This document shows positions 1 to 41,906 of a stretch of DNA of 41,906 nucleotides, in pieces (positions within the stretch are counted from its first letter, which is position 1; each line of letters starts with the position of its first letter). The notes below the pieces were generated by a model that was not told where the DNA came from, ran no database searches, and was given only the letters and a program-made list of their open reading frames with translations. Source of the stretch: Myxococcales bacterium UBA5297. Its GTDB lineage: Bacteria > Myxococcota > Myxococcia > Myxococcales > UBA5297. Where the stretch lies: assembly GCA_002408385.1 (NCBI GenBank), contig DHSB01000116.1:6244-48149 (forward strand). Reading direction: 5' to 3'. Both the position numbers and the translations under genes were made by a program.

Positions 1-31
1 CTCGGTGAGTTGCCGCAGATCCCGGACCGGC

Positions 32-71
32 CGCGAAATCGAGTTTTGGCTGCAAACGCTTCGATTTCGCG
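32..71. repeat. Perfect 11-base inverted repeat
   Basis: CGCGAAATCGA at 32-42 is matched by its exact reverse complement at 61-71 with an 18-base spacer. It could be the hairpin of a transcript ending beyond the left edge or a protein binding site. There is no T-rich tail on either side, so a classical intrinsic terminator is not shown. Confidence 0.5.
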
Positions 72-403
72 TGGTTGCCAACTCCTGACCTGGACCTTGC
101 ACGAACTCTGGAGCCCCCGTCCGCGGAAGCGAGCGGCTGGCCGGCATGGCGGGCCGGTTCGCTCGGGGATGGGCCCAAGCTCCCCAGGAAGACGACCCCT
201 CGCATGCGGCCGAGCTGCTTGCCGCTGCGGTCTCGCGCTCTTGCGGCCGCCGGCAAGGCGCCCGCGAACCCGCCTCGGCGCCGGGGCGCGGGGAGGTGTC
301 GTCGACTGCGCACCGATCGCCGCCGAGCACGCTCGTTCGCCCGATGGGCACCCGGCCGGCCGTGCCGATGCTGCGCGCAGGGCAGGCTTCTGGAACTCAC
401 GGG

Positions 404-650
404 CGCATGCGGCTCCTCCATGGCAGGACGCCTGTCAACACGCCTGGCCAACCTGAGTCCCCTTCCCGAACCGCCCGGCCCCACCGATGCCGTTTGCCGA
501 GCCCGTGCTGAGTTTTTGGCCAAGGTGCACCTGCTCGCTGGCTACACGAGAAGAGAGACCTGTCCACAGGAGGCCCGGTTGGCGAAGCGCAAACTGCCCG
601 AGGAGCCAGCCATCCGGTGGGGCGCCGCGGGGCCTGCGCCGGCCAAGGCG
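404..650 (+). repeat. Dispersed repeat R1, copy a
   Basis: About 245 bases here align in the same orientation with 9271-9516. Shared landmarks in order are GCGCATGCGGCTCCT, CGCCTGTCAA, GCCGAGCCCGTGC, GACCTGTCC and AGGAGGCC followed by GGTTGGCGAAGCGC. The two copies are diverged, with small indels. At the other copy the repeat begins at the recF start codon and ends inside the next gene; here neither side is attached to a recognisable gene. Confidence 0.8.
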
Positions 651-654
651 CCCA

Positions 655-825
655 TCCCCGGCATAGAGGCGACCAGCGCCGAGCCTCGGAGTCGAGGGAT
701 GCGCGGATTCGCCTCCCAAACCGGATTTGGACGAAGACCTCCGGCGCTCCGCCCGTGGGTTCGGCCACTTGCGGTTCCGGCCTTTCGCCCGGAACGAGCT
801 CAGGCGCGCTGTCGCGCCGCCGCGC
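655..825 (+). repeat. Dispersed repeat R2, copy a
   Basis: Aligns in direct orientation with 2340-2508. Shared blocks include TAGAGGCGACCAGCG, AGTCGAGGGAT, CCTCCGGCG and CTTGCGGTTCCGGCCTTTC. A 21-base piece of the same element, inverted, is present at about 29142-29162. No open frame is conserved between copies, which argues for a non-coding intergenic element. Confidence 0.8.
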
Positions 826-982
826 GCCTTGGCCGGAGGGGCGGTTGTGCCGCGAAAGGCTGCCCCCGGGGCCCGAGCTCGACCGCTGAGCTCGCAACCG
901 CGATGCGTGCCCCGCTCGCGTGCCCCAGGGCCGAACACCGCAGGCGACATACGTCGGGCCTCACCGAATGAGGAGAACACCC

Positions 983-1915
983 ATGGCTAAGAGAGTGCTG
1001 TTGGCGACGGAGAAGCCCTTCTCCGCGAGCGCGCGCGATCAGGTGGTCGGCATCATCAAGGAGGCGGGGTACGAGGCCGTCGTGCTCGAAGCGTACACCT
1101 CGAAGGCAGAGCTGCTCGATGCGGTCGGCGTCGCGGACGCGATGATCATCCGCAGCGACGTCGTCGACGCCGAGGTCCTGGGCGCGGGCAAGAGCCTCAA
1201 GCTCGTCGTGCGCGCCGGCTCGGGCTACGACAACGTCGACATCGCCCATGCCAAGGAGCGCGGCATCGCGGTGATGAACACGCCGGGCCAGAACGCCAAC
1301 GCGGTGGCCGAGCTGGCCATCGGTCTGATGATCTTCATGGCCCGCGGCAAGTTCGACGGAAAGACCGGCATCGAGCTGCGCGGCAAGAACCTGGGCCTGC
1401 TGGCCTTCGGCAACGCCGGGCGTGCGGTCGCCGTCGCCGCCAAGGGCTTTGGCATGACCCTGCGCGCCTACGACCCGTACATCGACGCGGCGGTGATTCG
1501 CGAGGAGGGAGTTGAACCGGTCGGCACCCCCGACGAGCTCTACCGCACCAGCAACTACCTCTCGCTGCACATCCCGAAGACCAAGGAGACCACCGGCTCC
1601 ATCGGCAAGGCCCTGCTCTCGCAGCTTCCCAAGGGCGCGACCATCATCAACACCGCCCGCGCCGAGGTCATCAACGAGCCCGAGCTGCTCGCGATCATGG
1701 AGGAGCGGGCCGACCTCAAGTACGCCACCGACGTGGCGCCGACCGCCCAGACGCACGCTGTGCTCAACGAGAAGTTCGCGGTCCGCTACTTCTGCTCGCC
1801 CAAGAAGATGGGCGCCCAGACCAACGAGGCAAACGTCAACGCGGGCCTGGCGGCCGCACGCCAGACCGTCGACTTCTTCGAGCGCAACGAGCACAAGTTC
1901 ATCGTCAATCCCTAG
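983..1915 (+). CDS. serA: D-3-phosphoglycerate dehydrogenase (short form)
   Basis: 310-residue NAD-dependent 2-hydroxyacid dehydrogenase, expected to oxidise 3-phosphoglycerate to 3-phosphohydroxypyruvate, the first step of serine synthesis in the cytoplasm. The ATG at 983 follows a GAGGAG ribosome site; an earlier in-frame start at 920 lacks one. Visible are the substrate-loop sequence RAGSGYDNVD (77-86), the block NTPGQNANAVAELAIG (99-114), the nucleotide-binding turn around 138-148 and the catalytic-type Arg226 in NTARA. The canonical Glu motif (DVFExEP) is replaced by D250-VAPTA and the canonical His of TPHxGA is replaced by Lys275 in SPKKMGAQT. There is no C-terminal ACT domain, so serine feedback of the classic type is unlikely. 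A related enzyme of the family (glyoxylate or other 2-hydroxyacid dehydrogenase) is the alternative. No other serine gene is adjacent. Confidence 0.85.
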   Translation: MAKRVLLATEKPFSASARDQVVGIIKEAGYEAVVLEAYTSKAELLDAVGVADAMIIRSDVVDAEVLGAGKSLKLVVRAGSGYDNVDIAHAKERGIAVMNTPGQNANAVAELAIGLMIFMARGKFDGKTGIELRGKNLGLLAFGNAGRAVAVAAKGFGMTLRAYDPYIDAAVIREEGVEPVGTPDELYRTSNYLSLHIPKTKETTGSIGKALLSQLPKGATIINTARAEVINEPELLAIMEERADLKYATDVAPTAQTHAVLNEKFAVRYFCSPKKMGAQTNEANVNAGLAAARQTVDFFERNEHKFIVNP

Positions 1916-1941
1916 CCCGCTGCTCGCTGGTTCCAAGAAGA

Positions 1942-1980
1942 AACGCCCGGGCGCCTCGCGCGCTCGGGCGTTTTCCTGTC
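1942..1980 (+). terminator. Intrinsic terminator after serA
   Basis: Stem AACGCCCG (1942-1949) pairs with CGGGCGTT (1965-1972), extended inside by GCGC/GCGC, and is followed by TTTTCCTGTCTT. It lies 26 bases after the serA stop. Confidence 0.85.
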
Positions 1981-2274
1981 TTGGCGGCGCGCGCCGTCCG
2001 TCGCGCCCCCGGCGGCTCGCTCGGCTCGACCTTGCGCGTTCGAGCCCCGGGCGCGGGCCACCGTTGGGGATGAGGATGGCCGCGCGCCAGATCCTCGCGG
2101 CCAGCGGTGGACTGCGAGGGTCATCGCCTCGGTCGAGGCGATGAGCGGCCTCCGCCGCCGAGAGGCAGGCCCAGGCCCGCGCGTTCGCCGGTCGAGCCCC
2201 GCGCCGCGAGCGAGGGGTGTGAAGAGGGCGCCTAGGTTCGTTGCGCCTTTTCCAAGCACCTTGGCTGCAACCGG

Positions 2275-2340
2275 GTCATCCCGAGCTTGTCACCGATCCC
2301 TTGGCCGGCTGTGACCTTGAGCTGGCAGGGCCGTTGGTTA
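2275..2340 (-). repeat. Dispersed repeat R3, copy a (inverted)
   Basis: Its reverse complement aligns with 11397-11462: shared blocks are TCAAGGTCACA, CCGGCCAAGGGA, CGGT and AGCTCGGG. It abuts repeat R2 copy b without a gap. Confidence 0.7.
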
Positions 2341-2508
2341 GGAGCGTAGAGGCGACCAGCGGGAGCCTCTGAAGTCGAGGGATTCGCGGACTCGCCGCCC
2401 AAACTTGATGTGGACAAAAACCTCCGGCGGCCCACCCGTGAATTCGGCCGCTTGCGGTTCCGGCCTTTCACGCGCAAACGAACTCTGGGGCGCGACCTCC
2501 AGTGGCGG
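2340..2508 (+). repeat. Dispersed repeat R2, copy b
   Basis: Direct copy of the element at 655-825 (about three quarters identical by eye). It begins with GAGCGTAGAGGCGACCAGCG, a string that also occurs, inverted, just after the rpe gene near 29142-29162. Confidence 0.8.
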
Positions 2509-2590
2509 GGCGGCGCACCGCGAGCCCACCAAAGCCACAAGCCCAGCAGCCGCGAGGCGCCTACGCCCGGGCCTGAAAGAGCCGGCGCCG

Positions 2591-3982
2591 TCAGGCGGCA
2601 GGCGCGGGGTCTGCGACCTGATTTGACCCTTGGTAAGGCAGCAAGAAGCAGAAGGCCGAGCCCTTCCCCTCTTCGGTCTCGAACCAGATCCGCCCGCCGT
2701 GGCGCTCGACGATGTCCCGCGCGATGGTCAGGCCGATGCCCATGCCGGCGCGGCTCGAGAGGACGCAGCCGGGCTGCGCCTGGTAGAAGCGCTCGAAGAC
2801 GTGGCAGCGCTCGTGCTCGGAGATGCCGAGCCCCTGGTCCTCGACGCGCACCACGCAGCCGTCGGCCTGCCTCAAGACCGAGACGCGCACCAGGCCGCCC
2901 TCTGGCGAGAACTTGACCGCGTTGTCGAGCAGGTTCGCCAGCACCTGTTCGATCCGCTCGCGATCGGCCTCGACACTTGCGCCCACCTCGCAGTCGAGCA
3001 GCAAGCGGTGGCGGGCCGTCAACGGCTGGACGTGGGCGATCGCCTCGGCGGCCAGCTCGCGCAGCTCGCAGCGCTGCAGGCGCAGGCACAGGCGCCCCAG
3101 GTCGACCCTCGAGAGGTCGAGCAGGTCCTCGATGAGCTGGTTCATGCGGTCACACTGCCGGTTGATGACCTCGAGCCCGCGGTCGGCCTGCGCGCCCTCG
3201 AGCCCGCGCCGGCGCAGGAGCTGCGCGTAGCCCTTGACCGAGGTGAGCGGGGTCTTCAGCTCGTGCGCGGCGATGGAGAGGAACTCGTCGCGCAGGCGCT
3301 CGAGGCGCTTCACCTCGCCGATGTCCTCGAGGCTGACGACCACGAGCGAGACCGGCAGCGGCCGCTCGCTGTGGACCGGCGCCGCGCTCATCACGACGAA
3401 GCGCTCGCTGCCGTCGCCCGCGCGCAGCATCGCCTCCTCGCGGCGCACCATCGCCCCGCCGAGCGCGCGTCCGATGGGCGAGTCCCCGGCCTGCAGGGGC
3501 GCGCCGGCCGAGTCGCGCAGCTCGAAGCGACGGCGGAAGTCCTCGACGTGGACGAGCAGCTCGGCCGCATCGCGGACCGCGAGCAGCTCGACGGCCGCGC
3601 GGTTGGCCTCGAGGATGCGCCCCTCGCCGTCGACGACGAGCACCGCGTCGACCATGCTCTCGATGGTGTCGGCGAGCGCCCGCTGCGACTGGCGCAAGGG
3701 ACGGGTCGCCACGCGCAACAGCCACAGCAGGCCCAAGGCCGAGGCGGCGACGAAGAGCCAACTGAAGAGGTCGCGGGCGTGCCCCCGCCCTATCTCGCTG
3801 GCGAACAGGCGCACGGCGAGCTCCTGGGCGAAGAGCAGCCAGATCGCTCCGAGGACCGCGTAGCCCACCGCGGCCAGCAGAGGCGCCCAGCGCCACGAGA
3901 GTCGTCTCGAGGGAGAGAAGGGATTCAAGTGCCGCCCCGGTCCCGGCCCGCCTGCGCGCCGACCGCACAAGCTGTCCTGCAC
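2591..3982 (-). CDS. PAS-domain membrane sensor histidine kinase
   Basis: 463-residue two-component sensor kinase. Two membrane helices (about 34-53 and 72-90) enclose only a very short external loop, so sensing is probably by the cytoplasmic PAS domain (about 103-225) or the membrane itself. The HisKA domain carries the phospho-accepting His240 in AAHELKTPL; the ATPase domain follows with the N box (LANLLDNAVKF, 348-358), G1 box (EDQGLGI) and G2 box (GMGIGLTIA). It would autophosphorylate His240 and pass phosphate to a response regulator, none of which is encoded nearby, so it is an orphan. The start used is GTG at 3982; it has no clear ribosome site and the first 25 residues look unconserved, so the true start may be somewhat later. 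It lies downstream of tRNA-Gln on the same strand, separated from it by a terminator. Confidence 0.9.
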   Translation of the reverse strand: MQDSLCGRRAGGPGPGRHLNPFSPSRRLSWRWAPLLAAVGYAVLGAIWLLFAQELAVRLFASEIGRGHARDLFSWLFVAASALGLLWLLRVATRPLRQSQRALADTIESMVDAVLVVDGEGRILEANRAAVELLAVRDAAELLVHVEDFRRRFELRDSAGAPLQAGDSPIGRALGGAMVRREEAMLRAGDGSERFVVMSAAPVHSERPLPVSLVVVSLEDIGEVKRLERLRDEFLSIAAHELKTPLTSVKGYAQLLRRRGLEGAQADRGLEVINRQCDRMNQLIEDLLDLSRVDLGRLCLRLQRCELRELAAEAIAHVQPLTARHRLLLDCEVGASVEADRERIEQVLANLLDNAVKFSPEGGLVRVSVLRQADGCVVRVEDQGLGISEHERCHVFERFYQAQPGCVLSSRAGMGIGLTIARDIVERHGGRIWFETEEGKGSAFCFLLPYQGSNQVADPAPAA

Positions 3983-4149
3983 TGGGGCAACACGCGTGGT
4001 GGCCGGCTTTGTTCCCGAAGAGACGACGGCCGCTGCTTCGCGTTACAGACCCCGGGGCGGCCCGCGAGCAGTCGAGGAGCTGGAGGCTGGAGCTCGTCGT
4101 GGCTCGGGGGAGAAGGCGACGCGCGCGCGCGGGGGCAGGCGCCCGGGAC

Positions 4150-4188
4150 GAAAAGAAGGCCGGGCGTCGCAGGACGTCCGGCCTTCTT
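4150..4188 (-). terminator. Intrinsic terminator after tRNA-Gln
   Basis: Perfect 11-base stem: AAGAAGGCCGG at 4153-4163 pairs with CCGGCCTTCTT at 4178-4188. Read on the minus strand it is followed by TTTTCG. It starts two bases after the tRNA end and would close a gyrB-tRNA transcript. Confidence 0.85.
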
Positions 4189-4189
4189 G

Positions 4190-4260
4190 CTGGGGCACTA
4201 GGATTCGAACCTAGATAGGAGGATTCAAAGTCCTCAGTCCTGCCTTTAGACGATGCCCCA
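4190..4260 (-). tRNA. tRNA-Gln (anticodon UUG)
   Basis: Read on the minus strand, TGGGGCA (4260-4254) pairs with TGCCCCA (4197-4191) to form the acceptor stem. The anticodon stem GAGGA/TCCTC encloses loop CTTTGAA with anticodon TTG, and the T arm has GGTTCGAATCC. G at 4190 is the discriminator base. The CCA end is not encoded (GCAA follows), so CCA must be added afterwards. It begins 35 bases after the gyrB stop and is probably co-transcribed with it. Confidence 0.95.
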
Positions 4261-4295
4261 AGAAACGGCGGCGCGCAGTCTAGGAGCCTCGCCGA

Positions 4296-7204
<2,909 letters not shown>

Positions 7205-7996
7205 ATGAAGCGCCCGTTGTTCGCATTGGTTGCCTGCTCGCTCGCCGCCTGCGTCCACAGCCGCCCAGCGCCGAGCGTCGTCAAGGCCCCACCGCGGCCC
7301 GAGGGGTGCGCCGCGGCCTCGCTCGTCGTCCTGCGCAACGTGGCGACGGCCTCCGCGGTCGATCCGGTAGAGACCGAGCGGGCGATCCTCCTCAGCGAGT
7401 CGTTCCGCGCCTCGGTCGCGGGCACCTCGCCGGCGGTCGATCTGCGCGCGGCGATGAACGTCCAGCGGGTCGGCCGCAGCGCGGTGCTCGTGGTGCGCAC
7501 CACCGCGGCCCAGCGCGCCGAAGCGCTCGCGGTGTGCAACGCGGTGCTCGACGCGGCCTTCCTCTTCGGCAACGAGGGGCTCGACTTCCTAGAGGAGCAG
7601 GCACGCGCCTTGGAGGCGGAGCTGGGCCCCAAGGAAAAGGAGCTGCGCGAATTCAACGAGAAGAACGACCTGCACGTGCTGCCACTCGCCGAGCGCCTGG
7701 CCATCGTGCAGGCGAGGATCCGCGACCTCTCCCTCGCGCAGCGGCCCGCCCGCGGCGCCCAGGCCCCCAGCCCCGCCGAGAGCGCCGCGCTCCAGGCGGC
7801 TCTCCACGAGTCGCGCGGCGAGGCGCTGCGCCTCAACGCCGTCAAGCTCGAGGCGCTGCGGCTCGAGCGCGAGCTTGAGACGGTGCGGATGCGCTATAGC
7901 CTGGTGCGCAGGAAGCTTGCCGAGGAGGCGCTGGCCAAGGTCCTCGAGCAGAACCTCCGGGTGCTCGACCGCTGCACGCCCTGCGCTGATCGGTAG
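7205..7996 (+). CDS. Lipoprotein with Wzz/GumC-like periplasmic domain
   Basis: 263-residue predicted lipoprotein. The start at 7205 follows AAGGAG; a short signal peptide ends in a lipobox LAAC (Cys16). After a Pro-rich linker the chain reads like the periplasmic part of polysaccharide chain-length (Wzz/GumC) proteins: a segment of the type VETERAILLSESFRASVAG, a strand with SAVLVVRTTAA, then FLEEQARALEAEL (about 130-142) opening a long charged coiled coil with the E..L.EFNEKNDLH pattern, ending near residue 255. Those proteins normally have two membrane helices; here there are none, so the chain would be held only by its lipid anchor. The C-terminus carries CTPC. Role in polysaccharide export is an inference; no polysaccharide gene is adjacent. 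It sits on the plus strand between recF and gyrB, both on the minus strand. Confidence 0.75.
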   Translation: MKRPLFALVACSLAACVHSRPAPSVVKAPPRPEGCAAASLVVLRNVATASAVDPVETERAILLSESFRASVAGTSPAVDLRAAMNVQRVGRSAVLVVRTTAAQRAEALAVCNAVLDAAFLFGNEGLDFLEEQARALEAELGPKEKELREFNEKNDLHVLPLAERLAIVQARIRDLSLAQRPARGAQAPSPAESAALQAALHESRGEALRLNAVKLEALRLERELETVRMRYSLVRRKLAEEALAKVLEQNLRVLDRCTPCADR

Positions 7997-8020
7997 ACCA
8001 CAGGTCGGTAGGGGCGCACA

Positions 8021-8100
8021 GCAATGCGCCCGTCGAGGAATCGGGCAGGTGCGCCGGCGATCCCGGCGGCCAGCCCTTCGGAATCGTGCTGCCGCGCAGA
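8021..8100 (+). repeat. Dispersed repeat R4, copy a
   Basis: The string GCAATGCGCCCGTCGAGGAA, extended by TCGGGCAG, recurs exactly in inverted orientation near 22472-22499, and similarity continues through GGAATCGTGCTGCCGCG. It lies just after the lipoprotein stop. In both copies a short frame starting MRPSRNRA can be read, but the peptides diverge at once and are not thought to be genes. Confidence 0.75.
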
Positions 8101-8162
8101 GGGGCCGACGGAGAGATGGCGCGGTCGCATGCCAGGCGATTCGGAGGCCGCGGAAATCCAGG

Positions 8163-9275
8163 CTACCCGGGGAGCGGGCCGAACACTCCGCGCTCGACGC
8201 CCAGGAGCCGGGCGTCTTCTCCGGCCGCCTGCCGGACGAGCCGCTCGTCGGTCGTCGTCAGGAACACCTGCAGGTTCGAGGCTCGCAAATACTCCATCAG
8301 ATGAGCGTTGCGCGCGGGGTCGAGCTCACTCGAGACGTCGTCGAGCAATAGCAACGGCGGCCGGCCCAGGCTCGCCCGCAGGTTCTCGATCTCGGCGATC
8401 TTGAGGGCGAGGACGACGGCGCGCTGCTGGCCCTGTGAGGCGAAGGAGCGCGCCGGCCTGCCGCCGAGCAACAGCTCGAGGTCGTCGGCATGCGGCCCGA
8501 CGGAGGTGAAGCCGCGCTCTTGATCGCGCGGGGCCCGACGGCGCAAGGCTGCCAGCAGCTCGCCGGCGATCTGCGGCTCGCCCCCGAGCGCCTCGGGGCC
8601 GACGCCCGAAGGCGCATAGCGCGTTTGCAGGCCGCCGTCGCCCACGGCGATGGCCTCGAAGCTCCCTTCGGCCCGCGGGCCCATCTCGGCGACCAAGGCG
8701 AGCCGCCGGGCCACGACGCGCGCCCCGGCGCGCGCGAGCGCCTCGTCGAAGGCCTCGAACAGCGCGGGGGCCGCCCGCTCCTTGAGCAGGCGGTTGCGCT
8801 GCTTGAGCGCGCGCTGATAGTCGCGGCAGGCCTCGAGGTGACCCGGGAAGCGATTGAAGACCGCACGGTCGAGCAGGCGCCGCCGACCCTCGGGGCCTCC
8901 TTTGGCTACCGAGAGGTCGTCCGGCGTGAAGGCGACCACCGAGACGCCGCCGAAGTAGTCCGTCAGGCTCTTGGCGGGCTTGCCATCGACGAACGCCTCG
9001 CGCCCGCCGGTGTGGACTTCGACCGAGATCTCCCGCTCGGCCCCGCCCAGCGCGAAGCGCCCCCTCACCCGGCCGCGCCTCTCGCCAAAGCGCACCAGCT
9101 CGGCGTAGCGCGCAGCGCGCAGCGGCCTCAACGTGGCGAGCAGATAGAGCGCCTCGAGCAGGTTGGTCTTGCCCTGGCCATTCGGGCCGACGACCACGGT
9201 CGCCCGCTCGGCGGGCAGCAGGTCGGCCGTCTCGATGTTGCGAAAATTGCGGACTTCCAGCGCGAGCAGGCGCAT
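8163..9275 (-). CDS. recF: DNA replication and repair protein RecF
   Basis: 370-residue SMC-like ATPase that helps load RecA on gapped DNA with RecO and RecR. The N-terminus (LALEVRNFRNIE) is typical; Walker A is GPNGQGKT (30-37), the signature is SFASQGQQRAVVLAL and Walker B is LLLLDDVSSELD. Length is normal for the family (about 360-380). The ATG at 9275 is preceded by GAGGAG four bases upstream, although the frame stays open to 9395. It lies on the same strand as gyrB, the classic partner. Its upstream region, including the ribosome site and start codon, is part of dispersed repeat R1. Confidence 0.95.
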   Translation of the reverse strand: MRLLALEVRNFRNIETADLLPAERATVVVGPNGQGKTNLLEALYLLATLRPLRAARYAELVRFGERRGRVRGRFALGGAEREISVEVHTGGREAFVDGKPAKSLTDYFGGVSVVAFTPDDLSVAKGGPEGRRRLLDRAVFNRFPGHLEACRDYQRALKQRNRLLKERAAPALFEAFDEALARAGARVVARRLALVAEMGPRAEGSFEAIAVGDGGLQTRYAPSGVGPEALGGEPQIAGELLAALRRRAPRDQERGFTSVGPHADDLELLLGGRPARSFASQGQQRAVVLALKIAEIENLRASLGRPPLLLLDDVSSELDPARNAHLMEYLRASNLQVFLTTTDERLVRQAAGEDARLLGVERGVFGPLPG

Positions 9276-9516
9276 GCGGCTCCTCTTGACAGGGCGCCTG
9301 TCAAAACGCAAGGCCGAGCTGAATGCCTCCCGCCGCCGCCCGGCCCCGCCCGGTGCCATTTGCCGAGCCCGTGCCGAATTTGAGCCAAGGTACATCCGCT
9401 CGCTCTCGCGCGAGCAAAGGGACCTGTCCCCAGGAGGCCAGGTTGGCGAAGCGCGAACCGCCCGAGAGGCCGGCCATCCCGTTGGACACCGCGTGGCCTC
9501 CGCCTGCCAAGGGAGG
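9271..9516 (+). repeat. Dispersed repeat R1, copy b
   Basis: Direct copy of 404-650. It begins at the recF start codon region and runs into the 5' end of the nucleotidyltransferase gene, where it supplies AGGAGG and a TTG that could serve as ribosome site and start codon (9432-9445). It therefore overlaps both divergent gene starts. Confidence 0.8.
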
Positions 9517-10360
9517 TGCGCGGCCCGCCCTCACCAGAAAAGGCCGCCCCAAGACCGTCCGGCTACCCTGGGCCCGCGCTGGCCGCTCGCAAGCCAAGAG
9601 CGCTGCCGACAGCGACTCGGCCTCGCAGGTCGCCGCCCGGCGCGCCGCGCTCGTCGCGCTCAACGAGGACCGCGTCCCGTTCGTGGTCGCCGGCGCCTAC
9701 GCGCTGCGCGAGTACACCGGCATCCGGCGCGACACCAAGGATCTCGACATCTTCTGCCAGCGCAAGGACGCCGGCCGTGCGCTGACGAGCCTTTCGCGCG
9801 TCGGGTTCCGGGTGGAGATGACCGACTCGCTCTGGCTCGCCAAGGGCTTTGCCCAGGACGGCGAGTTCGTCGACGTCATCTTCTCCTCGGGCAACGGCGT
9901 GGCCGAGGTGGACAAGCTGTGGCTGCGGCGCGCCCGGAAGGCACGGGTGCTCGGGGTCGACTCGCTCATCGCTCCTCCCGAGGAGGTGATCTGGTCCAAG
10001 AGCTATGTCCAGGAGCGCGAACGCTACGACGGCGCGGACATCCAGCACCTGCTGCTCTGGTGTGCCGAGGGCCTTGACTGGAAGCACCTGCTCGACCGGA
10101 TGCGCCCTCACCCCGAGGTCCTGCTCGCGCACCTGCTCCTGTTCCGGTTCAGCTACCCGGGCGATCGCGACAAGGTCCCGGGCTGGGTCCTCGACGAGCT
10201 GCTCGCGCTCTCGCGGCGCCCGGCCCTCGCGTCGGAGAAGCGGCTGTGCCGCGGGACGCTGCTGTCGGGGCAGCAGTACCAAGTCGACCTCGCCGAGGGA
10301 TACCGCGACGCCCGCCCGCTCGAGGTGCCCGCGTGGCGCGAACACCGCGGGCCGCCGTGA
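9443..10360 (+). CDS. Nucleotidyltransferase-fold protein
   Basis: About 305 residues. The recognisable core begins near 9660 with VPFVVAGAYALREYTGIRRDTKDLDIF, the pattern of stand-alone nucleotidyltransferase-fold proteins (glycine-rich helix cap, then the DxD metal pair in KDLDI). Later blocks (EEVIWSKSYVQERERYDGADIQHLL) fit the same group, in which a Lys and a D..D.. stretch follow the core. Substrate unknown: it could modify a nucleic acid, protein or small molecule. The start is uncertain: TTG at 9443 has AGGAGG five bases before it, but both lie in repeat R1 and the first 50 residues look non-conserved; no ATG exists between there and the core. Its stop overlaps a possible GTG start of the phosphoesterase gene (GTGA), so the two are probably co-translated. 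Confidence 0.7.
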   Translation: MAKREPPERPAIPLDTAWPPPAKGGARPALTRKGRPKTVRLPWARAGRSQAKSAADSDSASQVAARRAALVALNEDRVPFVVAGAYALREYTGIRRDTKDLDIFCQRKDAGRALTSLSRVGFRVEMTDSLWLAKGFAQDGEFVDVIFSSGNGVAEVDKLWLRRARKARVLGVDSLIAPPEEVIWSKSYVQERERYDGADIQHLLLWCAEGLDWKHLLDRMRPHPEVLLAHLLLFRFSYPGDRDKVPGWVLDELLALSRRPALASEKRLCRGTLLSGQQYQVDLAEGYRDARPLEVPAWREHRGPP

Positions 10361-10461
10361 AGAGGCCCAAGGCCTTCGTCGCCACCAATGCGCCGCTGGC
10401 CCTGGCGCCGCAGCGCGCGACCAGGCCGGTGGCCCCCGTCTCGCGAAGGGAGTCGAAGCCG

Positions 10462-11244
10462 ATGCGATTGGACGAGGGCCAGGGTTTCGGCACCGAGGAA
10501 CGCGAGGAGTCGGAGCGGCCTCCCTCCCGGCCGATTCGCGTCGCCGCCTCGGGCGACCTGCACGCGCGACTCGATCGCCCCAACCGGCTGCAGCGCATCT
10601 TCCGCGAGGTGAACGACCAGGCGGACATCCTGCTGCTCGCCGGTGATCTGACCGACCACGGCGACCCCGACGAGGCCGAGCAGCTCGCCGAGGAGATGTC
10701 GGCCGTGCGCGTGCCTATCGTCGCGGTGCTCGGCAATCACGACTACGAGATGGGCAAGGCGGACGAAGTGGTGCGCATCCTGTCGCGCGGCGGCATTCGC
10801 ATCCTCGACGGCGGCTTCTTCATTTTTGAGAAGCGCCTGGCCATCGCCGGTACCAAGGGCTTTGCCGGAGGCTTCGGGCGCGCGACCCTCGAGCCCTGGG
10901 GCGAGGAGCCGATCAAGCGGTTCGTGTTCGAGGCGGTCAACGAGTCTCTCAAGCTCGAGAGCGCGCTCGCGCGCATCAAGGATTACCCCAAGCGCATCGC
11001 GCTGATGCACTACGCCCCGGTCCACGGCACCGTCGAGGGCGAGAACCCGGAGCTCATCCCGTTCCTTGGCTGCTCACGCCTTGCCGAGCCCATCGACAAC
11101 TTCGGGGCCGATTTCGCAGTCCACGGCCACGCGCACAAGGGGCGCACGCAGGCGAACACGCCGGGCGGGATCCCGGTCTACAACGTGGCCATGAAGCTGC
11201 TGAACCATGCGACCGGGCGGCGCTTCGTCGTCGTCGGGGTTTGA
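10462..11244 (+). CDS. Calcineurin-like metallophosphoesterase
   Basis: 260-residue two-metal phosphoesterase. All family motifs are visible: GDLHA (D-x-H), GDLTDHG, GNHDYE, HYAPVHG and GHAHKG. The fold hydrolyses phosphomonoesters, phosphodiesters or cyclic nucleotides; the substrate cannot be told here. The start at ATG 10462 has AAGGGAG about nine bases upstream; a GTG at 10357 overlapping the stop of the preceding gene (GTGA) is an alternative that would add 35 residues. Immediate coupling to a nucleotidyltransferase-fold gene suggests that the pair may add and remove the same group, which is only an inference. The stop codon is the first codon of repeat R5. Confidence 0.9.
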   Translation: MRLDEGQGFGTEEREESERPPSRPIRVAASGDLHARLDRPNRLQRIFREVNDQADILLLAGDLTDHGDPDEAEQLAEEMSAVRVPIVAVLGNHDYEMGKADEVVRILSRGGIRILDGGFFIFEKRLAIAGTKGFAGGFGRATLEPWGEEPIKRFVFEAVNESLKLESALARIKDYPKRIALMHYAPVHGTVEGENPELIPFLGCSRLAEPIDNFGADFAVHGHAHKGRTQANTPGGIPVYNVAMKLLNHATGRRFVVVGV

Positions 11245-11280
11245 AGAGCCGTCGAGAAATCCTGCTTCGACTTTTTCCGC
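11242..11280 (+). repeat. Stop-anchored repeat R5, copy a
   Basis: Begins with the stop codon of the phosphoesterase gene: TGAAGAGCCGTCGAGAAATC continues with CTGCTTCGACTT. The same string with few changes begins at the rpe stop (29079) and, more diverged, at the fmt stop (25647). Confidence 0.7.
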
Positions 11281-11612
11281 TTCACCCCCAGCGCATGCTC
11301 CCCGACGCGCGGGCGGCGGTCGAAGGGCGCCTCGACTTGCTGCCTCGCACCCGAGACGCCGGGCCGCCAGCACGAAGGCTGGCGCTCCTGCCCTCCTAAC
11401 AGCCCTGTCGGTTCAAGGTCACACCCGGCCAAGGGACCGGTAACGAGCTCGGGGAGAACGGAAGGGCCGGGCCAAATTCAAGAAGCTTCTCCGACAGCTC
11501 TCGAGCGGCCGTCGGGCGTTCTCGGTTCGAGCGTTCCTCGGGCCCCCCCCTTGCTTTGCCTCAGACCAGCGCCCGGCCAAGTCCGCGCGCGACGGGCCGG
11601 TCTGGCGGGATT
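11245..11612. other. Gene-free stretch between convergent genes
   Basis: No gene recognised. It contains repeat R5 at the left, an 11397-11462 copy of repeat R3, and otherwise featureless GC-rich DNA up to the terminator of the TSP3 lipoprotein gene. Confidence 0.6.
11397..11462 (+). repeat. Dispersed repeat R3, copy b
   Basis: Matches the reverse complement of 2275-2340, with shared TCAAGGTCACA and CCGGCCAAGGGA. Inverted relative to copy a. Confidence 0.7.
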
Positions 11613-11652
11613 CCGGAAAAGCAAAGCCGGGATCGAGGCTCGATCCCGGCTT
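11613..11652 (-). terminator. Intrinsic terminator of the TSP3 lipoprotein gene
   Basis: AAGCCGGGATCGAG (11624-11637) and its exact complement CTCGATCCCGGCTT (11639-11652) form a very stable hairpin. On the minus strand it is followed by TGCTTTTCC, 28 bases after the stop codon. Confidence 0.88.
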
Positions 11653-11679
11653 CGCGGTTGTGCAAGACCCGAGGAGGCT

Positions 11680-14559
11680 CTACAGGCCGCAGGACATGGC
11701 GACCGTACTCGCTTGGTTGTTTGAAGCCGGCCCGCACTCGCTGTGGAGGCCCTGGCCCGTCCCGTCGTCATCGACGACCACGCGCACGGAGGCGTTGCGG
11801 GGCGGGTTGGCCCAATCGAAACGCACGCGTTGAGCCTCGCCCGGCTGAAGCCCGAGGGTCGTCGGGACCACGCCGAGCAGGTTTCCGTTGAGCGCGTTGT
11901 AGAAGGCGACGGGCAGGCCAGCCGCCACGTTGACGGCACCGCGATTCTCCACCCAGACCCGCAGGGTGAGCCGCGCCGGGCACATCCCCGGGTCGACCAC
12001 GATGCCGCTGGCCTGCAGGTCCGGGGCGACGGTGGCTCCGCCCTGGCCGGCCGGCTGCGCGTTGAGTCGATAGCTGTTGTAGAGCTTCCACGAGTGGCTC
12101 TCGGTCAGCGGCAGGCCGCCGTCCTCTTCGACGTTGGTGATGTGGTAGCTGTGCTGGTTCCAAATGCGGCGGGTGCGCACCCAGTGGTCGCGGGCGTCGC
12201 CGTAGACGAAGATTCCGTGGACGGGGGCGCGCCCGTAGTCGTTCGCCCCGACGATGATCTCGGCGTTGCCGTCGTTGTCCACGTCGGCGATGACCGGGTA
12301 TTCGTAGGCGGTCGCGGTCGAGTTCGGCTGCTCCCAGAGGATGGCGCCGGTCTGGCCGTCATAGATGCGCAGCGTCGTCTCGTCGTTGTAGACGACCTCC
12401 GCGTACCCGTCGCCCTCGAAGTCGAAGACCGAGCTGCCGGTCGTGTTCGACGAGTGATCCTGCGTGGCCTGCTGCCACTTGATCGTGCCGTCGGTCTCGA
12501 AGACGACGTAGTTGTTCCAGCCAGCCACGCCGATCTCCGGTCGGCCATCGTTGTCGAAGTCGGCGACGGTCGGAGGCCCGCCGCGCCCGCCTCCCGGAAG
12601 GTCGACCGGGCCCCAGAGCAAGGCGCCGGTGCTGCCTCGGCGCACCATCACCTGCGCCCTGCGAGAGACGCTCCCCGCGTCGGCGCCGTCGGCGACCACC
12701 ACGACATCCGGGCGGCCGTCGCCGTCGAAGTCGCCGATAGCCGGGAATCCGTCGCGGCGCAGGGTGTCGTTCCAGAGGATTGTGCCGTCGTGGCGGTAGG
12801 CGGTGCGACCGGTCACCACGTCGAGGAAGCCGTCCCCGTCGAGATCGGCAACCACCGAGAGCGGACCGACCCCGTTGTCCCCGATGCCTCCGCTGCCTTG
12901 CCAGAGAAGCTGGCCGTCGTGACTGAAGACCGCGTTGCCAAAGACGATCTCGCCCCTGCCGTCCTTGTCGAGATCGGCGATAGCGGGCCCGCCCCAGTTC
13001 ATCCCGTGGTGCAACGAGGTGTAGTCGATGCAGTTGCCGTGCTGCTCGCAGCTCCACTTCAGCCGGCCGGTATTGGAAAAGGCGATGAGGCCGCCGGAGT
13101 AGCGCATAGCGACGATTTCCACGAGGCCGTCGCCGTCGAGATCGGCCGCAGCGATGGAACCGGCGCCGTTGAGCTTGAGGTTGATGGTGCTCGACGGATT
13201 GTGCGGATTGGGGATGGACGCGGGGGTCGTGAAGAGCTCGGCGCCGGTGTCGCCGCGGATGGCCCGGAGGACGCCGTAGCCGATGAGGGTTCCGCCGCTC
13301 GGGTTGGGGTCGAAAGAGAAGGTGGTGAAGACGATCTCGGGGATGTCGTTTTCGTCGATGCGCCCGTCGCCGTTGTCGTCGTTGAGGTTGACCACGAGCG
13401 GGGTGCTCATCACCTGGTTCTTCGTCGGTGCCGTCGCCGAGCCCGTCCAGGAAATCTCAGCCTGCTGCTCGAACTGGGCGCGGGGCGGGGCGAAGGAGCA
13501 GCTCGGGTCGAAGATCAGTCCCGTCTTGAAGGTCGTGTCATCGTCGCAGGCATCGCCGAGACCATCGGCGTCGAGATCGCTCTGGTCGGGGTTGACGACG
13601 TCGGGACAGTTGTCGTTGGCGTTGGGAACCCCGTCGCCGTCGCGGTCCGCGTCGCAGGCATCCCCGATGCCGTCTTGGTCGATGTCGCTCTGGTCGGGAT
13701 TGGCAACTCCGGGGCAGTTGTCGCTCGCGTTGGGGATCCCGTCGTTGTCGGTGTCGCCCTCGCAGGCATCTCCGATGCCGTCGCGGTCGGTGTCCTTCTG
13801 GTCGGGGTTGAAGACGCCGGGACAATTGTCGTTGGCGTTGGGAATCCCGTCGCCGTCGAGGTCGCGATCGCAGAGGTCGCCGAGGTTGTCGCCGTCGAGG
13901 TCCTCCTGGCCGGGGTTGAAGATGTCCGGGCAGTTGTCGGCCTCGTTGGGCATGCCGTCACCGTCGCGATCGGGATCGCACACATCGCCGAGGCCGTCGA
14001 CGTCGCTGTCGCGCTGGTCGGCGTTGTAGACATCCGGGCAGTTGTCGGAATCGTTGGGGACCTGGTCGTTGTCGCGATCGTCGTCGCAGGCGTCGCCGAG
14101 CGCGTCCCCGTCGATGTTCTCCTGCTCGGGATTGGCAACCAGCGGGCAGTTGTCGGTCTCGTTGGGCACCCCGTCGCCGTCCCAGTCCGAATCGCAGCTA
14201 TCGCCCAGGCCGTCGCCGTCGAGATCCTTCTGATCCGGGTTGTAGACGCCCGGGCAGTTGTCCTCGGAGTCGGGGACCCCGTCCCCGTCGGCGTCGGGCT
14301 CGACGTCGAGGTCGCAAGCATCGCCGGTGCCGTCGGAATCCGAATCGAGTTGGTCGGGATTGGCTATCCCCGGGCAATTGTCCTCGGAGTCAGGGACCCC
14401 GTCGCCGTCGCCGTCGCCGACGCAGGTCCCGTGGCGGCACATCTGGCCGCCAGGGCAATCCTCGCTCGCCGTACAGCCATTGGGCCGCTCGCTATCGCAC
14501 GCGAGCAGACCGCACGAAAAAACGAGGACGAGGACGAGGTACCGAAGTGCGCTATACAT
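11680..14559 (-). CDS. Lipoprotein with thrombospondin type 3 and FG-GAP repeats
   Basis: 959-residue predicted surface or outer-membrane lipoprotein. The ATG at 14559 has GGAGA eight bases upstream; the signal peptide ends in lipobox LLAC (Cys21). A small cysteine-rich module (CTASEDC...CRHGTC) is followed by eight thrombospondin type 3 repeats of about 36 residues (roughly residues 45-340), each with DxDxDG calcium loops and a DNCP core ending in GDACD. The region about 400-800 has FG-GAP/VCBS-like repeats (IAADLDGDGLVEIV, IGDFDGDGRPDVVV, VADFDNDGRPEIGV) that build a beta propeller with calcium loops. The C-terminus (about 830-959) looks like a CARDB-type beta domain. No enzyme is seen; an adhesion or structural role is inferred. 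It has its own promoter and terminator and stands alone. Such proteins are frequent in myxobacteria. Confidence 0.9.
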   Translation of the reverse strand: MYSALRYLVLVLVFSCGLLACDSERPNGCTASEDCPGGQMCRHGTCVGDGDGDGVPDSEDNCPGIANPDQLDSDSDGTGDACDLDVEPDADGDGVPDSEDNCPGVYNPDQKDLDGDGLGDSCDSDWDGDGVPNETDNCPLVANPEQENIDGDALGDACDDDRDNDQVPNDSDNCPDVYNADQRDSDVDGLGDVCDPDRDGDGMPNEADNCPDIFNPGQEDLDGDNLGDLCDRDLDGDGIPNANDNCPGVFNPDQKDTDRDGIGDACEGDTDNDGIPNASDNCPGVANPDQSDIDQDGIGDACDADRDGDGVPNANDNCPDVVNPDQSDLDADGLGDACDDDTTFKTGLIFDPSCSFAPPRAQFEQQAEISWTGSATAPTKNQVMSTPLVVNLNDDNGDGRIDENDIPEIVFTTFSFDPNPSGGTLIGYGVLRAIRGDTGAELFTTPASIPNPHNPSSTINLKLNGAGSIAAADLDGDGLVEIVAMRYSGGLIAFSNTGRLKWSCEQHGNCIDYTSLHHGMNWGGPAIADLDKDGRGEIVFGNAVFSHDGQLLWQGSGGIGDNGVGPLSVVADLDGDGFLDVVTGRTAYRHDGTILWNDTLRRDGFPAIGDFDGDGRPDVVVVADGADAGSVSRRAQVMVRRGSTGALLWGPVDLPGGGRGGPPTVADFDNDGRPEIGVAGWNNYVVFETDGTIKWQQATQDHSSNTTGSSVFDFEGDGYAEVVYNDETTLRIYDGQTGAILWEQPNSTATAYEYPVIADVDNDGNAEIIVGANDYGRAPVHGIFVYGDARDHWVRTRRIWNQHSYHITNVEEDGGLPLTESHSWKLYNSYRLNAQPAGQGGATVAPDLQASGIVVDPGMCPARLTLRVWVENRGAVNVAAGLPVAFYNALNGNLLGVVPTTLGLQPGEAQRVRFDWANPPRNASVRVVVDDDGTGQGLHSECGPASNNQASTVAMSCGL
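13545..14430 (-). repeat. Eight in-gene TSP3 repeat units
   Basis: Eight units of about 108 bases inside the lipoprotein gene encode the calcium-binding repeats. Units are similar but not identical at DNA level, so the array is old rather than a fresh expansion. The repetitive GAC/GGC codons create a long false open frame on the opposite strand. Confidence 0.85.
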
Positions 14560-14597
14560 GGGCCGTTCTCCGACATTTGACCACACACAGAGGGCGC

Positions 14598-14627
14598 CTT
14601 TTACCGCATAGTCGCAGCGGCTGTAAA
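14598..14627 (-). promoter_or_regulatory. Candidate sigma-70 promoter of the TSP3 lipoprotein gene
   Basis: On the minus strand, TTTACA (14627-14622), an 18-base spacer and TAAAAG (14603-14598). It would start transcription about 30 bases before the ATG. The TAAAAGG-CGCC stretch resembles the -10 region of the rplM promoter at 15748. Confidence 0.45.
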
Positions 14628-14694
14628 GCCGCCTGGCGAGCGTGGCTGGGCTGGCCGAACCAAAGGAGCCTGCTCGGCCGCCGGAAGCATGAGC

Positions 14695-14738
14695 GGAAGA
14701 CGACAAGAGGCGGCTCCACAGGACAGTGGAGCCGCCTC
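14695..14738 (-). terminator. Intrinsic terminator of the rplM-rpsI operon
   Basis: A perfect 13-base stem, GAGGCGGCTCCAC (14707-14719) against GTGGAGCCGCCTC (14726-14738), lies 29 bases after the rpsI stop. On the minus strand it is followed by TTGTCGTCTTCC, a moderate T-rich tail. Confidence 0.85.
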
Positions 14739-14767
14739 GATGAAATGAGATCGCTTGATGAGTGCGG

Positions 14768-15163
14768 TTAGCGCTTGCTGAACTGGAAGCGCTTGCGGGC
14801 GCCAGGGCGGCCGTACTTCTTGCGCTCGACCGCGCGCTGGTCGCGGGTGAGGAAGCCGGCCTTCTTCAGCACGGGCCGAAACTCGGGGTTGTACTCGCAA
14901 AGCGCGCGACTTATCCCGTGGCGAATCGCACCGGCCTGTCCGGAGAGCCCGCCGCCGGCGACGTTCACGAGGACATCGAGTTTGTCCCTCTGCTCGACCA
15001 GATCGAGCGGCTGCATCAGGATCATCTTCGCCGTCTCGCGGCCGAAGTAGGTATCGAGCGGCCGGTCATTGATGGTGATCGTGCCCGACCCGGGCTTGAG
15101 GTGCACGCGCGCCACCGATTCCTTGCGCCGCCCGGTTCCGTAGCTCTTCTGCTGCTCTGCCAT
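14768..15163 (-). CDS. rpsI: 30S ribosomal protein S9
   Basis: 131-residue ribosomal protein of the small subunit head. The start ([14 protein letters not shown]), the middle ([19 protein letters not shown]) and the basic C-terminus ([22 protein letters not shown]) with the terminal SKR that reaches the P-site tRNA are all typical. Full length. Second gene of the rplM-rpsI operon, 53 bases after rplM. Confidence 0.98.
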
Positions 15164-15216
15164 CGTCTTCCTCGTGCTCGCCTCGCAAAGGGGCGAAAGA
15201 ATTCTTGCGGGTCGGC

Positions 15217-15651
15217 TTACGCCTCGACCTTGAACTCGACAGGCTGCTGCGCCTGATGCTTGTGCTCGGCGTCCGGGTAGACGCGCAGCTTGGTCATCAT
15301 CTGGCGCCCAAGAACGTTGCGCGGGAGCATCCGCCGCACCGCATTGATGACCAGGTCCTCAGCACGGTGCGCGCGCAGCTCGCCGGCGGTCATCGACTTG
15401 ATGCCACCCGGGTGCCCGGTGTGGTGCCAGTACTGCTTCTTCTGTTCCTTGCCGCCGGTCAGCTTAACCTTGGCGGCATTGATCACGACCACGTGATCGC
15501 CGGTGTCGAAGGAGGGCGTGTAGCGGGGGTTGAGCTTGCCTTTCAAGATGCTGGCAATCTGGCTGGCCGCCCGGCCCAAGACCTTGCCTTCCACGTCGAC
15601 GACGAACCAGCGGCGGTTGATGTCGGCTGGCTTTGCGCTGTAGGTGCCCAT
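15217..15651 (-). CDS. rplM: 50S ribosomal protein L13
   Basis: 144-residue large-subunit protein. Recognised by [21 protein letters not shown], the [16 protein letters not shown] block and the motif [19 protein letters not shown]. Length is normal. First gene of the rplM-rpsI operon, driven by a strong promoter about 100 bases upstream. The leader of about 90 bases contains a small inverted repeat (CTGTTT/AAACAG at 15708-15721), which could take part in feedback control; autogenous control of this operon is known in Escherichia coli, but the same mechanism is not shown here. Confidence 0.98.
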
Positions 15652-15747
15652 CTTCTTCGACTCCCGAGTTACGGCTTTGCCGCCTCAAACCCGCGGCGCG
15701 CGCCCGCCTGTTTCTAAACAGATCCGGACCTGCGCGGAAAGGGCGCC

Positions 15748-15776
15748 CTTTTAGAGGAAGGGCTTGCGGCTGTCAA
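15748..15776 (-). promoter_or_regulatory. Sigma-70 promoter of rplM-rpsI
   Basis: On the minus strand a consensus TTGACA (15776-15771) is followed by a 17-base spacer and TAAAAG (15753-15748). The predicted start lies near 15740, leaving a leader of about 90 bases before the rplM ATG. Confidence 0.75.
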
Positions 15777-15911
15777 GCTCTTTGCCGGGCGCACGTTCGG
15801 CAAGCGCCCGGGGCTTTGCGGTCGCCAGTGGTTCGAGAGCAAACGCCTGGGCCGGCCAAGCCGGAATCAACGAGGGAGCGGGGCTGCAGGCTCCAAACCC
15901 CAGGCTCCAGG

Positions 15912-16258
15912 TCAAGCCTTCCGCAGCGCCCGGATAAGGCCGTTGAGCGTCTTGCAGGTCGGAACGGCGAGATCGGCGACCGGGCGGCCAAGGAAGGCGA
16001 GACGGAATGCCAGCGAGAGCTGGGACTCGAGTTCGCACGCAGAACCGAGCGTCATGTCCGGGAAGCGCAAGTAGTCGGACTCGGAGTTGCGTGAGCAGCC
16101 TTCGACGATGGTTCGAGACGATCGAGACGGCAGCCCGCCGGATCTGCATGGTGAGGCCGAAGCATTCGTCGGACGGCATGCCTGCGATGTGCTTGTAGAC
16201 GGCGACGGCGAGCTGGTCGGCGAGTTGAATGCGCCGAGAGCTTGTGTGGGTCGCGCAT
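15912..16258 (-). pseudogene. Four-helix-bundle protein, two frameshifts
   Basis: Remnant of a family of about 115-120-residue four-helix-bundle proteins (the 23S rRNA intervening-sequence protein group; function unknown). Read from ATG 16258 the frame begins MRDPHKLS; a shift is then needed to read QLADQLAVAVYKHIAGMPSD and the hallmark FGLTMQIRRAAVSIVSN. One extra C near 16118 breaks the frame again; past it the chain resumes as IVEGCSRNSESDYLRF and runs to RALRKA and a TGA at 15914-15912. Every part of the family pattern is present, so decay is recent or one of the shifts is a sequencing error. Family members are often found inside 23S rRNA genes, but also alone, as here. Confidence 0.8.
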
Positions 16259-16507
16259 GGCCTGCCTCTTTGAAAATGGGCCTGGCCCGAGGACCGAGGA
16301 CCGAGGGCCGGCGAGCCGTGGCTGCGCCGGTTGCACCGGCTCATGGCCGGTAGCGGTCGCCCGAAGGTGTTGGTCGTCTGCAAGCGACGACACGATCCGT
16401 TCCAAAGAATGGGGAACCTCGATCCAGGCCGGTGGACGACAACGCGTCTGTGAGCGCCGCCTCCAGTAGCCCGAGCAGCGGGTGTATGGCTGTGGCAGGT
16501 GGCGGCC
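16259..16507. other. Short gene-free gap between two pseudogenes
   Basis: No gene seen. A short tandem repeat of GGACCGA occurs near 16290. The gap separates divergent gene wrecks and probably belongs to the same decayed region. Confidence 0.4.
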
Positions 16508-17095
16508 ATGACCACGTTCGTCGAGCGCCACGCCAGGAAGTTTGTCGGAAGCCTGAGCTGCTACGACCGCGTCATCATCCAGGGCACGTTACCCGGAGTC
16601 GGCTACGCCGCGGGATGACCGAATATCTCAGAGCACGGGGGCTCCGCATCTTCGACTTCGCCGAGTTCTCCGAGCCGCTCACCCAAAGCCATCCGCGAGA
16701 ACGCCCAACGCATCGCCGACGAGCACGGCCTAAAGAACCGAGTACACGACACCTCGCCTTCGTCCCAGCGCTCGACCTGCCAATTGCAGCAACCAAAGAC
16801 TCAACAAGATCTCCGCGCCCGTCAGAGAGAACAACCGGCCGTACCGAGGCTTCAACCTCTTCCACGGAGAGGACCATCTGCTATTTGAAATCTCGCCCGC
16901 GGCGAATTCGCGGCTAGCGGGCTTCGAAACCGCGACCTGCGTGCCCTTCTCCCGGGAGCAACCACGCCAAGGGTCTCACGCGCCCTCAAGCGGCTGCGGC
17001 TTCATGGGGTCGTCAAGCAGGTAGCCGGAACCTTCAAGTACTACCTGACCGACCTCGGACGTCGCATCGTCGTCGGCCCGCTCGCCATCGAATAA
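16508..17095 (+). pseudogene. Decayed winged-helix protein with internal deletion
   Basis: Pieces of one protein in three frames. From ATG 16508: RHARKFVGSLSCYDRVIIQG, stopped at 16619; a shift gives MTEYLRARGLRIFDFAEFSEPL; another gives KAIRENAQRIADEHGLK. After a gap where the middle should be, NNRPYRGFNLFHGEDHLLFE and then NRDLRALLPG...SRALKRLRLHGVVKQVAG...YYLTDLGRRIVV appear, ending at TAA 17093-17095. The tail is a winged-helix domain. I recall such N-terminal (SCYDRVII.GTLP) plus winged-helix layouts from uncharacterised proteins of about 450-500 residues that occur in many copies in some environmental bacteria; that memory could not be checked. At 588 bases the remnant is far too short for them. 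A mobile origin is possible but not shown. Confidence 0.65.
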
Positions 17096-17343
17096 GAAGG
17101 TCGTCCCGGCAATCGCCTCTGCGGCTGCTGCTCGAGCCCCACTTCTTTTCCAACTGGCAAAGACTGTGCTCCGAAGCGACTCAAGCCTTGGCGCCCCCGC
17201 GGCACAGGGAGGCCAGCCGGCGCGCGGCGAACAACCCGGAGGGCTGCCTCGTTGCCGCCGCGGCGCGGGACATCGTTCCCGCGCCCTCGCCTGGCGGGCT
17301 ACCCTTTGGCGCCACCCGCCGGCCAACATCAAGGAGCCTGAAG

Positions 17344-19095
17344 ATGCCCGCGAAGGTCCGCTACCACGTCGAGGCGAGCCGCCTGCACGAGCACCTGTTC
17401 GACGTGCAGACATGGTTTCCGGCCGGCTGCCCGGAGCTGCGGCTGTGGATGCCCGCGTGGACTCCGGGCAGCTACCTGCTGCGCGAATACGCCCGGCACG
17501 TGCAGGACTTCGCCGCCTTCGCCCCCGAGGGCACCCCACTCTCCGGTCATCGGCTCGACAAAGGCTCGTGGCAGGTCTCGAATCCTCGAGGTGGCGAGGT
17601 CTCGGTCCGCTATCGCGTCTACGCGAACGAGCTGACGGTGCGAACCAGCCACCTCGACGGCTCGCATGGCTACTTCAACGGCGCCTCGATCTTCATGACG
17701 ACCGACGCGCACCGCGCGCTGCCGTGCGAGTTGTCGCTCGCGGCGCCGGAAGGCTGGTGCGCGTTCTGTGCGCTGCCCGAACGCGATGGCTCCTTTCACG
17801 CGGCCGATTTCGACGAGCTCGTCGACTCGCCGGTCGAGCTGGGCCCTCACGCGACGATCCGCTTCGACGCCGCGGGCAAGCCTCACGAAATCGTCGCGGT
17901 GGGCGCGGCAGACCTCGACCGCGAGCGGCTCACGGGCGACTTGGCGGCCATCTGCGAAACCGCCGCGGCGCTCTTTGGCGGGCTGCCATGCGAGCGCTAC
18001 TTGTTCATCGTTCATCTCACCGAGAAGGCGCGCGGCGGACTCGAACACCGCGCGAGCTGCACGTTGCACTTCCCGCGCTTCGGCCTGCGGCCGGGCAAAG
18101 GCTATGAGGACTTCCTCGCGCTGGCCGCCCACGAGTACTTCCACCTCTGGAACGTCAAGCGCATCCTCCCGCGGGCATTCGTCCCCTTCGACTACCGCAA
18201 AGAGAACTACTCGCGAATGCTCTGGGCGTTCGAGGGCATCACCAGCTACTACGACATGCTGCTGACACGGCGCGCCGGGCGGTGTGACGCGCGCCTGTAC
18301 CTTCAGAAGATGGGCGAGACCATCACCTCGGTCGAGTCGATGCCCGGCCGCCGTGCGATGAGCCTCGAGGAGTCGTCGCTGCTCGCCTGGACCAAGCTCT
18401 ACCGCCCCGACGAGAACACGCCCAACTCGACCATCTCCTATTACTCAAAGGGCGAGGTGGTCGCGATGCTGCTCGACCTGCAGCTCAGGGCCGCGACCGA
18501 GGGGCGGCGCTCGCTCGACGACGCGATGCGCCTGCTCTTCGAGCGCCACGGCGACGGCAGCGGAGTCCCCGAGGACGGGGTCGAGGCGGTCTGTCGGGAG
18601 CTCGGAGGCGAAGGGCTCGCGGGCTTCTTCGAGGGCGCGGTGCGCGGCACCGGTGAGCTCGACTACTCGGTCCTTGCGTCGGCAGGCCTGGTCCTCAAGC
18701 GCCGGCCCAAGCGCGGGGTCGGCGACAAAGGCGGCACCCCGGGCGACCAGACCGACGTGGCGTGGCTCGGGGTGGAGCTGAAGCCCGGTGATCGCGCCCT
18801 CGTCGCCACAGCGCTCGCCGACTCGCCGGCGACCGAGCTCGGGCTCTACGCCGGAGACGAGATCGTCGCGCTCGACGGCTTTCGCGTAAGTGCCGCCACC
18901 CTGCTCGAGCGCCTGGACGGGCGAAACCCTGGCGACCGAGCGAGGTTGGCGGTCTTTCGAGGCGACCAGCTCCTCGAGCTCGAGGTCAGGCTCGCGGCCA
19001 GGCCGCACGACGCCTGCTTTTTCGAGAAGCTCGCGAGCCCAACCCCGCAGCAGCGAGCGCTCTTTCAGGCCTGGCTCGGCGAACCGTTCGACTGA
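17344..19095 (+). CDS. M61 family metallopeptidase with PDZ domain
   Basis: 583-residue zinc aminopeptidase of family M61 (glycyl aminopeptidase type). The ATG at 17344 follows AAGGAG with a seven-base gap. An N-terminal beta domain (about 1-170) is followed by the thermolysin-like catalytic domain with GGLEH (231-235), the zinc motif HEYFH (263-267) in [13 protein letters not shown] and the third ligand Glu297 in [13 protein letters not shown] domain (about 480-565; [14 protein letters not shown]) follows. All catalytic residues are present. No signal peptide is visible, so it probably acts in the cytoplasm on small peptides. It lies alone, 232 bases before the fumarase gene on the same strand. 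Confidence 0.93.
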
Positions 19096-19327
19096 CCCGC
19101 GCCTCGGCCCCAGGCCTCCTACAAGGCCCCCCGCTCGGCCGCGCGCCCTCGGGGACCTTTCGCCCGCGCGGCTGGCATGCTGCCCTCGGCCCACGGCTTA
19201 CCTCCTCCGCCGCTTGGATTGCAGCTCCGCAAGGCCATATCCTCCCCATCGATCCGCATGGAAGGGGGGGGACGGCCCTGCCCGGCTTCGGGCAGCCCGC
19301 ATCCCTCGAGCGTGCCGAGGTGGGCCG

Positions 19328-20944
19328 ATGCCCGATTTCGCCTTTCAGGAACCGTTTCCGCTCCAGGGGGAGACGACGGCCTATCGGCTGCTCACCCGGG
19401 ACCACGTCTCGCTCGCCCGGTTCGAGGGCCAGGAGATCGTCAAGGTCGCCCCCGAGGGGCTTTGCTTTCTCGCGCGCGAGGCGATGCGCGAGGTGAGCTT
19501 CCTGCTGCGCCCCTCTCACCTCGAGAAGCTGGCGGCCATCCTCGGCGACCCCGAGTCGAGCGCGAACGACCGCGCGGTCGCCGCGGCGATGCTGCGCAAT
19601 GCCGAGATCGCCGCCGAGCTCACCCTGCCGCTCTGCCAGGACACCGGGACCGCCACGGTCTTCGCCCAGAAAGGCCAGCAGATCTGGACCGGGGGCGATG
19701 ACGCGAGGATGCTCTCCCAAGGCATCTTCGAGACCTACATCCACGAGAACCTGCGGTATTCGCAAGTTGCGGCGCTGACGATGTACGAAGAGGTCAACAC
19801 CGGCACCAACCTGCCGGCACAGATCGAGATCTCGGCCACCGGGGGCGGAGAGTACCGATTCTTGTTCCTGGCCAAAGGCGGTGGCTCGGCCAACAAGAGC
19901 CTGCTGTTCCAGGAGACCAAGGCTCTTCTGCATCCCGTCGCGCTCGAGCAGTTCCTCGTCGAGAAGATGCGCTCGCTGGGCACCGCAGCCTGCCCGCCCT
20001 ATCACCTCGCCTTCGCGGTCGGTGGGACCTCGGCCGAGAGCTGCCTGAAGACCGCCAAGCTCGCCAGCACCGGCTGGCTCGACGCGCTCCCGAGCAGCGG
20101 CGACGAACGCGCAGGCGCCTTCCGGGTTCCGGAGCTCGAAGGGCGACTGCTGAGGCAAGCCGGGCAGCTCGGCGTCGGCGCTCAATTCGGCGGCAAGCAC
20201 TTCGCGCTCGACGTGCGCGTGGTCCGCTTGCCGAGGCACGCAGCCTCCTGCCCGGTCGCGATGGCGGTCTCCTGCTATGCCGACCGGAACGTGAAGGCAA
20301 AGATCGACCGGGAAGGCATCTGGCTCGAACAACTCGAACGTGCCCCCGGCCGCTTCCTGCCCGAGAGCCTCCGCCAGGCGAGCGACAGCGCCGCGGTGCG
20401 GGTCAGCCTGAACCGGCCGATGAGGTCGATCCTCGCCGAGCTGAGCCAGCATCCGGTCGCGACGTGGCTGTCGCTGAGCGGCCCGGTGGTCGTCGCCCGC
20501 GACACCGCGCACGCGCGCATCCGCGAACGGCTCGAGTCGGGCGAAGGACTGCCTCGGTATCTGAAAGACCACCCGGTCTACTACGCCGGGCCGGCCAAGA
20601 CGCCGCCGGGCCTGCCCTCCGGCTCGTTCGGGCCGACGACAGCGGGCAGGATGGATTCCTACGTCGACCTGTTCCAGTCACACGGGGGCTCGCTCGTGAT
20701 GATCGCCAAGGCGAATCGCTCCCGGGCGGTGACCGAGGCCTGCCGGCGGCACGGAGGCTTCTATCTCGGTTCTATCGGTGGCCCGGCAGCCTTGCTGGCG
20801 AGCGAGCACATCCGGAAGGTCGAAGTGCTCGAATACCCGGAGCTCGCGATGGAGGCGGTCCTCCTGATCGACCTGGTCGATTTTCCGGCTCTCATCCTGG
20901 TCGACGACAGGGGCAACGACTTCTTTGAAAGGCCTGACCACTAA
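19328..20944 (+). CDS. Class I fumarate hydratase (4Fe-4S)
   Basis: 538-residue iron-sulfur fumarase converting fumarate and malate in the TCA cycle. The three cluster cysteines Cys103 (LPLCQDTG), Cys222 ([15 protein letters not shown]) and Cys316 ([13 protein letters not shown]) have the same spacing as those of Escherichia coli FumA as I remember them. The C-terminal swivelling domain is fused (about 380-538; [15 protein letters not shown]), so it is the single-chain form. The ATG at 19328 is preceded by GAGGTGGG. Oxygen-sensitive enzymes of this type are common in anaerobes and facultative bacteria. Neighbours are unrelated. Confidence 0.95.
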
Positions 20945-21151
20945 CGAAGCCTCGAGCGCGACCGAGAAGCCAGTGCCGCTCAGCCCCGTGCGAATCGCGG
21001 GCCTTTCGCCTGCCGCTCCCCGCGGGGCGGCGGCGGAAGCTGCGCTCTGCGTGGCCGGGAGAGCTCGAGCTCAACTGCGCCGACGCCGGCCACCTCCGCC
21101 CGTCGAGAATCGACAGGCGTGCGAGCGCCGCCACGGCCAGCCTGAGCGCCT

Positions 21152-21180
21152 TTGGCCTTTCGAGCGATTCACGCTATATA
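21152..21180 (+). promoter_or_regulatory. Candidate promoter of the HEAT-repeat gene
   Basis: TTGGCC at 21152-21157, 17 bases, then TATATA at 21175-21180, ending 36 bases before the ATG. The -10 is good for this GC-rich genome; the -35 is weak. Confidence 0.4.
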
Positions 21181-21216
21181 CGGGGACGAATTCTCACGCA
21201 TAACCCCTCGGGACCA

Positions 21217-22290
21217 ATGCGCTCTCCAAGACCGTCCGTGCCGCTGGCAGTCTTCGTAGCCGCAGTGATCGCGCCGATGGCGCCTGCAACCGCCGCCGAG
21301 CCGGTGGCGCCCATGTCCGCGGAGAGCTTTGCAAGGCTCGTCGTGGCCTTGCGGGGTGCGCCCGAGCGGCCAATGAAAGTGCGGCTTCAAGCAGCGCTTA
21401 TCATGGGCCGGCTTGCCGACGAAGCAGCGGTTCCCGCGCTCATCGAATGCCTGGAGAACGACCTCGACTACCCGGTCCGCGCAGCCTGCGCCCTGGCGGT
21501 CGGCAACCTTGGCGACGTTCGGGGTGTAGAGGCGCTCTTCAATCGGCTCGACGACGAAGAGGAGCTCGTACGCGAGGAGGCGCGCCTCGCGTTGCTCAAG
21601 CTCGCACGCCCTGAGGCGTTGCCGTACATGTATGCGGCTCGCGAGCAAGGAGGCACCCGAGCGCGCTTGGCTCTCGTCGAGCTCCTGGCTCAGACCGACG
21701 GAGCCGAGTCGGGTGCGCTCCTCGTCGAGCTGCTTGGAGATCGCGAGCCCTCGGTGCGAGAGAAAGCGGCAGCGTCCCTGCGCAAATTGGATGCGCAGAG
21801 AGTCGGACCGCTGTTGGCGCGCAGCCTCGAGCACCCGAGCTACCGCATCAAGGTTCAGGTCGCCCGGCTGCTTGGTGAGCGCAGGCACGTGGAGTCCATC
21901 CCTCGGCTGGCCGATCTTGCCGGCTCCCCGCTCGAGGCGGTCGAAGTCCAGGCGGCCGCGCGCGAGGCCCTCAGAGCGATGCGCGAGGCGCTCGACGTTC
22001 AGAAGCTCGCAGCCGAGGCGAAGAACCCCGAGCTCGACCGCGAGCAGCGCCGCCGCTCGCTGGTCCTGCTTTCCGCGCTCGGCACGCCGGACGCGCTCCA
22101 GGCATGCCTCGACGTCCTCGCCGGTCCCGACGAGTCGATGCGTGGTTCGGCGGCACAGGCGCTCGCCGAGATGGGCAACCCGCGCGCGCTTCCGGCGCTG
22201 CGTGAGGCAGAGCGCAAGTCAGAGAACGCGCGCATCGGCAAAGTGATCGGAATATCTATCCGCAAGCTCGAGCGCAGCGGTTCGCGATAG
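21217..22290 (+). CDS. Exported HEAT-repeat protein
   Basis: 357 residues. An N-terminal signal peptide (MRSPRPSVPLAVFVAAVIAP, cut after ATA near residue 27) is followed by about seven helical repeats of the PBS-lyase HEAT type, for example AALIMGRLADEAAVPALIECL, ACALAVGNLGDVRGVEALFNRL and AAQALAEMGNPRALPALREA. It would form a curved protein-binding scaffold in the periplasm. No lipobox, membrane anchor or catalytic domain is seen. Partner unknown; neighbouring genes give no clue. Confidence 0.85.
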   Translation: MRSPRPSVPLAVFVAAVIAPMAPATAAEPVAPMSAESFARLVVALRGAPERPMKVRLQAALIMGRLADEAAVPALIECLENDLDYPVRAACALAVGNLGDVRGVEALFNRLDDEEELVREEARLALLKLARPEALPYMYAAREQGGTRARLALVELLAQTDGAESGALLVELLGDREPSVREKAAASLRKLDAQRVGPLLARSLEHPSYRIKVQVARLLGERRHVESIPRLADLAGSPLEAVEVQAAAREALRAMREALDVQKLAAEAKNPELDREQRRRSLVLLSALGTPDALQACLDVLAGPDESMRGSAAQALAEMGNPRALPALREAERKSENARIGKVIGISIRKLERSGSR

Positions 22291-22623
22291 CCCTTCGCCG
22301 TACGCTGGCCATCGAGAGCGAACGCGTGCGGCTAGTGTCGAGTCAGGCCGCTTGATGGCCAGGACTCTCGACCGTCGTCTCGACTGTAGCTCCAACCTTG
22401 AGATTCGCTGCGCGGCGCCACGATTCCGGAGTCCCCGGCCTTCATGCCGGCCGCGGGGACCGCCCGCGCCTCTGCCCGATTCCTCGACGGGCGCATTGCC
22501 AAAGTGCCCCCTACCAACCTTCGACCGATCGCTTGGGTTCCGGGCGGCGCCCCGGGCTGTCGCCCGTCGCCTCTCGACCGTCGCCCTGACCATGCGCGCC
22601 GCGGAGAGGAAGAGAAAAGCGCT
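22291..22623. other. Gene-free gap with repeat R4
   Basis: Lies between convergent genes. It contains the second copy of repeat R4; otherwise nothing recognised, including no clear terminator for either gene. Confidence 0.5.
22411..22500 (-). repeat. Dispersed repeat R4, copy b (inverted)
   Basis: Reverse complement carries GCAATGCGCCCGTCGAGGAA plus TCGGGCAG exactly as at 8021, then a diverged GC-rich middle and GGAATCGTGGCGCCGCG. The middle CCGGCCTTCATGCCGGCCG can fold on itself. Confidence 0.75.
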
Positions 22624-23277
22624 CTACGCAGCCTGCGCGCTGGCCGATTGGGCCTCGGCCTTCTGTCCTGGGGTCGCCGGCTCCTCGGTCGCCGCGGCCT
22701 CGAGCATCTTCTCGCTCATCGCGCGAAGCTTCTCGACCGTCGGCTTCAGCGCCTCGGCGAGCTCCGGCGACTTCGCCGCCGCTTCGATGGCGGCGGCGAG
22801 CTCCTTGAGCTGCTCTCCATCGGCCTTCTCGCGCTCCCTCATCGTGAGCACGGCTTCGTGGAGAACCTCGTAGAAACCCTTCAGCTCGTCGTTCTTGCGC
22901 AGGGGCCGCAGCTTCGGGAAGCGGCCCTCGCCCAGGACGCGCACGTAATGCGAGAAGACGTAAATGGGGCCCGCGACTCGGTGCGTGACGAGCACCCCGA
23001 AAAGTCCCAGGGCCACCGCCATGACCACCGCGATCGCCATCACCAGCCAAAGCAGCGCGCTGTCGCGATCGGCGACCGCCTCACGGAAGCGGTCCGGCAA
23101 ATCCATCATCTGAGTCGCTTCGACGTGCGCCTGATACATCATCGCGCCAAACAACAGCGAGATGGCGGCGCCGACGACGACCATGATGACCGTGTACTTG
23201 AGCTGAAAGGCCCGATCGATCAGGAATTTCCGCCGGCCGACCTTCGCCCTCGCCGGCGCAGCATTCTCGCTTTGCAT
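22624..23277 (-). CDS. Two-helix membrane protein with HAMP-like segment
   Basis: 217 residues from ATG 23277, which has GAGGAGG ten bases upstream. A basic N-terminus (RRKFLIDRAFQLKYT) leads into membrane helix 1 (about 29-48), a short periplasmic loop, helix 2 (about 74-97) and a HAMP-like stretch (THRVAGPIYVFSHYVRVLGEGRFPKL, about 98-150). The remaining 65 residues are Ala/Glu-rich and helical. No kinase, methyl-accepting or cyclase output domain follows, so any signal must go to a separate partner. Similar short HAMP proteins with the FQLKY start are known from delta-proteobacteria, but I cannot name a function. Confidence 0.8.
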   Translation of the reverse strand: MQSENAAPARAKVGRRKFLIDRAFQLKYTVIMVVVGAAISLLFGAMMYQAHVEATQMMDLPDRFREAVADRDSALLWLVMAIAVVMAVALGLFGVLVTHRVAGPIYVFSHYVRVLGEGRFPKLRPLRKNDELKGFYEVLHEAVLTMREREKADGEQLKELAAAIEAAAKSPELAEALKPTVEKLRAMSEKMLEAAATEEPATPGQKAEAQSASAQAA

Positions 23278-23468
23278 AGGGAACAGGCCTCCTCGCTCGA
23301 TTTCTCTCCCGCTCTTTGGCGGTGCGCCTCCAGGGAAGGCGCTTGGCATCGATTCCCCGCTTTGATCCGGCGGAATTGCCGGTCATCTTACCCTGCTCGC
23401 GTCGAAAGGAAAGAGGGCGACCAGGCTGCGCGCTTGACACTCCTGGTGCCCGAAACGACCCTGCCGCC

Positions 23469-24716
23469 ATGCCGCCGCCGGACCTGGAAAACAGCTATCG
23501 AAAGAGCGTCGAGGCACTCTCGGGCGAGAGCCTGGTGCGCGACGCGCTCGCTGCGCACCAAGAGGCCTCGGCAAACCGAGTGCGCGTCATCGCCGTCGGA
23601 AAGGCTGCCTGCTCGATGACCCGCGGCGCTGCTCGAGCGCTGCCGCAGGCGACCGGAGTGGTCGCCGGCCACTTCCCTGAACCTCTGCCCCCCGGGTTCG
23701 AGCTTGTCCTCGGAGCCCACCCGGTCCCCGACGAGCGCAGCGTTCGCGCGGCGCGCGCGCTCTGTGAAGCGGCCCGGGGCGCACACGAAGACGAGCCCGT
23801 CCTCTTCCTCGTCAGCGGCGGCGGCTCGGCGATAGCTGCGCTGCCTGCCGAGGGCGTCACGTTGCGCGAAAAGATCGAGACGACGCGCGCCCTGTTGCGC
23901 AGCGGCGCGGCCATCGAAGAGATGAATGCGGTGCGCAAGCACCTCTCGGCAATCAAAGGTGGGCAGCTTGGTGCCGCCTGCCGCTCCCGCCAGAGCTTGG
24001 CGCTCGTGCTCAGCGACGTCTCCTCGAACGACCTGGGCTCGGTCGCCTCTGGCCCGACGGTCGCGGACACCTCGACCTTCGGCGATTGCCTCGAGATAGC
24101 GCGACGCAGGCAGATAGCCCTGCCTCGCTCGGTCGTCGACAGGCTCGAGCGCGGCGCCGCCGGCGAGCTGTCCGAGACGCCCAAGCCCGGAAACCCGAGG
24201 CTCGAAGCGATCGAGCACCGGCTGCTCGCGGGCCCGCGCGAGCTCGCCGAGACCGCCGCCCGGCTCGCCGCCTCCGGTCAAGTCCGCGTCGAAGTTTTCG
24301 GGCCGGTCACCTGCAGCGTCGAGCAGCTCGCCGAAGACATTCATGAGCGCGCCGCGTCTCGAACAAGCCCCGTCCTCCTCGTGTACTGCGGCGAGCCGAC
24401 GCTGCGCGTTCCCGCGGGGTCGGGCAAAGGCGGGCGGATGCAGCACCTCGCGCTCTTGCTGGCGCGCGGCTTGGCCGGACGGCAGTTCCAGGCCCTGTGC
24501 GCGGGCAGCGACGGGCGCGACGGAGACACCGAGCACTGCGGCGCCCTCGTCGACGGCCAGATCGCCGCTCGCGCCGCCGAGCGCGGGGTCGATCTCGACG
24601 GCGCCATCGCCCGCTTCGACAGCGCGACGGCACTGGGCGAGCTGTCGGCCGCCCTGCCGGCTTTCGCCAGCGGGACCAACCTCTGTGACCTCGTCCTCTT
24701 TCACCTCGAGGCCTAG
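23469..24716 (+). CDS. Glycerate 2-kinase (MOFRL family)
   Basis: 415-residue kinase phosphorylating D-glycerate, probably to 2-phosphoglycerate. The N-terminal domain shows VIAVGKAACSM, LFLVSGGGSA and EEMNAVRKHLSAIKGGQL; the C-terminal MOFRL domain shows the phosphate-binding AGSDGRDGDTEHCGALVD. Full length. The ATG at 23469 lacks a clear ribosome site; a TTGACA at 23434 lacks a fitting -10. Its TAG stop is followed directly by the fmt ATG, so the two are co-transcribed, although the functions are unrelated. Confidence 0.92.
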   Translation: MPPPDLENSYRKSVEALSGESLVRDALAAHQEASANRVRVIAVGKAACSMTRGAARALPQATGVVAGHFPEPLPPGFELVLGAHPVPDERSVRAARALCEAARGAHEDEPVLFLVSGGGSAIAALPAEGVTLREKIETTRALLRSGAAIEEMNAVRKHLSAIKGGQLGAACRSRQSLALVLSDVSSNDLGSVASGPTVADTSTFGDCLEIARRRQIALPRSVVDRLERGAAGELSETPKPGNPRLEAIEHRLLAGPRELAETAARLAASGQVRVEVFGPVTCSVEQLAEDIHERAASRTSPVLLVYCGEPTLRVPAGSGKGGRMQHLALLLARGLAGRQFQALCAGSDGRDGDTEHCGALVDGQIAARAAERGVDLDGAIARFDSATALGELSAALPAFASGTNLCDLVLFHLEA

Positions 24717-25649
24717 ATGCCCGAACGACCACGCATCGTGTTCATGGGAACGCCCGATTTCGCCGTGCCTGCCCTCGCCGCCTGCACCAGGCTGGGCGAG
24801 GTCGTGCTCGTCGTCACCCAGCCCGACAAGCCGAAGGGCCGCGGCAAGCAGCTCGCCTTCCCTCCCGTCAAGCAATGGGCGCTCGAGCATGGGCTGCCTG
24901 TCGCCCAACCCGAGAAGCTCAAGGCAGGTCGCTTCCACGAGACGCTCGCGCCGCTGCGCCCGGAGGTCGCGGTCGTCGCCGCCTACGGCAAGCTCCTCCC
25001 GCCCGAGTTGCTCGCCGTCCCTGCCAAAGGCTGCGTCAACCTCCACGGCTCGTTGCTGCCCAAGTACCGCGGCGCCGCGCCCATCCAGTGGGCCATCGCC
25101 AACGCCGAGCCCGAGACCGGCGTCTGCCTGATGCTGATGGAGGCGGGGCTCGACACCGGGCCGGTCATCGCCTGTCGGAGCGTGCCAATAGGCCCCGAGG
25201 ACACAGGCGGCTCGATGCACGACAGGCTCGCCGAGCTGGGCGCGGACTTGCTCGAAGCCGAGCTTCCCGCCTTCCTGGCAGGCCAGCGCATTGCGGTGCC
25301 CCAAGACCACGAGCGGGCAACCATCGCTCCGATGCTGAAGAAGGAGGACGGGCGCATCGACTTCGCTCGTCCGGCGCGGCTTGTCGAGGCGCGCATCCGC
25401 GGCTTCAATCCCTGGCCCAGCGCCTTTACCAGGCTCGAGGGCAAGCTGGTCAAGGTTTTCGGGGCCCGCGTCTCAGCCGGGAGTGGCGCGCCTGGAGAGA
25501 TCCTGCAGGTCGGTTCCGAGGGGATCGAAGTCGCCGCGGGAGAGGGCTCGGTCGTCCTGCTCGAAGTCCAGCCGGAAGGCGGACGCCGCATGTCAAGCGC
25601 CCAGTTCCTCGCGGGTCATCCGCTGAAGCCGGGGACGCGGCTCGGCTGA
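24717..25649 (+). CDS. fmt: Methionyl-tRNA formyltransferase
   Basis: 310-residue enzyme that formylates initiator Met-tRNA with 10-formyltetrahydrofolate. The catalytic triad is visible: Asn108 and His110 in NLHGSLLPKYRGAAPIQWA, and Asp146 in MEAGLDTG. The N-terminal FMGTPDFAVP and the C-terminal tRNA-binding domain (from about residue 205) are normal. Translation starts right at the end of the glycerate kinase gene (TAGATG). The usual partner def is absent here, but rsmB follows two genes on, as in many bacteria. The stop codon opens repeat R5. Confidence 0.97.
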   Translation: MPERPRIVFMGTPDFAVPALAACTRLGEVVLVVTQPDKPKGRGKQLAFPPVKQWALEHGLPVAQPEKLKAGRFHETLAPLRPEVAVVAAYGKLLPPELLAVPAKGCVNLHGSLLPKYRGAAPIQWAIANAEPETGVCLMLMEAGLDTGPVIACRSVPIGPEDTGGSMHDRLAELGADLLEAELPAFLAGQRIAVPQDHERATIAPMLKKEDGRIDFARPARLVEARIRGFNPWPSAFTRLEGKLVKVFGARVSAGSGAPGEILQVGSEGIEVAAGEGSVVLLEVQPEGGRRMSSAQFLAGHPLKPGTRLG

Positions 25650-25680
25650 AGATGGTCGAAGAATCCTTCGAGCGATAACC
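25647..25680 (+). repeat. Stop-anchored repeat R5, copy b (diverged)
   Basis: Starts with the fmt stop codon: TGAAGATGGTCGAAGAATCC, then TTCGAGCG. TCGAAG and CTTCGA around AATC form a six-base hairpin directly after the coding region. Confidence 0.55.
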
Positions 25681-25740
25681 GGTCAGCCCGAGCCCCTCGG
25701 CAGGCTCGGGGCAGGCCGAAGTCGGGCCCTTCGACTCCAC
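25652..25740 (+). repeat. Dispersed repeat R6, copy a
   Basis: The order TCGAAGAATCCTTCGAGCGA, CGGTCAG, CCCGAG, GGC and CCGAAGTCG recurs in inverted orientation at about 29200-29275. The palindromic centre is well formed here and degraded in the other copy. Confidence 0.6.
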
Positions 25741-25905
25741 TTCCCTCGTTTTTCGGGAGGCTACGCTTGGGCCTCTCGACTTCGCTCGAGGCGACCGGAG
25801 GTGGCGAGCCGAGGTGAGGGGGATTTCGCGACAGACCTTGAGAGCACGCCCTTGCCCCCGGCACGCCGGGGCCGAAACCGGCGGGGCGTCGCGCGGCAGC
25901 CTTTT

Positions 25906-25933
25906 TTGCGACCGGCGACCCGGGACCTATGAT
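25906..25933 (+). promoter_or_regulatory. Candidate promoter of the AroQ-like gene
   Basis: TTGCGA (25906-25911), a 16-base spacer and TATGAT (25928-25933), with the ATG 37 bases further on. The -10 matches five of six consensus bases. Confidence 0.5.
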
Positions 25934-25969
25934 GACCGTAATCGACGCGTTGCTTGAGGCGAGGCCTTC

Positions 25970-26908
25970 ATGAACATCCTCATCGTCCACGGTCCCAACC
26001 TCAACCTGCTCGGCGAAGCGAAAGGCGATCCGTGCAGCTACGCCGAGCTCAACGCGCGCCTGCGGAGCTTCGCCGCCCAGCTCGGAGCCAGCGTCAAAAT
26101 CGTGCAGTCGAATCACGAGGGCCTGCTCATCGACACCCTCCAGGCGGAGCGAGGCTGGGCCGACTGCGTCCTCATCAATCCGGCCGCGCTGACGCACACC
26201 AGCTACGCACTGCGCGAGTGCCTGCGCATCATCAACCGCCCCACCATCGAGGTTCACCTCGAGGACATCCGCCGCCGCGAGACCTGGCGGCGCAGGTCGG
26301 TCATCAAAGACGTCTGCGAGGCGCAGGTGATGGGCAAGGGCCTCGAGAGCTATCTCGACGGGCTCGAGCGGCTGGTGAGCGGCAAGTATCGCGGGACCGC
26401 CAAGGGGCGCGCCAAGCGCGCGGCCGCCGTCGCACGGCCGGTCAAGAAGAGCTCTGTCGCGGAGACCAAGGAGGCTCGCGCTCCCAAGACACTCGGACGC
26501 GGCGCACCGCGGACCGGGGCGACCAAGCCGGTCAAGACCCTCGGCCGCGGCCTGGAGGTCGCCGACGCGTCGAAGCTGCTCAAACAAGCCGCCGACACCC
26601 TCGCGCCCTCCTCGGTCAAGACGCTCGGCCGCAACGACGAGGCCGCGAGCGCCGGCCTGGTCAAGGTCGGCATCAACCGGGCCGCGGTGCGCGAACGGAT
26701 AGCCTCTCGGCTCGGCCGCAAGACCACCCCGAGCGCGCTGGCGACTTGGGCGCGCGAGCAGTGGCTCAACCTCGAACGCGGCGCGGCGACCGAGATGGGC
26801 CAGCGCGAGCTGCTCTCCGAGACGCTGCAGACGCTCGCGCTGTCGGCGACCCCGGCCGGTCACATGTCGGACGACGGGTTGATCGATCTGATGACGCGCC
26901 TGGAGTAG
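25970..26908 (+). CDS. Type II 3-dehydroquinate dehydratase-like protein with long novel tail
   Basis: 312 residues. Residues 1-137 follow the AroQ (type II dehydroquinase) fold: HGPNLNLLG (7-15), Tyr24, QSNHEG (46-51), NPAALTHTS (70-78, with Asn70 and His76), IEVHLEDIRRRE (93-104) and a final MGKGLESYL. Real AroQ proteins are about 145-150 residues and carry an essential lid Arg five residues before the Tyr (R-E-P-x-x-Y); here the site reads G19-D-P-C-S-Y24, and the N of HLSN is changed to D99. Residues 138-235 are a basic, Ala/Lys-rich linker with three KTLGR motifs (173, 189, 217). Residues 236-312 form a predicted helical domain of unknown kind. It may be a dehydroquinase with altered kinetics or a dead AroQ scaffold with a new role. 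It sits between fmt and rsmB, away from other shikimate genes. Confidence 0.8.
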   Translation: MNILIVHGPNLNLLGEAKGDPCSYAELNARLRSFAAQLGASVKIVQSNHEGLLIDTLQAERGWADCVLINPAALTHTSYALRECLRIINRPTIEVHLEDIRRRETWRRRSVIKDVCEAQVMGKGLESYLDGLERLVSGKYRGTAKGRAKRAAAVARPVKKSSVAETKEARAPKTLGRGAPRTGATKPVKTLGRGLEVADASKLLKQAADTLAPSSVKTLGRNDEAASAGLVKVGINRAAVRERIASRLGRKTTPSALATWAREQWLNLERGAATEMGQRELLSETLQTLALSATPAGHMSDDGLIDLMTRLE

Positions 26909-26964
26909 AACTCCGGCCCCTCTTCTTCGCGCCGGAGGTCACCGGGCCGCTGCCCGTTCACGCC

Positions 26965-28287
26965 ATGTCTGCTCGCGCCATCGCCTTCAAGGTCCTCGTG
27001 CAGGTCGAGCGGGTCGGAGCCTACCTCGGGGTGGCGCTCGACGCGGCGCTGCGCTCCGCGGGCCCCATCCCGCGCCAGGACGCCGCGCTCGCCACCGAGC
27101 TTGCCTACGGGGTGGCCCGCCGCGCGCTGACCCTCGACGCCGCGATAGCCGCTCACAGCAAGCGCTCGCTCAAGAAGCTCGAGACCGCGGTCCACGTGGC
27201 GCTGCGGCTCGGGGCCTATCAGTTGCTCTTCCTCGACCGGGTTCCCGAGCACGCCGCCGTCGACGAGACGGTCGAGCTCGTCAAGCAACAGGGCCTCGCC
27301 CGCGCGGCGAGCTTCGTCAACGCGGTGCTGCGCAAGATCGCCGCCGACAAGACCATCCCGCTGCCCGACGAGCCCCTCGAGCGGCTCTCGGTCGCCGAGT
27401 CGCATCCGGCCTGGCTCGTGCGCCGGTGGGCGGCGCGGTTTGGCCCCGACGAGACGACGGCGCTCTGCCGCGCCGACAACGAAGCTGCCCCGGTCTGCGT
27501 TCGGGTCAACACCACCCGCGCGACCCGCGAGGAGGCCGCCGCCGCCCTCGCGGCCTGCGGCGTGGCCTCGAGGCCGACGGCGCTCTCGCCCATCGGCCTG
27601 CTGCTCGAGGAGCCCGGGCCGCTCTTCAACCTCGAGCCGTTCAAGAAGGGCCTCTTCCAGGTTCAGGACGAGGCCGCCCAGCTCGTCTCGATGCTCGCCG
27701 TCATCGAGCCGGGGATGAGGGTCCTCGACGCCTGCGCCGCGCCCGGGGGCAAGACCTGTCACCTCGCCGAACGGCTCCAGGGCAAGGGCGAGGTCTACGC
27801 GGTCGACATCCACGAGCGAAAGCTGCAGCGGCTGGAAACCGAAGCGCGGCGGCTGGGCATCGAGGGCCTGGTCCGCCCGCGGGCCGCCGACGCCTCGCGC
27901 CCGCTGCCCTTCGCCAAGGGCTCGTTCGACGTGATCCTCCTCGACGCCCCGTGCACCGGGCTGGGGACCCTGCGGCGCCACCCGGAGATCCGCTACCGGC
28001 GCGTCGAGGGCGACATCGCGCGGATGGCGGGCATCCAGGCCACCCTGGCCAACAACCTGCTGCGCTACCTCAAGCCGGGCGGCAGCTTCGTCTATTCGGT
28101 CTGCTCGATGGAGCCCGAGGAAGGCGAGCAGCGTGCCGAGAGCCTGGTCGACCAGGGCCTCTCGCTCGCCCCGCCGCAGACCCCGGGCGTGCCCTGGTCC
28201 GAGGTGACGACGCCGTCGGGAACCGTCGCGACCTTCCCTCACCGCCACCACAGCGATGGCTTCTTCGGCGCGCGGCTGACGCTGTGA
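26965..28287 (+). CDS. rsmB: 16S rRNA (cytosine-967-C5)-methyltransferase
   Basis: 440 residues. An N-terminal NusB-like RNA-binding domain (about 1-140; ATELAYGVARRALTLDAAI, EHAAVDETVEL, FVNAVLRKI) is fused to an S-adenosylmethionine methyltransferase domain with LDACAAPGGKTCHLAE, the PC motif DAPCTGLGTLRRHPEI and the nucleophile-type Cys in YSVCSMEPEE. It would methylate C967 of 16S rRNA. ATG 26965 is used; no strong ribosome site. It lies 56 bases after the AroQ-like gene and probably shares its transcript. Confidence 0.96.
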   Translation: MSARAIAFKVLVQVERVGAYLGVALDAALRSAGPIPRQDAALATELAYGVARRALTLDAAIAAHSKRSLKKLETAVHVALRLGAYQLLFLDRVPEHAAVDETVELVKQQGLARAASFVNAVLRKIAADKTIPLPDEPLERLSVAESHPAWLVRRWAARFGPDETTALCRADNEAAPVCVRVNTTRATREEAAAALAACGVASRPTALSPIGLLLEEPGPLFNLEPFKKGLFQVQDEAAQLVSMLAVIEPGMRVLDACAAPGGKTCHLAERLQGKGEVYAVDIHERKLQRLETEARRLGIEGLVRPRAADASRPLPFAKGSFDVILLDAPCTGLGTLRRHPEIRYRRVEGDIARMAGIQATLANNLLRYLKPGGSFVYSVCSMEPEEGEQRAESLVDQGLSLAPPQTPGVPWSEVTTPSGTVATFPHRHHSDGFFGARLTL

Positions 28288-28418
28288 TGCGGGCGTTGCG
28301 TCGAGCGAGCCTGGCGGCGACAGGCTCGAGCCCCTGATGCTCCTTGCCCCAGTCTCCGGGTTCGGGGGCGAACCGCCCGCCGGCCCGCCAGGCTCAGAAA
28401 CCGACCCCGGAGGTCCCC

Positions 28419-29081
28419 ATGAGACTGCAGATCGCCCCCTCGATCCTCTCCGCTGATTTCGGGCGCCTCGCCGAGGAGATCGGCTCGGTGGCGAGCGCCG
28501 GCGCGGACCTCGTCCACGTGGACGTGATGGATGGCCGGTTCGTCCCCAACATCACCATCGGCCCGCTCGTGGTGCAGGCCGCAAAGCGCGCCTCTCCCCT
28601 GCCTCTCGACGTCCACCTGATGATCGCGGAGCCCGAGCGCTACATCGAGGACTTCGCCAAGGCCGGCGCCGCTCGCATCTCGGTCCACGCCGAGGCCTGC
28701 CCCCACCTGCACCGGACCCTGCAGCAGATCGCCGCGACCGGCGCGATGCCCGCCGTGGCGCTCAACCCGGCGACCCCGCTCGCGGCCATCGAGGAGGTCC
28801 TCCCGGAGGTTGGGATGGTGCTCGTGATGAGCGTCAACCCCGGTTTCGGCGGCCAGAGGTTCATCCCCGGCGCGGTCGACAAGATCCGCAGGCTGCGACA
28901 GATGGCCGCCTCCCGCGGGCTGGACCTGGACATCGAGGTCGACGGGGGCATCAACGCCGAGACTGCGCGCGAGGTGGTCGCCGCGGGTGCCAACGTCCTC
29001 GTCGCCGGCTCCTTCGTCTTCGGAAACGCCGACTACCGCGGGGCCATCGAGCAGTTGCGCGCCGCCGCGCCGACCGCCTGA
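28419..29081 (+). CDS. rpe: Ribulose-phosphate 3-epimerase
   Basis: 220-residue TIM-barrel enzyme interconverting ribulose 5-phosphate and xylulose 5-phosphate. Visible are APSILSADF at the N-terminus, the metal site HVDVMDG, DVHLMI, MSVNPGFGGQ and the phosphate-binding DGGIN...AGSFVFG. GGAGG lies five bases before the ATG at 28419. It is the last gene of the fmt-rsmB side cluster, as seen in many delta-proteobacteria. Its stop codon opens repeat R5. Confidence 0.97.
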   Translation: MRLQIAPSILSADFGRLAEEIGSVASAGADLVHVDVMDGRFVPNITIGPLVVQAAKRASPLPLDVHLMIAEPERYIEDFAKAGAARISVHAEACPHLHRTLQQIAATGAMPAVALNPATPLAAIEEVLPEVGMVLVMSVNPGFGGQRFIPGAVDKIRRLRQMAASRGLDLDIEVDGGINAETAREVVAAGANVLVAGSFVFGNADYRGAIEQLRAAAPTA

Positions 29082-29117
29082 AGATCCGTCGAGAAATCCT
29101 TCTTCGATTCTGTCCGG
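29079..29117 (+). repeat. Stop-anchored repeat R5, copy c
   Basis: Begins with the rpe stop codon as TGAAGATCCGTCGAGAAATC, then CTTCTTCGATTC; nearly identical to the copy at 11242. A small hairpin CCGCT-caaa-AGCGG follows at about 29123-29137. Confidence 0.7.
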
Positions 29118-29199
29118 TTGCCGCTCAAAAGCGGAGTTCCCGCTGGTCGCCTCTACGCTCGGGGTGACCGGAGGCCGGGCTCGGGCTCTTGATCTTCAA

Positions 29200-29275
29200 G
29201 ACAGTTGCTCGACTTCGGCTCGGCCTACCCTCGTGCTGAGCGGTCTTCGCTCGAGGGGCTCTTCGACACAGCTTC
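29200..29275 (-). repeat. Dispersed repeat R6, copy b (inverted)
   Basis: Inverted counterpart of 25652-25740. It ends at the stop codon of the Tat-type lipoprotein gene, so it may have replaced that gene's original 3' part. A 21-base fragment of repeat R2 lies next to it at 29142-29162. Confidence 0.55.
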
Positions 29276-29627
29276 AGTCGCCCGCGTCCGGCAGCTCGGG
29301 AACGCCTGCCGTCGGCTCACCGGCATCGGGTTCGCCCGCATCCGGCAGCTCGGCAACCCCAGCGGTCGGTCCTCCCGCGTCGGGCAGGCCGGCATCGGGT
29401 GCGCCCGCATCCGGCAGCTCGGCAACCCCAGCGGTCGGTCCTCCCGCGTCGGGCAGGCCGGAATCGGGCACGCCCGCGTCGACGACCTCCGGCACGGCGG
29501 GCTCGCCCTGCATTACGACCGGGCCGCACGCGGCCAGGGCGCCGGCGCCGAGAATGGCGACGACGTCGCGACGGGTCGGGTAGCGCGGTGCCTCTCTCGC
29601 GCGCTTGCGAAACTGACTCTTGCCCAT
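29274..29627 (-). CDS. Tat-type lipoprotein with Pro-Asp-Ala-Gly repeats, possibly truncated
   Basis: 117 residues from ATG 29627 (GGAGG four bases upstream). The N-terminus has a twin arginine (YPTRRDVVA), a hydrophobic run and lipobox LAAC, so it is probably a folded-export (Tat) lipoprotein. Everything after the Cys is a Pro/Ala/Gly/Asp linker made of tandem units (GAPDAGLPDAGGPTAG...). In such proteins this linker normally carries a folded domain behind it; here the chain stops at LPDAGD exactly where repeat R6 begins. It is 145 bases downstream of the carotenoid desaturase gene, which hints at loss of a passenger domain. Whether it is a functioning gene is unclear. Confidence 0.6.
   Translation of the reverse strand: MGKSQFRKRAREAPRYPTRRDVVAILGAGALAACGPVVMQGEPAVPEVVDAGVPDSGLPDAGGPTAGVAELPDAGAPDAGLPDAGGPTAGVAELPDAGEPDAGEPTAGVPELPDAGD
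29279..29470 (-). repeat. 69-base tandem repeat
   Basis: Two units, 29333-29401 and 29402-29470, differ at only about two positions; a third, shortened to 54 bases, precedes them at 29279-29332. Each full unit encodes 23 residues of the Pro-Asp-Ala-Gly linker, so copy number changes keep the frame. Confidence 0.9.
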
Positions 29628-29644
29628 GGAGCCTCCGGCTCGCT

Positions 29645-29662
29645 GTCGGCCTTGCGGCCGAC
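29645..29662. other. Hairpin between desaturase and Tat-type lipoprotein genes
   Basis: GTCGGCC-TTGC-GGCCGAC is a perfect seven-base stem with a four-base loop. There is no T-rich tail, so it may be a processing or attenuation structure rather than a terminator. Confidence 0.4.
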
Positions 29663-29772
29663 ATGATAGCCGCAGCCGCCCGAAGGCCGCCAACCGCGCC
29701 GGCTCGCCGGGCGCTCGCGCATCCTCTCGGTTGCCGTACGCCAAACTCGCGCGTCACCGCTCGGACGAAGGC

Positions 29773-31296
29773 TCAGCGCTCCGCTCCGGACTCGCCCTCG
29801 AGCCGCTCCATCCCGAACCGCTCGAGGATCAGATTGGCCGAGATTCGACCGCTCTCGAAGATGGTCGGCAGCCCACTGCCGGGGTGCGTGCCGCCGCCGA
29901 CCAGATAGAGCCCGTCGATGTCGTCGAAGCGGTTGTGGGGCCGGAAGTAGAGCATCTGGCCGATGTTGTGCGCGAGGTTGAAGGTCGCGCCGCGGTAGAC
30001 GTGCATGTCGCGCTCCCAGTCGAGCGGCGTGAGCACCTTCGACTCGACGATGTGGCTCCGCAGACCGGCCAGGCCTCCGCGCGACTCCAGCAGTCCGAGG
30101 ACCTTCTTGGTGAACGGCGCCTTCTGCGCGTCCCAGTCGATTCCGCTGCGGTTGTTGGGGACCGGGACGAGCACGTAGAGCGTGCTCATCCCCGGCGGCG
30201 CCAGGCCGGGATCCGTCACGCTCGCGTTCTGCATGTAGAACGAGGGGTCGTCCGACAGCACCAGCTTGTCGGCTATCTCCTCGACGTTCCGCTTGTAGTC
30301 CTCGGCGAAGACGATGTTGTGGTGCGGCAGGTCCGCATAGAGCTTGTCGAGCCCGAGGTAGAGCATGAAGGTCGAGCACGAGAGCTTCTTGCGCCCGAGC
30401 CTCCGCGGGGTCCAGCGCCTCAATGCGCTCTCCGGGATCAGGTGCGTCAGCCCGTACCCGAAGTCGCTGCCGAGGACCACCGCGTCGGCCTTCTCGCGCG
30501 ACCCGTCCTCCAGCTCCACGCCGGTCGTGCGCCCGTTTTCGACCAGCAGCCGGCGCACCGGGCTCGACAGGTGAATGCGGCCGCCGTGCTCCTCGATCAC
30601 CTTCGCCATCGCCTGGCTGATCCGGTGGAGCCCGCCCATCGGATGGTGGATGCCCGCGGCGTGCTCGATGTAGGGCACCAGGCTGAAGGTGCCCGGACAG
30701 CTCCACGGCGACATCCCCAGGTACTTCGCCTGGAAGGTGAAGCAGATGCGGAGCTGCTCGTTCTCGAAATAGTTGCCGAGGTGGGTGAAGAGGCTCTTGT
30801 GGGCGTCGAGGTACGGGAGCGCGCGCACGAAGCGACGCGTAGCGAACGCGCGCAGGGACGAATACGGCACCTTCAGGCACGGCGTGACGTGGTCGAACTT
30901 GATGCGCTCGTAGTCGAGCCACCGCTGGTAGGCGGGACCGGTTCCGGGCACCAGCGCCTCGAGCTGGCGCTTCATCGCGTCGTGGTCGGAGGTGACCCGA
31001 AGCTCCCTTCCGTCGGCGAAGACGAGCCGGTAGAGCGGGTCGAGCGAACGGATGTCCAGATAGTCCTCGACCCGGCGGCCGGAGAGACCGAAGACCTCCT
31101 CCAGGTAGAAGCGCATCATCAGGAAGGTCGGCCCAAGCTCGAAGGTGAAGTCGCCGAGCCTCAACGGCGCGTTGCGGCCTCCGACCACCGGCTTGGCCTC
31201 GAAGACGTCCACTCGCAGGCCACGGCTCGCGAGCAGCATGCTCGCCGTCAAGGCTCCGGGCCCCGCACCGATGACGACGACGCGCTTCTCACTCAT
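29773..31296 (-). CDS. CrtN/CrtI-type carotenoid desaturase
   Basis: 507-residue FAD enzyme of the phytoene desaturase family, introducing conjugated double bonds into a C30 or C40 isoprenoid chain at the membrane. The N-terminal dinucleotide fold is VVVIGAGPGALTAS (6-19) with EAKPVVGGR; the C-terminal FAD motif is YLVGGGTHPGSGLPTIFESG. The middle block (HHNIVFAEDYKRNVEEI ... DPSFYMQNASVTDP) is like CrtN-type desaturases. Full length. Last enzyme of a minus-strand gene group, 172 bases after the CrtP-like gene. The substrate cannot be fixed, since no phytoene or dehydrosqualene synthase gene is in the window. Confidence 0.93.
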   Translation of the reverse strand: MSEKRVVVIGAGPGALTASMLLASRGLRVDVFEAKPVVGGRNAPLRLGDFTFELGPTFLMMRFYLEEVFGLSGRRVEDYLDIRSLDPLYRLVFADGRELRVTSDHDAMKRQLEALVPGTGPAYQRWLDYERIKFDHVTPCLKVPYSSLRAFATRRFVRALPYLDAHKSLFTHLGNYFENEQLRICFTFQAKYLGMSPWSCPGTFSLVPYIEHAAGIHHPMGGLHRISQAMAKVIEEHGGRIHLSSPVRRLLVENGRTTGVELEDGSREKADAVVLGSDFGYGLTHLIPESALRRWTPRRLGRKKLSCSTFMLYLGLDKLYADLPHHNIVFAEDYKRNVEEIADKLVLSDDPSFYMQNASVTDPGLAPPGMSTLYVLVPVPNNRSGIDWDAQKAPFTKKVLGLLESRGGLAGLRSHIVESKVLTPLDWERDMHVYRGATFNLAHNIGQMLYFRPHNRFDDIDGLYLVGGGTHPGSGLPTIFESGRISANLILERFGMERLEGESGAER

Positions 31297-31468
31297 GGCT
31301 CACCCGTCCCTTCGATTTGGCGCCGACGGTCCCGAAGCCCGGGAATCGCAGGAGGCGGCCCGGATCGCGCGCTGACGGCGACAGCTCGAGCGCCCCCAGC
31401 CACCGATCGCCGAGTCGGCACCCGCAGGCGCCCGGTCGTGGCGATTGCGCGCGCCCAGCCGACGGCGA

Positions 31469-32992
31469 TCATCCGCGCCTCCCGGAGCGCCCGAGGTCCT
31501 CGGCGACCATCCGCGCGACGTGCTCTCCGCCGAGCACGGCCATGGGCGTGCCTCCGCCCGGGTTCACGCTCCCGCCCACGAAGTAGAGCCCGCGGTACCG
31601 ACTGCTGCGCTTCTGCGCCTTGAACCCGAGGTTCTTCCTGCGGTCGGAGACGACCCCGTAGATCGCGCCGCGGTTCGAGAAGAAGAGCTGCTCGAGGTCG
31701 TGCGGCGTCAGCACCTCCTCGACCACGATGTGGCGGCGCAGATCGGTCAGCCCCATGCGCTCGAGCTTGTCGAAGAGCCGCTCCTTGAATTCGAGATACC
31801 TCTCCCGCGGGAGCGGCGGCTCCCGAAGGTGAGGCACGTGGGGCAGCACCTTGATGATGTGGTGGCCTTCGGGCGCAACCGAGGGATCGGTGATCGTCGG
31901 GCAGACGAGATAGATCGACGGATCCTCAGGCAGCACCTTCCGCCGATGGACCGCGTCGAAGTAGGCCCGCGGGTCCTCCGAGGTGAAGACGTTGTGGTGG
32001 CGAAGCTGCTCGTAGCGCCGGTTCACGCCGAGGTGAACGACCACGCCGGAGGCCGCCGGCTCGAAGCGCCACCGGTAGCCTCGCAACCACGCGCCCCTCT
32101 CGCCCAGAAGTCGCTCGTAGGCCGGGATGACCTCCATGTTGCAGACGACCGCGTCGGCCCGCTCCTCGCCGCTGTCGGCGAGGACGATGCCCTCGGCCCG
32201 GCGGTCGCGGGTGAGGATGCGCGTCACCTGCGCCGAGAGGTGGACCTTCACCCCGAGCTCGGCGAGCAGCTTCCCGAAGGCCTCGGCGAGCCGGTAGAAG
32301 CCACCGCGCACGTACCAGAGCCCGTAGCGAAGCTGCGAATACGGCATCAGGTTGAGGATCGCGGGCGCGTCGTAGGGCGAGGAGCCGACGTATTTGACGA
32401 AGAAATCGAGCATCGAGCGCAGGTGCGGCTCTTCGACCCGACGGGCGACGCCCTCGTGGACGCTGAAGGGCAAGCCTGCCCCGCGGACGATCTCGCGCCA
32501 GCGGTGCCCGCGAACGACCTGGCCGAGCGTATCGGCGCCGCTCTCGAAAAAGGCCTTGCCGGCGAACCCGTAGAGGCGCCGCGAATACTCGACGAAGTCC
32601 CAATAGCCGCGCGCCCGCGGGCCGAGCTTCTCGAGCTCGGTCTCCATCCGCGCGAGGTCCGGAAAGAGATCGACCACCGCGCCGTCGGGGAAGAAGGAGC
32701 GCCACTGCGGCTGGATCTCGACGAGCTCGACGTAGTCGTCGAGCCGCCTGCCCGCGCGCTCGAAGACCCGCTGGAAGAGGTGCGGCAGGATCAGGATCGA
32801 AGGCCCGAAGTCGAAGCGGAACCCGTCGCGCTCGATGAGGTTGAGCTTGCCGCCGATGCGCTCGTTCTTCTCGAAGACCTCGACCTCGAAGCCGGCTGCA
32901 GCGAGCCCGGCTGCCGCAGAGAGGCCTCCGAGCCCTGCTCCGACGACCAGCACTCTCTCTCGTCGAGCTCCCACCCTGACCGCCCTCCTCAC
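31469..32992 (-). CDS. CrtP/CrtNb-like carotenoid oxidase (CrtI family)
   Basis: 507-residue FAD protein homologous to the desaturase but distinct. The FAD fold is VLVVGAGLGGLSAA (14-27; GxGxxG at 18-23), and the C-terminal motif is YFVGGSVNPGGGTPMAVLGG. The segment HHNVFTSEDPRAYFD ... DPSIYLVCPTITDP resembles CrtNb/CrtP, which oxidise a terminal methyl group of a C30 carotene to an aldehyde. The next gene upstream encodes an aldehyde dehydrogenase, which supports that role. The GTG start at 32992 overlaps the stop of that gene (GTGA); a GTG at 32974 with AGGAGG before it is an alternative. A second desaturase is the competing reading. Confidence 0.88.
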   Translation of the reverse strand: MRRAVRVGARRERVLVVGAGLGGLSAAAGLAAAGFEVEVFEKNERIGGKLNLIERDGFRFDFGPSILILPHLFQRVFERAGRRLDDYVELVEIQPQWRSFFPDGAVVDLFPDLARMETELEKLGPRARGYWDFVEYSRRLYGFAGKAFFESGADTLGQVVRGHRWREIVRGAGLPFSVHEGVARRVEEPHLRSMLDFFVKYVGSSPYDAPAILNLMPYSQLRYGLWYVRGGFYRLAEAFGKLLAELGVKVHLSAQVTRILTRDRRAEGIVLADSGEERADAVVCNMEVIPAYERLLGERGAWLRGYRWRFEPAASGVVVHLGVNRRYEQLRHHNVFTSEDPRAYFDAVHRRKVLPEDPSIYLVCPTITDPSVAPEGHHIIKVLPHVPHLREPPLPRERYLEFKERLFDKLERMGLTDLRRHIVVEEVLTPHDLEQLFFSNRGAIYGVVSDRRKNLGFKAQKRSSRYRGLYFVGGSVNPGGGTPMAVLGGEHVARMVAEDLGRSGRRG

Positions 32993-34506
32993 CGCTCCCG
33001 TTCGCGCCGCTCGCGCATCCAGAGGGCGGCCGCGCGCACCGCCGCCTCGAGCGACCGGGTTCGGCCCCGCAAACCACGGCCGTGAACCGCCAGAATCCAG
33101 GCCCGCAGCCCCTCATAGCTCGCGCGGTCGAACGGCAGCCAGCCCGGCTCACGGCCTCGCCGCCCCGGACCTATCTGGATCGCGCGCTGGCGACAGAAGG
33201 CCCGCAGCCCCTCGGGGCCGTGGTAGCGGCAAAAGCCGCTCTGCTTCTCGCCGCCGAAGGGCATCGCCGGGTTGGCGACGTTGCGCAGCACCTCGTTGAT
33301 CGCGCAGCTTCCGGTCACCAAACGCCGCGCGACCCGCAGCCCGCGCTGCTCGTCGGCCGTCCAGACGCTCGCGTTGAGGCCGTAGCGCGAATCGTTGGCC
33401 AGCGCGACCGCCTCGTCCTCTCCGGAGAAGCGCATCACCGGCAGCACCGGACCGAAGGTCTCCTCCTGCATCACCTTCATCGAGTGGTCGACTCCGGTGA
33501 GCACGACCGGGTGGATGAGCTCGCCCTCGACGACGAGCGGGTTCTCGAGGCGCGCGCCCTTGCCGAGCGCGTCGGCGATCTGTTCCTCGACGACCTCGCG
33601 CTGAGCCGGTCGGATGAGCGGGCCGTAGTCGCCGGCGCCGCGCGTCCCAGGGCGCAGCCGGAGCACCTCGTCGAGGATTCGCTCGAGCAGCTCGTCGTAG
33701 ACCGGGGTCTCCACGTAGAGCCGCTCGATGGCCACGCAGCTCTGACCCGCGTTGGCGAAGGCGCCGTAGACCGCCGCGCTCGCGGCGCGCGCGAGGTCGG
33801 CGTCGGCGAAGACGATCATCGGGTCCTTGCCGCCCAGCTCGAGCTCGACCGGAGTGATCGCCTCCGCGGCGGCCTGCATGACCTTGCGGCCCGTGTCGGT
33901 GCTGCCCGTGAAGAAGACCTTGTCTGGTCGGGCCTCGACGAGGGCCGCACCTGCGCTGCGCTCGCTCGGCACGAGCTGGAGGACGCCGTCGGGGAAGCCG
34001 GCCTCGCGGAAGAGCCGCGCGATCAGGCTTCCCACTGTCGGCGTGAGCTCGGAGGGCTTGAGGAGGACCACGTTGCCCGCCACCAGCGCGGGGATGGCCG
34101 GCAGCAGGCTGAGCTGCAGCGGGTGGTTCCAGGGCGAGATGATCGCGACGACGCCGAACGGCTGGTACTCGACGAGGAAGCGGCTCCCACGCGCGAGCGC
34201 CCAGGTCGGTCGGCGCTCGGCTTTGAGAATTCTGGTGGCGTGGCGCTCGTAGTAGCGGGCGGCCTCGAGCGTCACCAGCACGTCGCTCGACAACGCCTCG
34301 AGGGCCGGCTTGTTCGTCGCCTCGATCAGCGTGTCGAGCACCTCGTCGAGGTCGTGGACGATGACCGAGCGGAGCGCTCGCATCAGATCCAGGCGATGGC
34401 GCAGCGGTGTCGCCGACCAGCCGGGGAACGCGCGACGCGCCCGGGCCATCGCCGCGCGCACCGGCGCGTCGCTCGGGTCCGGACCGCGGGTTTGCGCGTT
34501 CTCCAT
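32989..34506 (-). CDS. Aldehyde dehydrogenase, probably acting on a carotenoid aldehyde
   Basis: 505-residue NAD(P)-dependent aldehyde dehydrogenase. All catalytic residues are seen: Asn127 (SPWNHP), Glu223 (LELGGKDP) and the nucleophile Cys257 (GQSCVA). AGGAGG lies four bases before ATG 34506. The C-terminal 60 residues (RGREPGWLPFDRASYEGLRAW onwards) are basic and partly hydrophobic, suggesting membrane association, as in aldehyde dehydrogenases that finish C30 carotenoid acids. Sandwiched, with overlapping or near-overlapping ends, between a carotenoid oxidase and an isoprenoid-type methyltransferase, so conversion of a carotenal to a carotenoic acid is the likely job. This is inference from context. 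Confidence 0.9.
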   Translation of the reverse strand: MENAQTRGPDPSDAPVRAAMARARRAFPGWSATPLRHRLDLMRALRSVIVHDLDEVLDTLIEATNKPALEALSSDVLVTLEAARYYERHATRILKAERRPTWALARGSRFLVEYQPFGVVAIISPWNHPLQLSLLPAIPALVAGNVVLLKPSELTPTVGSLIARLFREAGFPDGVLQLVPSERSAGAALVEARPDKVFFTGSTDTGRKVMQAAAEAITPVELELGGKDPMIVFADADLARAASAAVYGAFANAGQSCVAIERLYVETPVYDELLERILDEVLRLRPGTRGAGDYGPLIRPAQREVVEEQIADALGKGARLENPLVVEGELIHPVVLTGVDHSMKVMQEETFGPVLPVMRFSGEDEAVALANDSRYGLNASVWTADEQRGLRVARRLVTGSCAINEVLRNVANPAMPFGGEKQSGFCRYHGPEGLRAFCRQRAIQIGPGRRGREPGWLPFDRASYEGLRAWILAVHGRGLRGRTRSLEAAVRAAALWMRERRERER

Positions 34507-34519
34507 CGAGCCTCCTGCC

Positions 34520-35275
34520 TCACCCCTCGGGCGCATCCACGAAGGCTTGCGCCGACGCCCAAGGGGTCATCGTGCCGGGCGTGGCCCTCGCGTCGAGGCT
34601 CTGCGCTTTGTCGCCGCGCCTCGCGACGAAGGCCGTGCGCCTGAGCCTGGGAATCCAGGCTGGCACGGCGCGGCGATACGCGGTCCAGGCCTCGCCGAAT
34701 TGGTCCGCGAGCACCTGCTCTTCGCGCCACGACCGGAGCAGCATCGACGGAACCGAGCCGAGCAAGAAGACAGCACTCCAGTTGCGGAAGACGAGAACGT
34801 CGCCAACCGCCAGCAGGAACCAGCCGAGGTAGATCGGGTGGCGCACTCGCGCGAAGGGCCCGCAGGTGACCAGCCGGTGGTCGGCATAGACGGTCGCGCC
34901 CAGGCTGCTCGACAGGTCCCACATCCGCCCGAGCCTTACCCGGCCCCAGAAGGTCAGCGCCGTGCCCGGCAGGAGCAGCGCGAGCCCGCCGAGCGTCGCG
35001 GCGCGTTCGGCACGCGAAGAGAGCCTGAGCGGGAGCGGCCTCCAGAGACGGAGGCCACCGATCACGAGGCTCGAAACCACCGCTCCATAGAGCGGCAGGA
35101 GCGCCGGACGGGAGAACGCCGTGCCGAGGCCGCTGTGGCGGGCGCGCGGGCGGCGGAGGCTCGAGAGCACGCCCGCTGCGATCATCAGGAAGACCGAGAC
35201 GGTCGCGGCTCCGGCCACTCCCCGGGCGAGCGTCCCGAGCTTCGTACGCCGGCTCTTCAGGCGCCTGGTTCCCAT
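34520..35275 (-). CDS. Isoprenylcysteine carboxyl methyltransferase-like membrane protein
   Basis: 251-residue integral membrane protein of the ICMT/PEMT methyltransferase superfamily. About five hydrophobic helices (24-40, 58-75, 94-110, 150-162, 165-180) surround the S-adenosylmethionine motif RHPIYLGW (145-152) and the downstream EEQVLADQFGEAWTAYRR (185-202). Eukaryotic ICMT methylates the carboxylate of prenylated cysteine. Bacterial relatives have mixed or unknown substrates. Being first in a transcript with an aldehyde dehydrogenase and carotenoid oxidase, it could methylate a carotenoid carboxylate. The stop is 13 bases before the aldehyde dehydrogenase start. The ATG at 35275 lacks an evident ribosome site. 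The last 40 residues are not part of the core fold. Confidence 0.85.
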   Translation of the reverse strand: MGTRRLKSRRTKLGTLARGVAGAATVSVFLMIAAGVLSSLRRPRARHSGLGTAFSRPALLPLYGAVVSSLVIGGLRLWRPLPLRLSSRAERAATLGGLALLLPGTALTFWGRVRLGRMWDLSSSLGATVYADHRLVTCGPFARVRHPIYLGWFLLAVGDVLVFRNWSAVFLLGSVPSMLLRSWREEQVLADQFGEAWTAYRRAVPAWIPRLRRTAFVARRGDKAQSLDARATPGTMTPWASAQAFVDAPEG

Positions 35276-36063
35276 CGCGTTGTCTGAGGAAAGGTGCGCA
35301 CCCTCGGGCCGTGAGCGCTTCGAGGCGCAGGCACGGCCCGCTGCGGCTCACCTTCGTGCGACGGGCATCGACTGCGCCCTGGGCACGTCGCACGGTCCGG
35401 CAGAGCTGAGAGCGGTTGGCTCCTGCTCACTTGCCGCAGGAGCGTGCGGTCGCGTCCACCTGCGCCGCATTCAGCATCGCCAGCGCGGGCCGGCGGCTAC
35501 GATCCGCGCGGTGTTCTGTTCCGGGCAGCTTGAAGGAGTTCAGGCGCACGTGTCCCGTGAGCGGAACGGAGAGTCGGGCCGTCGTCAGTGAAGTCGAAAA
35601 ATCGTCGGCGAGCGGCAGGGAGGTCGAGCGCATCGAGCAACGAAGTGCCCGGCCGCGATGGCTCAGCCTTTGGCCGCGCTCGACGCGAAACCGACAGCCG
35701 CCTGATTGTCGTGGCGGACGACCGGCACAGCACCCGGCTCGACTTCTCTCCGGTCGCGGAATTCCTGGTCATGCCGAACCGCCGGAGGATCGCCTCCAAG
35801 CCATCACCAGCAGTGCGCCTGGCATCAAGGCGAGGACCGCGGCGCTCGTCAACCTGAGACGGCAGCATCCAGGTACTCCCGCCCGAAGTGCGTGAGCGGC
35901 CCTCATACATTTCGAGCAGCCACCGCTTTGCTAACCCGCATAGAAATGCGATTCCCAACGCGCCGCCTACCATCGATACGAGCCGCGGAAGGCTGGACAA
36001 CTGAGCGGCCAAATCAGCTGCACGCGGCAAGCCCAACTATTCAATCCCAGCAGCCAAAAGGAA
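35276..36063. other. 788-base region without a recognised gene
   Basis: Several mutually overlapping frames exist, the longest on the minus strand from 36036 to 35497, whose first 50 residues include a hydrophobic stretch but whose remainder is Arg-rich and unlike a real protein. No family motif, terminator or repeat was recognised. It may contain decayed genes. The promoter of the carotenoid group should lie at its left end, but no clear -35/-10 was found. Confidence 0.4.
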
Positions 36064-39000
36064 TCACGGCGCCCGCGCGGTATACCGCAAGACGACCTTC
36101 TGTCCCGGCCGAGGCGTCTTCGCGACAGGAAAGTGCACGGCATTGCGTTCCGGCAGGTACTCCCAGACCAGCTCACCCTGAGCGTCTGTGCTGGGAACTG
36201 CGACGCCATCGACCGTGACTTCGATAGGGCCGGCCGCCAGGTCGGGCGGTGTGGGCAGCGGGAAATGCGTGCGCAAACCGCTCGCCACCTCTGCGATCCG
36301 CTCGACGAGGTAGTCGAATTCGGACGTGCGGGCAGGGCAGGCCTCGCCGACGAATCCTCCAGGCGTCACAGCGGTGAAGATTTGCGCGGGAACCGGATTG
36401 TACATGTATCTGAACCAAGCCGAAGGTGGCCGACAGTGCGGGTCCTGCCCTGCGTCGTCACGAATAGGCGTCAGAAACGCGCTCGACATCTTAGGCTCAT
36501 CGCCGTCCAAGGCCGCGGTCATGGCTTTCGCGAATTGGCCGATTTCCCGATAGGGGTATTGAAACGGAGGGCTCTCCTGACAAGAGGTAATGTCCGAGTC
36601 TAGATGCTGGGCATAATGGATAAACGCGAAGCGAGCTCCAGACCGCAAGAAACCAGCGTTGGCGCCGGTTGAGACAGGTGGGGTCAGGGCGAACCAGGCG
36701 ACCCCAAGGTACGCGTAAGCCAGCATCAATATCGGCTGTGGCTCGCCGATTTTCTGCTGCAGCTTTTCTGAAAGGCCAGCGGTGGTCGGGCGAAGGATGC
36801 GATCGGGATCCTGAGGCCCGTGTGACAAAGTGCCCCATTCTGAGGCTGAGGAATCGAGCAGGCAAAAGCGCAAGACGCCGATCTGGAAGTCGTTGCCTGA
36901 CACGGATAGATGATTCAACAGGGCGGGCACGCGCGCCGCAATTTGCTCTTCGGGCCAATTGAGGGGTTCGCCGTCAGCGCCGCTCTCCAGGTAGAGTAGG
37001 ATGTCAACAGAGTCGCCTCCCTCCTGTTGAAATGAGGTGACGTTGATCCGATTGGGCTCAGCGCGCCCGCGGAGTGGAAGCACATGGCGCATGCGCCCAC
37101 TTCGATGCTCCATTTCGAAGACCAGCGAGCCGAGGTATTCGCCAGGGGCTTGCGGAGCGAAGCGGACGGAGACCGGGAAGAGCTCTGGAGCAGGCGGGCG
37201 TGCCTTTGGGTAGTAATTCTCTAGCTCGATCCCATCGGCCGGGATCTCGGTCAGAAGCGTCGCCTGGAACTGAGGCGCCCCGCTGCCAATGGTGACTCCA
37301 TGCAGCTTCACGGTGGGCGCGCAGAGGTGGAGGATCTGAATCACCCTTTCTGCCGATTGCTCCCCGGGCCGCAGTGCCCCGAAGTCAAGCTCGGTCGGCT
37401 GCAGTGCGAGACAGGCGGGGCCTGTTCCTCCTTGGAGGACCACCGCTGGTTCCGGTGCACTCGGGCTGGACACGCGGAGCGCGACGAGCCCGGGGATGTT
37501 GGAGTAGCTCTGGTCGCCGATGCTCCTCGGCTTCAGGGTGACCGGAATGGCCACCTTCTGCCCTGGCGCTACTTCGAGCGCTTGCACTGCCTTGGGGAGC
37601 GAGTAATCCAGCGCGCCCGAGGTAATGCCCTCGACCGTGAGCAGGCAGAGAGCGTCCGGCGATTGGCCGAGGTTCTCGAACGAAAAGCCCATCGTCTTCG
37701 GCGCGGTCGCCTGGACTACGCCAAAGTCCAGGACAGAGGGGCTTACCCGGTACTCGCAGGCAGGCATCTGCTTTGCCACGGCGCTGACGGTGATGGCCGC
37801 TCTCGGTCGCTCGGGGTCGTTCGAAAGAATCTCGACCCGCGCGTGCTTGATGCCTGCAGATTTGGGCGTCAGGCGAATCGGTAAGGTCAGGTTGTTGTTG
37901 AAAGGGGCTGGGGCGATCGATGGCGAGGCGGCGATAACGAGCTCGATCTCGTCGGGGGAGGTCTCCGGTGTCAGGGGTTCGACGTGAATGAACGGTGCGC
38001 CATGGTCGCCGTTCGCCTGGGCTGTACCCAGGTGCAGCGCCGCCGCCTCCGCATGCTCAGGCGCGGCCTCGCCGCTGTTTGTCACCAACAGCTCGCGCGT
38101 CTCCGACAGCGCCGCGCCGGCGACGAAAGCAACCGTGCCGAAATCGATAATCTCGGGGAAAACCTCTATCCGCGGCCCGCCGCCGATCTCGGCCAGCGGC
38201 ACTCGGATCTCCTCCTGGCCCTGGAGATCAGTCGCCAATACGAGAGCAGCGCTCTTTTCACCCAGGCTCGTCGGCGTGCAAGTGACCGTGCGACTCAAGC
38301 TCTCTCCCGGCTCGAGCACGAATGCGGCCAGCGAGCCCCAGGAGCTGGCAGGCAGGGCGAAGTCCTCCCCAACCGTGTCCTGGCCCGGAACCACGCGCCA
38401 CGAGGAGAGCTCGACCGGGCGCTGGGCACTGCTCGTGAAGCGAACCTCCCTAGACACCGAGCGGCCGGGGAGCACGAAACCGCACTCGACTTCGGGAGGA
38501 TCCCACTCCAGCAGCTTCGAGCGACCCTCGCCGATCAAGAGAACGCGTGACGGCTGACAGCCCGGAGCAACCGTGATGTCGATACTCGCCTGGAAGGGCC
38601 TTGCTTCGGATGGCTGAAAGCCGAGCAGCAGCTCTCGCGACCCACCTGCCGGAACGCTCAACGCCGCTCCGGGCCCTCCGTTCTTGTAAGAGAACGTTGC
38701 CCCGTCGCCGTCCTGGGGCGAGGGCGCGCCGAGTTGGGCATCGGTCGCCGTTGACGTGGGGTTGGACAACACGAGCGAGCGCGTCTCTTCCTGGCCGATG
38801 AGCACCAAACCGAAATCGATGCTTTCGGGGAGCTTGCAAGGCGACGGCAGCACCTGAGCTTCAAGCCGCAGCAGGACGGACTCCCGGCCCGGTGCGGTGT
38901 CCGAGGCGCTGATGGATACTTCCGCTGCTAATTGGTGGGGCGCTGTGTCGGCAGATGCGAAGAGTAATGCCTGCAACTCGATGGTCTCGTTGGGCCGCAA

Positions 39001-39330
39001 TTCGCGCCCAACGGGGATGTCGAGTGCAAATGAGTGATTGGCGTCCGGGCGGGCGGCGAAAAGCACCGAATCACCCGAACGATGCGTCGGCGCGAGAATA
39101 GTAACCGACTGCCGCCCGGCGTTGCGAAGCCAGACCGATTGATTCGCTGTCACGCCACCCAGCGCTTCGTCGAATCGCAGTGTCGCAGTCTCGCCGAACT
39201 CTGGCGGGCCGGCGGAAATCTGCAGGTCGCCGTAGACGCCAGTCAGCGACGGCGAGTCACAGCCAGAGAGCATCCCCACAACGACCGCGACCACGGTTGA
39301 TGACGAAAGACGCCTACCGAGCGCAAACAT
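36064..39330 (-). CDS. Large ASH-domain lipoprotein with decayed von Willebrand A region
   Basis: 1088-residue predicted lipoprotein (start ATG 39330; lipobox LSGC, Cys24). From about residue 50 to 770 there are at least five ASH-type (ASPM/SPD-2/hydin-like) beta sandwiches, each opening with a sequence like PESIDFGLVLIGQ, PEIIDFGTVAF, PSVLDFGVVQ or PTELDFGALRPGE. From about 790 a region aligns with von Willebrand A domains of myxobacterial lipoproteins (DSVDILLYLESG, EEQIAARVPALLNHL, NDFQIGVLRF), but the DxSxS metal motif is lost (YLESGAD) and the usual SDExDxS is YAQHLDSD. The C-terminus (IEVTVDGVAVP ... LVWEYLPERNAVHF) matches the tail of that family. Codon use is less GC-extreme than in neighbouring core genes. 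Probably a surface or periplasmic structural protein. Confidence 0.85.
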   Translation of the reverse strand: MFALGRRLSSSTVVAVVVGMLSGCDSPSLTGVYGDLQISAGPPEFGETATLRFDEALGGVTANQSVWLRNAGRQSVTILAPTHRSGDSVLFAARPDANHSFALDIPVGRELRPNETIELQALLFASADTAPHQLAAEVSISASDTAPGRESVLLRLEAQVLPSPCKLPESIDFGLVLIGQEETRSLVLSNPTSTATDAQLGAPSPQDGDGATFSYKNGGPGAALSVPAGGSRELLLGFQPSEARPFQASIDITVAPGCQPSRVLLIGEGRSKLLEWDPPEVECGFVLPGRSVSREVRFTSSAQRPVELSSWRVVPGQDTVGEDFALPASSWGSLAAFVLEPGESLSRTVTCTPTSLGEKSAALVLATDLQGQEEIRVPLAEIGGGPRIEVFPEIIDFGTVAFVAGAALSETRELLVTNSGEAAPEHAEAAALHLGTAQANGDHGAPFIHVEPLTPETSPDEIELVIAASPSIAPAPFNNNLTLPIRLTPKSAGIKHARVEILSNDPERPRAAITVSAVAKQMPACEYRVSPSVLDFGVVQATAPKTMGFSFENLGQSPDALCLLTVEGITSGALDYSLPKAVQALEVAPGQKVAIPVTLKPRSIGDQSYSNIPGLVALRVSSPSAPEPAVVLQGGTGPACLALQPTELDFGALRPGEQSAERVIQILHLCAPTVKLHGVTIGSGAPQFQATLLTEIPADGIELENYYPKARPPAPELFPVSVRFAPQAPGEYLGSLVFEMEHRSGRMRHVLPLRGRAEPNRINVTSFQQEGGDSVDILLYLESGADGEPLNWPEEQIAARVPALLNHLSVSGNDFQIGVLRFCLLDSSASEWGTLSHGPQDPDRILRPTTAGLSEKLQQKIGEPQPILMLAYAYLGVAWFALTPPVSTGANAGFLRSGARFAFIHYAQHLDSDITSCQESPPFQYPYREIGQFAKAMTAALDGDEPKMSSAFLTPIRDDAGQDPHCRPPSAWFRYMYNPVPAQIFTAVTPGGFVGEACPARTSEFDYLVERIAEVASGLRTHFPLPTPPDLAAGPIEVTVDGVAVPSTDAQGELVWEYLPERNAVHFPVAKTPRPGQKVVLRYTARAP

Positions 39331-39357
39331 GGCGTTACCCCCATCGAACGGGCGAGC

Positions 39358-39378
39358 GCGGGCCGTGAAACGGCCCGC
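39358..39378 (-). terminator. Strong hairpin after the frameshifted secreted-protein gene
   Basis: GCGGGCCGT-GAA-ACGGCCCGC is a perfect nine-base stem with a three-base loop, 28 bases after the stop of the upstream minus-strand gene and 27 before the ASH lipoprotein start. No T tract follows, so terminator activity is plausible but not certain. Confidence 0.5.
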
Positions 39379-39406
39379 ACTCATGCATATCCGGCCGGAG
39401 CAGTGG

Positions 39407-40490
39407 CTATTGGGGACCGATCAGGCTCGACATACACCAGATCTCCGCATCGAAGCTCTCGCGTGGATTCGCCAACAGCGATCCCTCCCAGTCCCAGCGA
39501 GCGTAGCCGGAGTCGTATCGCGGATCGAAGCAGCCCGCTGAGAGCGATTCGACCGGCGCCACGGTGACCGAGTTGAAGATCAGGTCGAATCGACTTAGCC
39601 CTGCAAGTAGCCCACGCCAGCCGCTCCACGGATAGCTTTCAGTCTCGGCATAGGTACCCGCTGGGGCGACGTAATTGAGGGACTTGGAGTGGTAACGCCA
39701 GGTGGGTTCGAACCATATACCTGCGGTATTGTTTACCGCAATGCCAACCGAGGTCATATCGCACTGGAATGGCTCGATCTCCGCCTGACTGTTCAAGCCG
39801 AAGAAGCCGCAGCTCATCGTTTGCCTGCGCCGAAGAGGATACCCAAACACGATACTATCGTTCGCTCCGTCGAGCTGGACCTGGCCAAGCTCGACAGGCA
39901 CGCCCGAAGTCGTCTTCATGGCAAAGCCCTGGATCGCAAATCCAAGGAAGTCCCATGTCGATGAAGGACGCGCATCGGCGAGAATCGCCGCATTCGTGCA
40001 CGCGCCGGTGCCCTCGTCGTACGTGCAGCTATTCGCGAGCTGGTGCGGCACCAGCTTGTAGCCGGTTCCTGTGATGACCGCGAAGTCGTAGTCGACGGTG
40101 AAGTCTGAGCCAGAGCCGAGGTAGAACTCGGTTGTCCACTTGAACGAGTGAGCGACGGGGTCATAACCGCTCTTGAAGAGGCGCACTCGCAGCCAGCTCG
40201 TTCGTGGATACAGCGCCGCTGTTCGAGCTTATTCTCCAGCCAGTGAGGAAGATGTCGGCATTGGCGTCGGTATAGCCTTGCGCGCCCACCGAGTCCAAAA
40301 TGCCATTGGTTGCGCAGACCGTTCCTCCCGTGCATGCGATTCTTGCGTGCCGGTAGGTATGCACCATCGTGTAGTCGTTCTGATAGTAGTTCAGGGCCTT
40401 GAGCGTTCCCGCGGAAACCGAATCGGCAAGCGCCATGGCGCTGCAACACAGCGAGAAAACGAGAGCCAGCACTGCGAACGGACGGTGCAT
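39407..40490 (-). pseudogene. Secreted protein of unknown function, one frameshift
   Basis: One gene in two frames. ATG 40490 has GGGAGG five bases upstream and starts a signal peptide (MHRPFAVLALVFSLCCSAMA). The first frame runs on sensibly (ALNYYQNDYTMVHTYRHARI ... DIFLTGWRISSNSGA) until near 40213, then fails and stops at 40161. The other frame is open across the join and continues as LYPRTSWLRVRLFKSGYDPV ... WTTEFYLGSGSDFTVDYDFA to the stop at 39407. Loss of one base near 40205-40220 explains both. The rest has several Cys and aromatic residues and resembles a secreted beta-rich protein. No family recognised. Intact length would be about 360 residues. It may be a sequencing error rather than a dead gene. 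Confidence 0.75.
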
Positions 40491-40610
40491 GTATTCCTCC
40501 CTTCGGTAAATGCGACAGACGACATCGCCCCAGTCAACACGCCATGTGATGGTCTCCCGCAGGGCCGGTCTTGTCAAATGCGACCGCCCACACGCCTCTC
40601 CAGTCTGTGT

Positions 40611-40622
40611 AATTAGCTAATT
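40611..40622. promoter_or_regulatory. AT-rich 12-base palindrome
   Basis: AATTAGCTAATT is a perfect palindrome in an AT-rich spot about 120 bases upstream of the frameshifted secreted-protein gene. TTGACA (40577-40572, minus strand) lies between them, without a convincing -10. It could be an operator site. Confidence 0.35.
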
Positions 40623-40641
40623 CTCAACAAGCCTCAGTCTA

Positions 40642-40902
40642 ATGAGCCTGATCGTGCCCATGACCATTCAGGCCATCACCCACAGTCCGCCCGGCATCAA
40701 AACGTCGCTGTCGGACCGCCGGGTACCGATGGCTCTGCCTTTGGTCGCGGTCGACTTCGAGATCGACAGCCGGCCGCCCGTCGCTGCGGGCGATCGGCGC
40801 GGCATCCGGCTCGAGCTCTATCCCGTCGCGGTGCACCGGGCGCTCTCGCAGGAATCGCTCGTCAAGCTCTTCGTCCTCTGGGCCCGCAAACGACCCGCGT
40901 AA
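40642..40902 (+). CDS. Small hypothetical protein (doubtful)
   Basis: 86 residues starting MSLIVPMTIQ. The second half (LPLVAVDFEIDSRPPVAAG ... SQESLVKLFVLWARKR) has a protein-like composition with GC-rich third positions. There is no ribosome site and no family is recognised. A minus-strand frame covers the same bases and looks less protein-like. May not be a gene. Confidence 0.3.
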   Translation: MSLIVPMTIQAITHSPPGIKTSLSDRRVPMALPLVAVDFEIDSRPPVAAGDRRGIRLELYPVAVHRALSQESLVKLFVLWARKRPA

Positions 40903-41109
40903 GCTCGACCGGAGCCTTCGCGGTACAGCGCTCGCTCGATTAGGAGGCGATTCCGATGGCGCACCGCGCATCGACGAATCGGTGCGCTTGACGGTCTCCT
41001 CCAGGCCTTCCTATCGTCGCACCAACCTCGCGAGCCCGAACGCCACCAGGGAGGGAACCCGCCAGCGCTCGCCAGGTCATCCCACAACCATTTTCCGGAG
41101 GATGTGCAA

Positions 41110-41838
41110 ATGGCGTTCGATCTCCAGGAAGCGCTCAAGAGGTCGCCGGTCGAGTTTCGCTTCAAGACGCCCGACAAGCCCATCGCGGTGGCGCTGGTCG
41201 AGGGGCAGACGCTCTTCGACAAGACCGCCTCGAAGCGCGACGGGCTGGCGCGTCTCCCCGATTTCCAGATCGACAACTACGACGCGATCCCGATCCTCTG
41301 CGAAGCGCTCAACAAGCAGGAGCGCGACTGGCAGGCGCTGCGCAATCGCTCGGTCGCCGGTCCTGCCTGCGGGGAGGCCGCGTCGTTCCGCTCCTACTTC
41401 CTCTCGTCGGCCGAATACCTGCTGCGCAAGAACGACGACGCCATGGCGGCGCTCGCTCGAATCAAGGAGGGAGAAGGCATCGACGATTTGGTGGTCGACC
41501 TGGACGATATCGGTGCGCTGGCGAGCACGCCTGAGTACGCCGCCAAGCTCGCGCTCGACTCGAAGCTGCCCCAGGACATCCCCGGCCACGCGAAGGCTCT
41601 GGCCGAGAAGATGATCAAGGCCAAGGACAACTCCGAGTCGCTCGAGGCGATCGCCATGCGCAACCAGCTCTTCTGGCTGCTCGACGAGGTCGTCGAGGAG
41701 GTTCGAGCCGGCGCGAACTTCCTGCTCCGCGACGAACCGAGGCTGCTGGCCGAGATCTCGAGCAGGTACGAGGCCAGGCGCAAGCGTCTCGCGCGCGCAA
41801 AGCCCAAGAAGGCTCAGAGCGAGCCCACTCCGTCCTGA
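41110..41838 (+). CDS. Conserved-looking hypothetical cytoplasmic protein
   Basis: 242 residues. The ATG at 41110 is preceded by GGAGG with an eight-base gap; a GTG at 41104 is too close to it. No signal peptide or membrane helix. The N-terminal third has short strands (SPVEFRFKTPDKPIAVALVEG); the rest is charged and helical (FLSSAEYLLRKNDDAMAALA, HAKALAEKMIKAKDNSESLE, LFWLLDEVVEEVRAGANFLL), ending in a Lys/Arg/Pro tail. Good codon bias and ribosome site support a real gene. I do not recognise a family or catalytic motif. No partner gene is visible, as the window ends shortly after. Confidence 0.8.
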   Translation: MAFDLQEALKRSPVEFRFKTPDKPIAVALVEGQTLFDKTASKRDGLARLPDFQIDNYDAIPILCEALNKQERDWQALRNRSVAGPACGEAASFRSYFLSSAEYLLRKNDDAMAALARIKEGEGIDDLVVDLDDIGALASTPEYAAKLALDSKLPQDIPGHAKALAEKMIKAKDNSESLEAIAMRNQLFWLLDEVVEEVRAGANFLLRDEPRLLAEISSRYEARRKRLARAKPKKAQSEPTPS

Positions 41839-41850
41839 TGCACCTCGGCA

Positions 41851-41879
41851 GGCTGCGGGGCGTCCGGCGCCCTGCAGCC
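41851..41879 (+). terminator. Hairpin after the last gene
   Basis: GGCTGCGGGGCG (41851-41862) pairs with CGCCCTGCAGCC (41868-41879) with one G-T wobble and a five-base loop, 12 bases after the stop. There is no T-rich tail. Confidence 0.45.
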
Positions 41880-41906
41880 GCCTGACGGGCACCGCTCCGC
41901 CTCGCC

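Follow-up and report, generated by a model that had tools for sequence, protein, structure and literature searches.

What end group does the carotenoid made by this locus carry, and does the membrane methyltransferase encoded at the head of the gene group supply it? The group lies on the minus strand of the window, by which we mean the whole stretch of 41,906 nucleotides that was analysed, and consists of the following features:

34520..35275, minus strand: ICMT/PEMT-type integral-membrane methyltransferase (251 aa), the group's first gene; candidate carotenoic-acid O-methyltransferase.
34511..34516, minus strand: AGGAGG ribosome-binding sequence, read directly in the interval between the methyltransferase stop and the aldehyde dehydrogenase start.
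32989..34506, minus strand: aldehyde dehydrogenase (ALDH), Aldedh model PF00171 438 bits; longest ORF from 34536, with AGGAGG in front of the ATG at 34506; proposed role, oxidation of the terminal aldehyde to an acid.
31469..32992, minus strand: CrtP/CrtNb-type terminal-methyl oxidase, CrtP clade; TIGR02734 376 bits.
29773..31296, minus strand: CrtN-type C30 desaturase of the squalene-route lineage, C30 clade; TIGR02734 474 bits.

The order and tight packing that the first-pass annotation had read for these genes (ICMT-like, ALDH, CrtP-like and CrtN-like, all on the minus strand) are borne out by the ORF coordinates, and GC3 is 0.88-0.93 in all four ORFs, a strong codon-position GC bias as in real genes. 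Read as its longest ORF, ALDH would share 17 bases with the methyltransferase gene. The junction between the two reads TGA-GGC-AGGAGG-CTCG-ATG, and because the AGGAGG ends 4 bases 5' of the in-frame ATG at 34506, this is most likely the ALDH start, which probably leaves 13 bases between the methyltransferase stop and that ATG. The next junction is a 4-base overlap of ALDH and CrtP, or a spacing of 14 bases if CrtP begins at the GTG behind the AGGAGG present there, and CrtP is separated from CrtN by 172 bases. We infer that all four genes are co-transcribed. The methyltransferase gene is directly upstream of that of the acid-forming enzyme, and all four genes run in one direction.

The desaturase, oxidase and ALDH very probably form a C30 carotenoic-acid pathway. 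They had been read initially as a route to a carotenoid acid, and tree clades together with gene neighbourhoods support this as C30. In a 65-row maximum-likelihood tree of CrtN, CrtP and CrtI rows, including five CrtI rows from the host's order, the window CrtN falls in a 19-row clade (support 100/99), and a 28-row clade (100/100) unites it with the CrtN of Azospirillum and Microvirga; the window CrtP sits in a 17-row clade (100/100) that includes S. equorum CrtP. The CrtI rows from the host's order, five in all, are placed apart from both clades, and staphylococcal CrtN lies outside the window CrtN clade, on a long branch that leaves its placement unsure. Among the plasmid matches in tblastn, the nearest to the window CrtP is a Staphylococcus CrtP (about 44-44.7%), encoded on an S. 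equorum plasmid in a crtO-crtP-crtQ-crtM-crtN cluster, and the nearest to the window CrtN is that of Azospirillum (46%), whose plasmid locus has the order ALDH-crtN-crtP-acyltransferase-glycosyltransferase.

A C40 (lycopene-type) pathway, in which CrtN would be a phytoene desaturase, was also considered. Both CrtN and CrtP are CrtI-superfamily flavoenzymes by Pfam and NCBIfam, both pass TIGR02734 (cut-off 238), and they score 311 and 314 bits, respectively, with the CrtID model, below its cut-off of 640; the host's only visible synthase, moreover, falls below every curated cut-off listed. These points could be accommodated by a C40 pathway, but the tree placement of CrtN and CrtP speaks against it, as do the single synthase gene seen in the host genome and the hopanoid genes, which need squalene. 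We consequently rejected this reading as very improbable.

The host genome (7.65 Mb in 255 contigs, 95.6% complete) bears directly on the precursor. It shows a single PF00494 (squalene/phytoene synthase) gene, located on contig C219 away from the window, whose best match is squalene synthase at 80.8 bits, below the model cut-off of 286.75. Genes for a squalene-hopene cyclase (SHC, 762 bits) and for HpnH (434 bits), both above cut-off, lie 1.5 kb apart in the host, which must thus make squalene. Since the sole synthase gene seen has to serve the hopanoids, the C30 pathway would most simply start from squalene, which is its most likely precursor. As for a C15+C15 synthase, the count of one PF00494 gene comes from a genome that is 95.6% complete, so that a second synthase could be missing.

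The window ALDH is 42-47% identical to the ALDHs of six C30 clusters (L156, L177, L179, L180, L181 and L234), 28-36% identical to the ALDH matches of other clusters, plasmids included, and 31-36% identical to the cluster ALDHs of Staphylococcus, Azospirillum and Microvirga. Judged by these identities, its place is with a single sub-lineage of C30 clusters, and most clusters have ALDHs that are not close to it. Its matches include Polyangiaceae and Deltaproteobacteria. In a sample of 195 genomes of the host phylum, none of the CrtP matches listed outside the host exceeds 37% identity. Because of this and of the clade placement, the trio is C30-type and was probably not inherited from the CrtI of the host's order; it may have been acquired horizontally. 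The C30 carotenoic-acid operon has good support and adds one more member to a familiar kind of pathway. Its presence in a genome of this order, of which the five genomes compared have their CrtI in a different clade, bears on the horizontal spread of the squalene route.

The model that we consider has about an even chance of being right as a whole, that of a squalene-derived, oxidised C30 carotenoid operon with a methyl-ester cap. Squalene would come from a squalene-synthase-type enzyme whose gene, the single one of its type seen in the genome, lies outside the window. CrtN (29773-31296) would desaturate it to a 4,4'-diapo-carotene, CrtP (31469-32992) would oxidise a terminal methyl to the aldehyde, ALDH (32989-34506) would take the aldehyde to the carboxylic acid, and the ICMT-type methyltransferase (34520-35275), probably co-transcribed, would transfer the methyl of SAM onto the carboxylate to give the methyl ester; both the squalene substrate and the order of these steps are predicted. 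The methyl ester would take the place of the CrtQ glycosyltransferase and CrtO acyltransferase steps of staphyloxanthin-type clusters.

This last idea derives from operon logic and from the fact that the window has no CrtQ- or CrtO-like genes. The initial reading that no glycosyltransferase, acyltransferase or synthase gene is nearby holds for the relatives sought: tblastn across the whole window (E<=1e-3) gave no match to S. equorum CrtQ, CrtO or CrtM, to the Azospirillum and Microvirga glycosyltransferases and acyltransferases, or to Microvirga HpnCD and the host's own synthase. The window differs from two known systems that it resembles. It shares with the squalene route (HpnCDE/CrtN/CrtP/AldH; M. 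extorquens AM1/PA1 and Planctopirus limnophila) a CrtN clade common with Azospirillum and Microvirga, an ALDH in the cluster, as in many MAG clusters, and a synthase shared with hopanoids, but its host has a single squalene-synthase-type gene (one PF00494 match), and an ICMT-type methyltransferase heads the group in a window without glycosyltransferase or acyltransferase relatives. With the staphyloxanthin cluster (crtOPQMN plus aldH) it has in common the presence of an ALDH and a CrtP of the same clade, 44% identical to that of S. equorum, whereas its CrtN is only 30% identical to staphylococcal CrtN and CrtM, CrtQ and CrtO relatives are lacking from the window.

Alternatively, genes in other parts of the genome could encode CrtQ/CrtO-like enzymes that finish the acid as a glycosyl or acyl ester, and the methyltransferase would then act on the opposite end of a dioic acid or have no role. 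Among 22 clusters with a window-type or Staphylococcus-type CrtP in the stretch fetched, we counted a CrtQ-like glycosyltransferase in 16 and a CrtO-like acyltransferase in 14, and the host synthase itself shows that a pathway gene can be unlinked to the window genes; however, tblastn of the window found no gene of either type, and we regard this alternative as quite unlikely. The six clusters of the 22 without a CrtQ match, of which at least L156 is cut by a contig end, also have no ICMT-like gene, so the absence of CrtQ does not by itself predict one.

Ste14 methylates a lipid-proximal carboxylate, and the window methyltransferase resembles it in having the ICMT fold and the SAM-site motifs RHPxY and EE. 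It scores 41.0 bits with the ICMT model PF04140 (cut-off 24) and 29.8 bits with PEMT (cut-off 25), and shares fold and motifs with ICMT/Ste14 (4a2n, 5v7p), but differs in reaching 61.2 bits with the NCBIfam Ste14 equivalog NF040696 (protein-S-isoprenylcysteine O-methyltransferase), under the cut-off of 160. In the host phylum it has matches (E<=1e-10) in 15 of 195 genomes, all of them weak beyond the gene itself, the best (9.6e-15) being its own paralog. This paralog (C138, 36-39% identical) was considered as a second carotenoid enzyme and set aside, no carotenoid gene being recognised by eye in its 3.5 kb locus.

With a profile of the methyltransferase (A1), 91 relatives were detected in genome contigs; the 80 retained are mostly 26-48% identical to the window protein (one is 70% identical over 27 residues). 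In the best-matched block (L028-L064), 36 of the 37 rows carry Chloroflexi-group titles, and the other, L049, is from Acidimicrobiaceae. Flanks of at most 8 kb were fetched for the 80, and none of these holds CrtN or CrtP (E<=1e-5); 38 loci are at least 16 kb long, 7 are below 6 kb and many flanks are cut short. ALDH matches lie near one (L067). Sixty genomes from these loci were searched for CrtN (20 loci fall outside, two of them sharing a genome with a searched locus). A CrtI-family gene (E<=1e-30) was present in 30 and absent from 30, and one, G232, has a C30-type CrtN (54%), on another contig than the methyltransferase. In the 40 genomes with C30-type CrtN, the profile gave 90 matches, the best at 95.5 bits, and no ortholog was seen among the best 20 places and the cluster-near ones of these 90, the maximum being 44% over ~105 residues. 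Because none of the 80 relatives is near CrtN/CrtP and no ortholog was seen in the 40 C30 genomes, the methyltransferase family at large is, on this evidence from gene neighbourhoods, not a carotenoid family. The first-pass annotation had named beforehand, as an outcome that would speak against its proposal, a methyltransferase found equally often away from carotenoid genes, and at the level of the family it lies away from them. The nearest placed relatives are membrane methyltransferases unlinked to carotenoid genes, mostly from Chloroflexi MAGs. In a methyltransferase tree, as the first-pass annotation had called for, the window methyltransferase groups with P0002 and P0003 in a clade apart from the Chloroflexi group, with moderate support (92/99). 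None of the contigs that carry the orthologs P0001-P0003 (P0002 87%, P0003 about 63-67% and a further one 98% identical) is longer than 4.1 kb, and the gene context is known from the window alone. The ALDH cluster P0030 (>=90%) counts 5 contigs and the methyltransferase P0002 counts 4, which is at most suggestive of an ALDH beside the orthologous methyltransferase.

These results open the possibility that the C30 acid operon is correctly read and that its methyltransferase acts on a different target (a hydroxyl of the carotenoid, a quinone, a phenolic lipid or some other membrane lipid), being a mere positional neighbour or having a general membrane role. ICMT-fold relatives also methylate other lipids or hydroxyls, as SrsB does with alkylresorcinols. 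In addition to the family-level counts given above (no relative of 80 near CrtN/CrtP, 30 of 60 methyltransferase genomes without a CrtI-family match and no ortholog seen in 40 C30 genomes), the ICMT-type SrsB gene is part of an alkylresorcinol operon (PMC6669644), in keeping with such a role. Against it stand the 13-base gap (or 17-base overlap) to ALDH in a set of four genes of one direction, the position directly upstream of the acid-forming enzyme, and a similar adjacency at two C30 loci elsewhere, L168 and L222. We consider a different substrate a serious contender, somewhat short of an even chance, and that the ICMT-like gene caps the carotenoic acid as a methyl ester a plausible hypothesis, about as likely to be right as wrong.

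The two loci come from a survey of C30 clusters. With C30-type CrtN defined at E<=1e-115, and samples centred on genomes with contigs titled Mariniblastus, Acidobacteria and Verrucomicrobia, the gene was found in 24 of 294 Planctomycetota-sample, 15 of 297 Acidobacteriota-sample and 30 of 387 Verrucomicrobiota-sample genomes, in many cases beside ALDH and CrtP; in a Bacillota-centred sample, 1 of 398 genomes had a CrtP (E<=1e-105). The 78 C30 loci retained comprise 24 from the Planctomycetota, 15 from the Acidobacteriota, 31 from the Verrucomicrobiota and 2 from the Bacillota samples, 1 from Armatimonadetes and 5 from plasmids. Two CrtI types (36-38%) that served as contrast and lack an ICMT-like gene, L153 and L154, were left out, as were L155 and L176, which duplicate L156 and L177. 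The fetched stretch was at least 14 kb for 69 of the 78 and below 8 kb for L156, L160, L239 and L249. An ICMT-like gene occurs in the stretches of four loci (L162, L163, L168 and L222) and in none of the other 74; in two of the four it immediately precedes a crt gene of the same orientation. In L168, from a Planctomycetota-sample genome, it occupies 7336-8142 and is followed by CrtN at 8287-9897; in L222 it occupies 8798-9349, 21 bases before a CrtP-like gene (9371-10879) that is 62% identical to a Cytobacillus one. We read the L222 genome as Bacillota-type from the recX, mutY and oligopeptide-transport genes nearby. The adjacency of two independent ICMT-like genes to C30 genes in L168 and L222 keeps the methyl-capping idea alive, although their methyltransferases align with the window's at 38% over 63 and 36% over 55 residues, respectively, and are, on these alignments, at best recruitments separate from that of the window.

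L162 and L163 were rejected as operon partners and counted as near, not adjacent, because 3.2-3.4 kb separate the ICMT-like gene from CrtN downstream of it, an interval that in L163 includes an ABC gene on the opposite strand. In L228, a class-I methyltransferase just downstream of CrtP, with an ArsR-type HTH and an AdoHcy hydrolase gene next to it, was taken to belong to methionine metabolism. The conservation of gene order that the first-pass annotation had wanted sought in related genomes was found in part: L156 has the identical order ALDH-CrtP-CrtN (CrtN 56% and ALDH 47% identical to those of the window) on a contig that ends inside ALDH, where the methyltransferase would come next; no ortholog of the methyltransferase itself was seen among the matches compared from the 40 C30 genomes. 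The L156 genome has one ICMT-like gene, found on another contig and not an ortholog of the window's.

In the 40 C30 genomes, the density of ICMT-like matches (90 at E<=1e-6 in ~204 Mb) leads one to expect 0.29 across the fetched 672 kb, where 3 were seen (L162, L163 and L168; Poisson P ~0.003, in a test set up after looking, with independent events numbering 2 because the L162 and L163 genes are sisters). For the directly flanking space (~2 kb), 0.034 were expected and 1 was seen (L168; P ~0.03). The test excludes the Verrucomicrobiota loci, 0 of 31 of which have an ICMT-like gene, and L222.

Methyl esters of C30 carotenoic acids are natural products isolated from Bacillota (PMC8502411, PMC8933910). 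The predicted window product would share its methyl carotenoate end group with methyl 5-glucosyl-5,6-dihydro-4,4'-diapolycopenoate of Planococcus/Halobacillus, but that compound carries glucose and the window has no glycosyltransferase relative. Takemura et al. state that further reactions are needed before the methyl ester is formed, and offer as speculation an acyltransferase (orf6) for the esterification in Planococcus (PMC8502411); esterification by an acyltransferase is thus a published alternative to a methyltransferase. The word 'methyltransferase' was absent from the two Planococcus papers as searched within (PMC8502411, PMC8933910), an 'unknown methyltransferase' is invoked for M. extorquens PA1 (PMC10448405), and in the portions of the literature that our search covered, no ICMT-type enzyme was assigned to carotenoid esters and no bacterial methyltransferase was named for the ester. 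The terminal acid is described as prone to esterification (PMC10448405), and some reported esters might be chemical in origin.

The plant enzyme BonBMT is of the SABATH family, not of the membrane ICMT fold. As norbixin methyltransferase of Bixa orellana, it offers a parallel in the carboxyl methylation of an ALDH-formed carotenoid acid, an assignment that has itself been questioned (PMC4625570). We tentatively suggest, as a possibility that we hold somewhat doubtful, that the capping of the carboxyl in bacterial C30 carotenoids has fallen to ICMT-fold methyltransferases on more than one occasion: in the window (probably a myxobacterial lineage, and with ALDH), in L168 and in L222. They would be convergent with the plant SABATH route to bixin. 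L222 comes from the Bacillota sample, the phylum with known methyl carotenoates. The four-gene set and the L168 and L222 pairs provide concrete candidates for the methyl-ester enzyme. In plasmid searches, the L222 methyltransferase matched 3 records and the window methyltransferase 9.

ICMT-like genes also lie directly upstream of carotenoid genes in other genomes. At locus L222 (8798-10879; genome G1108, from the Bacillota sample), such a gene precedes a CrtP-like gene, with 21 bases between the two. The enzyme that forms the methyl esters of C30 carotenoids in Bacillota is missing, and this gene is an independent candidate for it. At L168 (7336-9897; genome G356, from the Planctomycetota sample), an ICMT-like gene lies 144 bases upstream of a C30-type CrtN, and this pair is followed by an aldehyde dehydrogenase (ALDH; partial match), CrtP, an acyltransferase and a glycosyltransferase. 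Sister ICMT-like genes are found farther away, 3.2-3.4 kb upstream of CrtN, at L162 and L163 (genomes G364 and G395); at L163, a 565-aa alpha/beta-hydrolase-type gene is located between ALDH and CrtP.

On a Microvirga ossetica plasmid (L142:7737-8819), crtN and crtP flank a class I SAM methyltransferase, a possible carotenoid methyltransferase of a different kind. An Armatimonadetes MAG encodes a C30-type CrtN (54%; L152:3226-4594) whose sequence is divided between two reading frames; neither CrtP nor ALDH was matched on this contig, and the gene adjoining CrtN looks like UbiB/ABC1.

Other features of the window include:

4296-9395, minus strand, gyrB and a RecF/SMC-type gene
36064-39384, upstream of the operon, large choice-of-anchor-D/ASH-domain protein (1106 aa)

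The presence of gyrB and the RecF/SMC-type gene suggests that the window is close to the replication origin. The GC3 of the choice-of-anchor-D/ASH-domain gene (0.74) is lower than that of the operon genes. Elsewhere in the host, contig C148 (L257:379-2310) encodes a third, divergent CrtI/CrtISO-like protein, which scores 104 bits against the CrtI-superfamily model TIGR02734, below its cut-off of 238 bits.
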